Source of the DNA: Haloarcula halobia
Lineage (GTDB): Archaea > Halobacteriota > Halobacteria > Halobacteriales > Haloarculaceae
NCBI RefSeq assembly: GCF_029338255.1
Contig: NZ_CP119787.1
Coordinates: forward strand, 1,798,001-1,862,000
Reading direction: 5' to 3'
Length of the DNA: 64,000 nt
A model generated the notes under the pieces. It made no database searches. It worked only from the letters and a program-made list of their open reading frames with translations, and was not told the DNA's origin. How positions within the stretch are numbered: position 1 is the stretch's first letter; each line of letters opens with the position of its first letter. Position numbers and translations under genes: made by a program. Below are positions 1 to 64,000 of the stretch, piece after piece.

Positions 1-32
1 ATCCATAGCGGTGACTGTCTGGGCGGACGTGG

Positions 33-1103
33 TCATCGGACCTCGACGAGTCGGCGTTCGTGGCGTCCAACCCGCACCTTCAGCCACCCCCGCAGCTCCT
101 CGTCGAGGGTCGGATCGCCGGTGTCGACGCGCACGGTCCCGATGGTGTCGAGCTTCCGCCGTGAGGCGACCACTTCGAGGTCACACCGCCGGATGACGTC
201 GGGCGAGAGCTGCTGGTTGCCACGGCCGAAGACGAACCCCTGGCCGCCGATGGGTGAGACGACGACGACGTTCCGGTCACCCAGGGCGGTGAGGATGTCG
301 GACTCCGCGGCGTCTTCGACCAGGACCTCCCCGTCGCGCCAGACGTCGACGCCTAGTGTCGTCCCCTGGAACCCGAGCGCCGCCTTGATGGCGCCGACGG
401 TGCTCCCCGGGCCGAGGACGTAGGTGACGCCCGGTTCGACGCCGTCGGCGACGCCCTCGGCCAGCGTCTCGACGGTTCCCCCGCCCAGTTGCTTGGCCGA
501 CTGGCGCTGCTCGGCAACCGGGACGGTGGCCACTGCCCTGAGTTCGGTCACCACCTCGCCGCCGCGGAAGGCGTCCTCGTCGATGTCGTTGACCTCTGCC
601 CGCTCGGTCTCGGAGAACGTGGCGACGATGCGGCCGGCCGCCCGCGGCGAGACGCCGAACACCGACGAGTACACCTTGACGCCGGCCGGGACGCCGAGTA
701 TCGGCGTCTCGTCGTCCAGCTCCTCGAGCGTCTCGGCCACGTCGACGGCCGTCCCGTCCCCGCCGACGAACAGGACGACGTCGACGCCGGCCTCGACGAA
801 GGCCCGGACGGCCGCCCGGGTGTCCGCGCCGGTCGTCTCCTCGGGGTCCCGCGGGTCGCCGACCACCTCGGGGTCGAACCCGGCCCCGCGGACGAGCGAC
901 GCGCCCATCGGGTCTCCGTAGGTTACCAGCGCCACCCCGTCGGCCACCTCGGCCAGCGACTCCAGAGCGGCCGCGGCCCGGTCGGGGGCCCGCGGTTCCG
1001 CACCTCGTTTGCGCGCCTCGGCTACTTTCCCGTCGGTTCCCTTCAGGCCGACGCGGCCGCCCATCCCCGCGATGGGGTTGACCACGACACCGATTTTTCG
1101 CAT
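33..1103 (-). CDS. ATP-NAD kinase family protein
   Basis: The 356-aa product opens with a Rossmann-like strand (MRKIGVVVNPIAGMGGRVGL) and carries the diacylglycerol/NAD-kinase phosphate-binding motif GGDGTAVD near residue 115. This is the architecture of the ATP-NAD kinase/AcoX-type group, longer than the ~280-aa canonical archaeal NAD kinase. Family knowledge suggests phosphorylation of NAD or a related small molecule in the cytoplasm. The exact substrate cannot be read from sequence, since AcoX-like members are often annotated without proof of NAD kinase activity. The start ATG lies at the native Rossmann strand. A small membrane-peptide gene is encoded divergently about 80 nt away. Confidence 0.8.
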   Translation of the reverse strand: MRKIGVVVNPIAGMGGRVGLKGTDGKVAEARKRGAEPRAPDRAAAALESLAEVADGVALVTYGDPMGASLVRGAGFDPEVVGDPRDPEETTGADTRAAVRAFVEAGVDVVLFVGGDGTAVDVAETLEELDDETPILGVPAGVKVYSSVFGVSPRAAGRIVATFSETERAEVNDIDEDAFRGGEVVTELRAVATVPVAEQRQSAKQLGGGTVETLAEGVADGVEPGVTYVLGPGSTVGAIKAALGFQGTTLGVDVWRDGEVLVEDAAESDILTALGDRNVVVVSPIGGQGFVFGRGNQQLSPDVIRRCDLEVVASRRKLDTIGTVRVDTGDPTLDEELRGWLKVRVGRHERRLVEVR

Positions 1104-1181
1104 CTGGTCACTCTAGCGCAACCAACGGCAAAAGGGACCCGGGAACGTGCCTTTGAAGCCACCCGCCACGCAACCCTTGGT

Positions 1182-1298
1182 ATGGTCACGTTGCTCTCGA
1201 GTCACGTCCAGCCAGGCGTCATCAACGCCGCCGGCGCAGCCATCTTGCTCGGCGGTCTGCTGGTGACGTTTCTCTGGCTCCAGTACCTCTACCGGTAG
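1182..1298 (+). CDS. 38-aa single-span membrane peptide
   Basis: A short frame encodes about 15 polar/neutral residues and then one hydrophobic helix (roughly residues 16-35, ending in aromatic WLQYLYR). It runs divergently from the kinase-like gene, starting just after a short spacer. G/C-biased third positions are consistent with coding. No family is recognised. It ends 18 nt before the convergent CinA-like gene's stop. It may be a small hypothetical conserved in haloarchaea, or spurious. Confidence 0.4.
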   Translation: MVTLLSSHVQPGVINAAGAAILLGGLLVTFLWLQYLYR

Positions 1299-1316
1299 CC
1301 GGTCGGGCCCGACCAG

Positions 1317-2012
1317 TCACTGGGCGTCCGGTCGCTCGACGCGGTCTTCCAGCCACGCCGCCGCCTCTTCGACGACGGCCTCGTCGCCGCCCTCGAACCG
1401 GATACGGACGTTGTCGCCGGGGTAGCTCCCGACCTTCACCGGGAACCGCTCCTGGACCTCCGCGAGACGGTCGAGCAACGCACTCTCGGGTTCGGCCGCG
1501 TCGACGGTGGCGACGTACCGGCTCTCGCCGGCGAACTCGTCGGCCACCTCCTCGAACATCCGCTTCATCTCCGCGGGGACGCCCGGAAGGACGTAGCAGT
1601 TCTCGACGACACAGCCGGGGGCGACCCCCGCGTGGTTCGGCAGGACGCGCGCCCCCTCGGGGACGTCGCCGGTACCCTCGGTCAGGTCGTCGCGGGTGTA
1701 GCCACCGTTCTCCTCGAGCCACGCCAGGGCCGCCTCGCTCTCGACGACGTCCCGGCCGAACGCGGCGGCGACGCCGTCGATGGTAACGTCGTCGTGTGTC
1801 GGCCCCAGGCCACCGGTGACGATGACGGCGTCGTACTCGGCGTGGTACTCGTTGACAACCCGGGCGATGTCGGCGAGGCGGTCGGGTATCGTCGTCACTC
1901 GCTCGACGGTGACGCCGCGGGCCGCCAGCTGCTGGCCGAGCCACGCCGCGTTCGTGTTGACCGTCTCGCCAGAGAGCAGTTCGTCGCCGACCGTTACCAC
2001 CGCGATACGCAT
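1317..2012 (-). CDS. CinA/MoaB-type molybdopterin-binding domain protein
   Basis: The 231-aa product begins MRIAVVTVGDELLSGETVNTN and contains VTGGLGPTHDDVT and LPGVPAEMKRMF, the hallmarks of the molybdopterin-binding fold shared by MoaB, MoeA and the CinA N-terminal domain. The C-terminal amidohydrolase domain of full CinA is absent, as in many archaeal homologues. Members act as nucleotide or pterin-related hydrolases (ADP-ribose or NMN recycling in bacteria); the archaeal role is unsettled. I chose the internal ATG at 2012 because an upstream extension would be Thr/Arg-rich and unlike the family. It is the last gene of the minus-strand series that begins with tfe. Confidence 0.85.
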   Translation of the reverse strand: MRIAVVTVGDELLSGETVNTNAAWLGQQLAARGVTVERVTTIPDRLADIARVVNEYHAEYDAVIVTGGLGPTHDDVTIDGVAAAFGRDVVESEAALAWLEENGGYTRDDLTEGTGDVPEGARVLPNHAGVAPGCVVENCYVLPGVPAEMKRMFEEVADEFAGESRYVATVDAAEPESALLDRLAEVQERFPVKVGSYPGDNVRIRFEGGDEAVVEEAAAWLEDRVERPDAQ

Positions 2013-2073
2013 ACCCTCGGGTAGGGAATCGTGATACAAATACTGTGGGACACGGGCGCGCGGCCCGGGTGGC

Positions 2074-2859
2074 CTACCGCATCCCCGGCGGCGGACCGCG
2101 GTCCCGGGGGTCGTCGTCGTCGTAGTCATCCTCCTCGAGGTCGATGCCGGCCTCCTGTCGTCGGCGTTTGACCTCCTGTAACTGCCGGTAGTAGTACAGC
2201 ACGCCGCCCGTACCGACGACGATGGCGAAGAGCGCCACCCCGCCGAAGATCAAAAGGTCGCGCTGGAGGTAGTACCGGACGCTGACTCCGCGCGTCGTCA
2301 CTTCCTCCCACCGGAGTGTCTGCCGGTCGTTCTCGACGGTCTTCCCGTCGGCCCCGGGACTGACCTGCGAGAGCAGCGGGATGCCCACGCGGGCCCCCGG
2401 CGGGAGCGTGATGGCGTACGAGCCCCCGTCGACGAGCGTCGGCGTCGCGAACGTCTTGCCCAGACGGGGCGCCGTGAACGCCACCTCCCCGGTGACGTTG
2501 CCCGGGAACTGTATCTCGGTGCGCCGGCCGCCCTCCGTGGCGGTCATCGACGAGTTGGCCGCGCTGATGACCGTCCCGTTATCGTACCGGAACCGGAGCG
2601 CACGGATGGGGACCGACTGTTCGCGGCCCAGCCCGTCACGGCTGTACACCTCGAACGTCGAGTTGTTCCGCACGTCGTAGACAGCGGTGTACGACGACCG
2701 GTCGACGACCAGCGTCGCGTCCGCCGGGGTCTCCCAGTCGTAACTCGCGTTCTGGTTCAGGCGCGCCGGGTCCGACTCCTGGGGGCCAAAGAGGCCGGTA
2801 CAGCCCGAGAGGGCGAGCAGTGCGACGAGACCGACGAGCGCGTAGTGACGCCGTTGCAT
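2074..2859 (-). CDS. Membrane-anchored lipoprotein (DUF5803-like)
   Basis: The 261-aa protein has a signal peptide with lipobox LSGC at residues ~18-21. An extracellular beta-rich region of ~170 residues follows, then one transmembrane helix (about residues 201-224), and a charged cytoplasmic tail rich in Asp (EEDDYDDDDPRD). The start follows the DUF2110-type gene by 7 nt, suggesting co-transcription with tfe. I recognise the arrangement as typical of a haloarchaeal-only lipoprotein family; no enzymatic motif is visible and function is unknown. Confidence 0.75.
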   Translation of the reverse strand: MQRRHYALVGLVALLALSGCTGLFGPQESDPARLNQNASYDWETPADATLVVDRSSYTAVYDVRNNSTFEVYSRDGLGREQSVPIRALRFRYDNGTVISAANSSMTATEGGRRTEIQFPGNVTGEVAFTAPRLGKTFATPTLVDGGSYAITLPPGARVGIPLLSQVSPGADGKTVENDRQTLRWEEVTTRGVSVRYYLQRDLLIFGGVALFAIVVGTGGVLYYYRQLQEVKRRRQEAGIDLEEDDYDDDDPRDRGPPPGMR

Positions 2860-2866
2860 GGCTCTT

Positions 2867-3538
2867 TCAGGGGACGACCGCGAGCAGTTCCGATTGCATG
2901 AACCGGCCGATGTCGGCCAGCAGGCCCGGCGCGTCGGTGTCGGGGTTGCAGACGATGCTCTGTTCGAGCAGGCCGACGCGTTCGACGGTGACGATGTCCT
3001 GTGCGTGGCCGGCGCGGTTGACCGTCGCGCGGGCCTGCGAGCGGGTGACGCTGTTGGCGTTGACCCGGCCGTTCCCCCGCGACCAGTCGTAGAGCCGGTC
3101 GACCGTCTCGTCGGCCAGGCGGGGTTCGTCACCGGCGACGAACCGTAGGGGCATGTGCTGGACGATGCCGAACCGCTTGCGGATCTGGGCCGGGGACCCC
3201 TGCCCGAGGTTCAGCCCGTCGGCGGGGATCCGGACCGACTGGCCGAACCCGACGTCGAGGACGAACCCCTCTTCGTCCCACGAGTCGAGCGTCCCGACGT
3301 ACGTCTCGTCAGGCTCGTGGTCGGTGACGAGCTCGCCGAACGCCTCGCGCAGGAGGTTCCGGGCCACCGTCGCGTCCGGGCCGTCGACGGTGACGGTGGG
3401 GAAATCGTCCTCCCGGTGGCCGACGTCGAACGACACGTCGAGCTCGCCGAACTCGTTCGTGACCAGCGACCGCAGGCCGTCGAGTGCACGCTGTCGGGCA
3501 TCGCCCGTCACGTACACCTTCGTCCCGAGGACGACCAT
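2867..3538 (-). CDS. DUF2110 family protein
   Basis: A 223-aa soluble protein begins MVVLGTKVYVTGDARQRAL. Its start codon overlaps the tfe stop codon as TGATG, so translation is probably coupled to tfe. DUF2110 proteins are conserved in archaea next to tfe, and a role in transcription or RNA metabolism has been guessed from that context only. The sequence shows mixed alpha/beta segments and a central stretch (VGTLDSWDEEGFVLDVGFGQ) resembling a small beta-barrel, compatible with nucleic-acid binding, but no catalytic motif. Confidence 0.8.
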   Translation of the reverse strand: MVVLGTKVYVTGDARQRALDGLRSLVTNEFGELDVSFDVGHREDDFPTVTVDGPDATVARNLLREAFGELVTDHEPDETYVGTLDSWDEEGFVLDVGFGQSVRIPADGLNLGQGSPAQIRKRFGIVQHMPLRFVAGDEPRLADETVDRLYDWSRGNGRVNANSVTRSQARATVNRAGHAQDIVTVERVGLLEQSIVCNPDTDAPGLLADIGRFMQSELLAVVP

Positions 3539-4065
3539 CAGGCTTCCACGCTGTCGACGTTCAGTTCGTCCCGCAGTTCCTCGATTCGGCCTTCCATCGC
3601 GGTCACGAGGCGGGTGTTCTCCATCGCTTCGACCTGGTTGCCACACTCCGGGCACTGGAAGCCAAACTCCATCGCCTCGCCGAACTCGAAGCGGATGCCA
3701 CAGTGCTCACAGAGGTAGAACTCGTTGTCCCGCTCGTACTGGCGCCGCTCCTCTAAGCCCTCCAGCAGGCGGTGCATCTCCTCTTCGAGCTGTTCTGGGA
3801 TCTTGTCGTACTCGAAGGTCCAGAGGTACGTGAGCCACCCGGAGTCCTCGTCGCGGAGGCGGCGATAGGTCGCCAGGTCGTTCTCGTAGAGGATAAAGAG
3901 GGCTCGCCTGACGTCGTTGAGTTCGAGTCCGAGCTCCTCGGCCAGTTCCTCGTCGGTCACTTCGCCGTCCGGCGGCGCGGCGGCGACCGGCATCCCCTTC
4001 GGTCCGACCAGTTCGTGGAGGTATTTCTGTATCACGGGGTCCTCCAGAAGGTCCTCGAAAGCCAT
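3538..4065 (-). CDS. tfe: Transcription factor E (TFE alpha)
   Basis: The 175-aa product matches archaeal TFE, the homologue of TFIIE-alpha that helps RNA polymerase melt promoters. An N-terminal winged helix (about residues 1-90: TDEELAEELGLELNDVRRAL) is followed by an acidic coiled-coil and a C-terminal zinc ribbon with CEHC and CPEC cysteine pairs (residues ~118-142). Length is normal. It is the first gene of a minus-strand series with DUF2110 (1-nt stop/start overlap) and the lipoprotein. The ATG at 4065 begins MAFEDLLEDPV, as expected for the family. Confidence 0.95.
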   Translation of the reverse strand: MAFEDLLEDPVIQKYLHELVGPKGMPVAAAPPDGEVTDEELAEELGLELNDVRRALFILYENDLATYRRLRDEDSGWLTYLWTFEYDKIPEQLEEEMHRLLEGLEERRQYERDNEFYLCEHCGIRFEFGEAMEFGFQCPECGNQVEAMENTRLVTAMEGRIEELRDELNVDSVEA

Positions 4066-4172
4066 TACCCGTGTTTCCGGCGGTCACGTGGTTAAATCCA
4101 TCGGGTTGGGGGCTGGTAGATGGCCGCTAGAGGGCCCGAGTACCCGCCCGTCGTCCGGCCCGTGCGGTGGGG

Positions 4173-4361
4173 TCAGCCCCCCCACGGACCGACGCCGAAG
4201 GCCCGTCCGACCGCCCAGCCGACGGCGAACGGCGTCAGTACCGCGAGACAGGCCAGCCCGACCCAGCGTGCCGGCGGCGGCCGGGTGACGAGGTAGATGA
4301 GATACAGGGTGCCGACCACCGGAAGGACCCGCGAGGTCAGCCCCGTGATGCCGTCGAGCAC
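4173..4361 (-). CDS. Small two-TM membrane protein
   Basis: A 62-residue frame with a GTG start encodes two hydrophobic helices (residues ~10-28 and ~33-52) separated by a short PPPAR loop. It begins 25 nt downstream of the trm56 stop and reads in the same direction, so it is probably the tail of that transcript. No family is recognised. Another minus-strand frame overlaps it, but the hydrophobic one has the more protein-like composition. Confidence 0.5.
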   Translation of the reverse strand: MLDGITGLTSRVLPVVGTLYLIYLVTRPPPARWVGLACLAVLTPFAVGWAVGRAFGVGPWGG

Positions 4362-4386
4362 GGTCAGTCACCGCGACGGGCGTCGC

Positions 4387-4944
4387 TCACGACCCCTCGT
4401 CGGCCGCGTCGTCGGGGTCGACCACGCGCTTGCCGGTCGCCTTCGGGACGACCACGCGGTCGGGGTCCTCCCACTCGCGGTCGAGTTCGGTCCCCTCGTA
4501 GAGGCGGTCGAGGAAGACAGCCAGCGAAGCAACCTCGGAGTGGGGCTGGTTGGTGACGCCGACGTTCCAGTCGGCCCGTTCGTACACCTCGAAGGGGACC
4601 TTCTCGGCCCCGACGACGACCAGGAGGGGGCCGTCGTCGTGGGCCGCCCTGACGTCGGCTTCGACCTCCTGAATCGGTTCGCCGTACATCGTCAGGTGGA
4701 CCACCGCCCCCTCGAAGTCGCGGATGTAACGCCTGGGCTCGTCGGTCGTCTCCACGCCGAACGGGCCGCCGAACCGGTCGGTGATGTCCACGATGGTGTC
4801 GGTCCGGGAGCCGGCCGCCCCGGCCATCACGACCCGGTCGGCGCCCAGCGCGCGCGCCGTGAGGCCGACGTGGGTGGTCATCCGCTCGTCGCGGCCCGGC
4901 CGGTGGCCCAGTCGGAGCACCGTCACCGACTCGTGGCCCTTCAT
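4387..4944 (-). CDS. trm56: tRNA (cytidine(56)-2'-O)-methyltransferase
   Basis: The 185-aa SPOUT-class protein has the Trm56 signature VLRLGHRPGRDERMTTHVGL near its start and the C-terminal SAM-knot region (VVVGAEKVPFEVYE, WNVGVTNQPHSEVASLAVFL). It methylates the ribose of C56 in the T-loop of tRNA, a modification restricted to archaea. The start ATG overlaps the stop of the upstream thiol-disulfide lipoprotein gene (ATGA), so the two are translationally coupled. Length is typical for euryarchaeal members. Confidence 0.9.
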   Translation of the reverse strand: MKGHESVTVLRLGHRPGRDERMTTHVGLTARALGADRVVMAGAAGSRTDTIVDITDRFGGPFGVETTDEPRRYIRDFEGAVVHLTMYGEPIQEVEADVRAAHDDGPLLVVVGAEKVPFEVYERADWNVGVTNQPHSEVASLAVFLDRLYEGTELDREWEDPDRVVVPKATGKRVVDPDDAADEGS

Positions 4945-5588
4945 GTACCTCTCGCGGCCTCGACGGCCTCGCGAATCGGTTCGAAGGCGACCCTGCTCCA
5001 CTCGACGGGGTCGCCGTCGACGAAGACGGTCGGGGTCCCCTCCACGCCGCGGTCGATGCCGGCCTGCCTGTCGGCGGCGACGGTCGGCCGGTACCGCTCC
5101 TCGTCTGCGGCCCGTCGTACCGTCTCGCCGTCGGCGTCTATCCCCTCGGTCAACTCGGCGTAGACGCTCGGACCGAGGCTGGCCTGGTTCTCGAACAGGC
5201 GCTTGCTGTAGGTGAAAAACGCCGCGTCGCCGGCCTCGTCTTGCACGGCGCGAGCGGCGCTGGCGGCCTGCCAGGACACCGCCTCGTCGACCGGGATGGG
5301 GAAGTCGTGGAACTCGTATCGCACGCTCCCGTCCTCGAGGAACGCCGCCTCGACCTGCGGGTACACCTCGACGGAGTAGGTCTTGCAATGGGGGCAGGCG
5401 TAGTCTTCGTAGACTGCGACGGTGACGTCGGCGTCCGGGTCGCCCGCGACGGGGGTGGGAAGCGTCTCGCCGGTGGGCGTCGGGGCCGGCGACTCAGCCG
5501 TGTCGCTCGAACCGGTGAGACACCCGGCCGTCGCGCCGGCGAGGGCAACGCCCGCGGCGAGCACGTCGCGACGCGTCGAGTTTGTCAT
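4941..5588 (-). CDS. Tat-exported DsbA-like thioredoxin-fold lipoprotein
   Basis: The 215-aa precursor begins MTNSTRRDVLAAGVALAG with a lipobox (AGC), so it is predicted to leave by the Tat route and be lipid-anchored. A Thr/Pro-rich linker leads to a DsbA/thioredoxin-like domain with active site YACPHCK at about residue 67 and the cis-proline loop GVEGTPTVFVDG. It probably catalyses disulfide formation or isomerisation outside the membrane. Its stop overlaps the trm56 start. Confidence 0.85.
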   Translation of the reverse strand: MTNSTRRDVLAAGVALAGATAGCLTGSSDTAESPAPTPTGETLPTPVAGDPDADVTVAVYEDYACPHCKTYSVEVYPQVEAAFLEDGSVRYEFHDFPIPVDEAVSWQAASAARAVQDEAGDAAFFTYSKRLFENQASLGPSVYAELTEGIDADGETVRRAADEERYRPTVAADRQAGIDRGVEGTPTVFVDGDPVEWSRVAFEPIREAVEAARGT

Positions 5589-5673
5589 ACCCGTCACTCG
5601 CCCCGGGAGATATAAAACGGCGTTGTCATCGCCGGACCGCAACGCTATTTTACTCGCCTGCACCTGTTGAACC

Positions 5674-6600
5674 ATGCGCAGTTCTTCACGGCGCGTCGTC
5701 GTCACCGGCGGTGCAGGGTTCATCGGGTCCCATCTCGTCGACCGGCTGGTCGGCGACCACGACGTCGTCGTCGCCGACGACGGGTCCAACGGACGGGCCG
5801 AGTGGGTACACGACGAGGCGACGTTCGTCGACGGGGACCTCACAGACCCCGCCGTCGTCGCCGAGGCCATCACGCAGGAGGTGGACCTGGTCGTCCACCT
5901 CGCCGCCTCGAAACTCGTCGACACGGACGCTCCCCGCAGGCAGTTCGAGGACAACAGCACCATCACGTACAACGTCCTGGAACGGATGGACGAGGTGGGC
6001 GTCGACGAGATCGTGTTTACGTCGTCGTCGACTGTATACGGCGAGGCGCCGCGGCCCACGCCCGAGGACTACGCGCCCCTGGAACCGATCAGCGTCTACG
6101 GCGCGACCAAGCTCGCCGAGGAGTCGCTCGTCTCTACGTACGCCCACAGCCACGGCATGCAGTCGTGGGTGTTCCGATTTGCGAACATCGTCGGGCCGCG
6201 CCTGCGCGGAGCCGTCATCCCGGACTTCATCGAGAAGCTGCGCGAGGACCCCGACTCGCTGACCATCCTCGGCGACGGTCGCCAGGAGAAGTCCTACATG
6301 CACGTCGACGAGTGCATCGACGCGGTGCTGTACGCCGTCGAGCACGCCGACGACGACCACAACGTCTTCAACCTCGGGACGCGGACGACGACGTCCGTCG
6401 ACCGCATCGTGACCATCGTCGCCGAGGAGATGGGTCTCGACCCAGTTCGGGAGTACACCGGCGGTGACCGCGGCTGGACGGGTGACGTCCCGCGGATGCG
6501 CCTCTCCGTCGAGAAGCTGTCGGCGCTCGGGTGGGAACCCCGGCAGTCCAGCGACGACGCGGTCCGCCAGTCCACCCGGGAACTGCTCGAGGAGACCTAG
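5674..6600 (+). CDS. NAD-dependent sugar-nucleotide epimerase/dehydratase
   Basis: A 308-aa extended short-chain dehydrogenase. Visible are the NAD-binding TGGAGFIGSH (residues ~10-19), a TSSSTVYG substrate strand, and the catalytic YGATK (Tyr/Lys pair, ~residue 146). UDP-glucose 4-epimerases and rhamnose/glucuronate pathway enzymes share these features, so the sugar is uncertain; GalE-like activity for glycan or S-layer glycosylation precursors is the best inference. The gene converges on the PEBP gene, and the two stop codons overlap in a single CTAG. Confidence 0.85.
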   Translation: MRSSSRRVVVTGGAGFIGSHLVDRLVGDHDVVVADDGSNGRAEWVHDEATFVDGDLTDPAVVAEAITQEVDLVVHLAASKLVDTDAPRRQFEDNSTITYNVLERMDEVGVDEIVFTSSSTVYGEAPRPTPEDYAPLEPISVYGATKLAEESLVSTYAHSHGMQSWVFRFANIVGPRLRGAVIPDFIEKLREDPDSLTILGDGRQEKSYMHVDECIDAVLYAVEHADDDHNVFNLGTRTTTSVDRIVTIVAEEMGLDPVREYTGGDRGWTGDVPRMRLSVEKLSALGWEPRQSSDDAVRQSTRELLEET

Positions 6601-7052
6601 GCCGGGTAGGTCCCGGTCAGCTCCCCTTTCGCCAGCGTGTGCCCGCTGGCGGCGTCGTAGACGTCGTCCTTGCTTGCGCCCGCGGGAAGGTCCAGCGTCG
6701 TATCCAGCGCGTAGACGATGAAGCGGTAGGTGTGTTCCCGGTCCGGGGGGTTCGGCCCGCCCCATCCCACCTCGCCGTAGTCGTTCTGCCCCTCGACCGC
6801 CTCGTCGGGCGACCAGTCCTCCGGCACGTGAGTCCGCTCGGCCGGGACGTTCCAGACCACCCAGTGGTCCCACACCTTGCCGGCCGGTTCCTTCGCGTCC
6901 GGGTCGTCGACGATGATGACCAGCGAGACCGCCTCCCCGGGGACGCCCCCGACGTCCAGCGGCGGGTTCGTGTTCTCTGCGGTGTATCCGTACTTCTCGG
7001 GGATGCGTTCCCCGTCGTCGAACGCGGGGCTCGTCAGTCGCAGGTCGTCCAT
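6597..7052 (-). CDS. YbhB/YbcL-type PEBP family protein
   Basis: The 151-aa product carries PEBP hallmarks: NPPLDVGGVP, the DDPDA anion-binding stretch, and a DHWVVWN strand followed by GPNPPDREHTYRF. Phosphatidylethanolamine-binding-like proteins are small cytoplasmic ligand-binding proteins; no enzymatic role is established for archaeal ones. Length is standard. It converges with the epimerase gene and overlaps it by 4 nt at the shared CTAG. Confidence 0.9.
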   Translation of the reverse strand: MDDLRLTSPAFDDGERIPEKYGYTAENTNPPLDVGGVPGEAVSLVIIVDDPDAKEPAGKVWDHWVVWNVPAERTHVPEDWSPDEAVEGQNDYGEVGWGGPNPPDREHTYRFIVYALDTTLDLPAGASKDDVYDAASGHTLAKGELTGTYPA

Positions 7053-7126
7053 GTACGAACAGATGACAGCCGGCTGTAAAAACCTGGCCCGGTACGCATT
7101 TGGGCGGCCACCGCCAACCCGCGTCC

Positions 7127-7882
7127 GTGCAGGTCGCAGGGTACCGGTCACGGGTCGAGTCGCCAGCCGCCCTCCGCATCGCCGCGGACGGCGCCGTCCG
7201 CACCGAGCCACTGGCTCCGGGCACCGACCTCGCCTACACGCTCGGCGAGCGACACTGCGCGGGGACGACAGACGGCGACGTCCACATCGCGTGTGCGAAC
7301 GACCCCGCCCCGTACTGCCCGGACCACACGGACCGCTGGCCCTGTGCACGGTGTACCGGCAACTGCACCAAACCCATCGACGCCTGCGACCAGGAACACG
7401 CGATCTACCTCGCCGCGTTCGCCCCCGACACCGTCAAGGTCGGTGTCACACGCTCGTGGCGACTCGAACGCCGGTTGCGCGAGCAGGGCGCCGACCGCGC
7501 GGCCCACCTGCGGACGGTCACGGACGGCCGCATCGCCCGGCAGATCGAGGCCGACATCGCCGCCGATCTGGGAGACCGGGTCCGCGTCCCGACGAAGGTG
7601 GCCGGGTTCGCCGAGACCGTCGACGAGGCGTTCTGGGGCGCGTTGCTGGCGGAGTACGACCCGCTGGAGACGTTCGCGTTCGACTACGGCCTCGACCTCT
7701 CGGAGCGCCCGCTCGCGGAGACGCTGGCGACGGGGACAGTCAGGGGGACGAAAGGGCGGGTCGCCGTCCTCGACAACGGCGGGAGCACGTACGCCGTCGA
7801 CCTGCGCGACCTCGTCGGCTACGAACTCACCGACAGCGGGACCGACCGCGACCTGCAGTCGAGTCTCGGTGCCTTCGGGTAG
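7127..7882 (+). CDS. DUF2797 family protein
   Basis: About 251 aa. The GTG start at 7127 (V-Q-V-A-G-Y-R) is preferred over an upstream TTG because the family begins at this strand. A cysteine-rich segment (CPDHTDRWPCARCTGNCTK, ~residues 63-81) looks like a zinc site. It is followed by a GIY-YIG-like core with YLAAFAPDTVKVGVTR. DUF2797 is common in actinobacteria and haloarchaea and is described only as a GIY-YIG-like uncharacterised protein. Nuclease activity is possible but not shown. Confidence 0.75.
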   Translation: MQVAGYRSRVESPAALRIAADGAVRTEPLAPGTDLAYTLGERHCAGTTDGDVHIACANDPAPYCPDHTDRWPCARCTGNCTKPIDACDQEHAIYLAAFAPDTVKVGVTRSWRLERRLREQGADRAAHLRTVTDGRIARQIEADIAADLGDRVRVPTKVAGFAETVDEAFWGALLAEYDPLETFAFDYGLDLSERPLAETLATGTVRGTKGRVAVLDNGGSTYAVDLRDLVGYELTDSGTDRDLQSSLGAFG

Positions 7883-7917
7883 GTCGCTCAAAACCGCGCC
7901 GGTGTCTACACAAGACC

Positions 7918-7925
7918 CTTTATAC
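7918..7925 (+). promoter_or_regulatory. TATA box for the 7946 gene
   Basis: CTTTATAC stands out in G+C-rich DNA and sits 21-28 nt ahead of the GTG start at 7946. That spacing fits leaderless transcription. Confidence 0.5.
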
Positions 7926-7945
7926 AGGCGTCTGGAGTCCGTCGT

Positions 7946-8962
7946 GTGAGACGAGAAGTCACACTCGCCCTGGCCATGGTCCTCCTCGCGCTGGCGATGG
8001 TCGTCGGCGCGACGGCGGTCCCCGACGTCCTCACCGAACCCGACGAGGACATCCGGCCGAGCCACCTCGATCTGCGCGAGACGACGGTCAACGCCACCGA
8101 CGTCGGCGGCGAGTCGGTCACGCTGGTGCTCGACTCGCGCATCGCCCACCGGGGTGGCACGGCGCGGAACGTCACTGTCGAGACGCGGGTCGTCGACGCG
8201 GAGACCGGGCTGGTCACGACGACGCGCCGCCAGTCCCTGGGCAACGTCACGGGTGAACGGGAGGTATCGGTCGAGACCGAACTCACCGTCGAACGCGAGG
8301 GCGGCTACCGAATCGAGACCCTCGTCTTCGCCGACGGCGAACGCCGTACCACCAGCCGGACCGAGGTACGAAACGTCGACGCGCTCACGCCCGCGTACGC
8401 ACGTAGCAGCGTCTCTTTCCACCGCTTCGAGGGTAGCGCCGCCGGGCTCCGTCCCATCGCCTACCGCATCCAGTCGGTCGCGGACAACCGGACCACGCTG
8501 AACGTCTCCGTGTACTTCACCAACCGCGGCGACGAGCCGGCCGGCGACCTGACGCTGCGGCTGCGTGCCCGCCAGGCCGACTCGAACGTCGTCGCCGACG
8601 AGACCCGGCTCCGGGTCGGCCAGATTCGGCCCGGACGGACCGAGACCGTCACCGCGGAGCTCACCGTCCCGGACGGCTACAACTACTGGCTCGACGGCAT
8701 CCTCCTGTCCGACGGCGTCATCGTCGCCACCGAGAGCGCCCCGGCGAACCTCGACCCACAGGAGACGCTGGCGGTCAACGAGACCCGCCGCGACGTGGGC
8801 TTCCAGTCCGGCGACTTCGCCGAGGAACCCGAGCGCGAGCGGGCCACCGAGGCTCCGGCCAGGGAATCGACCGTCGGCGGGAGCGGCCCCGGGTTCACCG
8901 CCGTCGCGGCGCTGACGGCGCTGCTCGCCGGCACCATCGCACTCGCACGGAGGCGACTATGA
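7946..8962 (+). CDS. Secreted surface protein with PGF-CTERM-like anchor
   Basis: The 338-aa protein has an N-terminal signal or anchor helix (~residues 5-25). Two beta-sandwich-like repeats rich in Val/Thr follow, then an acidic EPERERATEAPARES linker. The end is GPGFTAVAALTALLAG plus a basic RRRL, the layout of PGF-CTERM proteins processed by archaeosortase A. It is therefore probably extracellular and lipid-anchored. The GTG start is supported by the TATA box just upstream. It overlaps the next gene (ATGA). I recognise a haloarchaea-only family but no activity. Confidence 0.7.
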   Translation: MRREVTLALAMVLLALAMVVGATAVPDVLTEPDEDIRPSHLDLRETTVNATDVGGESVTLVLDSRIAHRGGTARNVTVETRVVDAETGLVTTTRRQSLGNVTGEREVSVETELTVEREGGYRIETLVFADGERRTTSRTEVRNVDALTPAYARSSVSFHRFEGSAAGLRPIAYRIQSVADNRTTLNVSVYFTNRGDEPAGDLTLRLRARQADSNVVADETRLRVGQIRPGRTETVTAELTVPDGYNYWLDGILLSDGVIVATESAPANLDPQETLAVNETRRDVGFQSGDFAEEPERERATEAPARESTVGGSGPGFTAVAALTALLAGTIALARRRL

Positions 8963-9258
8963 CAGACACTGCTAGTTCGACCACCCCGACAGACGCCGAC
9001 GAACAGTCCGACTCGCAAACCGAGTCCAGCGACGATGCCGAGGGCCGGTCCATCCGCACCTACGCGACGTGGGCGGCCTTCGCCATCCTGGTCCTGGTCG
9101 CGCTCGTGGCGACGTTCCAGTTCTACTTCGCCGCCTCCGCGGCCATCACCGAGTTCGTCACGCGGCGCTACCGGCCGCTGTTCCGGGCCGGGTTCAACCT
9201 GGTCATCGTGCTGGCCTGCGGCCTGGGTATCTCCCTGCTCGTTCGCCGACTCGCCTGA
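8959..9258 (+). CDS. Small two-TM membrane protein
   Basis: The 99-aa protein has a ~30-residue acidic/Ser-Thr N-terminus, then helices at about residues 37-57 and 75-95 joined by a basic loop (RRYRPLFR). Its ATG overlaps the upstream surface-protein stop, so the pair form one operon. It may assist membrane placement of its neighbour, but no family function is known. Confidence 0.7.
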   Translation: MTDTASSTTPTDADEQSDSQTESSDDAEGRSIRTYATWAAFAILVLVALVATFQFYFAASAAITEFVTRRYRPLFRAGFNLVIVLACGLGISLLVRRLA

Positions 9259-9299
9259 GGACGACAACCCTTTTCTGCGGCCCTACCGAATCCGCGTCC

Positions 9300-9716
9300 A
9301 TGGCAGACGACGAGACAGAGAGCGGCGAGGAAGCGGGCGAAGAGACAGCGAGCGACGACGGCGAGGAGAAGTCCTTCCGCGAGCGCGTCGAGGAAATCCG
9401 CCAGCAGCGCGCCGAGGAGCGCGAGGGCGGCGAGGAGGGCGAGATGAGCCGTGAGGAGCGCATGGAGGAGATGATGGGCGGTGGCGGCGGCCCCGGCGGC
9501 ATGGGCGGCAACCCCTTCGCCCAGATGATGGGCGGCATGATGGGCGGTGGCGGCCCTGGCGGCCCCGGCGGCATGGGCGGCCAGCCCGGCCCGAGTCGCG
9601 AACAGGAGAGCGGCGGCGACAACGAGGAACTGACGCGGGAGATCCGCAAACTCCGCGACGAGGTCCACGATGTCCGGCGGTCGCTCGACCGCATCGCTGA
9701 CGCGCTCGAAGACTGA
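9300..9716 (+). CDS. Gly/Met-rich acidic protein with C-terminal coiled coil
   Basis: The 138-aa product has three parts. The first is an acidic, highly charged helix (residues 1-55). The middle is a low-complexity Gly-Met-Pro segment with repeated MMGG and GGPGG units (~56-98). The last is a short amphipathic coiled coil (EELTREIRKLRDEVHDVRRS). Such Met/Gly segments recall chaperonin tails and flexible linkers, but no homologous family is recognised. The ATG at 9300 is about 40 nt after the membrane-protein stop. Confidence 0.65.
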   Translation: MADDETESGEEAGEETASDDGEEKSFRERVEEIRQQRAEEREGGEEGEMSREERMEEMMGGGGGPGGMGGNPFAQMMGGMMGGGGPGGPGGMGGQPGPSREQESGGDNEELTREIRKLRDEVHDVRRSLDRIADALED

Positions 9717-9831
9717 GGTTCTCGCGGCGCTTCTGAGCGGTTCGAGTGATGCGTCCGGCCGGAGCACGCCGTGACGGGCTCCCGGTGGCGAGTACCGGCG
9801 AGAAACAGCGCCGCGTCGTCCGACCCGGGGC

Positions 9832-10182
9832 TCAGCCCTCGTAGGCCAGGTTCATGATCCACTGCGAGAAGGTGTCGTCGTGGGGGTCGACCTCCTCGTC
9901 GCCGATGAACGGCGAGAGCTGGTCCCCGGCCATCAGCAGGGAGAAGTCGAGGTCCCTGGCCGCGGGGGTGAGATAGTAGGTGTTGTGGCCGTCGTAGACC
10001 GTCTCCTCGCGCTGGATGAGGTCCTTATCGAAGAGCGACTCGACGATGCGACTCCCCTTGCGCGAGGAGACGTCAAGCTCCTTCCAGAAGTCGCTCTGGT
10101 GGATGCCGCCCGACTCGCGGATGAGTTCCAGTCCTGCTCGTTCGTCTTCAGAGAGATCCGCCTCCGACGCTGCCGAGCTCAT
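9832..10182 (-). CDS. MarR/TrmB-type winged-helix regulator
   Basis: The 116-aa product contains an N-terminal winged helix: ERAGLELIRESGGIHQSDFW, SSRKGSRIVESLFDKDLI and the wing EETVYDGHNTYYLT. A ~35-residue acidic tail follows. The arrangement is that of haloarchaeal MarR-like regulators; the ligand and targets are unknown. The start at 10182 precedes a typical MSSAAS leader, and an upstream in-frame extension is Arg/Ser-rich and unlikely. It follows the NRDE gene on the same strand with a 25-nt gap. Confidence 0.8.
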   Translation of the reverse strand: MSSAASEADLSEDERAGLELIRESGGIHQSDFWKELDVSSRKGSRIVESLFDKDLIQREETVYDGHNTYYLTPAARDLDFSLLMAGDQLSPFIGDEEVDPHDDTFSQWIMNLAYEG

Positions 10183-10207
10183 GTATGGTACACTGACGGT
10201 CGGCCGG

Positions 10208-10945
10208 TTAAATGTGACTTTCGACCGGGCGGTACTCGGTCTCGCAGGGCGGGCCATCCGCGAACCGGTACGTGTGGCGCGCGCCGAGCGTGATGAGCGA
10301 CGACGAGCGGGTCCCGAAGCCGTCACCGTGGACACAGACGCCGAAGTCGTGGTCGCCTATCGCCGCGGCCGCCCGGTCGAGCCACGCGTCGCCGTCCTCG
10401 CCGGGCTGGACCTGGAGGTGGTCTCTGAGCCGGTCGGCGTTGACCGCCTGCCGCTCGCCCACGTCCGGACGGTGGCCTGGGATGCGGTAGTCCCCGTCGG
10501 CGCCGACGTTGACGACGACGTGGACGCCGGGGTCGAGGTTCCTGACGGCGAGCTGGCCGTCCCACTCGAAGAGGACCGGCGCGTTCTCGTCGGCGAGCAG
10601 GAGGTTGAATCCGTCGTACTCCGCCTCCCTGGTCGCCTGCTCGACTGCGCGAGCGGCGGACTCGGCGCTCTCGTGACTCAGCGCGTCCCGGACGAGCAGT
10701 CCCCGCGACCGCTCGGCGGCCAGGTCGGCGTCGACCCACCGGTTCGTCACCGCCGCGAGGAGGCCGTGTTCGTTGTAGCCGACCCAGGTCCCCTCGGCTT
10801 CCTCGTCGCTCGGTGCGACGACGCGGGCGCCCCACTGGCGTTCACTGGGCGGTTGCGAGGGCCGGTCGAGTCGTTCGTCGCGGTTCGCGCCGAAGGCGAC
10901 GGGCGTCTCGGGGAACTCCTGCCACGCGAGGACGATGGTACACAC
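10208..10945 (-). CDS. NRDE/TANGO2 family protein
   Basis: The 245-aa protein begins (GTG start) Met-Cys-Thr, placing a cysteine at position 2 as in NRDE proteins, and has the diagnostic FGANRDERLDRPS near residue 18. The fold is an Ntn-hydrolase-like alpha-beta-beta-alpha sandwich. TANGO2 homologues are implicated in heme or lipid handling in eukaryotes; the archaeal role is unknown. It may be co-transcribed with the winged-helix gene downstream. Confidence 0.85.
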   Translation of the reverse strand: MCTIVLAWQEFPETPVAFGANRDERLDRPSQPPSERQWGARVVAPSDEEAEGTWVGYNEHGLLAAVTNRWVDADLAAERSRGLLVRDALSHESAESAARAVEQATREAEYDGFNLLLADENAPVLFEWDGQLAVRNLDPGVHVVVNVGADGDYRIPGHRPDVGERQAVNADRLRDHLQVQPGEDGDAWLDRAAAAIGDHDFGVCVHGDGFGTRSSSLITLGARHTYRFADGPPCETEYRPVESHI

Positions 10946-10984
10946 GGCCGTTCGGTAGGGGCCGACGGTAAAAAACGGCTGGGC

Positions 10985-12460
10985 TCACCCCCCGAGCAGG
11001 TCGCGGACGGCCCCCCTGTCGACGGTTCCGGAGGGGGTCCGGGGGAGCGACTCAATCACCCGGATCGTCTTCGGAACCTCGTAGCTCGCGAGGCGGTCGC
11101 GACAGTGTGCGAGGACGGTAGCCTCGTCGACGTCACCGACGACGAGCGCGGCGACTCGCTGGCCCCACTCCGGGTCGGGGAGCCCCACCACGGCGGCCTC
11201 GCTGACGGCCTGATGCTCGCGAATCGCCGCCGCGACGTCGCCCGCGTCGACGTTCTCGCCCCCAGTGACGATGCGGTCGTCGACCCGGCCGACCACCCAC
11301 AGCCGCCCGTCGTCGTCACGGTACCCCCGGTCCCCCGTGTGGAAGCCGTGAGGGCCGAAGGCCGCCTCGGTCCGCGCGTCGTCGAGGTAGCCCGGCGTCA
11401 CCGTGGGCCCCGAGACCACGAGCTCGCCCCGTTCCCCGGGGCCGACCGGCGAGCCGTCGGCGACGACGCGAACCTCGGTGCAGAGGAGCGGCTGGCCCAC
11501 CGTGCCCGGATAGGCCGCGGCCGTCTCCGGGCGCGCGGTAGCGATCTGCGAACTGGTCTCGGTCATCCCGTAGGTGGGACAGACCGGGAGGCCACGCTCC
11601 CGGCAGCGGTCGACCAGCGTCTCGCTGGCCGGCCCGCCACCCAGCAGGACGACCCGGAGCGACTCGTGGGGGGTCCATCCCTCGTCGAGCAACCGGGTGA
11701 GCATCGTCGGCACGAGCGAGACGCCGGTCACGCGCTCCGCGGCGAGTCGCTCGGGGGTCCGCTCGGCGTCGAACCCGCGCTGGACGACGACGGTCGTCCC
11801 GTAGAGGGCGCTCCGGACGAACGGCGCCAGCCCGCCCATGTGGTAGGTCGGGAGACAGACGAGCCACCGGTCGCCGGGGGCGACGCCGAGCCGGAACGCC
11901 GACGCCGTCGCGCTCGCGACGAGGTTGCCCACGGTGAGCCGGACGCCCTTCGGCTCGCTGGTGGTCCCCGAGGTAAACAGGACCAGTTGCGTATCGTCAC
12001 GAGCGAACTCGACAGGGGCGGGTGACGGCTCGGCGGCCGCGATGTCGTCGAACGCGTCCACGTCTCCGTTGTCCGCACCGTCGAGCGAGACGACCGGACA
12101 GGGAGCCGCCTCGACGGCGAGCGAGCGCGACTCGCGCTCACAGACCAGCAGGTCGGGGGCGAGCGTCTCGAGGGTCGATTCGAGGACTCCGCTCCCCAAC
12201 TGGAGGTTCAATGGCGCCAGCGTCGCGCCGGCGCGCATCGCCCCGAACAGCAGCGTCCCCACGGCCGCCCGCGTGTCGACGAGCGTCGCGACGCGATCCG
12301 CCTCGAACGCCTCGAAGACCGACGCGGCGTCGGCGACGGCCGCGTCCAGTTCGCGGTAGGTCAGTTCTCCGTCCTCGCCGACGACGGCCGTCCGCTCGGG
12401 CGTGCTCTCGACCCGGTGGGTCACCAGATCCCGCGTCGGCCAGTCGACGGGCTCAGGCAT
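10985..12460 (-). CDS. menE: o-Succinylbenzoate-CoA ligase
   Basis: A 491-aa ANL-superfamily adenylating enzyme. The P-loop is LFTSGTTSEPKGVRLT (~residues 156-171), with YGMTE and the C-terminal hinge TGDRGYRDDDGRLWVVGRVDD. It activates o-succinylbenzoate to the CoA thioester in menaquinone synthesis. Assignment among acyl-CoA ligases rests on context: menC starts 8 nt inside this gene's upstream boundary and menA precedes menC, forming menA-menC-menE. Length fits MenE. Confidence 0.9.
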   Translation of the reverse strand: MPEPVDWPTRDLVTHRVESTPERTAVVGEDGELTYRELDAAVADAASVFEAFEADRVATLVDTRAAVGTLLFGAMRAGATLAPLNLQLGSGVLESTLETLAPDLLVCERESRSLAVEAAPCPVVSLDGADNGDVDAFDDIAAAEPSPAPVEFARDDTQLVLFTSGTTSEPKGVRLTVGNLVASATASAFRLGVAPGDRWLVCLPTYHMGGLAPFVRSALYGTTVVVQRGFDAERTPERLAAERVTGVSLVPTMLTRLLDEGWTPHESLRVVLLGGGPASETLVDRCRERGLPVCPTYGMTETSSQIATARPETAAAYPGTVGQPLLCTEVRVVADGSPVGPGERGELVVSGPTVTPGYLDDARTEAAFGPHGFHTGDRGYRDDDGRLWVVGRVDDRIVTGGENVDAGDVAAAIREHQAVSEAAVVGLPDPEWGQRVAALVVGDVDEATVLAHCRDRLASYEVPKTIRVIESLPRTPSGTVDRGAVRDLLGG

Positions 12461-13505
12461 CCGGTCGCACCTCCGCCGGGTCGATGCCGAGGCCGGCCGC
12501 CTGTGGCACGGTCATCTCCCCGTCCCGGACCGTCGTCGGGTCGGGGCCGAGATCGCGCTCGAGTCTGTCGCCGGTCGCCAGCCCGCAGGGTGTGACGTCG
12601 GGGACGGCCGCCGCCACGTGCAGCGCCGCCAGTCGCGCGACGACGCCGTCGATCGTCGTCGTGACGACGGGTTCGACGCCGGCCTCGCGGGCGCGTACCG
12701 CCAGCGTGTGGGCGTTGCCGGGGCCACCCAGGGCCATCGGCTTCAGGACCAGCACGTCCGCGGCGTCGGCGTCCAGGACCGCGTCGACGCGGCGGCCGAC
12801 CAGCGACTCGTCGAGTGCCACGCCAACGTCGAACGCCGCCTCGCGCAGGGCGGCGTGGCCCGCCAGGTCGTCGGCCGGCAGCGGTTGCTCGACGTACGAG
12901 ACGCCGAGATCCCCGAATGCCTCGAACGCCGCCTCGGCCTCCTTGCTCGCCCAGGCCCCGTTCGCGTCGGCCCGGAGGGTGACGGCTTCGTCGACTCGCT
13001 TCCGGACCGCGCGGAGTCGGTCGACGTCCGCGGCGACCGGCCGGTTCCCGACCTTGACTTTCACGCAGTCGTAGCCCGCGGCGACGGCGTCCGCGACCGC
13101 CCGTGCCGTCTCGGTGGGCGGGCCGTCGCCGACCGTCGCGTTCACCGGGACCGACCTGCAGTCCCTGTCCCCGTCGAACCACCGGTACAGCGGCAGGCCG
13201 TCGGCCCTGGCGTCGGCGTCGAGCAGCGCCGTCGAGACGCCGTGGCGGGCCGCCGGGACCGCGAGCGCGTCGAGTTCGAGCAGCGCGGCGCTGTGCCCGC
13301 CCGACGCCTCGGCGTCGGCCGCCGCGTCGAGCGCCGCCCGACACTCCGGGAGCGACTCGGTCCATCCCGGCAGCGGCGTCGCCTCGCCCACGCCCGTCTC
13401 GCCGCGGTGGTCGTACTCGACGACGGCCCCCTCGCGGGCCTCGATAGTCCCCGTGGCCGTCCCGAGCGGGCGCGCCAGCGGGAGCGAGAACGCCGCGAGC
13501 CTCAT
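12453..13505 (-). CDS. menC: o-Succinylbenzoate synthase
   Basis: The 350-aa product is an enolase-superfamily enzyme with the catalytic KxK motif (DCVKVKVGNRP). Metal-ligand regions follow: LRADANGAW, YVEQPLPADD, and LDESLV then LKPMALGG. It dehydrates SHCHC to o-succinylbenzoate. The start ATG overlaps the menA stop (ATGA), and the 3' end overlaps the menE start by 8 nt, so the three are translationally coupled. Confidence 0.92.
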   Translation of the reverse strand: MRLAAFSLPLARPLGTATGTIEAREGAVVEYDHRGETGVGEATPLPGWTESLPECRAALDAAADAEASGGHSAALLELDALAVPAARHGVSTALLDADARADGLPLYRWFDGDRDCRSVPVNATVGDGPPTETARAVADAVAAGYDCVKVKVGNRPVAADVDRLRAVRKRVDEAVTLRADANGAWASKEAEAAFEAFGDLGVSYVEQPLPADDLAGHAALREAAFDVGVALDESLVGRRVDAVLDADAADVLVLKPMALGGPGNAHTLAVRAREAGVEPVVTTTIDGVVARLAALHVAAAVPDVTPCGLATGDRLERDLGPDPTTVRDGEMTVPQAAGLGIDPAEVRPDA

Positions 13506-14461
13506 AGCACCTGCGGGAGCGCCAGGCCCCCGGCGAACAGCAGCGAGTGGACGAACAGCGTCTGGCCGACCCGTTCCAGCGCGGGGTTCAGCGCCGCCCC
13601 TTCGGTCTCCGTGAGGACGGTCCGCGAGACGGACCCGGCGAGCGGCAGCGAGAGCAGCGGTGCCAGCGCCCACGGCCCGAACGCGGCGTCCAGCGCGAAG
13701 ACCACCGGCACCACGTAGGCCATCCCGACCAGTGCCAGGAACTCGACGCGACTCCACGTGTACCCCAGGTAGACCGCCAGCGTCTTCTTGCCCGCGGCCC
13801 TGTCCGTCTCCCGGTCGCGAATGTTGTTGACGACGAGGATGGCAGTCGAGAGTGCGGCGGCCGGGAGGCTCGCGGTCACCGCCGTGGCGGTGATGCTCCC
13901 GGCGGGGATTGTCGTCGGGAACACCCCCACCGCGGGCATGTTCGCCACGGCCTGGACGTAGTAGGTCCCGGTGACGGCGACCAGGCCGAAGTAGACGAAC
14001 ACGAAGAGGTCACCCAGGCCGCGGTACCCGTACGGGAGGGGACCGCCGGTGTAGAGGATGCCCGCGGCGATGCCGGAGAGGCCCACGACGACGATAGGGA
14101 GGCCGCCGACGGCCACCAGGTAGACGCCCACGACGACCGCCAGGCCGTACGTCGCGGCCATCGCCCGCCTGACCTCTGCCGGTTCGATGAGGCCGCCCGC
14201 CGTCACGCGCGTAAAGCCTTCCCGCTCGTCCGTGTCCGCGCCCTTCACCGCGTCGTAGTAGTCGTTCGCGAAGTTCGTCCCGACCTGGATGAGCAGCGCC
14301 CCCACCAGCGCCGCGAGCGCCGGGCCGAGCGCAAACACCCCGGCGTGGACGGCCACCCCCACGCCGACGACGACTGGCGCGGCACCGGCCGGGAGCGTCT
14401 GTGGCCGGGCCGCCATGACCCAGGCCTTCCGTCTCGAGACGTCCGCCGTCGCTGTACTCAT
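13502..14461 (-). CDS. menA: 1,4-Dihydroxy-2-naphthoate polyprenyltransferase
   Basis: A 319-aa UbiA-superfamily integral membrane prenyltransferase with about nine helices. The first Asp-rich motif is NFANDYYDAVKGAD (~residues 64-77) and the second is NNIRDRETD (~residues 203-211). It attaches the isoprenoid chain to dihydroxynaphthoate in the membrane. It is the first gene of menA-menC-menE. Length and motifs fit MenA better than UbiA or DGGGP synthase, and the neighbours confirm it. Confidence 0.92.
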   Translation of the reverse strand: MSTATADVSRRKAWVMAARPQTLPAGAAPVVVGVGVAVHAGVFALGPALAALVGALLIQVGTNFANDYYDAVKGADTDEREGFTRVTAGGLIEPAEVRRAMAATYGLAVVVGVYLVAVGGLPIVVVGLSGIAAGILYTGGPLPYGYRGLGDLFVFVYFGLVAVTGTYYVQAVANMPAVGVFPTTIPAGSITATAVTASLPAAALSTAILVVNNIRDRETDRAAGKKTLAVYLGYTWSRVEFLALVGMAYVVPVVFALDAAFGPWALAPLLSLPLAGSVSRTVLTETEGAALNPALERVGQTLFVHSLLFAGGLALPQVL

Positions 14462-14589
14462 TGGCCGGATTTCAGGGCCACACCCCCATATCGGCTGTGG
14501 TTGTGCCGACTGGACGCCGCCGGGTCGACCGTCGGGACGGAGGGAGTTCCAACCGGCCTGTCCCGCCTCGTCTCTCGCGGCGAGCGGAG

Positions 14590-15549
14590 TCAGTAGTGCC
14601 AGGGCACGTCGTCGAAGTCCGGCTTTCGCCCCTCGTTGAACGCGTCGCGCCCCTCCTGGGCCTCGTCGGTCATGTACGCGAGCCGAGTGGCTTCGCCGGC
14701 GAACACCTGCTGACCGACCAGCCCGTCGGAATCGAGGTTGAACGCGTATTTCAGCATCCGCATGGCCGTCGGCGACTTGTTGTTGATGCGCTCGGCCCAG
14801 TCGATGGCCTCCGCTTCGAGGTCCTCGTGGGCGACGACGTCGTTGACCATCCCCATCTCCGCGGCCTCGTCGCCGCTGTATGTCTTCCCGAGGAAGAACA
14901 CCTCGCGGGCCTTCTTCTGGCCGACCTGGCGGGCGAGGTACGCCGACCCGAACCCGCCGTCGAAACTGCCCACGTCGGGGTCCGTCTGGAGGAACTTCGC
15001 GTGCTCCTCGCTGGCGATGGTGAGATCACACACGACGTGTAGCGAGTGGCCGCCGCCGACCGCCCACCCCGGCACGACTGCGACGACGACCTTCGGAATG
15101 TGCCGGATCTGGCGCTGGACCTCGAGGATGTGCAGGCGGCCGACGTTCTCCGGTGCGTCCTCGTCGCCGACGTCTCGCAGCTCGCCGCGCTCACCGCTCG
15201 ACTTCTCCGAGTCGCGCTGCGACTCGCTGTCGTCCTCTGCGTGATACTCGTACCCGCTCTCGCCGCGGATGCTCTGGTCACCGCCGGAGCAGAACGCCCA
15301 GCCGCCGTCTTTCGGCGAGGGCCCGTTCCCGGTCAGCAGGATACAGCCCACGTCCGTGAGGCGCTTCGCGTGGTCGAGCGCTCTGGCGAGTTCGTCGACC
15401 GTCTCCGGTCGGAAGGCGTTGCGCTTCTCGGGGCGGTCGAAGGCGATGCGCACCGCGCCCGTCTCCGTCGAGCGGTGGTAGGTGATATCGTGGAAGTCGA
15501 ACCGGTCGACGGCCTCCCACCGTTCCGGGTCGAATATCTCTGAGACCAT
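14590..15549 (-). CDS. menB: 1,4-Dihydroxy-2-naphthoyl-CoA synthase
   Basis: The 319-aa crotonase-fold enzyme contains the oxyanion-hole region WAFCSGGDQSIRG and VVPGWAVGGGHSLHVVCD. It cyclises o-succinylbenzoyl-CoA. Compared with bacterial MenB there is an extra acidic stretch of roughly 25-30 residues after the GGDQ loop (rich in Glu, Asp, Ser), plausible as a halophilic surface insertion. It is separated from menA by ~130 nt on the same strand and may have its own promoter. The ATG at 15549 is chosen over an implausible long upstream extension. Confidence 0.95.
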   Translation of the reverse strand: MVSEIFDPERWEAVDRFDFHDITYHRSTETGAVRIAFDRPEKRNAFRPETVDELARALDHAKRLTDVGCILLTGNGPSPKDGGWAFCSGGDQSIRGESGYEYHAEDDSESQRDSEKSSGERGELRDVGDEDAPENVGRLHILEVQRQIRHIPKVVVAVVPGWAVGGGHSLHVVCDLTIASEEHAKFLQTDPDVGSFDGGFGSAYLARQVGQKKAREVFFLGKTYSGDEAAEMGMVNDVVAHEDLEAEAIDWAERINNKSPTAMRMLKYAFNLDSDGLVGQQVFAGEATRLAYMTDEAQEGRDAFNEGRKPDFDDVPWHY

Positions 15550-15630
15550 ACCGTGGGTGACGCCGGCCGGTGCAAAAAGATTCCCAGTGGGCGAAACGTT
15601 TTCCTGGGTGTTGTGTGTGCATACTCGTGT

Positions 15631-15912
15631 ATGCCCTCCACCTTCGACGACCGACAGATCCGCCTCGCGCTGCTCGGTTTCTCGGTGCTGGTCGTCCTGT
15701 ACAGCCTCATCATCGTCCAGCAGATACTCCTCGGGTTCCTGGTAGTCGTGGCCCTGTGGTCCGTCTACCTGTTCTACCACCTCGTGGGGATACTGGCACG
15801 CATCGCGTCCGCCCTAGAGGACCTCGCCCGCCAGCGGACCGACGGCGGCGGTGACGCCTGGGGCGAAGACGCGACCGGGACCGGGGCCCGCGAGCCCGGG
15901 AACCACGACTGA
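15631..15912 (+). CDS. Small two-TM membrane protein
   Basis: The 93-aa product has two adjacent hydrophobic helices (about residues 11-27 and 30-48), then an amphipathic segment and a Gly/Asp-rich tail. It is divergent from menB and precedes the DnaJ-domain gene by about 56 nt. No family is recognised. High G/C at third positions and a start right after an A/T-richer spacer support coding. Confidence 0.65.
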   Translation: MPSTFDDRQIRLALLGFSVLVVLYSLIIVQQILLGFLVVVALWSVYLFYHLVGILARIASALEDLARQRTDGGGDAWGEDATGTGAREPGNHD

Positions 15913-15968
15913 GAATCGGCGGTGAAGATTCACTTCCGCTCCGCATCGACCCACCACCGCCCGCGCAC

Positions 15969-16892
15969 ATGACAGAGACGTTCTACGACGTGCTTGGCGT
16001 CGAGCCCGACGCGACCACAGACGAGATCGAGGCCGCCTACCGGGAGCGCCTGAAGGAGGTCCACCCCGACGTGAACGACGACGCGGACGCCGGGGCCACG
16101 ACGCGGGAACTCATCGACGCCCGGGACGTCCTCGTCGACGAGGCCGAGCGGGCGCGCTACGACCGCCTCGGCCACGAGGCCTACGTGGGCGACGAGCCCA
16201 GCGCCGCCAGCGCGAGCGAGAACGACGTCGCCAGTGCGGCCCGTCGTGCCGGGTACGGCGAGGAGACGTCGACCAGCGGGCAACGGCACACACGGTCGAC
16301 CGTCGCGGACGCTCGAGAGCGAGCACGGGCCCGTCGTGACCGAGAGCGCCGTGCCAGCGAACGCGTCCGGCAGGGACGGGCAACCGAGGCGACCACCGAC
16401 GCCGCCGGGTCCGAGGCCAGCCCACAGGGGACAGCGTCCGACGCGTCCGGCGACTCGCAGTCGACCGCGACTCGGACGTCAGGGGCCCGCGACGGGTCCG
16501 GGTCGGACTGGACCGTCGGCGCCGGCTACAGCGTCAGGAACTCCCCGAGCTGGGGATCCCAATCCGGCAACCTGATTCCGACCGGTCGGGACCTGACGCT
16601 GCTCGGCCTCACGTTCTCGCTGTATCCGGTTTTGCTGTTCAGCGCGCTCGTCCCGGCCTTCCCACTCTTCGTGAACGTCGTCCTCGGGGGGTGTCTCCTG
16701 CTGGTCGTCGGCTACCTCCAGTCGAGGCCCCGCATCGCGCTCCTGGTCTTTGGTCCCTGGAGCATCGTCGTGCCGTTCGTCCTGCTGGGGCTGAACCTCT
16801 CGTTCGTGTCACTGGTCGGTATCGCCGCCCTGCTGGCCACCTGGCTGCCCTTCGGGTTCACCGTGCTCACCATCTCCGTCCTCCGCCTGTAG
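15969..16892 (+). CDS. DnaJ-domain membrane protein
   Basis: The 307-aa protein has an N-terminal J domain (residues ~3-68, YDVLGVEPDATTDEIEAAYR, with the obligatory HPD in EVHPDVN). A long Arg/Ser/Ala-rich low-complexity linker (~70-190) follows, then three to four hydrophobic helices (~205-305). It should recruit DnaK/Hsp70 to the membrane. It lacks the Gly/Phe and zinc-finger regions, so it is not the canonical DnaJ. It sits between menB and menD but on the opposite strand. Confidence 0.85.
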   Translation: MTETFYDVLGVEPDATTDEIEAAYRERLKEVHPDVNDDADAGATTRELIDARDVLVDEAERARYDRLGHEAYVGDEPSAASASENDVASAARRAGYGEETSTSGQRHTRSTVADARERARARRDRERRASERVRQGRATEATTDAAGSEASPQGTASDASGDSQSTATRTSGARDGSGSDWTVGAGYSVRNSPSWGSQSGNLIPTGRDLTLLGLTFSLYPVLLFSALVPAFPLFVNVVLGGCLLLVVGYLQSRPRIALLVFGPWSIVVPFVLLGLNLSFVSLVGIAALLATWLPFGFTVLTISVLRL

Positions 16893-16954
16893 GACACCCA
16901 TCCACGGTGCGCTGGCCCCCTCTCGAGGGCCCCCCCCGAACGGTCTCTCGTCGG

Positions 16955-18763
16955 TCACTCGCGTGGCAATCCGCTCGCCGACCCTCCGCGAGTGGCGACA
17001 GTCCCGCGGACCCGTGCGGCCAGGTCGTCCCGGACGGCGTGGCTCTGTCCGGCGTCGAACCGCACTTCGAGCACCTGCGTGCCGTCGCGTTCGACCGACT
17101 CACCGAAGGCGTCGAGGAAGTCCTCGCGGCCGTCGACCCGGCGGAACTCCAGGCCGTAGAGGTCGCCCGTCGGACCGAAGTCCAGCCCGTGGGGGGTCTT
17201 GAACTGCGTCTCGAACGTCTCGTGGTCCTCGATGGGGAGGACGTGGAAGATGCCCCCGCCGTCGTTGTTGACCAGCACGATGGTCGCGTCGACGCCACAG
17301 CGGCCGACCGCGAGCAGACCGTTCATGTCGTGGTAGTACGCAAGGTCGCCGGTCACCAGCACGAGCGGGTCGTCCGTCGCACTCCCCGCGCCGAGCGCCG
17401 TGGACGTGATGCCGTCGATGCCGCTGGCGCCGCGGTTCCCGAGGACCGTGAGATCGGCGGTCCGCGGCCGGCCGAACCGGTCGGCGTCCCGCACCGGCAT
17501 GCTGTTCGAGACGAACACCGTCGCCGGGTCCGGTACGTTCCCGAGGACGTCGGCCAGGACCCCGCCCTCCCAGTACGTCTCGCCGAGTGTCGCCTCGACG
17601 GCGTCCCAGTGGGCGTGCTCGGCGGCAACGAACCGGTCGCGCCACCCGTCGTCGGCGCGACCGACGACTCGCTCGGCGAGGCCTTCGGCGGTGCCGTCCG
17701 CGTCGGCAACGAGCAGGTCCGTCGCGGTGAACTCCGCCTCCGTCCAGCCGCCCGTCGGATCGACGACGAACTGCCGGCAGTCGGCGTCGCGCAGGTAGTG
17801 CCGGAGCGGTTTCGAGGTGGGCGAGGCGCCAAAGCGGACCACGACGTCGGGGTCGGGCCAGTCGGCCGTCGCCTCGGAGCCCAGGTACGCGTCGTACCCG
17901 CCACAGACGGGGGCCTTGAGGGTGCCGACGTGTGGGCCAAAGCGGAGGTCAGAGAGCGGGTCGGCGAGCATCGGCGCGCCCGTCGCCCCGGCGAGTCGCG
18001 CGAGCGCGTCCGGGCCGAGTCCGTCGTCGTCCGGACCCGCGACGACGAGGGGTCGCTCGGCGTCCTCGAGCGCACCTGCGACGCGCTCGAGCGGCGCGTC
18101 GTCGAGCGTCGGCCGTCCTGACGCCGTCGTCACGAACGGACCCTCGCGTCCGTTCGCCTCGAGCGGGTTGGCCTCGGCCCAGTCGTCGGGCACGCCGTCC
18201 GGGTCGTCCCCGGGGACCGGCGTCGGTTCCAGCGGCTTGCGGAACCGACAGTTGAGGTGGACCGGCCCCGGGTCGGCGCCGGTCGCCGCGGCGAGCGCCC
18301 GGGCGGCCGTCGTCCGCAGCATCCGCACCTTCCGCGGTTCGGCCTCCGGTTCGGGCATGTCGCGGTACCACCTGACGGCGTCGCCGTACAGCCGCTCCTG
18401 GTCGACGGTCTGGTTGGCCCCGCTGTCGATGAGCTCGGGCGGCCGGTCGGCCGTCAGGACGAGCATCGGGACGTGCGACTGCGTGGCCTCGACGACTGCG
18501 GGGTGGAAGTTCGCCGCCGCGGTCCCGGAGGTACAGACCAGCGGGGTCGGCCGCCCCGTCCGGCGGGCCCGGCCGAGCGCGAAGAAGGCCGACGAGCGCT
18601 CGTCCAGGTGCGAGTAGACCGTCACGTCTGGGTGCTGGGCGAACGCGACGGTCAGCGGCGTCGACCGGCTCCCGGGCGAGATACAGACGGCGTCGACGCC
18701 GCCGGCGGCGAGTTCCTCGACCAGCGTCTCGGCCCACAGCGTGTTTACGTTCGGGTGGCTCAT
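16955..18763 (-). CDS. menD: SEPHCHC synthase (2-succinyl-5-enolpyruvyl-6-hydroxy-3-cyclohexene-1-carboxylate synthase)
   Basis: A 602-aa thiamine-diphosphate enzyme. The N-terminal domain contains ISPGSRSTPLTVAF and the conserved Glu in HLDERSSAFFALG. The C-terminal domain has the TPP/Mg motif beginning GDLAYYHDMNG and ending NNDGGGIFHVLP. It joins isochorismate and 2-oxoglutarate. The start overlaps the menF stop (ATGA). The frame is open further upstream into menF, but that reading is only the shadow frame; ATG 18763 matches the family N-terminus. Confidence 0.95.
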   Translation of the reverse strand: MSHPNVNTLWAETLVEELAAGGVDAVCISPGSRSTPLTVAFAQHPDVTVYSHLDERSSAFFALGRARRTGRPTPLVCTSGTAAANFHPAVVEATQSHVPMLVLTADRPPELIDSGANQTVDQERLYGDAVRWYRDMPEPEAEPRKVRMLRTTAARALAAATGADPGPVHLNCRFRKPLEPTPVPGDDPDGVPDDWAEANPLEANGREGPFVTTASGRPTLDDAPLERVAGALEDAERPLVVAGPDDDGLGPDALARLAGATGAPMLADPLSDLRFGPHVGTLKAPVCGGYDAYLGSEATADWPDPDVVVRFGASPTSKPLRHYLRDADCRQFVVDPTGGWTEAEFTATDLLVADADGTAEGLAERVVGRADDGWRDRFVAAEHAHWDAVEATLGETYWEGGVLADVLGNVPDPATVFVSNSMPVRDADRFGRPRTADLTVLGNRGASGIDGITSTALGAGSATDDPLVLVTGDLAYYHDMNGLLAVGRCGVDATIVLVNNDGGGIFHVLPIEDHETFETQFKTPHGLDFGPTGDLYGLEFRRVDGREDFLDAFGESVERDGTQVLEVRFDAGQSHAVRDDLAARVRGTVATRGGSASGLPRE

Positions 18764-20097
18764 TCCAGTTCGTCGAGCATCGGCCGGTACTTGAGCTGGA
18801 CCTCGTCCCACTCGCGGTCGGGGTCGCTGTCCGGGACGATGCCGGCGCCGGCAAACAGCGTCGCGGTTCGTCCGCGGGCCACCGCGGAGCGGATGCCGAC
18901 CGCGAAACTGCCGTTGCCTGCGGCGTCGACCCACCCGACTGGGGCGGCGTACCACCCGCGGTCGAACGTCTCGGTCTCGCGGATCGTCCGCAAGGCTGCG
19001 TCCGGTGGGAGCCCGCCCACGGCCGGCGTCGGGTGGAGCGCCTCGACCAGGTCCAGCACGTGCCGGTCGCTGTCGAGTTCGGCGGTGATGGGGGTCCGGA
19101 GGTGCTGGACCGTCGCCAGGCGGCGGACGCTCACCTCGCCGGCCCGTACCGACGAGGCGAACGGCTCGAGCTGGTCGCGGATGGCGTCGGCGACCAGCTG
19201 GTGTTCGTGGCGGTCCTTCTCGCTCTCGAGCAGTTCCGTCGCGAGCCACTCGTCCTCGGCCGGGGTGTCGCCCCGTCCGGTCGACCCCGCGAGCGCCTCG
19301 GTCCTGACCGTGCGCCCCCGCAGGGAGACCAGCCGCTCGGGCGTCGCGCCGAAGAAGGTTCCGCCGTCCGACAGCGAGAGCATGAACCGGTAACACTCCG
19401 GGTACGTCCGTGCGAGACGCCCCAGCGCGTCGGGCACCGAGAGCTCGTCGCGCAGGGTGGCCGCGAGCGACTGGGCCAGGACGACCTTCTGCAGGTCGCC
19501 CCGTTCGACGCTCCGCAGCGCCGCCCGGACCTGCTCGCGCCACCCGTCGCGGGTCGGCGTCCGCTCGACGTGGTCGATGCCGGGTGGGTCGCCGACCGGC
19601 CCCTCGTCGACGTCCGCCAGGCGCTTTCGCCACGTCTCGAGGGACGCCTCTGCCGTCTCCCTCGCGTCCGGGCCGGTGGCGACCGTCGTGAGCCAGGCGC
19701 CCTCGGCCGTCTCGGTCAGCTGGGCCACAGGCAGGAAGAAGGCGGCCCCGGGAAAGCCGTTCCACGGCGACGTATCGCCGGTCGCGTCCCCGTCGTGGAA
19801 GGCGAACCCGCCGAACAGCCGGGGCCGCGCCGCGCGTGGGAGGTCGGCCTGGGCCGGACACGACTCGAAGAGTGACTCGGCGACCGCTCTGACGTCGTCG
19901 AAGCGCGTCGGGCCGTCCGCCGTGACCGTCGCGGCCGCACCGCGAGCGGCCACCGTCTCGGTCCCCGTCGCCCACGCGAACCGCGGGCGAGCGTCCGTCT
20001 CGAGAAGCCCCCTGACCGGGGCGCGGTCCACGCGACACCCACGTGCGACGACTGACGTCTCGCCGACCGTCGCCTCCTCGCCACGCAGTGGTTCCAT
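18760..20097 (-). CDS. menF: Isochorismate synthase
   Basis: The 445-aa chorismate-binding enzyme ends with the family signature LFAGAGIVPDSDPDREWDE and contains TEALAGSTGRGDTP and LHPTPAVGGLP. It converts chorismate to isochorismate, the committed step to menaquinone. Translation is coupled to menD (ATGA overlap). A salicylate synthase would look similar, but menD next door fixes the role. The promoter must lie in the ~170 nt before 20097. Confidence 0.93.
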   Translation of the reverse strand: MEPLRGEEATVGETSVVARGCRVDRAPVRGLLETDARPRFAWATGTETVAARGAAATVTADGPTRFDDVRAVAESLFESCPAQADLPRAARPRLFGGFAFHDGDATGDTSPWNGFPGAAFFLPVAQLTETAEGAWLTTVATGPDARETAEASLETWRKRLADVDEGPVGDPPGIDHVERTPTRDGWREQVRAALRSVERGDLQKVVLAQSLAATLRDELSVPDALGRLARTYPECYRFMLSLSDGGTFFGATPERLVSLRGRTVRTEALAGSTGRGDTPAEDEWLATELLESEKDRHEHQLVADAIRDQLEPFASSVRAGEVSVRRLATVQHLRTPITAELDSDRHVLDLVEALHPTPAVGGLPPDAALRTIRETETFDRGWYAAPVGWVDAAGNGSFAVGIRSAVARGRTATLFAGAGIVPDSDPDREWDEVQLKYRPMLDELE

Positions 20098-20235
20098 TGG
20101 CCCGGTCTTAGGAGTCCGTCCCTTTGAGCCTAACTATCGTGTGAACGGCCTGGCGGCGTCCCGCGAACGCGGCGGGAATCGCCGAGCGTCGGCGGCCGGC
20201 CACGGTCCGACCCGAACGTCTCAGACCCCCGCCAG

Positions 20236-20244
20236 TTTTAAATA
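20236..20244 (+). promoter_or_regulatory. TATA box for the 20273 gene
   Basis: TTTTAAATA is the strongest A/T run in the menF-to-20273 gap and lies about 30 nt before the ATG, as expected for a near-leaderless haloarchaeal promoter. Confidence 0.6.
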
Positions 20245-20272
20245 CGGGTTGCTCTAAGCACCCCATGTTGCG

Positions 20273-20488
20273 ATGCCAAAGGTAGAGATAACGGTCCCGG
20301 AGCACCTCGAGATGCAGATCGCCCAGCTGGTCGAGCAGGGCGAGTTCCTCAACCGCGAGGAAGCCATCGAAGACCTCCTCTCGACGGGTCTCAAGGCATA
20401 CAAGACATCCGGGCCACAGGATCAGGACGAGGAGCCAGGCTTCGAAGACGACGGGATGATGGGACACGACGACGAGTACGTCTTCTGA
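20273..20488 (+). CDS. Ribbon-helix-helix-like small protein
   Basis: The 71-aa product begins PKVEITVPEHLEMQIAQLVE and continues GEFLNREEAIEDLLSTGLKAY, the strand-helix-helix pattern of CopG/MetJ-type regulators, with an acidic tail (DDGMMGHDDEYVF). It probably dimerises and binds DNA, though the basic strand residues are few. It is a common haloarchaeal single-gene unit, here followed by a UPF0058 gene with its own promoter. Confidence 0.7.
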   Translation: MPKVEITVPEHLEMQIAQLVEQGEFLNREEAIEDLLSTGLKAYKTSGPQDQDEEPGFEDDGMMGHDDEYVF

Positions 20489-20561
20489 ACCCACGCGTGC
20501 CGGTCTGGTATCCCTTCCCGGGTAATTCTTATACCGCTCCCATCACATAGAGTAGACAACC

Positions 20562-20843
20562 ATGCACAAAGACGAGCTGCTGGAACTCCACGAACAGATG
20601 GTGACGATAATGGAGTTCTTCCGTGACGAGATGGACTCCGTCGATGCCGACCTGTTCGACCCGTACCAGGAACTCGACGTCCGCCCGTCGGACGTCCACA
20701 AGTCCAAGAGCGAGCACAAACACGCCGTGTTCGTCCTCGGGAACGCGCTGGCGACTGCGATGAGCGAGGACGAGTTCTCCGACGCCGGCCGCGTCGGCAA
20801 GCGGATGCAGGAACTGGCCGAAGACGCAGAGCGCAAGCTCTGA
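20562..20843 (+). CDS. UPF0058 family protein
   Basis: The 93-aa all-helical product begins MHKDELLELHEQMVTIMEFF and matches UPF0058, an archaeal family with a known four-helix fold and no assigned function. A TATA-like TTCTTATAC lies about 30 nt upstream. A pyrimidine/T-rich tract follows the stop. It probably acts in the cytoplasm, and no operon partners are evident. Confidence 0.85.
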   Translation: MHKDELLELHEQMVTIMEFFRDEMDSVDADLFDPYQELDVRPSDVHKSKSEHKHAVFVLGNALATAMSEDEFSDAGRVGKRMQELAEDAERKL

Positions 20844-20860
20844 GTCGGCGAGTGGACGTG

Positions 20861-20880
20861 GCTCTCTTTTTCTCTCTCTA
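20861..20880 (+). terminator. Pyrimidine/T-rich terminator after the UPF0058 gene
   Basis: A tract with five consecutive T residues inside CTCTCT repeats follows the UPF0058 stop by about 20 nt. Archaeal RNA polymerase terminates at such T runs without a hairpin. Confidence 0.45.
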
Positions 20881-20932
20881 CCGGTCTACAGTGACTGCTC
20901 CGTGTCGGCCGCACGGGTGACTGCCGGCCGGC

Positions 20933-21727
20933 TCACCGCCCCTCGAACTCCGGGTCGCGCTGTTCCATGAACGCTCGCGCCCCCTCGTCGTGGTCGCGAG
21001 TCGTGAAGGCCACTCCCTGGGCGGTGGCCTCGCGGTCGAGGGCCTGCTCGAACGAGGACTCGACGCCGCGGTCGACGAGTCGTTTCGACTGGGTCAGGGC
21101 GACGGTCGGCCCCGACGCGATGGTCTCGACCATCGCCGTCACCTCCGACGCGAAGGTCCCGTCGTCGAAGACGCGCGTGACGAGCCCCAGCTCCAGCGCC
21201 TCGTCCGCACCGACCGTCTCGCCGGTGAACACGAGTTCTTTGGCCTTGTTCGGGCCGACGAGCCGGGGCAGGAAGTACGAGATGCCCGAGTCGACCGCCA
21301 GACCGACCCGGCGGAAGCCAAAGCCGAGCGCCGCGTCCGGACTCGCGAGCTGGACGTCACAGGCGAGCGCCAGGCCGGCCCCCGCGCCGAAGGCGGCCCC
21401 GTCTAGCTTCGCGACGACCGGGAGCCGGCAGTCGTAGACCGCTGCCACCGCGTCGTTGATGGCCCTCGCGGCGTGTTCCACCCGGTCGGCCGGCGGGACG
21501 TCGGTGGCCACGCCCTCGACCATCGCACCGATATCCCCGCCCGCACAGAACGCCTCGCCGGCGCCCTCGAGGACGACACAGCGGGCGTCGCTGTCGGCGA
21601 TGGTCTCGAACCGCCCGACGAGCGTCCGCGCGGTGTCGACGTCGAGGGCGTTCCGCAGGTCCGGCCGGTTCAGCGTCACCGTCGCCACGCCGTCGGCGAT
21701 ACGCAACGCCACGATGTCTGTGGACAT
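20933..21727 (-). CDS. Enoyl-CoA hydratase/isomerase family protein
   Basis: A 264-aa crotonase-fold protein with the oxyanion-hole region AFCAGGDIGAMVEG and KLDGAAFGAGAGLALACDV. One expected hydratase acid position reads RRVGLAVDSGISYFLPRLVG, with Asp in the region of Glu/Asp variants typical of PaaG/isomerase-like members. So isomerase activity is as likely as hydratase. It probably works on fatty-acid or aromatic acyl-CoA. It stands alone, converging on the UPF0058 gene. Confidence 0.85.
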   Translation of the reverse strand: MSTDIVALRIADGVATVTLNRPDLRNALDVDTARTLVGRFETIADSDARCVVLEGAGEAFCAGGDIGAMVEGVATDVPPADRVEHAARAINDAVAAVYDCRLPVVAKLDGAAFGAGAGLALACDVQLASPDAALGFGFRRVGLAVDSGISYFLPRLVGPNKAKELVFTGETVGADEALELGLVTRVFDDGTFASEVTAMVETIASGPTVALTQSKRLVDRGVESSFEQALDREATAQGVAFTTRDHDEGARAFMEQRDPEFEGR

Positions 21728-21815
21728 GGCTCACCCGACGCCGGGGAGCAGCAAAACCCTGGCGTCCAACCTGGTTTGGTACGGTCTTTTGTAACGGCCG
21801 ACACAAGGGAGACGT

Positions 21816-23243
21816 ATGCGCATCCACTGGCACCGCCGGGACCTGCGGGCGACCGACAACGCCGGCCTCGCGCGGGCGACCCCCGCTGACCCCGTCGTTC
21901 CGGTGTTCGTCTTCGACCGCGACGTACTCGCCCACGCGGGCCCGCCCCGCGTCGCGTTCATGCTCGACGCGCTAGACCGGCTCGCCGAGCGGTACCGCGA
22001 GGCGGGTGGCCAGCTGCTCGTCGCCAGCGGCGACCCCCGGGAGGTCCTGCCCGAGCTCGCGACCGAACTCGGCGCGGACCACGTGACCTGGGGCCGGGAC
22101 TACTCGGGCCTCGCCCGCGAACGCGACGCGGCGGTGCGACGCGCGCTCGACGACGCGGCCGTCACTCGCGAGGCCGTCCAGAACGCCGTCCTGCACGAAC
22201 CGGGCGAGATAACGACCAACGACGGCGACCCCTACAGTGTCTTCACCTACTTCGGCCGGAAGTGGCGGGACCGGGAGAAGACGCCGCCGTACGACCCGCC
22301 GAGCGACGACGCGCTCGCGTCCGTGGAGGTGGCGTCGATGGGCGACCTTGCCGGGACCGACCTGCCGACGCGCTCGGACCTGGGCTTTGCCGACCCCGAG
22401 GCAGACGTGCCACCGGCGGGGACGCCGGTCGCCCGGGACCTGCTCGCGCAGTTCCTCGAGGCGGACGTGTACCGCTACGACGACCGGCGGGACTACCCGG
22501 CCGAGGAGTGTACGTCGCGACTCTCGCCCCACCTCAAGTTCGGCACCATCGGCATCCGGGAGGTCTACGAGCGGACGGCCGCTGCCAGGGATACCGTCGA
22601 ACCGGGGAGCGAGCGGGCGGCGTCGGTCGACGAGTTCCTCTCGCAACTGGCCTGGCGCGAGTTCTACACGCAGGTGCTCGCCGCGAACCCGAACGTCGTC
22701 ACGGCGAACTACAAGTCCTACGAGCGTCCCATCGAGTGGAACCACGACCCGGCGGCCCTGCAGGCCTGGAAGGACGGCGAGACGGGCTACCCGATCGTCG
22801 ACGCGGGGATGCGACAACTGCGGGCCGAGGCGTTCATGCACAACCGCGTGCGGATGATCGTCGCCTCGTTCCTGACCAAGGACCTGCTGATCGACTGGCG
22901 GGAGGGGTACGACTGGTTCCGGGAGAAGCTGGTCGACCACGACACGGGCAACGACAACGGGGGCTGGCAGTGGGCCGCCTCCACCGGGACCGACGCGCAA
23001 CCGTACTTCCGCATCTTCAACCCGATGACCCAGGGAGAACGATACGACCCCGACGCCGAGTACATCAAGCGATACGTCCCGGAACTCCGGGACACGGACC
23101 CCGAGATAATCCACGGCTGGCACGAGGCGTCGCTCACCCAGCGGCGCAACGCCGCCCCCGAGTATCCCGACCCTATCGTCGACCACAGCGAGCGCCGCGA
23201 ACAGGCCATCGCGATGTTCGAGCAGGCTCGCGGCGAGGACTAG
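21816..23243 (+). CDS. phr: Cryptochrome/DNA photolyase
   Basis: The 475-aa product has the photolyase antenna domain (MRIHWHRRDLRATDNAGLA) and the C-terminal FAD domain: LSPHLKFGTIGIRE, WREFYTQVL, MRMIV-type region and HDTGNDNGGWQWAASTGTDA. It uses blue light to split cyclobutane pyrimidine dimers. Residues of the FAD pocket and the Trp electron chain region look intact. Haloarchaea carry several paralogues; this one resembles class-I CPD photolyase, but a cryptochrome role cannot be excluded. Confidence 0.9.
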   Translation: MRIHWHRRDLRATDNAGLARATPADPVVPVFVFDRDVLAHAGPPRVAFMLDALDRLAERYREAGGQLLVASGDPREVLPELATELGADHVTWGRDYSGLARERDAAVRRALDDAAVTREAVQNAVLHEPGEITTNDGDPYSVFTYFGRKWRDREKTPPYDPPSDDALASVEVASMGDLAGTDLPTRSDLGFADPEADVPPAGTPVARDLLAQFLEADVYRYDDRRDYPAEECTSRLSPHLKFGTIGIREVYERTAAARDTVEPGSERAASVDEFLSQLAWREFYTQVLAANPNVVTANYKSYERPIEWNHDPAALQAWKDGETGYPIVDAGMRQLRAEAFMHNRVRMIVASFLTKDLLIDWREGYDWFREKLVDHDTGNDNGGWQWAASTGTDAQPYFRIFNPMTQGERYDPDAEYIKRYVPELRDTDPEIIHGWHEASLTQRRNAAPEYPDPIVDHSERREQAIAMFEQARGED

Positions 23244-23346
23244 CCGTCGTCGCCAGTACTCGTCGCGGTCTCCGGTCGACCTGGAGGTCGGTACGAAACC
23301 CACCGCCTCCTAAACGTTTAACAGGTGTCCGGCCCTGAGAGATATT

Positions 23347-23351
23347 GGAGG
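23347..23351 (+). promoter_or_regulatory. Shine-Dalgarno sequence of sod
   Basis: GGAGG lies 9 nt before the sod ATG at 23361. A true leader with a ribosome-binding site is unusual here, where most genes appear leaderless, and it fixes the start. Confidence 0.6.
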
Positions 23352-23360
23352 CGATTTGAT

Positions 23361-23972
23361 ATGTCCGAACACTCTGACCCGGAACTTCCACCACTTCCGT
23401 ACGACTACGACGCACTGGAACCCCACATCTCCGAACAGGTGCTCACCTGGCACCACGACACCCACCATCAGGGCTACGTAAACGGCCTCGACGCCGCCGA
23501 GAAGACGCTGGCCGAGAACCGCGAGTCGGGAGACCACTCCTCGACCGCCGGGGCACTCGGCAACGTCACACACAACGGGTGTGGCCACTATCTCCACACG
23601 CTGTTCTGGGACAACATGGACCCGAACGGCGGCGGGGAACCCGAGGGCGCGCTCCGTGACCGCATCGAGGCGGACTTCGGCTCCTACGAGGGCTGGAAGG
23701 CCGAGTTCGAGGCCGCCGCGGGCGCCGCCGGTGGCTGGGCGCTCCTGGTCTACGACCCCGTCGCCAAGCAGCTGCGCAACGTCAAGGTCGACAAGCACGA
23801 CCAGGGCGCGCTCTGGGGCGCACATCCCATCCTGGCGCTCGACGTCTGGGAGCACTCCTACTACTACGACTACGGCCCGGACCGCGGCAGCTTCATCGAC
23901 GCCTTCTTCGAGGTCGTCGACTGGGACCACGTCGCAGCGGAGTTCGAGAAGTCGGTCGGTCACTTCGAGTAA
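23361..23972 (+). CDS. sod: Superoxide dismutase (Mn/Fe family)
   Basis: The 203-aa enzyme has the metal-ligand histidines in LTWHHDTHHQGYV and NGCGHYLHTLFW, and the family signature DVWEHSYYYDYGPDR supplying Asp and His ligands. It dismutates superoxide in the cytoplasm; haloarchaeal members usually hold manganese. The start ATG follows a GGAGG site; an upstream in-frame ATG would add 12 unlikely residues. It lies downstream of the photolyase gene, a plausible light/oxidative-stress neighbourhood. Confidence 0.96.
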   Translation: MSEHSDPELPPLPYDYDALEPHISEQVLTWHHDTHHQGYVNGLDAAEKTLAENRESGDHSSTAGALGNVTHNGCGHYLHTLFWDNMDPNGGGEPEGALRDRIEADFGSYEGWKAEFEAAAGAAGGWALLVYDPVAKQLRNVKVDKHDQGALWGAHPILALDVWEHSYYYDYGPDRGSFIDAFFEVVDWDHVAAEFEKSVGHFE

Positions 23973-24061
23973 GGGGCTCCGACCAGCATTTCTTTCGACG
24001 CGACCCGACCAGCGACGCGTACTCCGAGGGATTTACCCACCCGCTGGGCATACCCGCGGGT

Positions 24062-24331
24062 ATGCCTGCGAAGAAAGCCGACTACGACGAGATTCTGTCG
24101 TTCGAGTTGCACGAACCGGTGGACATCCTCGACTCCGAGCTGCTCTACACGATTCCCGAACTGGCCCGGCTGCTGCAGGGCCTGCCCGCCGATGCCGAGC
24201 TCAACGAGTTCAACGAGTCGGTGTTCATCGACTGGGCCATCCCGTGGATGATTTACAACCAGGACGACCTGGTCTTTGCCGAACCGAGCGACGAAGACGT
24301 GGTCGGCCTCTACGGCCTCGCAGACGAATGA
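24062..24331 (+). CDS. Small acidic protein (DUF5827-like)
   Basis: The 89-aa acidic soluble product begins MPAKKADYDEILSFELHEPV and is predicted largely helical. Its stop overlaps the following ATPase gene start (ATGA), so the two are translationally coupled. I recognise it as a haloarchaea-only conserved hypothetical. Pairing with a P-loop protein suggests a partner or regulatory subunit, but that is inference. Confidence 0.7.
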   Translation: MPAKKADYDEILSFELHEPVDILDSELLYTIPELARLLQGLPADAELNEFNESVFIDWAIPWMIYNQDDLVFAEPSDEDVVGLYGLADE

Positions 24332-25131
24332 ACCTCCTGGTTGCCGGCGCCGACCGGGTCGACGCCGGCAAGACGACGTTCACCGTCGGGTTGCTCGAAC
24401 GGACCGGCGCGCGCGGCTTCAAACCGAGGGCCGGGAACAACTACTGGTTCGACCACGACGACTACGAGCGGGCGTCGGCCGAGGAGCGCCTCTACGGGAA
24501 GGACGCGAAGCGACTGGCCGCGGCGACGGCCGACGACGTCTCGCCCGAGGACATAAACCCCGTCCATCGCCTCTGGCACCCCTCGGCCGGCGCGGGGACC
24601 GGCCTGTTGGGCCGCGAGCACGAACAGTTCGTCGTCGACCGGGTGGGTGAGGAGTTCGTCGTCAACGGCACCGTCGACCTGCCGCCCTCCGTCGAGGAGC
24701 GCCTCCCGCTCGCGAACGCGCCCCGCGTGACGTCGGTCACCGACTTCAACGACCTCATGGCCGCGATGCACGTCCCGGCCCTCGAAGCCGTCGCCGAGGA
24801 CATCGCCGCGGCGAAGCGTGCGGTCGTCGAGTCGTACGGCGACGTCGCCCGCCCGCTCTCGGGGTTCGAACCCGACGCCGTCGCCGTCGTCGAGCCCGGC
24901 CGCGCGCGGTTCTACGACGGCCGGCGGTACGCGAAGGCCTGCGAGATCGCGTCCGGGAGCCCCGAGGAGGGACAGTTAGAGGAGCGGGTCGGGAACGTCG
25001 TGGACCTCATCGAGCGAACCGGCGCCGTCAAGCTCCCGGCGCTGACGAGCGAGGCCCGACGCGACCCGGCGGCGGTCGCAGAGGCCTACGACCACGCCTA
25101 CGACACGCTGCTGGCGACGGCGTTCGACTGA
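24328..25131 (+). CDS. P-loop ATPase, unknown role
   Basis: The 267-aa protein opens NLLVAGADRVDAGKTTFTVG, a variant Walker A (GADRVDAGKT) at residues ~7-16 as in MinD/BioD-like and DUF1611-type NTPases. PVHRLWHP and NYWFDHDDYERAS are family-specific stretches. It probably hydrolyses ATP or transfers phosphate. The gene is coupled to the 89-aa acidic protein upstream. No cofactor-synthesis neighbours help to narrow the function. Confidence 0.7.
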   Translation: MNLLVAGADRVDAGKTTFTVGLLERTGARGFKPRAGNNYWFDHDDYERASAEERLYGKDAKRLAAATADDVSPEDINPVHRLWHPSAGAGTGLLGREHEQFVVDRVGEEFVVNGTVDLPPSVEERLPLANAPRVTSVTDFNDLMAAMHVPALEAVAEDIAAAKRAVVESYGDVARPLSGFEPDAVAVVEPGRARFYDGRRYAKACEIASGSPEEGQLEERVGNVVDLIERTGAVKLPALTSEARRDPAAVAEAYDHAYDTLLATAFD

Positions 25132-25204
25132 GGACGCTATTCGACCAGGTGCCCGTCTCGGGGTCCGTGCGGAGCGGTAAGGCGGCCGTATCGGGCCGGC
25201 GCGC

Positions 25205-25429
25205 TCAGTCGTCGTGGACGCCCCGGTGGAGTTCGTGGGCCTCCTCGAGGGTCACGGTCCGCCACTCGTCGTCTCCGTCCAGTCGGATCTGCACCTTCCC
25301 GGTGGGGACGTCGGCGTCGACCGTCGTAGCGTGTTCCGTGGCGACGTGGTCGGCGAGTTGCGCACGAGCGGCGACCTCGGAGGGCGCGATGGCCCGCCAG
25401 GCACACCCCTTGTGCATGCAACGCACCAT
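25205..25429 (-). CDS. C2H2-like zinc-binding small protein
   Basis: The 74-aa product starts MVRCMHKGCAWRAIAPSEVA and continues LADHVATEHATT, giving a C-x4-C ... H-x4-H set consistent with one zinc site. The rest (KVQIRLDGDDEWRTVTLEEA) is a small beta-hairpin. Such single-domain zinc mini-proteins are frequent in haloarchaea and often regulatory, but this one has no known target. Confidence 0.65.
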   Translation of the reverse strand: MVRCMHKGCAWRAIAPSEVAARAQLADHVATEHATTVDADVPTGKVQIRLDGDDEWRTVTLEEAHELHRGVHDD

Positions 25430-25509
25430 TGGCGTACCAGGGGTTTGCGATTCCGGTACATTAGCGTTCCTCCACCCGTCGGCGATGCTGGCGCTCCGTC
25501 GGCACGCGG

Positions 25510-26085
25510 TCAGAACCGGGCCGCCTGCCAGGACAGCTCGACGTCGCGGTACGGAGTGTCGGTGACGCTCGGGCCATGGCCGGTGTGCATCTCGCCGAAG
25601 TCCTCGTCGACGACGTCGAGTACCCTGTCGATGCTGTCGACGAGGACGTCCCTGTCGCCCTCCTCGAGGTCGGTGCGGCCGAAACCCCCGTTGGCGAAGA
25701 CCAGGTCACCCGCGAAGAGCACGCCCGCGGTCGCCGAGTAAAAGCAGAGGTGGTCGTCCTTGTGACCCGGCGTGTGGACGGCCAGGTAGCCGTGGTCGCC
25801 CAGCTGGACCGTCTCGCCGTCGTCGACGGCGTGGTCGACGCCGTCCTGTGTCGGGTCCTGGCCCCACACGTCGACGTCGAAGGCGTCGACGACGGCTCCG
25901 AGGTTCCCGACGTGGTCGTGGTGGGTGTGTGTCAGCACGACGGCGTCCAGGTCGTCGGTGTCCTCCCGGACCGCACTGACGATGTCGAACTCGTTGCCCA
26001 CGTCGACGAGGACGGTTCGCTCGCCGGTGACGAGGAACGCGTTGCTGGTAAACGCCTGGACGCCGCGTGCGAGGTTCCGAATCAT
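25510..26085 (-). CDS. Metallo-beta-lactamase fold hydrolase
   Basis: The 191-aa product has the metal motif THTHHDHVGN (HxHxDH, ~residues 52-61), a downstream ligand histidine in VHTPGHKDDH, Asp in LFAGDLVFANG, and a late HTGHGPS. This is the glyoxalase-II-like branch of the MBL superfamily: a thioester or related hydrolase, substrate unknown. Length is typical for compact archaeal members. It is divergent from the HalX regulator with a ~145-nt gap. Confidence 0.88.
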   Translation of the reverse strand: MIRNLARGVQAFTSNAFLVTGERTVLVDVGNEFDIVSAVREDTDDLDAVVLTHTHHDHVGNLGAVVDAFDVDVWGQDPTQDGVDHAVDDGETVQLGDHGYLAVHTPGHKDDHLCFYSATAGVLFAGDLVFANGGFGRTDLEEGDRDVLVDSIDRVLDVVDEDFGEMHTGHGPSVTDTPYRDVELSWQAARF

Positions 26086-26229
26086 GCCCGACCGTTCGGC
26101 GGGCGCGCCAATGTGGGTGTCGCTCTCTCGGTCGCTGCCGCCCCCACTCCGGTGTTCGATTCACAGCGCTGATAACTACACCCACAGGGCTATGTACGTG
26201 GATACGGTACCCGCCCACTAGAATCACTG

Positions 26230-26811
26230 ATGTCCGATGTGGACCCCCCTGTCGTTCTCATTGTGGAAGACGAACCCGACGTCGCAGAGACCTACAAGCT
26301 CTGGTTGCAGGATGACTACGAGGTTCGAATGGCAAAGAACGGGGAGGAGGGCCTCGAGATGCTCGACGAGTCCGTCGACGTGGTTCTCCTCGATCGGATG
26401 ATGCCAGGTCTCTCGGGCGACGAGGTGCTCGAGAGCATCGGCGAGCGGTCGCTGGGCTGTCGAGTGGCGATGGTGACAGCCGTGGAACCGGACTTCGACA
26501 TCCTCGAGATGGGGTTCGACGCCTACCTCTCGAAACCGATCCGGAGCCAGCAGCTCCACGACACCGTCTCTAATCTGCTCGAACGCTCCGAGTACGACTC
26601 CATGCTCCAGGAGTACTACGCGCTCGTCGAGAAGCAGGCGACCCTCGAGGCCACGAAGTCGAGCGCCGAACTGGCCGAGAGCGACGAGTACGACGCGTTG
26701 ACCGATGACATCGCGGAGATGCGCGACGGCCTCTCGGAGACCCTCGGCGGCATCGAGGACGACTCCGACTTCATCGCGACGCTCCGTGGCCTGAGTACAG
26801 ACGAGGAGTAA
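26230..26811 (+). CDS. HalX-domain response regulator
   Basis: The 193-aa product has a receiver domain with acidic pocket (VEDEPD) and phosphoacceptor Asp at residue ~55 in VVLLDRMMPGLSGDEVL, the Thr switch region MVTAVEP, and Lys in YLSKPIR. A C-terminal ~65-residue helical HalX domain (EYYALVEKQATLEATKSSAEL) follows, specific to haloarchaea. It should be phosphorylated by an unlinked histidine kinase. It lies 10 nt before the RecA-like gene, implying joint signalling. Confidence 0.9.
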   Translation: MSDVDPPVVLIVEDEPDVAETYKLWLQDDYEVRMAKNGEEGLEMLDESVDVVLLDRMMPGLSGDEVLESIGERSLGCRVAMVTAVEPDFDILEMGFDAYLSKPIRSQQLHDTVSNLLERSEYDSMLQEYYALVEKQATLEATKSSAELAESDEYDALTDDIAEMRDGLSETLGGIEDDSDFIATLRGLSTDEE

Positions 26812-26821
26812 CGGAGCTACT

Positions 26822-27481
26822 ATGTACGATCTATCATCTGTCCTCGATTTCGAGGAACTGCGCGACGTTCAGCCCGGGTCGAGTATCCTCCTCTCCGGCC
26901 CGGCGATGAGCGGGAAGCAACGCCTTGCGTACGACATCCTCACGAACGGGGCCCGAGACGGCGAGGGTGCGGTCGTGGTCAGTACAAACGACAGCGCGAG
27001 AAACATCGCGCAGGTGTTCCAGGACGAAGTGCCGGAACTCTCTGACTCCCAGCTCGGCGTCGTCGACTGCCGGGGCGAGGGCGGCGTCGAGGCCGACGCG
27101 CTCGACGGGACCTTCGTCCACCAGGTGTCGTCGCCGGGCGACCTGACCGGCATCGGTATCGGCATCACCAAAGCGATCGAGGGGCTCCACACCGCCGGCC
27201 GCACCAGGGGGCGACTGGCGCTCGTCTCGCTGTCGACGATGCTGACCTACACCGACAAGAAGACCGTGTTCAAGTTCTGCCACGTTCTGTCGTCGCGGCT
27301 GGACACCGCCGACTACATCGGCGTGTTCACCATCGACTCCGGCGCCCACGACTCCCAGACCCTCCAGGTCATCAAGCAGGCCTTCGACGGCCTCATCGAG
27401 GTGCGCGAGGCGGAGGCCGGCGGCCGCGAGGCCCGGGTCCTGGGACTGGCGAGCGAACCGACGGCCTGGAAGCGGCTCTGA
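26822..27481 (+). CDS. RecA/KaiC-like P-loop protein, HalX partner
   Basis: The 219-aa protein resembles the haloarchaeal DUF7504/RAD55-like group: SSILLSGPAMSGKQRLAYDIL is a Walker-A region in which Gln replaces the usual Ser/Thr after Lys. A Walker-B-like LALVSLSTM and a sensor strand (DYIGVFTIDSGAHD) follow. It probably senses or transmits a signal through nucleotide binding rather than acting as a recombinase. It starts 10 nt after the HalX regulator, forming a two-gene operon. Confidence 0.75.
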   Translation: MYDLSSVLDFEELRDVQPGSSILLSGPAMSGKQRLAYDILTNGARDGEGAVVVSTNDSARNIAQVFQDEVPELSDSQLGVVDCRGEGGVEADALDGTFVHQVSSPGDLTGIGIGITKAIEGLHTAGRTRGRLALVSLSTMLTYTDKKTVFKFCHVLSSRLDTADYIGVFTIDSGAHDSQTLQVIKQAFDGLIEVREAEAGGREARVLGLASEPTAWKRL

Positions 27482-27536
27482 ACCGCGGCCCGGCCGCGGG
27501 AGGAAGTATTTTCACCCTCGGGTTCACCCACCCGAT

Positions 27537-28280
27537 ATGGAAGTCACGCTGCTCGAGTCGACGGACGACCCCGAAGAGCTCATCTGCACGGCGGCCCGGA
27601 ACGACTACAGTGCGGGGTTCGTCGGGGACCAGTCCTTCGAGGAGACGATGGACACCGTCGAGGGCGAGACCATCGAGGACAAGAAGCGGACGCTCATCGG
27701 CCACCTGCTGGACCACGGCCACTTCGGGCCATTCGAGCACGCGCAGGTGACATTCGCCGTCGAGGGTGTCTCGCGGTCGTGTATGGCCCAGATTACCCGC
27801 CACCGGCACGTCTCCTTCGACGTGCAGTCGATGCGGTACGTCTCCTTCGACGACGTGGACCCGGCCGACGTCCGCGAGGGCGAGATGGTCGTCGTCCCGC
27901 CCTCGGCGACGGACCCCTCCTGGGTCGGGCGCAACCAGCAGTCCGGCCAGGTCGACGAGGAGACTGTCGCGGAGCGCGAGGAGATATTCACGGACGCCAT
28001 CGAGAACGCGGTCCGGTCCTACCAGGACCTGCTCGACCTCGGGATGCCGCCCGAGGACGCCCGATTCGTCCTCCCCATCGGGACGGAGGTCAACATCGTC
28101 ATGTCGATGAACGCCCGGATGCTGATGCACGTCGCCGACATGCGGGCGGCCGCCGACGCACAGTGGGAGATTCGAGGGCTGACCGAGGAGATGTTGGACC
28201 TGGCCGCGGAGTGGTGTCCCATCACCTTCGAGCACTACAACGAGCACATGAAACACCGGAAGAACCGTCTCGCACCCTGA
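27537..28280 (+). CDS. thyX: Flavin-dependent thymidylate synthase
   Basis: The 247-aa product carries the ThyX motif RHRHVSFDVQS (R-H-R-x7-S) near residue 87, then MRYVSFDD, with FAD/dUMP-binding helices downstream (LPIGTEVNIVMSMNAR). It makes dTMP from dUMP with methylenetetrahydrofolate, FAD and NADPH. The start ATG follows a GTATTTTCAC A/T-richer element about 25-30 nt upstream. It is a monocistronic unit between the signalling pair and the solute-binding protein. Confidence 0.95.
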   Translation: MEVTLLESTDDPEELICTAARNDYSAGFVGDQSFEETMDTVEGETIEDKKRTLIGHLLDHGHFGPFEHAQVTFAVEGVSRSCMAQITRHRHVSFDVQSMRYVSFDDVDPADVREGEMVVVPPSATDPSWVGRNQQSGQVDEETVAEREEIFTDAIENAVRSYQDLLDLGMPPEDARFVLPIGTEVNIVMSMNARMLMHVADMRAAADAQWEIRGLTEEMLDLAAEWCPITFEHYNEHMKHRKNRLAP

Positions 28281-28394
28281 CAGGACCGGCCCGCAAAAGC
28301 GTCCGAATCGGTCGTCCTACTGTCTCTATCCGGCGCAGAAACCGTTGCGGAACGGGCAACATATTTCTACTAGTGGGGCGAACAATCGGAAGAC

Positions 28395-29696
28395 ATGAGT
28401 CGAGACCACAATCGACGCACGTTCTTGAAACGGACCGGAACAGTCGGCACCGTCGGCCTCCTTGGAGGGCTGGCCGGCTGTTCCACAGGTGGCAACGGCG
28501 GGGGCGGGGACACTCCGGACGTCCTCATGGTCGTCGGCTACCCACAGAGCGGGGTCCAGCTGTTCAAGGACTACTACGCCGACTACAGCGACGACGACGC
28601 CAGCATCCTCGTGACCGACGGCCTCCAGTCGGGGGACCTGCCGGGCGACGTCGGCAACGACATGTCCAACGTCCGCGGGACGGCCCCGACGTCGTCCGGT
28701 CCCGGGAAAGACACCTTCGAGAGCCTCTTTCTGGGGGAGTTCGACTACGACCAGGCCGGCGTGTTCACCTCGCAGGCCTACGACGCCTCGGCCGTCCAGA
28801 TTCTCGCCAACCTGATGGCCGGCGCGAACGACGGGGCGTCCATCCGCGACCACATGCGCGTCGTCGCGAACCCCGGCGGGACGACATACACGCCCGAGCA
28901 GCTGCCCGAGGCCGCCGAGGCCGCCGCGGCGGGGGAGAACATCCAGTACGAGGGCGCCTCGAGCGCAGTCGACTTCGACGAGGCCGGCGACATCACGACC
29001 GCACGCTACCAGGTGTTTGGCTTCACCGAGTCGGGCGTCGAGACCCGCGAGACGGTCGACTTCGGCGGCTCGGGCGACATCCCACAGCCCGAACCGGCCG
29101 GCAGCGGTAGCGGAGCGGACCGCACCGTCCGACTCGGCGTGCTCCAGCCCGAGACCGGCGACCTCGGGCCGCTCGGCGTGGCCATCCGCGACGGCGCACT
29201 CCTCCCGGCAATCCAGCTGCGCGACTCCATCGACCAGACCATCGAGACGCAGGTCGGTGACACCCAGTCCCAGGCCCAGGCCGGCATCGACGCCGCGAAC
29301 TCCCTGGTCAGCGCCGGCTTCCCCTCCATCACGGGCCCGGCGGGCTCCGAGACGACCATTCAGGTCGCCCGGAACGTCCTCGTCGACAACCAGGTCGTGG
29401 GCTGCTCGCCGTCGGCGACGTCGCCGGCCATCACCGGGCTCGAGGACGATGACTTCCTCTTCCGGACGCCACCGAGCGACGCGCTCCAGGGGCAGGTGCT
29501 GGCACAGGTCGCCACCGAGAACCTCGACGGCACCACGGCATCGACCCTGTACCTCAACAACAGCTACGGTCAGGCGCTCCAGCAGGCGTTCGCCGACGCC
29601 TTCGAGAACGCCGGTGGCACCGTCGCCCAGCAGGTCAGCTTCGAGTCCCAGCAGTCCTCCTACACCTCGCAGCTCAACAGTGCGATGTCGCTCTGA
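28395..29696 (+). CDS. Circularly permuted ABC solute-binding protein (branched-chain amino acid type)
   Basis: The 433-aa lipoprotein has a Tat signal (RRTFLKRTG) and lipobox GLAGC. Normally a type-I binding protein starts with a strand like TVRLGVLQPETGDLGPLG. Here that canonical N-terminus sits at residue ~244, and what follows the signal (residues ~39-228: DVLMVVGYPQSGVQLFKDYY through FGFTESGVETRETVDF) is the usual C-terminal half. The protein ends SSYTSQLNSAMSL, exactly where the canonical chain would continue into DVLMVVGYP. The halves are joined by a Gly/Ser/Pro linker. It is the likely binding protein of livHMGF, though encoded on the opposite strand 1.8 kb from livF. Confidence 0.85.
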   Translation: MSRDHNRRTFLKRTGTVGTVGLLGGLAGCSTGGNGGGGDTPDVLMVVGYPQSGVQLFKDYYADYSDDDASILVTDGLQSGDLPGDVGNDMSNVRGTAPTSSGPGKDTFESLFLGEFDYDQAGVFTSQAYDASAVQILANLMAGANDGASIRDHMRVVANPGGTTYTPEQLPEAAEAAAAGENIQYEGASSAVDFDEAGDITTARYQVFGFTESGVETRETVDFGGSGDIPQPEPAGSGSGADRTVRLGVLQPETGDLGPLGVAIRDGALLPAIQLRDSIDQTIETQVGDTQSQAQAGIDAANSLVSAGFPSITGPAGSETTIQVARNVLVDNQVVGCSPSATSPAITGLEDDDFLFRTPPSDALQGQVLAQVATENLDGTTASTLYLNNSYGQALQQAFADAFENAGGTVAQQVSFESQQSSYTSQLNSAMSL

Positions 29697-29756
29697 GGCC
29701 GAGCAGACACCACCGCTTTCTTTCGACCCACCCCGTCAGCGGCGGGTCCCGCCGTC

Positions 29757-31088
29757 TCACCCCTGGTGTGGCGTCGGGGCCGCGAACTGACCGTCCTCGA
29801 ACGCGACGGGGGCTGCCTCCCGAACCACGCGCAGGTCGTCCCGGTCACGGGCGGCCTCGAGCAGCGCCGTCGAGGCGTACATCCGGTCCAGTCGCATCGT
29901 GTCGGTCACGCGGAGCACCCGTGCCTCGTCCGCCGGAACCACGCCGCCGGTCGACAGCGACGCCGTCAGTCCGGCCCGGTCTGTCTCGACCACTGGCGGG
30001 AGGCGGACCCCACGGACGGTACTCGCCGTGATCGCGTTGATGAGCGTCTTCTCGGCCTCGAGCTCGTCGAGGACCGCCTCGTGGACGAAGTCGGCCGACC
30101 CGATGCCCATGGCGTTGCCGTGGGTCGTCTCCGTGAGGCCGCGAGCGAAGATGCGCTTGATGTCCGGTCGGTCCGGCGCGGGTTCGTTGATGGCGAAGGG
30201 CCGGCGGCCGATGACGTTCGTGTCCATCCCCTGCCCGCTGACGTCCTTCCCGACCCGGTCGACGACGACCACGTCCAGTTCGTCGAAGGGGATCGTGGGC
30301 ATGATGTCGTAGGCGGTCTCGAGGAGTTCTGCCTCCCGGTCTAAGAAGCCCGACGGCCGGACCCCCTCGACGATGGCGGTGTCGTCGTGCTGGTCCTCGA
30401 CGACGGCCACGCCGCCGACGACCGGGAGGGCCTCCAGCAGCTGCTCGGTTATCTCCGGGATCATGTTCCGGAAGCTCCAGTCGACGGCCCACTCGTGGGC
30501 GATCTTCGCCCCGCGTTGCTTGCCCATCCCGATGACCAGCATCTTCGAGAGGCCGCTCTCGACGGCCCCGTCGAAGTCGGTGTGGGGCTTGACGCGGTTG
30601 ACCGGCAGGATGGCGTCGGCGGCGACGGCGGTCGCGTCCGCGACGACGGGGACGTCTCGCTCCGCCGTGCGCCCCACCTCGACGACGTCCATGCTCGAGC
30701 GTATCTCACAGCCCACGGAGGACTCGGTGACGCCGAGTGCTTCGAGTTTCTCCCGTTGACCCTGGGCCGTGGCGCCGCCGTGACTCCCCATCGCCGGGAA
30801 GACGAACGGCTCGTACCCCAGGGCCTCGACGGCAGCGACGACGCCACCGACGATGGTCGCGAGGTTAGCGATGCCGCGACTCCCCGCGCCGATCGCCACC
30901 TCGCCGCCGTCGGGCACTTCGGACCAGTCCAGCGACTCGACGGCCTGGCGGGTCAGCGCCTCCATGTCCGCGGGGTCGATCGGGTCTGTCTCCCACACCT
31001 GTTCGACGACCCCCATCTCGGGCAGCGCCTGTTCGCCCGTCGCTTCGAGGACGACCGATTCCGGGACCGAGAGCGAGCTCCTGTCCAT
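29757..31088 (-). CDS. LarA-like lactate racemase domain protein (DUF2088)
   Basis: The 443-aa protein has LarA-type landmarks: a GSRGIANL strand-turn, the metal/cofactor-region FPAMGSHGGAT, NRVKPHTDF, and MGKQRGAK. LarA uses a nickel-pincer nucleotide to racemise 2-hydroxyacids. Many DUF2088 members act on other hydroxyacids or sugar acids, and no larB/C/E genes are in this window. It lies between the solute-binding protein and livF but is probably transcribed alone. The substrate is unknown. Confidence 0.8.
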   Translation of the reverse strand: MDRSSLSVPESVVLEATGEQALPEMGVVEQVWETDPIDPADMEALTRQAVESLDWSEVPDGGEVAIGAGSRGIANLATIVGGVVAAVEALGYEPFVFPAMGSHGGATAQGQREKLEALGVTESSVGCEIRSSMDVVEVGRTAERDVPVVADATAVAADAILPVNRVKPHTDFDGAVESGLSKMLVIGMGKQRGAKIAHEWAVDWSFRNMIPEITEQLLEALPVVGGVAVVEDQHDDTAIVEGVRPSGFLDREAELLETAYDIMPTIPFDELDVVVVDRVGKDVSGQGMDTNVIGRRPFAINEPAPDRPDIKRIFARGLTETTHGNAMGIGSADFVHEAVLDELEAEKTLINAITASTVRGVRLPPVVETDRAGLTASLSTGGVVPADEARVLRVTDTMRLDRMYASTALLEAARDRDDLRVVREAAPVAFEDGQFAAPTPHQG

Positions 31089-31174
31089 ACGGTAGCCGGG
31101 TCGGGCAAGGAGAATAAACGTGGGGGTGACCGCGAGGGTCGAAGCGGGCTGCCCGGTGTCGGGCTACCGTCGGC

Positions 31175-31438
31175 TCAGGCCCCGGCCAGTTGGGTCCCGC
31201 GGGCGACGGCGTAGACGATGACGACGCCGGCACCGACGGCGAGCACGAACTGGCCGAGCAGTCCCACGAGCAGGCCAAGGGGGGAGTCGCCCAGGAGGAA
31301 AAACACCAGCGCGAACGGGACCAGGCTGACGGCGACGAACAGGCCGATCAGCTTCGCCAGCGGCACGGCTTCGACCAGTATCTGCTGTTCGTCCAGCGAA
31401 CCTGTGGCGGGGTCGACGAAGGGCCTCGAGGAGGGCAT
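31175..31438 (-). CDS. Small two-TM membrane protein
   Basis: The 87-aa product has a ~22-residue polar N-terminus and two hydrophobic helices (~28-48, ~54-79). It lies 80 nt downstream of livF on the same strand, so it could be the tail of the liv operon, and 86 nt upstream of the LarA-like gene. No family recognised. Confidence 0.6.
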   Translation of the reverse strand: MPSSRPFVDPATGSLDEQQILVEAVPLAKLIGLFVAVSLVPFALVFFLLGDSPLGLLVGLLGQFVLAVGAGVVIVYAVARGTQLAGA

Positions 31439-31519
31439 ACAGACGGAGCTGCGAGCCGTGTGGTAAGTGTTTCCCGGTTCCGGCGGTCTCCAGGTCCGCT
31501 CGCGCCGCCTACCTGGCGG

Positions 31520-32275
31520 TCAGCCGCCGAGGAAGTCCTGGCGGACCTGCTGGTCGTTCAGCAGCGTCTCGCCCTCGTCCTGGTAGCGGTTCTGCCCCTG
31601 GACGAGGACGTAGCCCCGGTCACACCGTCGCAGCGCCTCCTTGGCGTTCTGTTCGACCATCAGGACGGCCGTCCCGTCGTCGTTGATAGTGTCGATGCGG
31701 TCGAACATCTCCGAGACCAGGTCCGGCGCGAGGCCGGCCGAGGGCTCGTCGAGCAAGAGGAGGTCCGGTTCGAGCATCAGGGCCCGGCCCATCGCCAGCA
31801 TCTGCTGCTGGCCGCCCGAGAGCGTCCCCGCCTTCTGCGTCGAGCGCTCCCTGAGAATGGGGAAGCGGTCGTAGATGCGCTCGATCCGGTCTTCGGGCAC
31901 CTCGTCTAGGATGTACGCGCCCATCTCGAGGTTCTCGCGGACGCTCAGGCTCGCGAAGACGTTCTCGTTCTGGGGGACGTAGCCGATGCCCTCGTGGATG
32001 ATCTGATCGGGCGAGCGTCGACTGATGTCGGTGCCGTCGAAGACGACCTGTCCGCCCATGTACGTCGTCAGGCCGAAGACGGACTTCATCACCGTCGACT
32101 TGCCCGCACCGTTCGGGCCGACGATGACGACGTACTCGCCGTCGCCGACGTCCATGTCGACGTCCGAGAGGACCTGCAGGTCGCCGTAGCCGGCGTCCAG
32201 GTCGCGGACCGCCAGCAGACTCTTGTCGGGGGCCGGCAGCGTCACCTCGTCGGACCGCTGTGCCTGCTGGCTCAT
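31520..32275 (-). CDS. livF: Branched-chain amino acid-type ABC transporter, ATP-binding subunit
   Basis: A 251-aa ABC ATPase with Walker A GPNGAGKS, signature LSGGQQQM, Walker B LLLLDEPSAGLAP and H-loop region VEQNA. This spacing and the short C-terminus match LivF. The start overlaps the livG stop (ATGA), so it is the last of four coupled genes livH-livM-livG-livF. The transported ligand may be amino acids, urea or another small solute. Confidence 0.92.
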   Translation of the reverse strand: MSQQAQRSDEVTLPAPDKSLLAVRDLDAGYGDLQVLSDVDMDVGDGEYVVIVGPNGAGKSTVMKSVFGLTTYMGGQVVFDGTDISRRSPDQIIHEGIGYVPQNENVFASLSVRENLEMGAYILDEVPEDRIERIYDRFPILRERSTQKAGTLSGGQQQMLAMGRALMLEPDLLLLDEPSAGLAPDLVSEMFDRIDTINDDGTAVLMVEQNAKEALRRCDRGYVLVQGQNRYQDEGETLLNDQQVRQDFLGG

Positions 32276-33105
32276 ACGTCACCTCCGAGGTAGGCCTCGA
32301 GCACGCGTTCGTCGGACTGTATCGTCGCCGCGTCGCCCTCGGCGAGCACTGCGCCCTGGTGCATCACGATGATGTGTTCGCAGTGGTTCATGATGACGCC
32401 CATGTCGTGTTCGACCAGCAGGAAGGTCAGCCCGTCCGCGCGGAGTTCGTGGATGCGTTCGAGCAGCTTCTCCTCTAGCGTCGGGTTCACCCCCGCCAGC
32501 GGTTCGTCTAGCAAGACCATCTCCGGGTCGGTCATCAGGACCCGTGCCATCTCCAGCAACTTCCGCTGGCCGCCCGAGAGCGTCCCGGCGTTCTCGTGTG
32601 CCAGGTGGTCTATCTCGAAGAACTCGAGGGTCTCCCAGGCCCGGTCGACCACGTCGCGCTCGTCGTCCTTGACGCCCGCGCGCAACCCCGGGGCGACGGC
32701 CCGGAGTGCCGACTCGCCGACCTGGTCCGGGGGGGCGAGCATCACGTTCTCCAGCACCGTCATCTCCGAGAGCTCGCGGGCGATCTGGAACGTCCTGACG
32801 AGACCGGCCTTCGCGAGCGTGTACGGCGGAAGCCCGGTGACGTCCGTCCCGTCGAAGCGGACCTCGCCGGCAGTCGGCGTGTGGATGCCGGCGATACAGT
32901 TGAACGTCGTCGACTTCCCGGCCCCGTTCGGCCCGATGAGGCCCGTGAGCGCGCCCGTCTCGACCGCGAAGGACGCGCCGTCGACGGCGGTGACGCCCCC
33001 GAACTCCTTGCGCAGGCCGTCCACCTCGAGCAGCGGGTCGGCGATGTCGTCGCTGCGCACCGCGAACTCGCGGTCCGTCGCGGCCGTGGTTTCGGTCTCA
33101 CTCAT
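32272..33105 (-). CDS. livG: Branched-chain amino acid-type ABC transporter, ATP-binding subunit
   Basis: The 277-aa ATPase shows Walker A GPNGAGKS, signature LSGGQRK, Walker B MVLLDEPLAGVNP and the LivG-type long insert between Walker A and signature. ATG 33105 is taken over an upstream ATG because it begins the acidic MSETET leader; it overlaps the livM 3' end by 8 nt. It acts with LivF at the cytoplasmic face of LivHM. Confidence 0.92.
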   Translation of the reverse strand: MSETETTAATDREFAVRSDDIADPLLEVDGLRKEFGGVTAVDGASFAVETGALTGLIGPNGAGKSTTFNCIAGIHTPTAGEVRFDGTDVTGLPPYTLAKAGLVRTFQIARELSEMTVLENVMLAPPDQVGESALRAVAPGLRAGVKDDERDVVDRAWETLEFFEIDHLAHENAGTLSGGQRKLLEMARVLMTDPEMVLLDEPLAGVNPTLEEKLLERIHELRADGLTFLLVEHDMGVIMNHCEHIIVMHQGAVLAEGDAATIQSDERVLEAYLGGDV

Positions 33106-34378
33106 CGTGGCCACCTCCACTATCGGCACGTCGCTCGTTCAGGTCCACGCTCGCCGCCGGTTCGTTTCGGTGACCGAGCAGCCCCTTGGGCTGGTTCTGG
33201 ATGATGTAGATGAGGACGACGCCGATGAGGACGAACCGGAGCGTGCTGATGTTCCCGACCGTGTACGCGACGAAGGGCGTCGGGTCGAGCGCGCCGAGTG
33301 CGGCGACGGCCTCGACGATGTTGCCCGCCGACCCGCCGCCACCCAGCGGGATGTTCTCGCCGATCCGCGCCGGGAGGTAAAAGAGCAGCGCCGAGAACGT
33401 CGCCGCGCCGAGGATGCTGCCCGTGTTCGATCCCGACCCGCCGATGATGAGCGCCGCGAACACGTAGAACGTGATGGCGGGGCGGAACTGCTGGGGGCTG
33501 ATGTAGCCCGCACCGCCGCGAAAGAGGATGCCCGCGAGCCCCATCAGCGCACAGCCGATCATGAACGCCTTGATCTTGAACAGGCGGGTGTCCTTCCCGA
33601 GTGATTGCGTGACCGTCTCGTCCTCGCGGATGGCCTTCAAAACCCGGCCGAAGGGCGAGTTCGAGAGGCGGGTCAGCACCCAGTACGAGCCGGCGACCAC
33701 GGCCAGCAGCGCGAGGCCGTAGGCGATGTTGACCACGTTCGGACTCGAGACCCCGACGGCCCCGGCGGCCGAGACGAACGGGCCGCCGACGCCGGTCACG
33801 AGGTCGGCAACGACGTCGTCGGGGGCCGCAAACGAGATGCCCGTCGCGCCCCCGGTCCCGAACGTCGCACCGAACAGGGTTATCTCGGCCACGCCGCTCC
33901 AGTTGACGAACAGCCGGATGATCTCCGAGAGCGCGACGGTCACGATGGCCAGGTAGTCGGCCTTCAGCCGCAGCGCCGGGAGCGCCGCGAGGCCGCCGAC
34001 GACGGCTGCGACCACCATCCCGCCGACGACGCCGACGACCAGCGGGAGGCCGAATCCCGGGACGCCGCCGGCACCCGGGTCGCCCGGCGCGGTCAGTATC
34101 GCCATCGTGTACGCGCCGACGGCCATGAACCCGGCGACGCCGATGTTGAACAGTCCGGTGTACCCCCACTGGAGGTTGAGCGCGAGCGTCAGAATCGCGT
34201 AGGCGCCGATGAGGACGGTGACGCTACCGACGAACCCGGCCGCGAGGTTCGGCCACTGACTGCCGCCAACGACGCGTGCGAGGACGACCAACGTCAGCCA
34301 GATGGCCACGATGTAGCCGCCGACGAGGACGATGTCGGGCAGCGCGTCGAGTCTGTCGCGGACCGTCGGTTCGCTCAT
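33098..34378 (-). CDS. livM: Branched-chain amino acid-type ABC transporter permease
   Basis: A 426-aa integral membrane permease with ~9-10 helices and the LivM signature region SRLSNSPFGRVLKAIREDETVTQSLG carrying the cytoplasmic coupling helix; here it reads TRLSNSPFGRVLKAI. The start overlaps the livH stop (ATGA). A cytoplasmic charged tail ends the protein. It pairs with LivH in a heteromeric channel. Confidence 0.93.
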   Translation of the reverse strand: MSEPTVRDRLDALPDIVLVGGYIVAIWLTLVVLARVVGGSQWPNLAAGFVGSVTVLIGAYAILTLALNLQWGYTGLFNIGVAGFMAVGAYTMAILTAPGDPGAGGVPGFGLPLVVGVVGGMVVAAVVGGLAALPALRLKADYLAIVTVALSEIIRLFVNWSGVAEITLFGATFGTGGATGISFAAPDDVVADLVTGVGGPFVSAAGAVGVSSPNVVNIAYGLALLAVVAGSYWVLTRLSNSPFGRVLKAIREDETVTQSLGKDTRLFKIKAFMIGCALMGLAGILFRGGAGYISPQQFRPAITFYVFAALIIGGSGSNTGSILGAATFSALLFYLPARIGENIPLGGGGSAGNIVEAVAALGALDPTPFVAYTVGNISTLRFVLIGVVLIYIIQNQPKGLLGHRNEPAASVDLNERRADSGGGHDE

Positions 34379-35505
34379 GCGGTGGTCACCCCCCCGAAGA
34401 TGCCGGACGGACGGAGCAACAGGACGACGATGAGCACGAGGAACGCCGCCGCGCGCGTCAGCCCGGACGGGAGCCAGATGAGCGCCAGGCTGTCGACGAG
34501 GCCGATGAGCACGCCCCCGGCCATCGCACCGTATATCGACCCGATGCCCCCCACGATGACCGCCGCGAAGATGAGCAAGAGGAGAATCCAGCCGAAGTTA
34601 AACGAGATGGTCCCACTCTCCAGGACGAGCAGGTAGCCGCCGACGCCGGCCAGGCCGCCGCCGAGAATCCAGGTCAGGCGGATGACGCGTTCGGTCGGGA
34701 TGCCGCTGACCAGTGCCAGGTCCTCGTTGTCGGCCATCGCCCGCATCGCCTTCCCGAGTTTGGTCCGCTGGAGCAGGAGGTGGACGCCCAGCATCAGGGC
34801 GACGGCGACGACCAGCAGGGCGAGTTCGTTGTCGGTGATGGTCACCGCGCGCTGGCCCGCCAGGTCAAGCAGGACGAACTGGACACCACTGGTCGCGACG
34901 CCGCTCGTCTGTGTCCCGAAGACGAAAGCGATGATATACCGCATCGCGAGGGCGACGCCGATGGAGGCGATGAGCAGGGAGATGTTGCCCGCGTCTCGCA
35001 TCGGGCGGTAGGTCAGTCGGTCGACGAGCAACACCACGGCGACGGTGCCCACGCCGGCGACGACCAGCCCCAGCAGGACCGGCCCGAGTGCGGTAAGCGC
35101 GCTGAGCTGCTGGCCAGAGCCGAACATGAACAGGTCGGCCAGCGAGGCACCGGTCCCCAGGCCACCGACGACGTAGGCGGCGACCCACCCGATGAACGCG
35201 CCCGCCGTCACGGTGTCTCCGTGGGCGAAGTTGGCGAAATCGAGGATGCTGTAGGTCATCGACAGACCGATGCCGGCCAGTCCCACCGCCAGGCCGACCA
35301 GGATGCCGTCGAGCACCATCGACGCGAGCGACGAGACGGTCAACGTCCCACCCAGGAGTTTGACGCCGAAGAAGAACACCGACGTACCGGAGAGTTTCAC
35401 CACGAGGTCCAGCACGAGGAACCCGACGACGGCGCCGATAACCGCCGTCCCGGGCCGCGCTACGAACAGTCGCCGACCGTCAGCTACTGTGTCTACGATA
35501 CTCAT
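34375..35505 (-). CDS. livH: Branched-chain amino acid-type ABC transporter permease
   Basis: The 376-aa permease has eight or more helices and the LivH/BPD_transp_2 coupling-loop motif TKLGKAMRAMADNEDLA. It is the first gene of the operon. A TTATTTAC element on the minus strand at 35533-35540 lies 28-35 nt before the start and fits its TATA box. Its N-terminal ~60 residues are longer than bacterial LivH and include an extra helix. Confidence 0.93.
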   Translation of the reverse strand: MSIVDTVADGRRLFVARPGTAVIGAVVGFLVLDLVVKLSGTSVFFFGVKLLGGTLTVSSLASMVLDGILVGLAVGLAGIGLSMTYSILDFANFAHGDTVTAGAFIGWVAAYVVGGLGTGASLADLFMFGSGQQLSALTALGPVLLGLVVAGVGTVAVVLLVDRLTYRPMRDAGNISLLIASIGVALAMRYIIAFVFGTQTSGVATSGVQFVLLDLAGQRAVTITDNELALLVVAVALMLGVHLLLQRTKLGKAMRAMADNEDLALVSGIPTERVIRLTWILGGGLAGVGGYLLVLESGTISFNFGWILLLLIFAAVIVGGIGSIYGAMAGGVLIGLVDSLALIWLPSGLTRAAAFLVLIVVLLLRPSGIFGGVTTA

Positions 35506-35532
35506 CTATTGGCAGGCATTGTACCCTCCAGC

Positions 35533-35540
35533 GTAAATAA
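35533..35540 (-). promoter_or_regulatory. TATA box of the livHMGF operon
   Basis: TTATTTAC (minus strand) sits 28-35 nt ahead of the livH start, the only A/T-rich element in range. It implies a near-leaderless transcript. Confidence 0.55.
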
Positions 35541-35680
35541 GTCTCTGATGCCGTCCAGACAGTGGTCGAGCGCGGTCATGCCGGGTTCGTGGGGCCCCGT
35601 CGCCGCCTTCGTCGGGTATCGTGACGAAACCCCCGGAAGGCGGCGGGACGGAGCGGCGATTTCGGGGCTATTCACAGTGC

Positions 35681-35688
35681 TTTTATGG
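35681..35688 (+). promoter_or_regulatory. TATA box for the 35712 gene
   Basis: TTTTATGG lies 24-31 nt before the ATG at 35712, matching haloarchaeal promoter spacing, and is divergent from the liv promoter. Confidence 0.5.
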
Positions 35689-35711
35689 GGTCCTCGGGTC
35701 ATTGTTGGTAG

Positions 35712-36860
35712 ATGCCGCGCCCGGTCGCTGCCTGTGCCGTCGGCCTCCTCGTCCTCGCCAGTATCGGTGCAGTACCGGTAGCTGCTGGTGCCCAGCAGAA
35801 CGCAGCGGTCCAGACACCGGACGGGTTCGACCAGACCGCGTTCCGCGTCACCGTCTACGAGAACGGGTCGGCGCGCTGGACCATCGAACACCGTACCCCG
35901 CTGAACAACGAGTCCGAACGGCAGCAGTTCGAGGACTACGCGGCGGCCTTCGAGAACAACGAGACGCAGCTGTACACGAACTTCGTCTCGCAGGCCGACG
36001 TCCTCACGCGGGTCGGAACGAACGCTACCGGGCGGGAGATGGACGCGCGGAACTTCCGGCGGTCGGCGGCCGTCGACCCGATACAGAGCAGCGGCACCGT
36101 GCGGATGTCGTTCCTGTGGACGAACCTGGCCGTCGTCTCCGGGGAGCGGGTCGTCGTCAACGACGTCTTCGCCGGCGGGTTCTACATCGGTCCCAGCCAG
36201 TCGCTGGTCTTCGAGCGTGGCCCGTCGCTCGCGTTCACGGACGCCCAGCCGAGACCCGACTCGATCAGTCAGCCGGACTCGCTGGCCCGCAGCGCCAGCG
36301 TCACCTGGAACGGCGAGCAGTCGTTCAACGACCGTCGTCCCTTCGTCGAGTTCGGGCCCCGATCCGCCGTGGGCGACGGGACGACAGCCACGGACGGGGA
36401 GACGCCCGGGACCGACGGGACGGCCGCTCCCCCGGCTGACAGCGAGCCGGCGTGGCTGATGCTGCTCGCGGTCGCTGCCGTCGTGGTACTCGGTCTGGGC
36501 GGTGCCGTGGCCTGGCGCTCCGGTGCGGCCGCGTCCAGGGGGTCCGACGAGGGCGGTGACGGGGGCGTGGTAACCGCCGAGCCGACGCCCGACCGGGAGC
36601 CAGCCGAACCCGACGTCGCCGAGGAGGAGCTGCTGACCGACAGCGACCGGGTGGTGAAGCTCCTGGAGGCGAACGGCGGTCGGATGAAGCAGGTCGACAT
36701 CGTCGACAGCACCGACTGGTCGAAATCGAAGGTGAGCATGCTCCTCTCGGACATGGAAGAGGAGGGCGACATCAGCAAACTGCGCGTGGGCCGCGAGAAC
36801 ATCATCAGCCTCGCCGGGCACGAACCCGACGCCACGAAGTCGCCCTTCGACGAGGAGTGA
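35712..36860 (+). CDS. Membrane-anchored winged-helix regulator
   Basis: The 382-aa protein has a signal peptide (~residues 1-26), an extracellular beta-rich domain (~30-215), a Thr/Gly/Asp-rich stalk, one transmembrane helix (~247-268), and a C-terminal winged helix (~315-365: VVKLLEANGGRMKQVDIVD, SKSKVSMLLSDMEEEGDI). An exterior sensor is thus fused to a cytoplasmic DNA-binding domain, a one-component transmembrane regulator typical of haloarchaea. It is divergent from livH (about 200 nt), so it may respond to envelope signals; any link to the transporter is inference. Confidence 0.8.
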   Translation: MPRPVAACAVGLLVLASIGAVPVAAGAQQNAAVQTPDGFDQTAFRVTVYENGSARWTIEHRTPLNNESERQQFEDYAAAFENNETQLYTNFVSQADVLTRVGTNATGREMDARNFRRSAAVDPIQSSGTVRMSFLWTNLAVVSGERVVVNDVFAGGFYIGPSQSLVFERGPSLAFTDAQPRPDSISQPDSLARSASVTWNGEQSFNDRRPFVEFGPRSAVGDGTTATDGETPGTDGTAAPPADSEPAWLMLLAVAAVVVLGLGGAVAWRSGAAASRGSDEGGDGGVVTAEPTPDREPAEPDVAEEELLTDSDRVVKLLEANGGRMKQVDIVDSTDWSKSKVSMLLSDMEEEGDISKLRVGRENIISLAGHEPDATKSPFDEE

Positions 36861-36936
36861 CCCGCGGGGCCTCGACCGCGCCGCCGACTGGGACTGTCGA
36901 GTGAGAAACCCACACAGGGCGGCCGTGAAGCGCAAT

Positions 36937-36944
36937 GATTATAC
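36937..36944 (+). promoter_or_regulatory. TATA box of tRNA-Glu(CTC)
   Basis: GATTATAC lies about 26-33 nt before the tRNA 5' end, in an A/T-richer pocket after the preceding gene. Confidence 0.55.
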
Positions 36945-36969
36945 GTCACTCCTCGTTACAGTCGAATGC

Positions 36970-37044
36970 GCTCCGTTGGTGTAGTCCGGCCAATCATATC
37001 ACCCTCTCACGGTGATGACCAGGGTTCGAATCCCTGACGGAGCA
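36970..37044 (+). tRNA. tRNA-Glu (anticodon CTC)
   Basis: The 75-nt cloverleaf is complete. The acceptor GCTCCGT pairs with ACGGAGC and is followed by discriminator A. The D-arm is GTGTAGTCCGGCCAATCAT. The anticodon stem TCACC/GGTGA encloses loop CTCTCAC with anticodon CTC, and the T-arm is CAGGGTTCGAATCCCTG. No intron and no encoded CCA. A 25-nt copy of its 3' end recurs about 121 nt downstream. Confidence 0.95.
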
Positions 37045-37167
37045 TCCTGCGACTTCTCGTGGCGAGTGATAGCGAGGCCGAACCGTATCGATGCGATGGA
37101 AGGGCTTCGAATCACGCGAGAGAGCACAGCGAATCTCGCCTCGGGTTCGAATCCCTGACGGAGCATC
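37022..37167 (+). repeat. Direct repeat of the tRNA-Glu 3' end (att-like scar)
   Basis: A 25-bp sequence spanning the T-arm and 3' acceptor of tRNA-Glu(CTC), plus the next two bases, occurs at 37022-37046 and again exactly at 37143-37167. The ~35 nt after each copy are also similar (both continue toward CGACTTCTCG...GCGA). This is what tyrosine-recombinase integration into a tRNA 3' end leaves behind. No integrase is present between or beside the copies. Confidence 0.7.
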
Positions 37168-37221
37168 TGACGACTTCTCGCCGCGAACGACAGCGAGGTG
37201 GCGGTCCCGTCGTCCTTCTGC

Positions 37222-37299
37222 TACTGCCGGCTGTAAGTTCGTCACAATTCTCGACACCCCGGGGTGCCGAGAATTGTCTAGATGCTACAGCCGGCAGTA
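37222..37299. repeat. 78-bp nested palindrome
   Basis: Outer arms TACTGCCGGCTGTA (37222-37235) and TACAGCCGGCAGTA (37286-37299) are perfect inverted repeats. Inside is a second inverted repeat at 37244-37277 with 17-bp arms (ACAATTCTCG then CACCCC/GGGGTG) and a single mismatch, with no central loop. Unpaired 8-nt segments lie between inner and outer arms on each side. It lies 4 nt beyond the stop of the 37304-38218 gene, so a transcript hairpin or terminator is possible. A miniature mobile element or cruciform is the alternative. Confidence 0.75.
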
Positions 37300-37303
37300 T
37301 GAG

Positions 37304-38218
37304 TCACCGCACCGAGAGGGTCGCCTGCCGCGGCGCGGACCGCACCCGTTCGGTCCGGTGCTCGATGGCGTCGAGGGTTCCCCGCCAGTAGGGCACCGGC
37401 CCGTCCGGGAGGTCCCACTCGACCGACGCCCGCGTCGGCACGAGCCGACCGTTCCGGTCCCGGTACGCCTCGAACCGGCCGGTCCAGGGGGCGTACTCGT
37501 CGGCGGCCTGGCGGTAGCGGTGGCCAGTGACTCGCTCGACGAGCCCGTCGTCGTCGAAGTGGAAGACGGCCGTGGCGGTGGTTTCCAGAAGCTCGAGTCT
37601 CGCCCGCGCCGCCGAGTCGCTCACGGCCTCCCACTCGACGCCGCTACCGGGCAGGAGGGCGGTCGGGAACCACACGGCCTCGGCGAGGTACCGGAGCAGC
37701 TCGCCCGCGTCCATCTCGGGTGACGGCCCCGCTCTTGCGACCCGGAGTGCGGAGAGCACTCGGGCCTCCAGGACGCCGGCACCGTCGACGTAGGCGTCGA
37801 CCACGCGGACCGGGAGCAGTGGCGCCAGGTCGATGGTCGCGTCCCAGACGAATCCGGGCGGCGCGGACGTGTAGTGCTGGGTCGCAGCAAGCGGCCGCCA
37901 CGAGGCGTCGGCACCGCCGAGGCGGAACGCGCCGGTCTGTTCGAGGCGAACCGCCGTCGTGTACGGCAGGCCGGGCTCGAGGACGGCGTCGAAGTACCTC
38001 GCCACCGGGGCCGGCACCCCGTCGAGGTCGTCCCGGTCGAACTCCCCCTCCCGAACCGACCCCGCCGTGAGCAGTCTGTCGATCTGTGCGTCGACGTCGC
38101 GGGCGAACCGGCGTCGCTCGATACCGGCCGCGACCAGTCCGGCGGTGCCCAGCAGGCCTGCGACCGCCAGCGCCGCCCGACGGCCGGCAGGGACGCCATC
38201 TCCAGGGGACCAAACCAT
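37304..38218 (-). CDS. DUF6544-like membrane-anchored protein
   Basis: The 304-aa protein has an N-terminal transmembrane helix (~residues 14-32) followed by a beta-rich domain with FDRDDLDGVPAPVARYFDAVL, LEQTGAFRLG and HYRQAADEYAPWTGRF. This resembles DUF6544/DUF6920 proteins of bacteria and haloarchaea, whose function is unknown. It ends just before the 78-bp palindrome. It is the first protein gene inside the tRNA-Glu scar and may be accessory. Confidence 0.65.
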   Translation of the reverse strand: MVWSPGDGVPAGRRAALAVAGLLGTAGLVAAGIERRRFARDVDAQIDRLLTAGSVREGEFDRDDLDGVPAPVARYFDAVLEPGLPYTTAVRLEQTGAFRLGGADASWRPLAATQHYTSAPPGFVWDATIDLAPLLPVRVVDAYVDGAGVLEARVLSALRVARAGPSPEMDAGELLRYLAEAVWFPTALLPGSGVEWEAVSDSAARARLELLETTATAVFHFDDDGLVERVTGHRYRQAADEYAPWTGRFEAYRDRNGRLVPTRASVEWDLPDGPVPYWRGTLDAIEHRTERVRSAPRQATLSVR

Positions 38219-38271
38219 CAACTGGCCGATACGAATGCCTCGAGATAAAACGTGGTGGTCGCCCGGTCGAA

Positions 38272-38487
38272 CTATCGACCGCCGCGCGTGCCCGTGACCC
38301 TGACCAGCAGGTCCCGGACCCGTCGGGGCCGTGGCGTCCCTTTCCTCGGCGATGCCTGATGAGTGCCTGCGAGCACCGGCGCAGACCAGTCGGCCGTCGT
38401 CACGTAACTGGCACCGACGCTGCCGAGCGACAGCAGGAGCGCCACGAGCGACGTCGTCCACAGCGGCGTCCGGCCCCGGCCGTGCAC
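38272..38487 (-). CDS. Possible small one-TM protein
   Basis: A 71-aa frame with GTG start has one hydrophobic helix (~residues 10-28) and a strongly basic tail. No family is recognised and the Arg-rich C-terminus looks like shadow-frame composition. It fills an otherwise gene-free stretch between the DUF6544-like gene and the zinc mini-protein. Confidence 0.3.
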   Translation of the reverse strand: MHGRGRTPLWTTSLVALLLSLGSVGASYVTTADWSAPVLAGTHQASPRKGTPRPRRVRDLLVRVTGTRGGR

Positions 38488-38554
38488 CGCGTATGCCGAC
38501 CCACCGCCGGGCGAGTAAAAGTGGTCCTGGAGAATCAGTTTGGGTTTTGATCGA

Positions 38555-38740
38555 CTACTCCGTGTCCCAGTTCATCCGGCAGTCCTCGTCACAGAAGTGC
38601 GCCGTCTGGACGGTCCCCTCCTCTATCCACGTGATGACTCGGTGTGTCACTTCGTTGGCGATGGGGTCGCCACAGGTCGCACAGTTCGGCGCGTCCTCCT
38701 CGTCGATATCCTCGTGGTGATCCGATGTCGGGTCGACCAT
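38555..38740 (-). CDS. Zinc-binding mini-protein (DUF7576-like)
   Basis: The 61-aa acidic product contains NCATCGDPIANEVTHRVI and HFCDEDCRMNW, a CxxC ... CxxxC set for one zinc ion. It is a common haloarchaeal small zinc protein with no established role. The ATG at 38740 begins MVDPTSDHHED. It ends about 250 nt upstream of the DUF6544-like gene and starts 65 nt downstream of the nucleotidyltransferase gene. Confidence 0.75.
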   Translation of the reverse strand: MVDPTSDHHEDIDEEDAPNCATCGDPIANEVTHRVITWIEEGTVQTAHFCDEDCRMNWDTE

Positions 38741-38805
38741 TCTTACCCGAGAGTGGAATCGGCCGTACTTAATCCCACATATTCGTGCCGAGAAAACGTC
38801 CCGCA

Positions 38806-39987
38806 CTACCGGTCGCGCGTGACGCTCTCGCCGGGCACCGTCGTCGCCCCGGGGGAGAGGACCACCCCGGCGTTGAGGCTGGTGTTGATGGCCGTCCTCG
38901 CGCCGTCGCCGGCGACGACGCCGAATTTCCGCCGGCCGGTGGAGACGCGCTCGCCCTTGACGGTCATCCGGACCGGGTCGTCGTCGTGGCGGAGGTTCGC
39001 CACCTGCGTGCCAGCACCGAGGTTGACGTCGCTGCCGAGGACGCTGTCCCCGACGTACGAGACGTGCGGGACGTTCGACCCCGCGAACACCACGGTGTTC
39101 TTGACCTCGACGCCGTGGCCGACGTGACAGTCCTCGCCGACGAGCGTCGCGCCCCGGATGTAGGCGTTCGGGCCGACGTGGGCGCCGGACTCGACGAGCG
39201 TGGGCCCCTCGATGGTGACGCCCGGTTCGACGACGGCTCCCGCTTCGACGACGACGGTGCCCCTGAGGTCGGCGTCGCCCCGCACGTCGCCGTCGATGCG
39301 CCGTTCCATGTCCGCGAGCTTCCACTCGTTTGCCTCCAGCAGTTCCCACGGGCGGCCCACGTCGAGCCACTGCGCTACTTCGACGGCCGTTACGGAGTAC
39401 TCGTCGACGACCCGCGCGAGGACGTCCGTTATCTCGCGCTCGCCCCGTTCGCTCAGCGGGACGTCCAGCCAGTCCCGGGCTTCGGCGGGGAAGACGTACG
39501 CGCCGGCGTTCGCGAGCTCCGTCGGCGGGTCGTCGGGCTTCTCGACGATTCCGGTCACCGTCTCGCCGTCCGTCGAGAGCACACCGTAGTTCCGCGGGTC
39601 CTCGACGCGGTAGGCGGCGATGGCCGGGGCAGCGTCGAACAGCGCCGAGACGCTCGCCTGGTCGTAGAGGTTGTCGCCGTTCAGGACGGCAAAGGGGCCG
39701 TCCAGATGCGCACTGGCGGCGTCGACGGCGTCGGCCGTCCCGAGTTGCTCCTCCTGGACGGCGAAGGTCACGGGGACGCCCCGGTAGGTGTCGCCGAAGT
39801 ACGACCGGACGTCGGCCGCCTCGTAGCCGACGACGAAGATGAGTTCGTCGGCGCCCGCGTTCACGGCGGTGTCGGCTGTGTGTGCGACCAGCGGCCGGTC
39901 GGCCACCTGCAGCATCGGCTTCGGCGTCTGTGCGGTCAACGGCCGCATTCGAGTCCCCTCGCCGGCCGCGAGTACGACAGCTTGCAT
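38806..39987 (-). CDS. GlmU-like bifunctional sugar-1-phosphate nucleotidyltransferase/acetyltransferase
   Basis: The 393-aa protein has an N-terminal nucleotidyltransferase domain with AVVLAAGEGTRMRPLT, LNGDNLYD and VEKPDDPP. A left-handed beta-helix of hexapeptide repeats (~residues 240-393) follows. In archaea such proteins make UDP-GlcNAc or dTDP/UDP-glucose for glycan synthesis. The acetyltransferase half shows the NLRHDDDPVRMTVKGERVSTGRRKFG pattern in shorter pieces. The start at 39987 (MQAVVLAAG) fits the family, not an upstream ATG. Confidence 0.88.
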   Translation of the reverse strand: MQAVVLAAGEGTRMRPLTAQTPKPMLQVADRPLVAHTADTAVNAGADELIFVVGYEAADVRSYFGDTYRGVPVTFAVQEEQLGTADAVDAASAHLDGPFAVLNGDNLYDQASVSALFDAAPAIAAYRVEDPRNYGVLSTDGETVTGIVEKPDDPPTELANAGAYVFPAEARDWLDVPLSERGEREITDVLARVVDEYSVTAVEVAQWLDVGRPWELLEANEWKLADMERRIDGDVRGDADLRGTVVVEAGAVVEPGVTIEGPTLVESGAHVGPNAYIRGATLVGEDCHVGHGVEVKNTVVFAGSNVPHVSYVGDSVLGSDVNLGAGTQVANLRHDDDPVRMTVKGERVSTGRRKFGVVAGDGARTAINTSLNAGVVLSPGATTVPGESVTRDR

Positions 39988-40584
39988 GCACGAGACGTCA
40001 CGCGGCCCCGAAAAATACCTACTGCTGTCGGAATCGCCAGTGTTCACTGTCACAGCCGGTCGGTGAGCAAGCGGGGCGGGGCAGAACGTTCGCTTCGTCG
40101 GCTCACTCGCCAGATTCGCACGTTCCCTTCACCTGGGCGACGCGGGTACACGTGACCGAACCGAGTCCGCCGACGAAGTTGCCCACCGCGACGAAACCGG
40201 TCGAATCCAGCTCGACCGGATCTCGGCCGAGTCGTCGTTCGTCCTCCTCGGCGGCTCTGTGAACTTTCTCGCCAGGGTCGGGCGTCCCGTCTACGTCTCC
40301 GCTACCGGTTCGAGAACCGAAAACCGAGGCACGCGGTGACCGGCGATACGCGCTGGAATCACCGCCTGGACGGTCACAGTCGAACACGCCATCGGATCAG
40401 CTCCTTGCAGAACCCGCGACCACTGCTCGTCTCTGGCGTTCGAGAACCGAGCGACGTTCGGAGGCGACCGTGTCGACGTAAAAACCCATCCGATGATGAC
40501 CACAATTGCCGCCTATTACTGTCTAAAATTCGGGATATCTCCCTTCTGCGGAGAATTTCCCCGGTATTACGTCGGACTTTCCCC
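39988..40584. other. Gene-poor boundary of the lower-G+C block
   Basis: About 600 nt with no convincing gene. A minus-strand frame at 40103-40387 could encode 94 aa but has no recognisable family and may be decayed coding DNA. Base composition falls from G+C-rich to visibly A/T-richer at about 40490, which I take as the edge of acquired DNA. Confidence 0.4.
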
Positions 40585-40594
40585 AAATTATAAT
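40585..40594 (+). promoter_or_regulatory. TATA box for the reductase-like gene
   Basis: AAATTATAAT is a clear TATA element 28-37 nt before ATG 40622 and supports that start over an upstream in-frame ATG. Confidence 0.6.
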
Positions 40595-40621
40595 GTCCCT
40601 GGGGCGACCTGTTGTGAAAAG

Positions 40622-41818
40622 ATGGAATCAGCTTCGGACGACGTCGCAGTGATTGGCGGTTCGGTTTCCGGACTTGCGGCCGCAGACAGTCTTGCTGATG
40701 TGAGCAAGATAGGCGAGGTTCGCGTATTCGAGCGACAAGAGTATGACAACAAGCGAGTCGATTGTGGGGAGGCAATCAATGATTCTACACTCGTACCGCT
40801 CGAGAAGACCGAAGCAAACGGTTTCCTGAACAACGTCCGTGGGTTCCAGCTTCGGGTGTACAGTGGCATGAATCGGCGTGCAACCGAGACGCCGTTGGGT
40901 ACCTCGGATCTCCGATGTGAAGCGGGCTATATCTGTGATCGTGACGTCGTCGAACGTCGATGGGCAGACTCCCTGTCGGAGGACGGTGTGCTCTTCGAAA
41001 CCGGTCGTTCGGTCTCACATTCAGAATACCGTGACATCTGTGATGAGTACGACTACGTCGTCGATGCGACGGGGCAACCCTCTCTCACACACAAGGTTCA
41101 CGACCGAGTTCCGGAATACACGGGCGACATGGTCGCATTGAATGCGACTGTCGAGGGGGATTTCAGTGACTACGTCGAGTATCCCCGGATCTATTTCGAG
41201 GGGTACGTTGGCTACTCGTGGTCGTTTCCGAAGTCCAGGACCCATGCGAATGTCGGTATCGGCTGGGCGGGCGATCAGCGACCGGACGACTACATGAGTG
41301 CATTCGAAGCGGCGGCAAAACGCAATGGATTCCCCGTCCCGGACAGATCGGACGTGAATATTTACACAATTCCGCGTGGACCGAGCCTCGATCCAACGAA
41401 GACACATCACCCTGAATCAGACGTGTTCCTCGTCGGCGATGCGGCAGGTATAGCTAACCGGTATCAGGGCGAAGGCATCTGTCAGGGAATCCGGTCCTCG
41501 TATCTGCTGGCGGACTTGATCGCGGCCGGGAACGAAGAGGAGTATTCCGCACGGCTGTACGATACCATGAAATCGGAATACAGGTTGGCACACCTGATGC
41601 GGGGTGCGTGGGTCGAACACGAAGATCCAGCGTTACTGGCCGATGTCGCCGAAGCGCTTGAGGGTTTAACGATCGATGACATTACTCGACGGCCGAACGT
41701 CGTGATTCGACGACTCTTGAGGTCACCGAGTGTGGCCACCAGATTAGTGGCGAATGGGGGAATCATAAAGCGCCTCTTCGATGCCTACACCGATTCGTGG
41801 GAGTATACGAATGCCTGA
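40622..41818 (+). CDS. Geranylgeranyl-reductase-family flavoprotein
   Basis: The 398-aa product has a Rossmann FAD motif VAVIGGSVSGLAAADSLA, the family segment RVDCGEAIN, and the second FAD motif FLVGDAAGIANRYQGEGICQ. These place it with digeranylgeranylglycerophospholipid reductases and related halogenase-like monooxygenases. It might saturate an isoprenoid chain of a lipid, carotenoid or quinone. Codon usage is visibly A/T-richer than in core genes. It overlaps the next membrane-protein gene by 8 nt, so they form a small acquired operon. Confidence 0.75.
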   Translation: MESASDDVAVIGGSVSGLAAADSLADVSKIGEVRVFERQEYDNKRVDCGEAINDSTLVPLEKTEANGFLNNVRGFQLRVYSGMNRRATETPLGTSDLRCEAGYICDRDVVERRWADSLSEDGVLFETGRSVSHSEYRDICDEYDYVVDATGQPSLTHKVHDRVPEYTGDMVALNATVEGDFSDYVEYPRIYFEGYVGYSWSFPKSRTHANVGIGWAGDQRPDDYMSAFEAAAKRNGFPVPDRSDVNIYTIPRGPSLDPTKTHHPESDVFLVGDAAGIANRYQGEGICQGIRSSYLLADLIAAGNEEEYSARLYDTMKSEYRLAHLMRGAWVEHEDPALLADVAEALEGLTIDDITRRPNVVIRRLLRSPSVATRLVANGGIIKRLFDAYTDSWEYTNA

Positions 41819-42869
41819 GCGTACCTACGATAAATTCGATTACGACACCCACTGGGTGAGTGAACGACTAGAACAGGGGCTATGGGGGATAGAGAACCCA
41901 CTGATCCTGGGGATTCTGAAGTTCTCTATGCCCTGGAACGTGTTGGCAGTGATCTACTCCGTCCTCTTTTGGGAGACTCTGACGCCAGTCTTCATCTACT
42001 CATCTGCTCTTGGATTACTGTGGGTCAACATCGCACCGTATCTCATCTGGTATTATGACGAGCGAGTTCTCCCGGAGTTTTTCACGAGCTTCTCAGAACT
42101 GCTCGCTGACGAACAAGAACGTGCTAGCATAGCGAAGAAGTACAACGAATTTTTTGCCCGCCATCGACTTTCGGTGTCGGTGTTCTGGACGATCAGCATC
42201 GTGTCGATCATCTATGTCAGTGAGCCCGCACTGACAACGATGGGCATGAGTGGGGCAGGCGCTCTCTTTCTCTACACGACATACGCATACGGCATCTACA
42301 TCGGAGCCGTTCTCGGACACGGGTTCGTCGGCCCAGTTACGACGATGCTACTAATCCATGAAATAACGACGTACGATTTAGAGATAGATCCTCTCCATCC
42401 CGATGGACTGGGGGGACTGAGTATCGTCGGATCGATCGCGATCCGGACAACGCTCCTCTTTTCGTCGGCCTCCTTGTTTCTCCCCCTGCTCTTTTATTTT
42501 GCAGAGTCGGGTGGTACGACTGCAGTCATATTTGGCATCACCGGCATCTACATCTTGACGATATTCCTCTCGTTCCTGTATCCGACGGTCATCGTGAACC
42601 GGCGCGCCCAACGATATCGCGATTCGGTACTCGAGGATCTCAGACAGCAGTATGCCACGGTAGAGCAGCAGATACATACTCCGGATAAGAATGAAATCTC
42701 GGAACTGAACAAGCGACTGGAACTGCAGCGAGTACAGCGGAACTTCGAGAATTATAACTCTGTAAGCCTCTATCCGCTACAACTGAGCATCCTCACTAGA
42801 CTTGCCGGGTCAATCCTGCTGCCAATCTTGATCACCATCTTCCAGATTTACCTTTCAGACATGCTCTAG
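41811..42869 (+). CDS. Polytopic membrane protein of unknown function
   Basis: The 352-aa protein has about seven or eight hydrophobic segments, e.g. WNVLAVIYSVLFWETLTPVF, SVSVFWTISIVSIIYV, and a C-terminal LAGSILLPILITIFQIYL. A coiled-coil stretch near residue 270-310 (QQYATVEQQIHTPDKNEISE) lies before the last helix. ATG 41811 overlaps the reductase stop. No transporter or enzyme motif is recognised. Coupling to the flavoprotein suggests a lipid- or quinone-related partner, but this is inference. A/T-rich composition indicates recent transfer. Confidence 0.65.
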   Translation: MPERTYDKFDYDTHWVSERLEQGLWGIENPLILGILKFSMPWNVLAVIYSVLFWETLTPVFIYSSALGLLWVNIAPYLIWYYDERVLPEFFTSFSELLADEQERASIAKKYNEFFARHRLSVSVFWTISIVSIIYVSEPALTTMGMSGAGALFLYTTYAYGIYIGAVLGHGFVGPVTTMLLIHEITTYDLEIDPLHPDGLGGLSIVGSIAIRTTLLFSSASLFLPLLFYFAESGGTTAVIFGITGIYILTIFLSFLYPTVIVNRRAQRYRDSVLEDLRQQYATVEQQIHTPDKNEISELNKRLELQRVQRNFENYNSVSLYPLQLSILTRLAGSILLPILITIFQIYLSDML

Positions 42870-43055
42870 GTGACCCGGCAGTGGTTAGTTTAGAGCAGTG
42901 TGCCAGCGAGATCCCCGGACCGTTTCGTGGCGGCACGGGACGGTCTGACGAGGACACTCACGGATCTCTGTGGGATCTCGAGGGATCGACCCCGGCGTGT
43001 TCGATCACCCTATAAAAAACCATCGTCGCTCTGCGACCATCTGTGGTCGATGGGC

Positions 43056-43065
43056 CATTTATATT
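43056..43065 (+). promoter_or_regulatory. TATA box for the 43095 lipoprotein gene
   Basis: CATTTATATT lies 30-39 nt upstream of the chosen ATG 43095 and supports it against an open frame beginning 195 nt earlier. Confidence 0.55.
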
Positions 43066-43094
43066 CGCTTGCCGCTGGATGCTCGTCCTGTAGG

Positions 43095-44348
43095 ATGCCC
43101 CCTGACTCATATCGGCCCTCCCCCGATCGGACTCGAAGACAGTTCCTCACCCGGAGCGGTACCGCAGTGGCTGGCTCGCTGTCGGTTCTGACGGCCGGCT
43201 GTCTCTCCAGCCTCCCCCCTCTCGGTGACGACCAGCGGTATGGACGTCTCGACGCACCACCCGCATCAGATCCGACGTACCGAAAGTGGCTCCCAGCCCC
43301 TTCCAGCCTCGATCGATTCGATGGACCGTACCACTTCGTGGCTCTCGATTCGACGACGCGTCGCCCGGATGCACCCGAAAAATTCGTCGCCGGACGGGCT
43401 CACCTGAAAGCGAGTCTCGATTACTTCGGCATCGGCTTCGAGAGTTACGATCGGGTGGTGAGTTCCCGCTTTGGAACTGTAATCGAAGCATCGTTCGAGC
43501 CGTCGGCCGTGATTGGGACTGTCGCAGACAGCGGGTACGAGCGGACGGGCGAGTATCGGGATTTCACGGTCTTCGCTCGGTCGGACACCGTTCGCCGTGT
43601 TGCGGTCGGAGACGACGCCATCGTGTGGACGAGCGCGTATCGACATGCGGCGCCGAATCTCGACGCCATCATCGATGCGGGCACCGGACACCGGCTTCGA
43701 TATCACGAGGAGAACCGGGCGTTCGACCGACTCGTCACTGCCGCCGGAAGTAATCCGTATCTCGGCGTCAACACAGCTATCCACGACCCGACTGGCCGTC
43801 CGGTGCTGATGGCAGACGCCTTCCGGTTCGACGAGGAAGCCGCCTATCAGGTGGTCTTCTACTATTACCAGCAGCCCGACAACGTGGCCACGAGGGAGGC
43901 ACTGGAGCGTGGTCTCCGGGAGGAAGACTATCGGTTCACATCCGAAGCCGAGACGTTCGACGTCTCCGTCGACGATCGGTTCGCCACGGTGGAAACGCGA
44001 ATCCCGCTCGACGACACCGATGAACTGCCTCCCGAGTACGACCTCCCGCAAGTAACGTGGGGTCTGACGTACGGAGACGAGCCAATGCAGGCGACCGTCC
44101 GACACGAGGCGGGAGAGTCTGTTCCCGCCCATAGACTCTTCTACGATCTCGAATCCCAGTCCGCCCCCGGCAGAATCGACAAACACCCGCTCTGGACTGC
44201 ACAGAAATCTATCGAACGGGGTTCGACTGCGACAGTCGACCTGGAAAACCAGCCGGACGCGAGGGGGTTGAATCTCGTCTATTCGGCCGGTGATGTGAGA
44301 TTCCACGTCCTCTTCGGTGCCGACTTGCAGAGGACCACCGATGACTAG
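43095..44348 (+). CDS. Tat-type lipoprotein, unknown function
   Basis: The 417-aa precursor begins with a twin-arginine signal (TRRQFLTRSGTAVAG) and lipobox TAGC. The mature part is rich in Tyr/Asp/Arg beta-strand segments without a recognised domain; a duplicated internal organisation (residues ~60-190 and ~200-380) is possible. Such haloarchaeal lipoproteins are surface-bound. It overlaps or nearly abuts the next regulatory gene, making a lipoprotein/winged-helix/membrane triad. Confidence 0.65.
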   Translation: MPPDSYRPSPDRTRRQFLTRSGTAVAGSLSVLTAGCLSSLPPLGDDQRYGRLDAPPASDPTYRKWLPAPSSLDRFDGPYHFVALDSTTRRPDAPEKFVAGRAHLKASLDYFGIGFESYDRVVSSRFGTVIEASFEPSAVIGTVADSGYERTGEYRDFTVFARSDTVRRVAVGDDAIVWTSAYRHAAPNLDAIIDAGTGHRLRYHEENRAFDRLVTAAGSNPYLGVNTAIHDPTGRPVLMADAFRFDEEAAYQVVFYYYQQPDNVATREALERGLREEDYRFTSEAETFDVSVDDRFATVETRIPLDDTDELPPEYDLPQVTWGLTYGDEPMQATVRHEAGESVPAHRLFYDLESQSAPGRIDKHPLWTAQKSIERGSTATVDLENQPDARGLNLVYSAGDVRFHVLFGADLQRTTDD

Positions 44349-44454
44349 TGAAGCGGTTACCCCGAGGAGCACGTCACAGCAGCGTTTGCACCGTTCCACA
44401 CCCCATCCGGACCTCCACAAACTATGTACGAGGGATAGTACCCGTGACATATCG

Positions 44455-44796
44455 ATGACCGATTCGGACCTCGCAACCGTCCTCACTCTCCTCGATGACG
44501 AGCACGTCCGGTCGATACTGGCCGCCACGAGCGAGCGTCCGATGTCGGCCAACGAACTCGGCGAGCACTGTGGCCTGTCGACGACGTCTATCTATCGACG
44601 ACTCGACCGACTACGCGATGCAGATCTCGTGGCGGAACAGACGCGTCCGCGCTCAGACGGTCATCATGAGGCTGTGTACGTCTCCCGGCTCAACCGCTTC
44701 GAACTCGCTGTCCGGAATGGCTCTCTATCGTGGGAGATCGACCGACAGCAAGCCGACATCGCAGATCAATTGACCGAATTGTGGGGGCGGTTCTGA
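44455..44796 (+). CDS. ArsR-like winged-helix regulator
   Basis: The 113-aa product contains a winged helix: DDEHVRSILAATSERPMSANELGEHCG, STTSIYRRLDRLRDADLV and a wing with EQTRPRSDGHHEAVYV. It matches haloarchaeal HTH_20-type regulators normally paired with a DUF7521 membrane protein, as here (TGATG overlap). I take ATG 44455 as start; an in-frame ATG at 44341 overlapping the lipoprotein stop would add a 38-residue basic extension and cannot be excluded. Confidence 0.8.
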   Translation: MTDSDLATVLTLLDDEHVRSILAATSERPMSANELGEHCGLSTTSIYRRLDRLRDADLVAEQTRPRSDGHHEAVYVSRLNRFELAVRNGSLSWEIDRQQADIADQLTELWGRF

Positions 44797-45119
44797 TGGT
44801 CGTGTTCGGTCTGGATTCGCCGATCAGTGTCCTCGCCGGAATCGCCGCGACCGCGTCGGCCGTGATCGGGGTCTACATCGGTTATCAAGCGTATCGTGGA
44901 CTGCGACGCAACGACGACCCATCGATGCGGTGGCTCTCCGTGGGTATGATCCTCCTCTTTGGATTGACATACCTGCTCGCCGTCGCCGGACAGGGACTTA
45001 TCGCGTTCCGGGTCGTTCCGATCCACCTACAGAGCGTGTTTCGCCTGCTGGTACGCGTGACACAGGTAGTCGGATTGGGGTGCATCGCGTACTCACTGCG
45101 GGTCGCGACGACGACCTGA
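44796..45119 (+). CDS. DUF7521-like membrane protein
   Basis: The 107-aa product has three hydrophobic helices (~residues 8-30, ~45-68, ~80-100). Its ATG overlaps the regulator's TGA. The winged-helix/three-TM pair is a recurring haloarchaeal cassette in which the membrane protein may tether or sense for the regulator; this is context inference. No catalytic motif. Confidence 0.75.
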   Translation: MVVFGLDSPISVLAGIAATASAVIGVYIGYQAYRGLRRNDDPSMRWLSVGMILLFGLTYLLAVAGQGLIAFRVVPIHLQSVFRLLVRVTQVVGLGCIAYSLRVATTT

Positions 45120-45496
45120 CGAGGCGGTCCCATCCACACGGCACTATTCGGTGTCGACAGGACGAGACACCAATTCCCGTGGAATGATCGACGTCCTCCC
45201 CGCCCTGACACACGGGTTTTCCCCTGGACTCCCTGTACGGAACGGTCGGTCGCTGAATTCATCCGCTGTCTCGGTCATCCCGGTACTGACAGAGAGTGGA
45301 CAGCTGGCGCAACCACTGAATTGCGGGCACACAGCCCACACGGAGTCACGTCTCGCTTTGCGGGGCACACTGCCGAGAGCATTTTCACCACTGAACAAAC
45401 AATCGATGCCCGGCAGATACGTACGAGACGCCCTCCAACACGTGACCCCGACATACCGATAGGGGTGCGGTACTTCTACCTGATACGCAACACGTA
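45120..45496. other. Gene-free intergenic region
   Basis: About 380 nt between the membrane protein and the sensor kinase. Short frames on both strands have low-quality composition and resemble no family I know; decayed transposon DNA is possible but unsupported. The last ~30 nt contain the kinase promoter. Confidence 0.4.
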
Positions 45497-45504
45497 TTTA
45501 TATA
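45497..45504 (+). promoter_or_regulatory. TATA box of the sensor kinase gene
   Basis: TTTATATA lies 20-27 nt before ATG 45524, a near-perfect archaeal TATA box implying a leaderless message. Confidence 0.7.
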
Positions 45505-45523
45505 CTGTATAGTTAGTGCTGGT

Positions 45524-48500
45524 ATGGCTGACACTCACTCAGACCCAGAGTCACGGAGTGAGGGGACTTTCTACAGACAGGTCTTCGAGGGGGTTTCCGA
45601 CGCAATTTTCGTGTACGATCCGGCGAACGGCTCGATAGTCGATGTGAATCCGGCGGCCGCGGAGTTGACCGGGTACAGCGTCGGGACACTCAGAGGCCGG
45701 CCGGTCACGCAGTTCACGGCTGGGTCACCGGACCACGTCGAGACAGCAGTCGCCGAGCTCGTTGAGGATGCCTTTAGCGGCGACCAAACGTTCCAGTGGT
45801 TCATCGAACGTGCGGACGGTGAGATCCGCACAACCGAGGTATCCATACACCGGACGACCATCGCCGGAGCGGACAGAGTCCTCGCTCTCATGCGCGATGT
45901 GACTGACGAGAAACGAAAACAGGCCGAACTGGAAGCGACTCGTGACAGATTGTCGCTCCTCACGGAAGCAAGCCCCGACGTGTTCTGGATGTTTAGCGCC
46001 GATTGGGAACAGTGCTTGTACATCAACGACGCATACGAAACGGTCTGGGGGCGGTCTACCGATTCGCTCACAGCAGATCCCACCGACTTTCTCGCGGGAG
46101 TCAACCCTGACGATCGCGATATCGTCCGAAACGCGATGGAGAGGATGTCCAACGGCTCTCGCGTCACTGTCGAATACCGCGTCAACGAGGGCGAAGGGTT
46201 CGGGCGGTGGGTCTGGGTCGAAGGTGTCCCCATCTACGACGACGACGGTGAGCTGATACGCCACGCCGGATTTGCGAGAGACATCACTGAACGCAAACAG
46301 CTCGCGGTGGAACTCAGTGAACAGACGGAGGCGCTGACCGCGCTCACCGACAACGTTCCCGTGGTCCTGTTCGAAATCGATGAGGATGGGCGGTTTACCC
46401 AGCTGAAAGGCCGTCAAGTCACTGCACTCGATATCGATGCTGACCGGAGTATCGGGCGGTCAATTTTCGACGTGTTTGCAGGGAACGACGCGATATGTGA
46501 CGCCGCGCGCGAGGCACTGGATGGGAATGCCGTGAGAGAGACGATAGACATCGGGGGTCTGACGCTCGACGCATGGTTCGAACCGACACACGCTGAGAAC
46601 GGTACCCTAGAGGGAGTGATAGGCGTCGCAGTCGACGTGACCGAACGCGAGCAGTACCAGACAGCACTACAGGCAAACGAACAGGCACTCAGTGACCTGT
46701 ATCGGCGTGGGTCACAGAGCGACTTATCGTCTCCCGAGCGGATAGAGGCGTTACTGGATGTCGGGCGAGAACGGCTGGGTCTCGGGTACGGGTTTCTGAC
46801 ACGGATCGACGACGGGACACAGCACATCGTGGAGGCCCTGGGCACGCACGAAGCGCTTCAAAGTGGGGCTTCGGCACCGCTCGAAGAAGCCTATTGCCGC
46901 AAAACGGTTGTCGCGGACGGGTTGGTCGGCGTCGAAAATGCACCGTCTGAAGGGTGGGAAGACGACCCGGCGTACCAGAGATTCGATCTCCACTGTTATC
47001 TCGGTGGGAAAATCGAGGTCGACGGCGAGGTGTACGGAACGGTCTGCTTCGCGGACTCCGAACCCCGAGACCAACCGTTCTCGCAGTTCGAGCGTACGTT
47101 CGTCGAATTACTCATCCAGTGGCTGGAGTTCGAGTTACAACACGAGCAACAGGAGGCGGTGCTGAGGACGGCACGCGACGAACTGTCCTCTGTGTTATCG
47201 ACCTCGCCGCTGGCAATCGTCGAACTGGATACGGACGCGGCGGTCAAACGGTGGAATGACGCCGCGGAGACGATGTTCGGCGTGCCGGAATCCGAAGCCG
47301 TCGGCTCGACCTTTCCCGCAGTCCCGAGCTCGATGCGAGAGACGCTTACGGAACTGTTTGACCGCGTTCTCGCTGGAGAGACACTCACCGGGTACGAACT
47401 CTCACAGACACGTCCGGATGGCACAGTTCGTACCCTGGCCCTCAACGCGGCACCGATAGAAGCCACGAGCGGCACGTACAGTGGTGTCGTCGCGACGTTT
47501 GCAGATATCACGGCCCAGAAACGGTCAGAGAGCCGAATCGACGCCTTGCGACGGGCGACGCGGCAACTCCTGGCAGTTACGGACGAGACGGAGGTGGGGA
47601 CCATCGCTGTTGAGACGGCTGCCGAGGCCCTCGGGTATCCAGTGTGTGCAATGTGGATCTACGACGATACCGACGACGTCCTGCGACCGCTGGCAGAAAC
47701 CGACACAGCCCGGGAGGTAGTCGGACCAGCACCGACGGTACAGCGCGGTGAGGGACTGTTTTGGGAGGCGTTTACGACCGGCGAGATACAGCGACTGGAT
47801 TCGTCAGCGGACCGCGCTGATATCTTCAACCCCGAAACGGAGCTGCACTCGGAAATCATCGTTCCGATCGGGAGGTACGGGGTGTTTGCCGTCTCCTCGA
47901 CTGCGACAGATGCGTTCGGTGACAGCGACGTCGACCTCCTCGAGACGCTGTCAGACACGCTCACAGCCGCCTTGAACAGCGTCTCTGACCGCCGGTTGCT
48001 GAACCGGCGGCGCGAAGAACTCGAGCGCCAGAACGAACAACTCGACGAGTTCGCCAGCGTTGTAGCACACGACATTCGTGGCCCGTTGACGGCCGCACGG
48101 GGGTTCCTCGAACTCGCACTGGAAACGAACGACGAGCAGCTGTTCGAGCGGGTCGATCAGGCTCACGCTCGCATGGAGCAGTTCATCAACGATTTGCTGA
48201 CTCTCGCGCGTCAGGGCAAATCGATATCCGACCCGGAACCGACTGATTTCCGAACCGTCGTCGAAGCGGCCGGGACGGCCGTCCCCAGTAGTGCGACCCT
48301 CGTTATCGAGGGAGACTTGCCAACCCGGCCCGGGGATGGGTCTCGTCTGGAACAGGTGTTCAGCAACCTCTTTCGAAACGCCGTTGAACATGGGGGCGCG
48401 GACGTCACTATCACCGTGGGGTCACTATCGGACGGGGCTGGGGTGTTCATCGAAAACGACGGGGAACCGATTCCACGGGCGAGACAGCCCCACATCTTCG

Positions 48501-48679
48501 GCTTCGGCTACACCGATAGTCCCACCGGAACCGGGGTCGGATTGGCTATCGTCTCGGAGATCGTCGAGGCCCACGGCTGGACGATATCCGTGACCGATGC
48601 CGAGGGTGGCGGTCCGCGGTTCGAGATCCTGTTCGGGGCCGACGGCATCCCGAACCCATTGGCGGAACCCGCCGAGTAG
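45524..48679 (+). CDS. Multi-PAS/GAF sensor histidine kinase
   Basis: The 1051-aa cytoplasmic kinase has, in order, PAS (~14-122, VFEGVSDAIFVYDPANGSI), PAS (~143-258), PAS (~270-380), GAF (~405-535), PAS (~550-655, LSSVLSTSPLAIVELDTDAA), GAF (~670-810), HisKA and HATPase. The phosphoacceptor is His849 in VVAHDIRGPL. The N-box is SNLFRNAVEHGG and the G-boxes GVFIENDGEPIP and TGTGVGLAIVSEI. No transmembrane helices are visible, so it should sense intracellular cues such as redox or ligands. No response regulator is adjacent. Lower-G+C codon use fits the accessory block. Confidence 0.93.
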   Translation: MADTHSDPESRSEGTFYRQVFEGVSDAIFVYDPANGSIVDVNPAAAELTGYSVGTLRGRPVTQFTAGSPDHVETAVAELVEDAFSGDQTFQWFIERADGEIRTTEVSIHRTTIAGADRVLALMRDVTDEKRKQAELEATRDRLSLLTEASPDVFWMFSADWEQCLYINDAYETVWGRSTDSLTADPTDFLAGVNPDDRDIVRNAMERMSNGSRVTVEYRVNEGEGFGRWVWVEGVPIYDDDGELIRHAGFARDITERKQLAVELSEQTEALTALTDNVPVVLFEIDEDGRFTQLKGRQVTALDIDADRSIGRSIFDVFAGNDAICDAAREALDGNAVRETIDIGGLTLDAWFEPTHAENGTLEGVIGVAVDVTEREQYQTALQANEQALSDLYRRGSQSDLSSPERIEALLDVGRERLGLGYGFLTRIDDGTQHIVEALGTHEALQSGASAPLEEAYCRKTVVADGLVGVENAPSEGWEDDPAYQRFDLHCYLGGKIEVDGEVYGTVCFADSEPRDQPFSQFERTFVELLIQWLEFELQHEQQEAVLRTARDELSSVLSTSPLAIVELDTDAAVKRWNDAAETMFGVPESEAVGSTFPAVPSSMRETLTELFDRVLAGETLTGYELSQTRPDGTVRTLALNAAPIEATSGTYSGVVATFADITAQKRSESRIDALRRATRQLLAVTDETEVGTIAVETAAEALGYPVCAMWIYDDTDDVLRPLAETDTAREVVGPAPTVQRGEGLFWEAFTTGEIQRLDSSADRADIFNPETELHSEIIVPIGRYGVFAVSSTATDAFGDSDVDLLETLSDTLTAALNSVSDRRLLNRRREELERQNEQLDEFASVVAHDIRGPLTAARGFLELALETNDEQLFERVDQAHARMEQFINDLLTLARQGKSISDPEPTDFRTVVEAAGTAVPSSATLVIEGDLPTRPGDGSRLEQVFSNLFRNAVEHGGADVTITVGSLSDGAGVFIENDGEPIPRARQPHIFGFGYTDSPTGTGVGLAIVSEIVEAHGWTISVTDAEGGGPRFEILFGADGIPNPLAEPAE

Positions 48680-48796
48680 TAGCGGTCACCGTATCCTTGT
48701 CGGCACTGTGTCGTCGGTGGCTCCGATGGAGTCGGGCCGGGTCAGCACGCCGAGGAACGCTCCCGGGACGACTCCGATGTGGGCAGCGACCGGTAG

Positions 48797-49038
48797 TCAC
48801 CGGACAGTTCGTGCGCTCTTCGGCCGCGCCAGCCGGCGGTGTACGACCTGTCCTGGTGGTCCAACCCGCGCCGACTGACGGTCCGTGAGAATCTCCCCCG
48901 TCGGCCGTATCGCCTCCGGGTCGTCTGTGACCATCTCCGCGAAGGTGTTCTCGACGCCCGCCGGGTGGATTCCCGGCTGTTCGGGTGTGACGATGTCGAC
49001 GTCGAGCGCCTTCCCGTGCTGGTGGTCGGTGTTCGCTG
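48797..49038 (-). pseudogene. Possible gene fragment downstream of the binding protein
   Basis: The minus-strand frame just beyond the binding-protein stop encodes an acidic, protein-like stretch (NTDHQHGKALDVDIVTPEQP ... VENTFAEMVTDDPEAIRPTG) with G/C-biased third positions. It then decays into Arg/Pro-rich sequence with no start codon of its own. I cannot identify the family. A truncated or frameshifted gene, perhaps co-transcribed with the binding protein, is the likeliest reading. Confidence 0.3.
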
Positions 49039-49040
49039 AT

Positions 49041-49943
49041 TCAGCGTCTCTCCCCGGGCCAACCGGTTGGCACGTACTGGCCGAAGTTCGGCCGTGGCGA
49101 CAGTGCTGTGGGACGAAACGCCTGCATGCCATTCACCTCGAACTCCGCGATGGCTGCTTGCCCGGGGCCGGTCAGATACCCCGCGAATCCCATGGCGAGG
49201 GGATATGCGCTCTCGTGTCTGGCGGGGTTCACCGGGATGACCGCGTAGTCGTTGCGAAGCAGCGGCGGTGGATCCGCGAGTCCACCGGCGACGTGTGCCG
49301 CGAGTGGTCCGTCACTGCTCACGTTGAGAAACGTCCCCCGGTCGCTCAACGTGTACGCCCCGATCTGTTCAGCGGTGACCAGTGTACTCCCCATACCCTG
49401 ACCGGTCTCACGGTACCACGCCCCCGACGGAGTGATACCGGTCTCCGCCCACACCTGGCGTTCTCGGAGGTGCGTCCCCGAGCGATCACCCCGTGACAGA
49501 AACGGAACCTCCGCTTCGGCAATCGCGCGAAAGGCCCCGGTCGGAGAGCGCTCGGTCACGCCCGCCGGATCGTCGGACGGGCCGACGATCATGAAATCGT
49601 TGACCATGAGACGCCGCCGGTTGATTCCGTGTCCGGCGCGGATGAACTCGTTTTCCAGCGGCCGGGCGTGGACGAGGACGACATCACAGTCGCCGTCCCG
49701 GGCCGTTCGGAGCGCGGCCCCCGTGCCCCGGACGACTGTCTTCAGCGTCGCGCCGAACGACGCTTCGAACTCGGGCGTCAGTGCCCCCAGAAGTCCACTA
49801 TCGTGGGCGGTGGTGGCGGTTGCGAGCGTTAGCGTCTTCACCGGTCGGTCGGCGTCGGTAGCGGGCAGACGAGTCCCGGCGCAGCCGGCGACCGATAGCG
49901 ACCCGCCCACACCGAGCATCTGGACGTATTTCCGTCGACGCAC
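49041..49943 (-). CDS. TupA/WtpA-type oxyanion-binding lipoprotein
   Basis: The 300-aa precursor (GTG start) has a basic N-terminus, hydrophobic helix and lipobox VAGC. The mature part matches tungstate/molybdate binding proteins: TLTLATATTAHDSGLLGALTP, VVRGTGAALRTARDGDCDVV, LVHARPLE, FLSRGDRSGTHLRE and YTLSDRGTFL. It binds WO4/MoO4-like anions for an ABC importer, yet no permease or ATPase gene is in this window. A GATATAAC element at 49970-49977 (minus strand) fits its promoter. Confidence 0.85.
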   Translation of the reverse strand: MRRRKYVQMLGVGGSLSVAGCAGTRLPATDADRPVKTLTLATATTAHDSGLLGALTPEFEASFGATLKTVVRGTGAALRTARDGDCDVVLVHARPLENEFIRAGHGINRRRLMVNDFMIVGPSDDPAGVTERSPTGAFRAIAEAEVPFLSRGDRSGTHLRERQVWAETGITPSGAWYRETGQGMGSTLVTAEQIGAYTLSDRGTFLNVSSDGPLAAHVAGGLADPPPLLRNDYAVIPVNPARHESAYPLAMGFAGYLTGPGQAAIAEFEVNGMQAFRPTALSPRPNFGQYVPTGWPGERR

Positions 49944-49969
49944 GCTATTGTCAATGTACTGTGGCTACG

Positions 49970-49977
49970 TTATATCA
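49970..49977 (-). promoter_or_regulatory. TATA box of the TupA-like gene
   Basis: On the minus strand a GATATAAC-type element lies about 27-34 nt before the GTG start at 49943. Confidence 0.45.
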
Positions 49978-50285
49978 CCAACGAAACCAGAATTGGTTAC
50001 CCCCTGGTGCTTACACGTCGTTGACGACCCAGAGGTCACCTGTCTCTACCGCTCCAAGCGACTCGTTACGACTACCGACTCGTGACCCACTCGCGCGCTA
50101 TTGAGCACGGCTGTCGAAAGCTATCACCGGCTGGGAGGTCCACCGAGGCAGTTATCTTAAATCGCCAACAGTAGCCTCCTCGGAACACGCTCGGACAGGC
50201 ACACTACGCTGATACATAGTGGGGACAGCCTCGATCCACCGGGTTCGAGACAACAGTTACGGGGAGGCACACCGACAGGCCGGGT
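49978..50285. other. Intergenic region, no gene seen
   Basis: Roughly 310 nt between the divergent binding-protein and dehydrogenase genes. An A/T-rich TTATCTTAAATC near 50151-50162 is the only promoter-like element for the dehydrogenase, leaving a ~100-nt leader. No RNA gene or convincing frame is seen. Confidence 0.35.
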
Positions 50286-51215
50286 ATGGCTCTCGAACGA
50301 CTCGGCATCCACCCGACTGTATCGACGGTCTTTCCACCGGCGGTATTGCGCGACGAACTGGCCGATAGCCCGATCGAGACGGTCGTCCTCGAGGACACGC
50401 CCGACTCGATTACGGGTTGTGACGCCATCGTCACCTTCGCCCATCGGGAGGCGTTTTTCGATGTCGATTGGGTCCACTCGATACAGGCCGGCGTCGATCG
50501 GTTTCCGGAGGATCGGTTCGACGCTGCGGGCGTCGTGCTGACCAACAGCACCGGGATCCACGGTGATGCGATCGGGGAGACGGTCGCGAGTTACGTCCTC
50601 GCGTTCGCTCGGCGACTGCACGAACACGTCGCCCATCAGCAGGCCCGCGAGTGGTCCCAACCAGACTGGGACGACGGCTGGACCGTCGCCGGCGAGCGTG
50701 CCTGTGTCGTCGGACTCGGTGGTCTCGGGCGCGGGATCGTCGACAGACTGACCGGTCTCGACCTCGATGTGACGGGCGTCCGGCGGACACCGACACCCGA
50801 ACCCGGAGTCGACCGGACGTACACCCCCAGCGATCTGGAGACGGCCGTCGCCGATGCCCGGTTCGTCGTGCTGGCGGTTCCGTTGACCGACGAGACCGAA
50901 CAGCTCGTCGACGGGGCGATTCTGGACGCCATGGCGGAGGACGCATATCTGATCAACGTCGCTCGCGGTGGCGTCATCGACCAGGATGCGCTGCGCGATG
51001 CGCTCGACGCAGGTTCGATCGCCGGTGCAGCGCTGGACGTCTTCGAGACCGAACCCCTGCCGGAGTCCTCACCGCTGTGGGCGATAGACGAGGTGATCGT
51101 CTCGCCCCACTGCGGGGCGTTCACCCGCGACTACGGGCGACACGTCGCTGCCATCGTTCGCGAGAGTGTCCGACGGTTCCGCGACGGGCGATCCCCCGTC
51201 AACAGAGTCGTGTAA
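50286..51215 (+). CDS. D-2-hydroxyacid dehydrogenase family protein
   Basis: The 309-aa product has NAD motif VVGLGGLGRGIVDRL (~residues 141-155), catalytic Arg in LINVARGGVIDQ, Glu in FETEPLPE and His in VSPHCGAF. All three catalytic residues are present. It probably reduces a 2-ketoacid to a D-2-hydroxyacid; substrate unknown (phosphoglycerate dehydrogenases have an extra domain absent here). It stands alone between the TupA-like gene and a small membrane protein. Confidence 0.88.
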   Translation: MALERLGIHPTVSTVFPPAVLRDELADSPIETVVLEDTPDSITGCDAIVTFAHREAFFDVDWVHSIQAGVDRFPEDRFDAAGVVLTNSTGIHGDAIGETVASYVLAFARRLHEHVAHQQAREWSQPDWDDGWTVAGERACVVGLGGLGRGIVDRLTGLDLDVTGVRRTPTPEPGVDRTYTPSDLETAVADARFVVLAVPLTDETEQLVDGAILDAMAEDAYLINVARGGVIDQDALRDALDAGSIAGAALDVFETEPLPESSPLWAIDEVIVSPHCGAFTRDYGRHVAAIVRESVRRFRDGRSPVNRVV

Positions 51216-51293
51216 TCTACTCTACGAGCCCCACGCCTCGCCCGGCGAGGTGACCAGCGCCAGCGTGATCAACCCCCGGTGCGAAAACCCACC

Positions 51294-51566
51294 ATGCGTG
51301 CGGCTCGACTCGTGACGGACTGTTTCCTGTACTGCGGTGTGGTCCTCCTGCTGAACAACCTGGTCGTCTACGGCGTGCGGGTCAGCGTGGAGAGCGTCGC
51401 GAACTACGGGCTCGCCGTTGTCATCGCGTTCGTGGGGTTCTCTCGGCTCTTGCGACCCGAGATCGAAGCACAGCGGCCCGCCGAGTACGGCTTTTTCACG
51501 TACGTGATGGTCGGGCTGGCCGTCGTATTGACTGTCCTCGTCGTGGCCCAGCTGGTCGCCGTCTGA
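51294..51566 (+). CDS. Small three-TM membrane protein
   Basis: The 90-aa product has hydrophobic helices at ~residues 7-25, ~32-50 and ~67-90. I use ATG 51294; an in-frame GTG at 51279 would add five residues. No family recognised. It converges on the CPBP pseudogene. Confidence 0.6.
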   Translation: MRAARLVTDCFLYCGVVLLLNNLVVYGVRVSVESVANYGLAVVIAFVGFSRLLRPEIEAQRPAEYGFFTYVMVGLAVVLTVLVVAQLVAV

Positions 51567-51585
51567 AGGTGGCCGGCTCGAGACT

Positions 51586-52077
51586 CCCCGACGAACCCGG
51601 GTAGTCGGTCAGATGAGCGAGCGCGAAGACAGTCACCCGCCCGACGACCGCGGTGACGCGACCGAAGCGGTCCCGGAGCAGTCCCTGGGGAGAGCCGCAA
51701 AGAGCGTCTCCTCCTGGGACGCGGCGACGGCGAAGCCGAAGAACCACCCCAAAAGGGGCGTCGTGACCCATGTCGCTCCCCGTGCTCGCGGTGTCCGTCG
51801 GCGCTGGTGCGGCTCCGGCCGCCCCGACGGGGCCGAGCCCGGGCAGAATCGCCGAGAGCGCGAGCACGCCACCCAGCGTCACCGGGAGCACGGCGACGGT
51901 GCCGAGGAGACCCCGTGTGCGGTCACCGCGAAGTCGACCACGGTCGACCCACCACGCACGGAGGTCGACACCGACCCGGCGCGTGACTCCGAGGTAAACC
52001 GGTCCGACCGCGAGGTGGAGGAAGACGCCACCGAGAAACGCGAGCAAGAGCAGGGCGGGCGGCGGGGACGACCCCAC
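51586..52077 (-). pseudogene. Frameshifted CPBP (CAAX) intramembrane protease
   Basis: Reading from GTG 52077, one frame encodes two hydrophobic helices (ALLLLAFLGGVFLHLAVGPV; LLGTVAVLPVTLGGVLALSA). The frame then shifts into TTPLLGWFFGFAVAASQEETLF, the CPBP EE motif, and shifts back into QGLLRDRFGRVTAVVG and FALAHLTDYPGSSG, the second motif region. Restoring one missing C at about 51697 would recreate EETLFRG. The C-terminal third of the family is absent. Two compensating indels plus truncation make a functional membrane protease unlikely. A plus-strand 166-aa hydrophilic frame over the same DNA is its antisense shadow. Confidence 0.7.
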
Positions 52078-52122
52078 TCGGAGACCACGCCCTTTACCCG
52101 GGCACCCGGATAATCGTACGTT

Positions 52123-52698
52123 ATGTGGGTACGGGACGTTTCTGGGCGACTCGAGGCGCTGTTGTCCGTCATTTTCGTCCCTGCGGTCATCGCTCACGAA
52201 TACACCCACCACCTCACGCACACGCATCTGTACGGCCGAGAAACGAAAATCGAATTCGAGGTATTCGACCTCTCCTCGACGAAAACGGACAGAGTCGTCT
52301 TCGTCGACGGTGCGACTGACCAATCTCGACCAGCCGCTGGATCGAACGGGTCACCGATACCGGCCGAAACCGCGACCGAATCACTGGTAGCGACGATTCT
52401 CGCCCCGTTTGCCGTCGCGCTCCCGCTCGTCGTCTTCGTGGTGGTCCCGGGACTGATCATCGACTCGGGTCAGGGGCCGATCTTCGCTGCGGTGGAGCTG
52501 TTTCTCATCGTACAGGGGTTCGGATTCGTGTTTCAAACCGGTCCATCGGAGGGTGATATGAACCGGCACTTCACACTCTTTGGAGCGGACAGCGGGTACA
52601 GAGACACCGTCGTCTACAATGTCATCCGGCTGGTCGAGTTCGGACTGCTGGTGGCATATCTGTTCGTCGTCGTCCCGATGCTCGGCAGGGTTCCGTAG
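52123..52698 (+). CDS. Membrane HEYTH metalloprotease-like protein
   Basis: The 191-aa product has an early helix carrying the zinc motif HEYTH (AVIAHEYTHHLTHTH, ~residues 24-38). Three further hydrophobic segments follow (ATILAPFAVALPLVVFVVVP; IFAAVELFLIVQGFGFVF; VEFGLLVAYLFVVVPM). The arrangement recalls DUF3267-type site-2-like membrane metallopeptidases. The third metal ligand is not obvious, so activity is uncertain. It is divergent from the CPBP protease remnant, a notable pairing of two membrane-protease families. Confidence 0.65.
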   Translation: MWVRDVSGRLEALLSVIFVPAVIAHEYTHHLTHTHLYGRETKIEFEVFDLSSTKTDRVVFVDGATDQSRPAAGSNGSPIPAETATESLVATILAPFAVALPLVVFVVVPGLIIDSGQGPIFAAVELFLIVQGFGFVFQTGPSEGDMNRHFTLFGADSGYRDTVVYNVIRLVEFGLLVAYLFVVVPMLGRVP

Positions 52699-52859
52699 GT
52701 CTCGCTGTCTCAGCACTGTGGATCGGTGGATACGTTCGGCCACGTCCCTGATATGGGGAATGGCCCGTGACGGTCTTGTTGACGTGGTCAGCACGCCGCG
52801 GGATATTTTCGGCTGGTCTTCCACCGGGCCGAGATTCCGAGTGCGAAACCGGCCACCCA

Positions 52860-52867
52860 CTTTACTA
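52860..52867 (+). promoter_or_regulatory. TATA box for the RNA-ligase-like gene
   Basis: TTTACTAT lies 24-31 nt before GTG 52891 and argues for that codon as a leaderless start instead of the GTG at 52879. Confidence 0.5.
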
Positions 52868-52890
52868 TCCTGGGGGGTGTGGGTCGGACT

Positions 52891-53730
52891 GTGAAACGAT
52901 GTCCCGAGACCCCCACTGGTAGCGACGTCGACTTCTCCGGACACGTCTGGGTGCAGGAGCTACCGACCGGCGCGGAGTTTCGGTTCCGAGTGGCAGCCTC
53001 CGGTCTCGTGACATTCGCGACAGCTCGACAGTCCTACGACACGGCTACAGCTGTGCCACCGCAGTGCCGACTGGCGGCACAACTCGTCAGTGAGCGACTG
53101 GACCGTGATGTACTTGAATCGGCGACGGACGATCCGGGCGACGTGACGTTCTGTGGCATCGCGACCCGAAACGAGGGTATCGAGTTCGACTGGCAGCGGG
53201 TCCCGGCGTTCGTTGGCGTCGACGTGTGGTCCGGTCGGCGAGACCGATTCCTGCCCCCGGATTCGGCGACCGGTATATTCGAGCGTCTGGGTGTGCCCAC
53301 GTTACCAGCCATCGACAAGGAGGTGACGGCTGCACACGCTGACTTCTCGCAGTACGAAGACCCGTCGACCGCGCCGCAGTCGGAGTGGCGAGACGGGCAC
53401 GCAGCCGGCGTTCTGATACGCGACAAATCCGGTCGGCGTGCTGTGGTCCGGTGTGAGGAACACGACTCACAGCCGGCGCCCGACGCTCGGGAAGCCACAG
53501 CGTTGGCAGCGAAGTACGCGACTGACGACCGGATCGAGCGTGCCGCGGCGGCGTTGCGAGTGGACGCACAGGCAGCGACGGTCGACGCAGTCTGTGACCG
53601 GCTCGTTTCGGAGGTCGCCCGGGAGTCGTACGTGGACCTCTTTTCCGACGGCGAGTTTGTCGCCTCACTGTCGGCGTTTCGGTCGGCTGTTGCCGAACGG
53701 GTCCAGCAGAATCGATCGACTGGGCAGTGA
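52891..53730 (+). CDS. RNA-ligase-like nucleotidyltransferase fold, catalytic Lys absent
   Basis: About 279 aa. Late motifs match the ATP-dependent RNA ligase fold: motif III/IIIa FCGIATRNEGIEFDWQRVPAF then VGVDVW, the IFERLGVPTLPAI segment, and motif IV/V AAGVLIRDKSGRRAVVR. Where motif I (KxDG) should stand, the protein reads VWVQELPTGAEFRFRVA, with no lysine. So a covalent enzyme-AMP step looks impossible. It may be an RNA-binding or regulatory descendant. A ~90-residue helical C-terminal extension follows. Confidence 0.6.
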   Translation: MKRCPETPTGSDVDFSGHVWVQELPTGAEFRFRVAASGLVTFATARQSYDTATAVPPQCRLAAQLVSERLDRDVLESATDDPGDVTFCGIATRNEGIEFDWQRVPAFVGVDVWSGRRDRFLPPDSATGIFERLGVPTLPAIDKEVTAAHADFSQYEDPSTAPQSEWRDGHAAGVLIRDKSGRRAVVRCEEHDSQPAPDAREATALAAKYATDDRIERAAAALRVDAQAATVDAVCDRLVSEVARESYVDLFSDGEFVASLSAFRSAVAERVQQNRSTGQ

Positions 53731-53868
53731 CGTTCGACGAACTGCCGTTTCACGCCGTCGGACGTGTGGCGACTCTCGGGTCGATTCTCCCGATGGAGAT
53801 GGGCCGCTCTATCCCTTTCGACACTCTCCCGAGCAGTACCCTCGACGTCGCTATCCGTTCGATGGCGC

Positions 53869-54045
53869 TTACTCGGGACGGTGCGTTTCTGCGCGAACAG
53901 GATAGAGGGCGGCAAGGGGGACGCTCGCGACGGCGACCAGCGCTGCGGTCCCAGGCCCCACGTGGAAGCCGACGCCTTGTGTGGGGATATCGGTTATAGA
54001 AATTCCGACACGAATCGGGGGAACCGGGCCGAAAGGCACAATCAT
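53869..54045 (-). CDS. Possible 58-aa peptide with one TM segment
   Basis: A frame starting ATG 54045 and stopping TAA 53869 encodes a short Pro/Ile-rich N-terminus and a hydrophobic helix (GPGTAALVAVASVPLAALY), then RAETHRPE. It could be a mini-gene or the C-terminal remnant of a membrane protein. No family recognised. It occupies the otherwise empty ~340-nt gap before the stress-protein gene. Confidence 0.3.
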   Translation of the reverse strand: MIVPFGPVPPIRVGISITDIPTQGVGFHVGPGTAALVAVASVPLAALYPVRAETHRPE

Positions 54046-54074
54046 TCATGTGGTCTGGTCCCGTTGGGGCGACT

Positions 54075-54689
54075 ATGTACGAACGGATCCTCGTTCCGAC
54101 GGACGGTAGCGTCGGCTCGGCACACGTCGCCCTCCAGGCAATCGACATCGCTGAGACGTACGGCGCGACGGTTCACGTGCTGCACGTCGTCGACGAGAGC
54201 CTGCGGACGCTCGTCGGCAGTCTCACCGACGAGGCGGAACTCGAAGACCGCGGGCGGGAGGTGGTCGACCGCATCGCTGGGATGGCTCGTGCCCATAGTC
54301 TCGACGTAGAGACGGCCATTCTGCAGGGCGACCCGGCACAGCGCATCGTCTCCTATGCCGACGAGATCGACGCCGACCTGATCGTCTCGGGGACCCACGG
54401 TCGTTCCGGCGTCGAGCGGCGCCTCATCGGGAGTGTCGCCGAACGCCTGGTCCGGCAGGCCCGCTGTCCCGTCATGACCGTCAGACTCCCGGAGACCAAC
54501 GTGACCGTCGAAGACAAAGACGAGGCGATGGACATCGCTCGCGACGCCCTCGAGCGTGAGGGGATCGATGCGACCGTCTCGGCCGCCGAACGGCAGGTGA
54601 GCGTGTGGGTCGTCGACGCCGAGAGCGACGAGGACTCGTATTTGATTTACGTCGACCCCGTTACCCAGCGGACGAGCATCATCCCGTGA
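54075..54689 (+). CDS. Universal stress protein with C-terminal extension
   Basis: The 204-aa product has a UspA domain (residues ~1-145) beginning MYERILVPTDGSVGSAHVAL and the ATP-binding GTHGRSGVERRLIGSVAERL, so it should bind nucleotide. A ~55-residue extension (NVTVEDKDEAMDIARDALE through YVDPVTQRTS) is a small alpha/beta domain seen on some haloarchaeal Usp proteins. It probably aids stress tolerance. It precedes the PAP2 gene by ~210 nt. Confidence 0.88.
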   Translation: MYERILVPTDGSVGSAHVALQAIDIAETYGATVHVLHVVDESLRTLVGSLTDEAELEDRGREVVDRIAGMARAHSLDVETAILQGDPAQRIVSYADEIDADLIVSGTHGRSGVERRLIGSVAERLVRQARCPVMTVRLPETNVTVEDKDEAMDIARDALEREGIDATVSAAERQVSVWVVDAESDEDSYLIYVDPVTQRTSIIP

Positions 54690-54900
54690 CCCGCAGAAAC
54701 CCGTGGCCAAGCCTCCCAGAACGATGGCCGTACCGGTGAACCAGCCGAACCGGAGGGTCCTTGTCTGCCGGTCGAACGGCGTTCAACGACCCTGTCGACG
54801 GAACGCGCGAGGGTGTGGAATCGAAGTCGGGCAGGACGACACCGAAGCGGATGACCGCCGAACACACGACTGAAGACAGCCACAGGGAGCAGGTCCAGAC

Positions 54901-55806
54901 ATGATTTTCGACAACGGGCGAGGTATCGGGATCACCGACGCGGTTCATACGGCCGCAGACTGGCCAGTGCTCGTGTTCTCCGGCCTGCTCACCCAGCTCG
55001 GCGACGGGTGGTTTCTCTTTCTCCTGGGTGGCACGCTCTACGTGACCGGTGACCAGCTGCCCCGGTGGGGAATCGAACGACGCCGTGGGCTCTTCGTCCT
55101 GGGGCTCGTGTTCATGGCCGTTGCACTCACCGGGACGCTCAAGGCGTATTTCCAGCTGCCCCGTCCACCGTACGTCAGTGGCGCCGAGGTGCTGGTCCTG
55201 CCGTCGGTCCTCCAGTCCCTGTTCGGGGATATCACGACTGCCGACGGCTACGGGTTCCCGAGCGGGCACGCCCTCGGCAGCACGATGGTCTGGGGCGGCT
55301 GTGCGCTCGTTCTGCAGCGGGGCTCGTTCGGGAACCGGGTCGGGGCTGCCGGCGTCATCGTCCTTCTCGTCGCGGTGTCGCGGCTGGTCCTCGGCGTCCA
55401 CTACCTCGTCGACGTCATCGTCGGTGTCGTCGTCGGCGGACTCGTCCTCGGCTCCCTCTACCGGCTCACGGACGGGGGAACCAGGCCCGGGTGGGTGCTC
55501 CTCGTCGCTACCGGCGTCGGGTTGCTCGGCGTTCTTCTCGGCGTCACGTTCGAAAGTGTCGCCGCCACCGGGGGTGCTGGCGGCGCGTGGGTCGTCTGGC
55601 GGGCCGTCGCGGACTCGACCCCCGCCCATCCAACGACGCGGCGTGCGGTGGCTACCGGATTCGGCGTCCTCGGCGCCGTGGGCGGCCTCTTCGTCGCCAT
55701 AGCCACGTTCGAACCGCCACTCGCAGTCACGTTTCTCGGATCCGCGGTCGGCGCCGGGGGAGCCGTCGGAGCACCGCTGTTGGGTGAAAGACTCGCAGCG
55801 ACGTAG
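54901..55806 (+). CDS. PAP2-family membrane phosphatase
   Basis: The 301-aa integral membrane protein contains all three PAP2 motifs: KAYFQLPRP, FPSGHALGS and SRLVLGVHYLVDV. So it should dephosphorylate a lipid phosphate such as undecaprenyl/dolichyl diphosphate or phosphatidic acid on the outer face. An additional ~100-residue C-terminal block of three to four hydrophobic helices is longer than minimal PAP2. It lies next to tRNA-Glu(TTC), the right border of the accessory block. Confidence 0.88.
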   Translation: MIFDNGRGIGITDAVHTAADWPVLVFSGLLTQLGDGWFLFLLGGTLYVTGDQLPRWGIERRRGLFVLGLVFMAVALTGTLKAYFQLPRPPYVSGAEVLVLPSVLQSLFGDITTADGYGFPSGHALGSTMVWGGCALVLQRGSFGNRVGAAGVIVLLVAVSRLVLGVHYLVDVIVGVVVGGLVLGSLYRLTDGGTRPGWVLLVATGVGLLGVLLGVTFESVAATGGAGGAWVVWRAVADSTPAHPTTRRAVATGFGVLGAVGGLFVAIATFEPPLAVTFLGSAVGAGGAVGAPLLGERLAAT

Positions 55807-55866
55807 GCCGGGTCGGAACCCGGGCCCCGACGGTCGCGTCGCTCGCGGGGTTACTCCGTGAGAATG

Positions 55867-55977
<111 letters not shown>

Positions 55978-56093
55978 GCAGTCGTGGCTTTCGGGTGCTT
56001 CAATTTAACCCCATCGAAATCGGGGCCCTACGTGGACTGCTCTCACTGTGGCCCGCTTGTCACGAGGGGCGACACCGAAGCCGGGCGGTCGGC

Positions 56094-58058
56094 CTACTTG
56101 CCTTCGAACTCGGGGTCGCGGTCGGCGGAGAACGCGGTGATGCCCTCCATCAGGTCCTCGGTGCCAAAGAGGTGGCCGAAGGCCTGGGATTCGACCGCGA
56201 GGCCGGCGTCCTCGTCGTCCCGGCCCGCGTGCATCGCGCGCTTCGTGAAGTCCTGTGCGATGGGCGGCCCGGCGGCGAGCTTCTCGGCCAGAGAGAGTGC
56301 CGCCTCGAGCAGTTCGTCGTTTGCCACCACGTCGTTGACGAATCCGTAGTCGGCCATCTCCTCGGCGTCGAAGTGGTCGGCGGTGAAGATGATCTCCTTC
56401 GCGCGCCCCTCGCCGACGATGTTCGCGAGCCGCTGGGTGCCACCCCAGCCCGGGAGCAGGCCGAGGTCGTGCTCGGGCTGGCCGAACGTCGAGCGCTCGG
56501 AGGCGACACGGAGGTCCATCGCCGTCGCCAGTTCCATGCCGCCGCCGAGGATGTAGCCGTCGATGCCCGCGACCACGGGCATCGGGCACTCCTCGAACTT
56601 GGCGAACGTCTCCTGGCCGGCCCTCGAGAGTTCGATGCCGTCGAGCGGGTTCGCGCTGCTCGCCGCGGAGACGACGTCGGCGCCGGCCGAGAAGGCCTTG
56701 TCGCCCGCCCCGGTCACCAGCACCGCACGCACGTCGTCGTCCTCGCTCAGCACGTCGATTGCGTCGCCGAGTTCGTCCAGCATCTCGGTGCTGACCGTGT
56801 TCATCCGGTGTGGCCGGTCGAGTTCGATGTGCCCGACGTGTTCGCGTGGATACTCGACGTTGATGGTGTCGTACTCCGTCGATTTCTCGTCGGCACCGCC
56901 GTAGAAGCCGCCCTCCTCGGCGGCGTTGCGGAGCCCCTCGCTCGCCTCGAAGCGCGGGTCGCCGGTCTCCTCGTGCAGTTCGTCGAGCGTCCCGACGAGC
57001 GTCTCCAGTCCGGCCTCGTCGGTCATCTTCGCCGGCCCCTCGGGCCACCCGCCGCCGAGCATCACCGCCTCGTCGATGTCGCCGACGGGCGCGACGTCGT
57101 TCGCGACGAGCTTGCCGACTTCGTTGGCCAGCAGGGCCAGCAGTCGGGTCTCGATGTCCTCGCGAGCCGCGTCACGCGGGATCTCGACGCCGCCGTCCTC
57201 GTAGTCGTAGAACCCCTCGCCGCTCTTCTTGCCGAGTTTCTCCGCCTCGACTTTCTGTTCGAGGAGCGGACACGGCGTGTAGGCATCGCCCAGCACCTCG
57301 TGGAGGTACTCGAGGACGTGGAGGCCGACGTCGTTGCCCACCTGGTCGGACAGTTCGAGCGCACCCATCGGCAGGCCGATGCCGAACTTCGTCGTCGCGT
57401 CGACCGCCGCGATGGTCGCCTCCTCGTCGTGGACGAGCCAGCAGGCCTCGTTCATCAGGGGGACGAGGATGCGGTTGACGATGAACCCGGGCGAATCCTT
57501 GCGGACCCGGACCGGCGACTTGTCGAAGGCCTCGGCGAGCTGTTCGATGGCCGCGAGCGTCTCCTCGCTCGTGTGGGCGCCGGAGATGACCTCGACCAGG
57601 GCCATCCGGACCGGCGGATTGAAGAAGTGCATCCCGCAGAACTGCTCGGGTCGGTCGGTCACTTCGGCGAGCTCGGTGATAGAGAGACTGGAGGTGTTGG
57701 TCGCGAAGATAGCTTCGTCGGGCGCGTACTCGACGACTTCCTGGTAGACATCTTTCTTGATCTCCATCTTCTCGGGGACGGCCTCGATGACCACGTCGGC
57801 GTCGCCGACGGCGTCCTCGACGTCGACCAGCGGGGTGACCCGGTCGAGCGCCGCGTCGGCCTCTGCCTGGGTGAGCTGGTCTTTCTCTGCCAGCTTGTTC
57901 AGCGACCACTCGATGTTGTCGTACCCATCTTGGACGAGCTCGTCGTTGATGTCCCGCATCCGGACCTCGTAGCCGGCGAGGGCGGCCACCTCGGCGATGC
58001 CGTGGCCCATGTTCCCCGCGCCGAGTACCGCGATAGTGTCGATGTCCTCGAAATCCAT
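56094..58058 (-). CDS. Bifunctional 3-hydroxyacyl-CoA dehydrogenase/enoyl-CoA hydratase
   Basis: The 654-aa fusion has an N-terminal 3-hydroxyacyl-CoA dehydrogenase (NAD motif AVLGAGNMGHGIAEV; catalytic His in CGMHFFNPP; SPGFIVNRIL) over residues ~1-380. A C-terminal crotonase domain (~400-654; AFSAGADVVSAASS, GIDGYILGGGMELATAMDL) follows. This dehydrogenase-first order matches archaeal crotonyl-CoA hydratase/3-hydroxybutyryl-CoA dehydrogenases. It works in fatty-acid or acetate-assimilation metabolism. ATG 58058 is used; 11 extra upstream residues are possible. It is divergent from the acyl-CoA dehydrogenase. Confidence 0.92.
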   Translation of the reverse strand: MDFEDIDTIAVLGAGNMGHGIAEVAALAGYEVRMRDINDELVQDGYDNIEWSLNKLAEKDQLTQAEADAALDRVTPLVDVEDAVGDADVVIEAVPEKMEIKKDVYQEVVEYAPDEAIFATNTSSLSITELAEVTDRPEQFCGMHFFNPPVRMALVEVISGAHTSEETLAAIEQLAEAFDKSPVRVRKDSPGFIVNRILVPLMNEACWLVHDEEATIAAVDATTKFGIGLPMGALELSDQVGNDVGLHVLEYLHEVLGDAYTPCPLLEQKVEAEKLGKKSGEGFYDYEDGGVEIPRDAAREDIETRLLALLANEVGKLVANDVAPVGDIDEAVMLGGGWPEGPAKMTDEAGLETLVGTLDELHEETGDPRFEASEGLRNAAEEGGFYGGADEKSTEYDTINVEYPREHVGHIELDRPHRMNTVSTEMLDELGDAIDVLSEDDDVRAVLVTGAGDKAFSAGADVVSAASSANPLDGIELSRAGQETFAKFEECPMPVVAGIDGYILGGGMELATAMDLRVASERSTFGQPEHDLGLLPGWGGTQRLANIVGEGRAKEIIFTADHFDAEEMADYGFVNDVVANDELLEAALSLAEKLAAGPPIAQDFTKRAMHAGRDDEDAGLAVESQAFGHLFGTEDLMEGITAFSADRDPEFEGK

Positions 58059-58171
58059 GACGTTCGTCACCACAGTCGGCCCACGTTTCAACGTTTCTCT
58101 CGGGTGAAAACCTCGCTTGAGTTTATTCCGTTCGCCAAATAGTTATTGTGGGCTACGACAACGGGTAGCGT

Positions 58172-59329
58172 ATGGACTTCGCACTCTCAGACGAGCAACG
58201 ACAGGTCCGCGACGAGATCCGCCGCTTCGCGGAAAACGAGCTCCGGCCGGTCGCGACCGAGTACGACCGCGCGGAGAAGTATCCGGGCGAGATCGTCCAG
58301 AAGGCCGCCGAGATGGGCCTGACGGGGAGCAACATCCCGTTGGAGTACGGCGGCGCCGGCTACGACACCCTCACGAACGTCCTCCTCGCCGAGGAGCTGT
58401 TCGCGGCCGACCCCGGCATCGGCCTCTGCATCCAGTCGGCGGCCTTCGGAGCCGACGCCGTCGTCGAGTTCGGTACCGACGAGCAAAAAGCGCAGTTCCT
58501 CGAACCCGTCGCCACTGGCGAGGCGGTGATGGGGGCCGCCATCTCCGAACCGGACACCGGGTCCGACGTCTCCTCGGTGTCGACCCAGGCCCGCAAGGAG
58601 GGCGACGAGTGGGTCGTCGACGGCACGAAGATGTGGATAACCAACGGGTCGGTCGGGGACTACTTCGTGGTTCTCTGTGAGACCGACCCCGACGCCGAGG
58701 GGCGCTACAACGGCTTCTCGCAACTCGTCGTCGAGGCAGATCGCGACGGCTTCGAGGCAGAGAAGATCACCGGGAAGCTGGGCATCCGTGCCTCGGACAC
58801 GGCCGAACTCGTCCTCGACGGCGTGCGGGTCCCCGAGGAGAACCTCGTCGGGACTCGCGGGGCGGGGTTCCTCCAGCTCATGCAGTTCTTCGACGAGACG
58901 CGGACCGGCGTCGCCGCTCAGGGCGTCGGCATCGCCCGCGGGGCCGCCGAGCGTGCCCTCGAGTACGCCCAGGAACGCGAGCAGTTCGGGCGCCCCATCT
59001 CGGAGTTCCAGGCCATCCAGCACAAGCTCGCAGAGATGTTCACCGAGATAGAGGCCGCGCGCCAGCTCACTTACAAGTCCGCCTGGAGCGTCGACAACGA
59101 GGACGAACAGCTCACGCAACTCGCTTCGATGGCAAAGGAGAAGGCGTCGCGGGTAGCCGTCGAGGTTGCCGACGAGGCGGTCCAGATCCACGGCGGTGCC
59201 GGCTACGTCGACGACTTCGACGTCGAGCGGTTCTACCGCGACGCGAAGATCACCCAGATATACGAGGGGACCACCGAGATTCAGAAGAACATCATCGCCC
59301 GCGAGCTGCTTGGCAAAGGCATCGTCTGA
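58172..59329 (+). CDS. Acyl-CoA dehydrogenase
   Basis: The 385-aa FAD enzyme has [19 protein letters not shown] and the FAD/substrate stretch [15 protein letters not shown]. The catalytic base Glu lies in [13 protein letters not shown] near the C-terminus. It oxidises acyl-CoA to enoyl-CoA, handing electrons to ETF. It is divergent from the bifunctional hydratase/dehydrogenase, and together they provide the first three beta-oxidation-type steps. Length is typical of short/medium-chain members. Confidence 0.93.
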
Positions 59330-59360
59330 CGGCCTCGTCGTCGTCCGCCGAACCGTCGGG

Positions 59361-59367
59361 TTTTAGT
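59361..59367 (+). promoter_or_regulatory. TATA-like element before the cysE leader ORF
   Basis: TTTTAGT lies 27-33 nt before ATG 59394, so the leader ORF would be read from an almost leaderless transcript that continues into cysE. Confidence 0.45.
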
Positions 59368-59393
59368 CCGCTCTCGCGTATAGGTGGGGGTAT

Positions 59394-59477
59394 ATGGGTC
59401 ACCACCGACGGCCACTCCGGTCCGACCCGTTCGCCGACGAGCATCGCCGCCCGCACGGCCCCTGTTGTCGCTGTTGA
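59394..59477 (+). CDS. Cys-terminated 27-aa leader peptide upstream of cysE
   Basis: ATG 59394 to TGA 59477 encodes [19 protein letters not shown] followed by PHGPCCRC and a stop. Three of the last four codons are Cys (TGT), immediately before the stop and 62 nt ahead of cysE. Polar, His/Arg-rich, with no membrane segment. By analogy with bacterial cysteine attenuators, ribosome stalling on Cys codons could control cysE. A metal-binding peptide is an alternative. Coding is inferred from position and composition only. Confidence 0.45.
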
Positions 59478-59539
59478 TTCTCCGTCCCCTCACAGAGGAG
59501 TGTCCTGCCTGCCCGATAGCCGACTACCCACACCACACC

Positions 59540-60094
59540 ATGTTCACCACACTCAGAGACGACGTCCGGACGGCGATAGCGAAAGACCCGGCTGCGGTCA
59601 GCCCCGTCGAAGTCGTCCTCACCTACGCCGGACTCCACGCCGTCTGGCTGTACCGCCTGGCCCACGCCCTGTGGGTCCGTGACCACACGCTGTCTGCGCG
59701 CCTGCTCTCGCACGCCGCGCGCTTCCTGACCGGGGTCGAGATACACCCCGGCGCGACCATCGGCGACCGGCTGTTCATCGACCACGGGATGGGGACCGTC
59801 GTCGGCGAGACGGCCGACATCGGCGACGACGTGCTGATGTACCACGGCGTCACGCTCGGGGGCGCGTCGATGCGGCGCGAGAAACGCCACCCGACGATCG
59901 AGGACGGCGTCACCCTCGGTGCGAACGCGACGCTCGTCGGGCCGATAACGGTCGGGGAGAACGCCACCGTCGGCGCGGGCGCCGTCGTCGTCGACGACGT
60001 CCCTCCGGAGACCACTGTCGTCGGCAACCCCGCGCGCCCGATCGAGGCGACGGATGCCGTCCCGACGCGGGACCCCGCCGTCGTCGACGGCTGA
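59540..60094 (+). CDS. cysE: Serine O-acetyltransferase
   Basis: The 184-aa protein has a short helical N-terminus and a left-handed beta-helix of hexapeptide repeats ([40 protein letters not shown], with the catalytic-site His residues). It acetylates serine with acetyl-CoA to O-acetylserine, the precursor of cysteine. It is shorter than enteric CysE (which has a longer N-terminal domain). No cysK is adjacent. The 146-nt leader contains the Cys-ending mini-ORF. Confidence 0.92.
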
Positions 60095-60139
60095 TCCCGA
60101 GACAGACAGGTTCTTTCCGCCCGAGGCCGACCTGTGCCC

Positions 60140-60751
60140 ATGAGCGATTCGCCCCACCGGACGCTGCGAACGGACGACGACATCGGCCCGCTGGTCGAGG
60201 CCCACGGCGAGCTCACGCTCGAACCCGCAGCGGACCTCTTCGAGCGCCTGGTCGTCTCGATTCTCCGCCAGCAGGTCTCGATGGCGTCGGCGGCGGCGAC
60301 CCGCGAGCGGTTGTTTGACGCCGTCTCGGTCACGCCCGAGAGCGTCCTCGCTGCGGACGACGCGCTCCTTCGGGACGCCGGCCTCTCCCGGCAGAAGACC
60401 CGCTATGTCAACGAGGTCGCCGAGGCATTCCGGCGAGAGGGCTACTCCATCGAGTACTTCGATGGGATGAGCAACGATGCTGTCCGGGCGGAACTGACCG
60501 ACATCACGGGTGTCGGCCGATGGACGGCGGACATGCAACTGATGTTCGCACTGGGCCGCGAGGACGTCTTCCCGGTCGGCGACCTGGGCATCCGCAAGGG
60601 GTTCCGGGCCGTCGTCGGCGACGTCGAGGACCGCGCGGCCATGGCGGCGTACGCCGAGACGTGGGCACCGTACCGGAGTTACGCTTCGCTGTACCTCTGG
60701 CGGGCCGGCGAGGACATCGCCGAGAGTGTCGACGAGGTCGTCGAGTCGTAG
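60140..60751 (+). CDS. AlkA-type DNA-3-methyladenine glycosylase
   Basis: The 203-aa HhH-GPD protein contains the helix-hairpin-helix LTDITGVGRWTADMQLMFAL and the catalytic Asp in FPVGDLGIRKGF. It excises alkylated bases in base-excision repair. Compared with E. coli AlkA the N-terminal beta domain is missing, as in Mag-like compact enzymes. ATG 60140 follows cysE by 45 nt, so the two may be co-transcribed. It converges with the RimK-type gene with no gap (stops are adjacent). Confidence 0.88.
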   Translation: MSDSPHRTLRTDDDIGPLVEAHGELTLEPAADLFERLVVSILRQQVSMASAAATRERLFDAVSVTPESVLAADDALLRDAGLSRQKTRYVNEVAEAFRREGYSIEYFDGMSNDAVRAELTDITGVGRWTADMQLMFALGREDVFPVGDLGIRKGFRAVVGDVEDRAAMAAYAETWAPYRSYASLYLWRAGEDIAESVDEVVES

Positions 60752-62104
60752 CTACTCCTCGGCGGTCTCCTCTTCTTCCTCCTCCCCGTCGGGTTCGCTG
60801 TCGGCGCGCTTGTTGACGTCGACCTGGTAGTGGGTGAGGATGTCCCGACCCAAAAGGAGGGGGTAGTCCATGTGCGAGCGGTCCTCGACGCTCGCGGTGA
60901 CGGTGTGCTGTTCGCCGCCGATGCCGACCACGAGGTCGACGACGGGGCGCGAGCGACCGGACTTGAGGCTCCCGGACTTGATGCGGACGATGTCCTTGAT
61001 GGGGCCGGTCCCGATGTCGGCCGCCAGCTGCGAGTCGATGCTGGTCCGGGTCGCCCCGGTGTCGGACTTCGCGAGGATGGTCTCGGTCCCGCGGGTCCCG
61101 GTGACCTGGACCTCCTCGATGTAGCCGATAGTGACCCGCTCGGGCTTGCGCTTTGTCTCCTCGCGGGGCATGCACGCCGGGCGGGAGTCGTCGAGCACGC
61201 CGGAGATACGGTCGACGGCTTCCTCCGGCACGTGGCCGCCCGCGCGTTCCACGGCCAGCTTCGCGATGTAGGGTGCCGGACTGATGCCGCTGGCCTCGAA
61301 GAGGCCCCGGAACCCGGCCGTGGGGTTGACCTCGAGGACGTAGTAGCCGTCCTCGCCCTCGATGACGTCGACGCCGGCGTAATCGAGGCCGATGGCCTCG
61401 GCCGCGTCCAGCGCGATTTCGCGGACTCGGCTGGGGAGCTTGTTCGTCATGTCCTCGACGTCGCCGCCCAGGGCCACGTTGGTCCGCCACTCGCCCTCGG
61501 GGGCGTAGCGGTTCATCGCACCGACGATGCGGTCGCCGACGACGTAGACGCGCAGGTCGTGGTGACGACTCCCGTCGTGATCGATGAACTCCTGTAAGAA
61601 GGCGTGGCGGTTCCCGACCTGGGAGTTGACGGGGTTGTCGAGGTCGACCATCCACGTCCCGCCGCCGTGGGTTCCGATGGCAGTCTTGTAGACCGCCTGC
61701 TCGCCGAAGCGCTCGCGCGCAGCGTTGAGCTCGCTGTTCGAGAGCGCGAGCACCGCGTCGGGGACGGGGACGCCCGCGTCGACCAGCGCCGTCGCGCTGG
61801 CGAACTTGTGGAGCGCCCGCGTGGCGGCGATGGGTTCGTTCAGCATCGGCGCCAGGCGCTCGAGGGTCAGCGCCAGTCCGATGCCCTCGGCGGGGTGCTC
61901 GTCGCTCGAGAGCAGCAGGCGGTTGGCGATGACGTCGACCTCCGGGAACAGTGTCGCCTCGCCGTCTTCGACCTCGACGCGCGTGTTCTGTGCGCGCAGC
62001 CACTCCGTGTCGTAGCCCATCTCGTCGACGGCGTTCAGGATGGCCTTCGACTCCTTGCTCGAGTGGAGGCTCAACACGCCCACTGTAATGTCTTCCTCGC
62101 TCAT
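60752..62104 (-). CDS. RimK-type ATP-grasp ligase fused to retropepsin-like zinc-protease domain
   Basis: The 450-aa protein has an ATP-grasp RimK-like region (~residues 1-310: HKFASATALVDAGVPVPDAV, VYKTAIGTHGGGTWMV, YYVLEVNPTAGFRG). A C-terminal domain (~335-430) follows with AKSDTGATRTSID and PLLLGRDILTHYQVDVNK, matching the RimB/Zn_protease retropepsin-like family. In bacteria RimK adds glutamates to ribosomal protein S6 and RimB trims them; here both are one chain. An acidic EEEEEETAEE tail ends it. Start at 62104 fits the family. It is divergent from a desuccinylase-like gene. Confidence 0.85.
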   Translation of the reverse strand: MSEEDITVGVLSLHSSKESKAILNAVDEMGYDTEWLRAQNTRVEVEDGEATLFPEVDVIANRLLLSSDEHPAEGIGLALTLERLAPMLNEPIAATRALHKFASATALVDAGVPVPDAVLALSNSELNAARERFGEQAVYKTAIGTHGGGTWMVDLDNPVNSQVGNRHAFLQEFIDHDGSRHHDLRVYVVGDRIVGAMNRYAPEGEWRTNVALGGDVEDMTNKLPSRVREIALDAAEAIGLDYAGVDVIEGEDGYYVLEVNPTAGFRGLFEASGISPAPYIAKLAVERAGGHVPEEAVDRISGVLDDSRPACMPREETKRKPERVTIGYIEEVQVTGTRGTETILAKSDTGATRTSIDSQLAADIGTGPIKDIVRIKSGSLKSGRSRPVVDLVVGIGGEQHTVTASVEDRSHMDYPLLLGRDILTHYQVDVNKRADSEPDGEEEEEETAEE

Positions 62105-62185
62105 GGCGCGACATTCTCCCTGCCTCAAAAAAGGGTTGCTGGTCCACCTGCCGTATCACAGGGTGTCTCACTCCTGGCGGTGACG

Positions 62186-62193
62186 TTTATATA
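62186..62193 (+). promoter_or_regulatory. TATA box of the desuccinylase gene
   Basis: TTTATATA, a consensus TATA box, lies 23-30 nt before ATG 62216 in the divergent promoter region. Confidence 0.7.
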
Positions 62194-62215
62194 CCCGGAC
62201 CCGCTCGTAGGTGGC

Positions 62216-63241
62216 ATGGACGAGGCCACGCCGTTCACGTACGACGGCGGCCGGGTGGACCCAGGTGAGATTCAGAACGTGCGGTACACCGTCAGCGAGA
62301 CGTACATGGGCGATGCGGTCCGGATGCCGGTCACCATCGTCAACGGCGGACGGCCCGGACCGACGGTGTTTCTCAGCGCCGCCGCCCACGGCGACGAGCT
62401 CAACGGCGTCGAGGTCGTCCGGGAGGTGGCCCAGGAGTGGGACCACGAGGACCTCGCGGGCACGCTGGTCTGTCTCCCGGTGTTGAACGTCCCCGCGTTC
62501 CTCGCCCAGGAGCGGTACCTCCCTATCTACGACCGCGACCTGAACCGGTCGTTCCCCGGCCACAAGGACTCGACCAGCGCCAAGCGGATGGCACACCGTA
62601 TCTTCCGGAACTTCCTGGAACCGTGTGACCTGGGCCTTGACTTCCACACCTCGACGCGCGGGCGGACGAACATGCTCCACGTCCGGGCCGACATGTCCGA
62701 CCCGGAGGTGGCCCGCGTGGCAAACGCCTTCGCCTCGAATCTCATCATCGCCTCCGAGGGTCCTGACGGGTCGCTCCGCCGTGAGGCCAGTCGCGCGGGG
62801 ACGCCCACAATCACCATCGAGATGGGCGAGGCCCACCGGTTCCAGCGCGGACTCATCGACAGCGCCCTGGAGAGCGTCCGCTCTGTCCTCGCGGAGTTCG
62901 GGGTGCTAGAGAGCGAAGTCGTCCGGTGGCCCGGGTGGCGGGCCGTCGTCGAAAACGGGGTGGGCGACAAGACCTGGCTCCGGGCCGACGCGGGTGGCCT
63001 CGTCGACATGCACCAAGAGCGGGGCGGCATCGTCTACGAGGACGAGACCATCTGTACGATCACGAACCCGTTCAAGACAGAGACCACGGACGTCACCGCG
63101 CCGTTTACCGGCCTGCTCGTCGGCGTCCTGGAGAACCCGCTGGTCTACCCGGGGAATCCCCTGTGTCACCTCGTGCACCTCGACGAGCGGACCCGACGAG
63201 CGATCGAGCAGACGGGTGCGGTGTCGATCGAGGGCCGCTAG
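62216..63241 (+). CDS. Succinylglutamate desuccinylase/aspartoacylase family protein
   Basis: The 341-aa M14-type zinc hydrolase shows AAHGDELNGVEVVREV (His/Glu metal ligands), LPVLNVPAFLAQERYLPIYD, DLNRSFPGHKDS, and LDFHTSTRGRTNM with the third ligand His. Near the C-terminus a biotinyl/lipoyl-like segment (GGIVYEDETICTITNPF, VLENPLVYPGNPL) is present. Family members cleave N-acyl or N-succinyl groups from amino acids. Its divergent pairing with the RimK fusion suggests a shared role in amino-acid conjugates. Confidence 0.88.
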   Translation: MDEATPFTYDGGRVDPGEIQNVRYTVSETYMGDAVRMPVTIVNGGRPGPTVFLSAAAHGDELNGVEVVREVAQEWDHEDLAGTLVCLPVLNVPAFLAQERYLPIYDRDLNRSFPGHKDSTSAKRMAHRIFRNFLEPCDLGLDFHTSTRGRTNMLHVRADMSDPEVARVANAFASNLIIASEGPDGSLRREASRAGTPTITIEMGEAHRFQRGLIDSALESVRSVLAEFGVLESEVVRWPGWRAVVENGVGDKTWLRADAGGLVDMHQERGGIVYEDETICTITNPFKTETTDVTAPFTGLLVGVLENPLVYPGNPLCHLVHLDERTRRAIEQTGAVSIEGR

Positions 63242-63297
63242 CCGGAGCCACCGCGTTCGGGCAGGAACGTACAGGTTTCTGACAGGACACCGGCAGT

Positions 63298-63305
63298 TCT
63301 ATATG
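63298..63305 (+). promoter_or_regulatory. TATA-like element upstream of HalOD1 gene
   Basis: TCTATATG stands in an A/T-rich pocket, 19-26 nt before a possible mini-ORF ATG at 63324 and about 170 nt before the HalOD1 start. Confidence 0.4.
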
Positions 63306-63323
63306 TCCACGAGCGAATTATTC

Positions 63324-63389
63324 ATGTTAGTGACAACACGCACGCGGTCGACGGCACCGCACGGCCCCAATCCCTACACCACCGCATGA
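63324..63389 (+). CDS. Possible 21-aa leader mini-ORF
   Basis: ATG 63324 encodes MLVTTRTRSTAPHGPNPYTTA and stop. Its TGA overlaps a second ATG at 63386 (ATGA), which opens a 32-codon Arg-rich frame ending 63484, itself overlapping the HalOD1 start at 63475. The nested spacing would allow translational coupling, but both peptides may be chance frames. Confidence 0.25.
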   Translation: MLVTTRTRSTAPHGPNPYTTA

Positions 63390-63474
63390 TCTCCCCACAG
63401 ACAACTCTCGGCGAACGGCGCTGTCGCCACGGCAGAGCTTGCCGGCCCCGCCGACGGGCGCTTCCCGGAGGACC

Positions 63475-63738
63475 ATGCCCCTAGACGCCCCGGAACGGTC
63501 CGAGGTGTCGGTCCCGGCCTCGGTCCGCATCGTGGAGACGATAGCCGAACTCGAGGGCGTCGACCCGCTCGATCTGGAACCGGGACTGGACACCGTCATC
63601 GACACGGACGCGCTCGATTACCTCGTCCGCCACGAGGGCGGGTCTTTCACCCTCGAGTTCACTTACGGGACACACCACGTGCTCGTGACCGAGGACGCCA
63701 TCCACGTCGACGGCACGGTGTCGACCCCCCTCGACTGA
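63475..63738 (+). CDS. HalOD1 output-domain protein
   Basis: The 87-aa acidic product has the HalOD1 signature: SVRIVETIAELEGVDPLDLEP, IDTDALDYLV and a two-strand end FTLEFTYGTHHVLVTEDAIHV. HalOD1 is a haloarchaea-specific small domain predicted to bind ligands or protein partners in signalling. Length is normal for a stand-alone domain. It lies 125 nt before sdhC, likely independently transcribed. Confidence 0.85.
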   Translation: MPLDAPERSEVSVPASVRIVETIAELEGVDPLDLEPGLDTVIDTDALDYLVRHEGGSFTLEFTYGTHHVLVTEDAIHVDGTVSTPLD

Positions 63739-63863
63739 CCCCGCCACCCTGTGGCAGTCGAGGCCCCGTTTCCGTCGGATATTGCCGGGAACCGCCCGCC
63801 AGTCGCGGCGATTCGCGCACGCGGTAGTAACTACTATCTGTCCCCGGTCCAACCCCCCACTGT

Positions 63864-64000
63864 ATGAGTCAGTCTTACAATCGCGGCACCGTCGAGGACT
63901 TCGGACGGTGGCGGGAGTTCACGGCCGGGATGTGGGCCTGGATATTCCACAAGTTCACCGGCTGGGTGCTCGTGGGCTACCTCTTTACCCACATCGCGGT
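63864..64000 (+). CDS. sdhC: Succinate dehydrogenase cytochrome b subunit (partial)
   Basis: The window ends inside this gene; 45 complete codons are visible. The protein begins [20 protein letters not shown] and enters the first membrane helix ([20 protein letters not shown]), with the His/Ser-rich entry typical of SdhC, anchoring heme and quinone. The rest, and presumably sdhD/B/A, lie beyond the window. Confidence 0.85.

Follow-up and report, generated by a model that had tools for sequence, protein, structure and literature searches.

A naturally circularly permuted LivJ-type solute-binding lipoprotein beside a haloarchaeal livHMGF locus

The window analysed here is a 64,000-nucleotide stretch of the Haloarcula halobia contig NZ_CP119787.1. 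One of its genes very probably codes for a functional type I lipoprotein of the LivJ/HAAT (amino acid/amide) family whose chain is naturally circularly permuted, and which would act as binding protein for the LivHMGF importer encoded next to it. The chain runs from the signal through the canonical C-terminal half (half B) and a linker to the canonical N-terminal half (half A). The sequence and the predicted fold demonstrate this order, as do about 160 genomes. Permuted and canonical (A-B) versions alternate in one neighbourhood across haloarchaea. Two trees point to at least two independent permutations in the same gene at the same lobe-2 breakpoint, although the deep branches are weak, and three to five events are likely, five being the number on the best tree.

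Chain order, predicted fold and ligand pocket

The features of the gene and of the neighbouring importer are collected in Table 1. The Pfam Peripla_BP_6 match was limited to residues 244-431, which correspond to profile positions 1-187 of 343. When the protein was cut at residue 240 and the two pieces were swapped, its global alignment score against the canonical haloarchaeal homologue L088 rose from 579 to 1125, and three further canonical references behaved in the same way, whereas the best of 50 shuffles scored 57 against L088 and at most 63 across the four references. Half A shared 60% identity over 187 aa with the A half of L088, and half B shared 56% over 183 aa with its B half; the identity of half B to canonical haloarchaeal B halves ranged from 47% to 59%. 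Homology to the HAAT/LivJ family thus extends across the whole domain, through Peripla_BP_6 for half A and through identity for half B, and the canonical counterparts match LivK/LivJ. When the halves were searched separately against homologous loci, the near relatives of this gene were found in B-A order and the others in A-B order. The plasmid tblastn search joins swapped pieces, so that its coverage figures carry no information on order.

Table 1. Features of the permuted binding-protein gene and of the adjacent importer genes (positions in the window)
Feature	Position	Strand	Basis
Whole gene (433 aa), encoding a type I solute-binding lipoprotein in circularly permuted (B-A) order	28395..29696	+	Sequence, Pfam, alignments to canonical relatives
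Tat-type signal peptide (NRRTFLK), ending in lipobox LAG/C (cut before Cys)	28395..28478	+	Direct reading of the sequence
Lipobox Cys29 and Gly-rich tether (residues 29-41), low model confidence	28479..28517	+	Sequence; pLDDT <50 at residues 1-37
Half B (residues 42-223), canonical C-terminal half: remainder of lobe 2 and return to lobe 1	28518..29063	+	Identity to L088 B half; model elements E43-47 to E214-223
New 19-residue linker GGSGDIPQPEPAGSGSGAD, connecting the old C and N termini	29064..29120	+	Sequence; linker comparison
Half A (residues 243-433), canonical N-terminal half: start of lobe 1 and first part of lobe 2	29121..29693	+	Identity to L088 A half; Peripla_BP_6 positions 1-187
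LivF-type ATPase	31520..32275	-	ABC_tran; best NCBIfam match LivF
LivG-type ATPase	32272..33129	-	ABC_tran, BCA_ABC_TP_C; best NCBIfam match LivG
LivM-type permease	33098..34378	-	BPD_transp_2; best NCBIfam match LivM
LivH-type permease	34375..35505	-	BPD_transp_2; best NCBIfam matches UrtB and LivH, below cut-off

The first-pass annotation, which had read a circular permutation from the sequence, is borne out by these alignments to unpermuted homologues, and its boundaries stand: D42 begins the canonical C-terminal half, which opens with DVLMVVGYP, R243/T244 begins the canonical N-terminal half, which opens with RTVRLGVLQPETGD, and the protein ends at SYTSQLNSAMSL, the old A-B junction. The linker between the halves was missing from the canonical homologues compared. 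By sequence reading, starts resembling RR...LAGC were present in most relatives, whether permuted or canonical.

AlphaFold2 predicted the permuted protein with a pLDDT of 88.2 (above 90 for most of the domain) and a pTM of 0.85 from 63 permuted sequences, and values below 50 were confined to the N-terminal residues marked in Table 1. The model of canonical L088, based on 22 sequences, reached a pLDDT of 88.0 and a pTM of 0.88. The models were compared by element order and with Foldseek. Both displayed the two-lobed fold with matching elements, and the 26 secondary-structure elements of the permuted model were an exact cyclic shift of those of L088, with the 13 elements of B followed by the 13 of A. 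The canonical model aligned over its full length with the LivK protein TM1135 (3td9; 381 columns, TM 0.81/0.87), whereas about half of the permuted model aligned with the same structure (194 columns, TM 0.36/0.43), and none of its 50 best Foldseek matches was a full-length PDB alignment in the permuted order. The model elements place the breakpoint after a helix and before the next strand, in what homology identifies as lobe 2; the earlier proposal of a lobe-2 breakpoint that leaves the fold intact is accordingly supported by the structure prediction.

Six residues, S318, S338, T342 and Y391 from half A together with Y49 and D75 from half B (numbering of the 433-aa protein), were invariant or nearly so in both orders. 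By homology these residues would line the amino-acid pocket of LivJ/LivK, and the ligand may be held between the lobes by residues from both swapped halves (S318, S338-T342 and Y391; Y49 and D75). Among congeners the gene is under purifying selection, with dN/dS values of 0.13-0.23 (NG86). A degraded gene was ruled out by these values and the conserved pocket.

Homology further suggests how the protein would work. It is predicted to be exported by the Tat pathway and anchored through a lipid on Cys29, and it would then deliver its ligand to LivHM, with LivGF providing the power. Judged from element order and homology, the lipid tether would enter lobe 2 rather than lobe 1, a placement that the flexibility of the tether and the rough symmetry of the two lobes may make tolerable.

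Occurrence and genomic neighbourhood

The same order in sister genomes, which the first-pass annotation had named as a check, was recovered in a single unbroken match in 28 of the 32 congeneric genomes sampled, and it recurred in many other genera of Halobacteriales. By count from the match table, about 160 of the 392 sampled Halobacteriales genomes, spread over many genera and families, carry the permuted order. In this survey 202 of the 392 genomes gave a match at 1e-60, and 43 of these gave half-length matches only; in 30 of the 43, a second search followed by inspection of the best locus revealed a canonical gene in 29 cases and a broken permuted gene in one (G288). In that genome the gene lies in two pieces about 1.4 kb apart (L136, C2:2081189-2083864), possibly through an insertion. 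The permuted order is found in named isolates such as Haloarcula vallismortis, H. japonica, H. amylolytica, H. argentinensis, H. salina and Halomicroarcula rubra. Four genomes (G148, G178, G252 and G276) hold, according to the match table only, a permuted gene and elsewhere an adjacent pair of half-matches in canonical order. The permuted order was found neither in 150 Pseudomonadota and 201 Chloroflexota genomes, the bacterial phyla sampled, nor in the non-Halobacteriales archaea sampled from the phylum.

Two permease and two ATPase genes form an adjacent livHMGF set that starts 1.8 kb from the binding-protein gene, and such a set is conserved in most loci examined. In nearly all haloarchaeal loci examined, permuted or canonical, the binding-protein gene is convergent with livF-livG-livM-livH; the exceptions are L097 and L098, where the liv genes are reversed, and L106, L116 and L130, where no liv genes were found nearby. 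The genome has one other strong Peripla_BP_6 match, L001, which is canonical and lies next to its own livH, and L003, the third match, is weak and represents a different protein. Since the only other strong family member has its own livH, the permuted protein is the obvious candidate partner of the livHMGF set described here, and the partnership first proposed from proximity is supported.

A gene for a nickel pincer cofactor-dependent (LarA-type) isomerase (29757-31088, minus strand; group 22) lies between the binding-protein gene and livF only here and in L004 and L083, whereas livF directly adjoins the binding-protein gene in the remaining Haloarcula loci examined. Directly upstream is a ThyX-type thymidylate synthase gene (27537-28280, plus strand), which occupies the same place in L004-L008, L082 and L083.

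Direction and number of the changes of order

The B-A order is considered derived because the bacterial and non-Halobacteriales archaeal relatives sampled are canonical and the junction length is kept in canonical copies. The A-B junction spacing (Y-to-P) in canonical haloarchaeal copies equals that of most bacterial (Chloroflexota) rows, and no linker is inserted. This length was matched by regular expression in 46 of 50 canonical haloarchaeal copies and by eye in the other four; three rows were read as 26 and one haloarchaeal and two bacterial rows were unmatched by the expression, and the haloarchaeal ones among these misses show the common spacing by eye. Reversions to the canonical order are unlikely.

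Circular permutation usually arises when a gene is duplicated and fused and the outer halves are then lost. The haloarchaeal protein may have arisen in this way, with tandem duplication and fusion giving A-B-A-B, after which the first A and the last B would have been lost and the signal peptide retained. In a Dehalococcoidia locus (L019, about 5770-8292), a single 841-aa ORF beside livM and livH carries two complete binding domains head to tail (A-B-A-B), and the permuted profile aligns over its whole length with the middle of this ORF. Tandem pairs of permuted genes in G227, G242, G291, G310 and G313 indicate that the haloarchaeal locus does duplicate. No haloarchaeal duplication intermediate (A-B-A or A-B-A-B) was found among the loci examined. 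In the tandem permuted genes of L106, L107, L115, L131 and L132, the second copy has a Tat-like start that lacks the lipobox cysteine, as if the protein were released rather than anchored.

Binding-protein trees were built on alignments restored to canonical order. In the 104-row tree the permuted genes formed five groups scattered among canonical ones, corresponding to 5-6 changes of order. A single permuted clade was rejected on the binding-protein trees (AU p=0.0014, and p=0.0003 on the reduced set) and on the concatenated LivFGMH tree (p=1e-42). The firmest case for a separate origin is the clade comprising L067, L068, L069, L104, L109, L123 and L136, which is sister to canonical L102 with a support of 100/98 in the binding-protein tree; the same clade minus L136, which was added later, is sister to L102 at 99 in the Liv tree, and its union with the large permuted clade was rejected on the binding-protein tree (p=0.0005). 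The linkers of Haloarcula, of G038/G043, of G047 and of the large clade, four of the five groups, share a Pro-Gly motif and similar length, and this likeness argues for fewer origins.

The alternative that survives best is that there were exactly two origins, one giving rise to the L067-L123 clade and the other to the remaining four groups, which gene conversion or transfer of the binding-protein gene would have scattered on the trees. We lean against this account while treating it as a real possibility. The linker similarity speaks for it, and on the binding-protein tree the union of the four groups was borderline (p=0.042) and two three-clade unions within them were not rejected (p=0.14 and 0.054); the trees of A only and B only also disagree weakly on the placement of G047. 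Against it, the Liv tree rejected the four-group clade (p=4e-6), and canonical L088 and L137 grouped with the permuted G047 gene at 97/91 in the 104-row tree.

A single ancient haloarchaeal permutation followed by many reversions is improbable. The Pro-Gly linkers look homologous across four permuted clades, as this history would predict, but on the 104-row tree it requires no fewer than about six reversions, and every bacterial relative and every archaeon sampled from the rest of the phylum is canonical. Moreover, the canonical haloarchaeal junctions have the bacterial length without a linker, and reversion by duplication would not be expected to recreate this in every instance.

It is very doubtful that the protein is a chimera with halves from two different binding proteins. 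Half A is usually nearer to canonical relatives than half B (60% versus 56% for L088; 61% versus 47% for L084), yet both halves find their closest relatives in one canonical haloarchaeal family, which occupies the same neighbourhood, and whether the tree is built from A or from B, the permuted genes are scattered among the canonical members of that family. An assembly error or local rearrangement artefact, in favour of which nothing was found, has a negligible probability and misassembly can be ruled out, as dozens of independent genomes at 46-95% protein identity share the order, the breakpoints and an intact frame, so that chance is no explanation either.

The preferred reading is that the switch from A-B to B-A occurred at least twice, and probably three to five times, in haloarchaea, always in the same helix-strand loop and the same neighbourhood. 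The fuller proposition, that one loop in one gene of a conserved transport locus was permuted three to five times independently and that the two topologies are interchangeable in nature, stands in our judgement at even chances.

Comparison with known binding proteins

The first-pass annotation had also held that no natural permutants of this fold were described, which is incorrect: TpMglB-2 (Tp0684) of Treponema pallidum, a type I/cluster B lipoprotein that is naturally circularly permuted, was published in 2016 together with its crystal structure and evidence of glucose binding, and the name "Type Ic / Cluster Bc" was proposed for it (PMC4990184). The literature searched, in which subscription journals were thinly covered, yielded no description of a permuted LivJ-type protein.

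Glycine-betaine-binding proteins belong to a different fold class (type II). They were reported as permuted by CPSARST in 2008 and share natural permutation of a solute-binding protein with the present case, but those cases were low in identity and found by structure comparison (PMC2395249).

With LivJ/LivK (TM1135 3td9, Brucella 4n0q and E. coli 1usg/2liv) the haloarchaeal protein shares the family, the bilobed fold, the pocket motif and the LivHMGF partner, whereas LivJ/LivK have an A-B chain and are exported or anchored from the lobe-1 end. The canonical haloarchaeal proteins (L088, L102, L137 and others) are closer still: they mostly have Tat-lipoprotein starts, the halves compared are 51-63% identical, and L088 and L102 were seen in the same neighbourhood convergent with livFGMH. 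They differ in their A-B order and in lacking the B-A linker.

TpMglB-2 and the haloarchaeal protein are both type I proteins with a circularly permuted topology. In TpMglB-2 the first three strands of the N lobe have moved to the C terminus and a fourth hinge crossing is present (PMC4990184), whereas the haloarchaeal breakpoint is in lobe 2. TpMglB-2 is bacterial and belongs to the glucose (MglB) family, whereas the haloarchaeal protein is of the HAAT/LivJ family. The moved part of TpMglB-2 is 13% identical to the canonical N terminus, and its origin was therefore left open (PMC4990184); the haloarchaeal halves are about 50-60% identical to canonical counterparts in the same neighbourhood, and their distribution is polyphyletic. 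The authors of the TpMglB-2 study also suggested that tethering favours permutation (PMC4990184). Both orders in haloarchaea are mostly predicted lipoproteins from their Tat/lipobox starts, which indicates that membrane tethering alone does not explain the permutation.

New in the present case are the amino-acid family, the archaeal host, the lobe-2 breakpoint, the clearly homologous syntenic canonical counterparts and the recurrence. The polyphyletic alternation of the two versions in one neighbourhood is the largest point. As a rule, natural circular permutations are ancient and documented in distantly related pairs, whereas here both versions are about 50-60% identical and have a neighbourhood and transporter in common. 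The apparent recurrence at one breakpoint would provide natural replicates for how topologies arise and how they affect folding, stability and transport.
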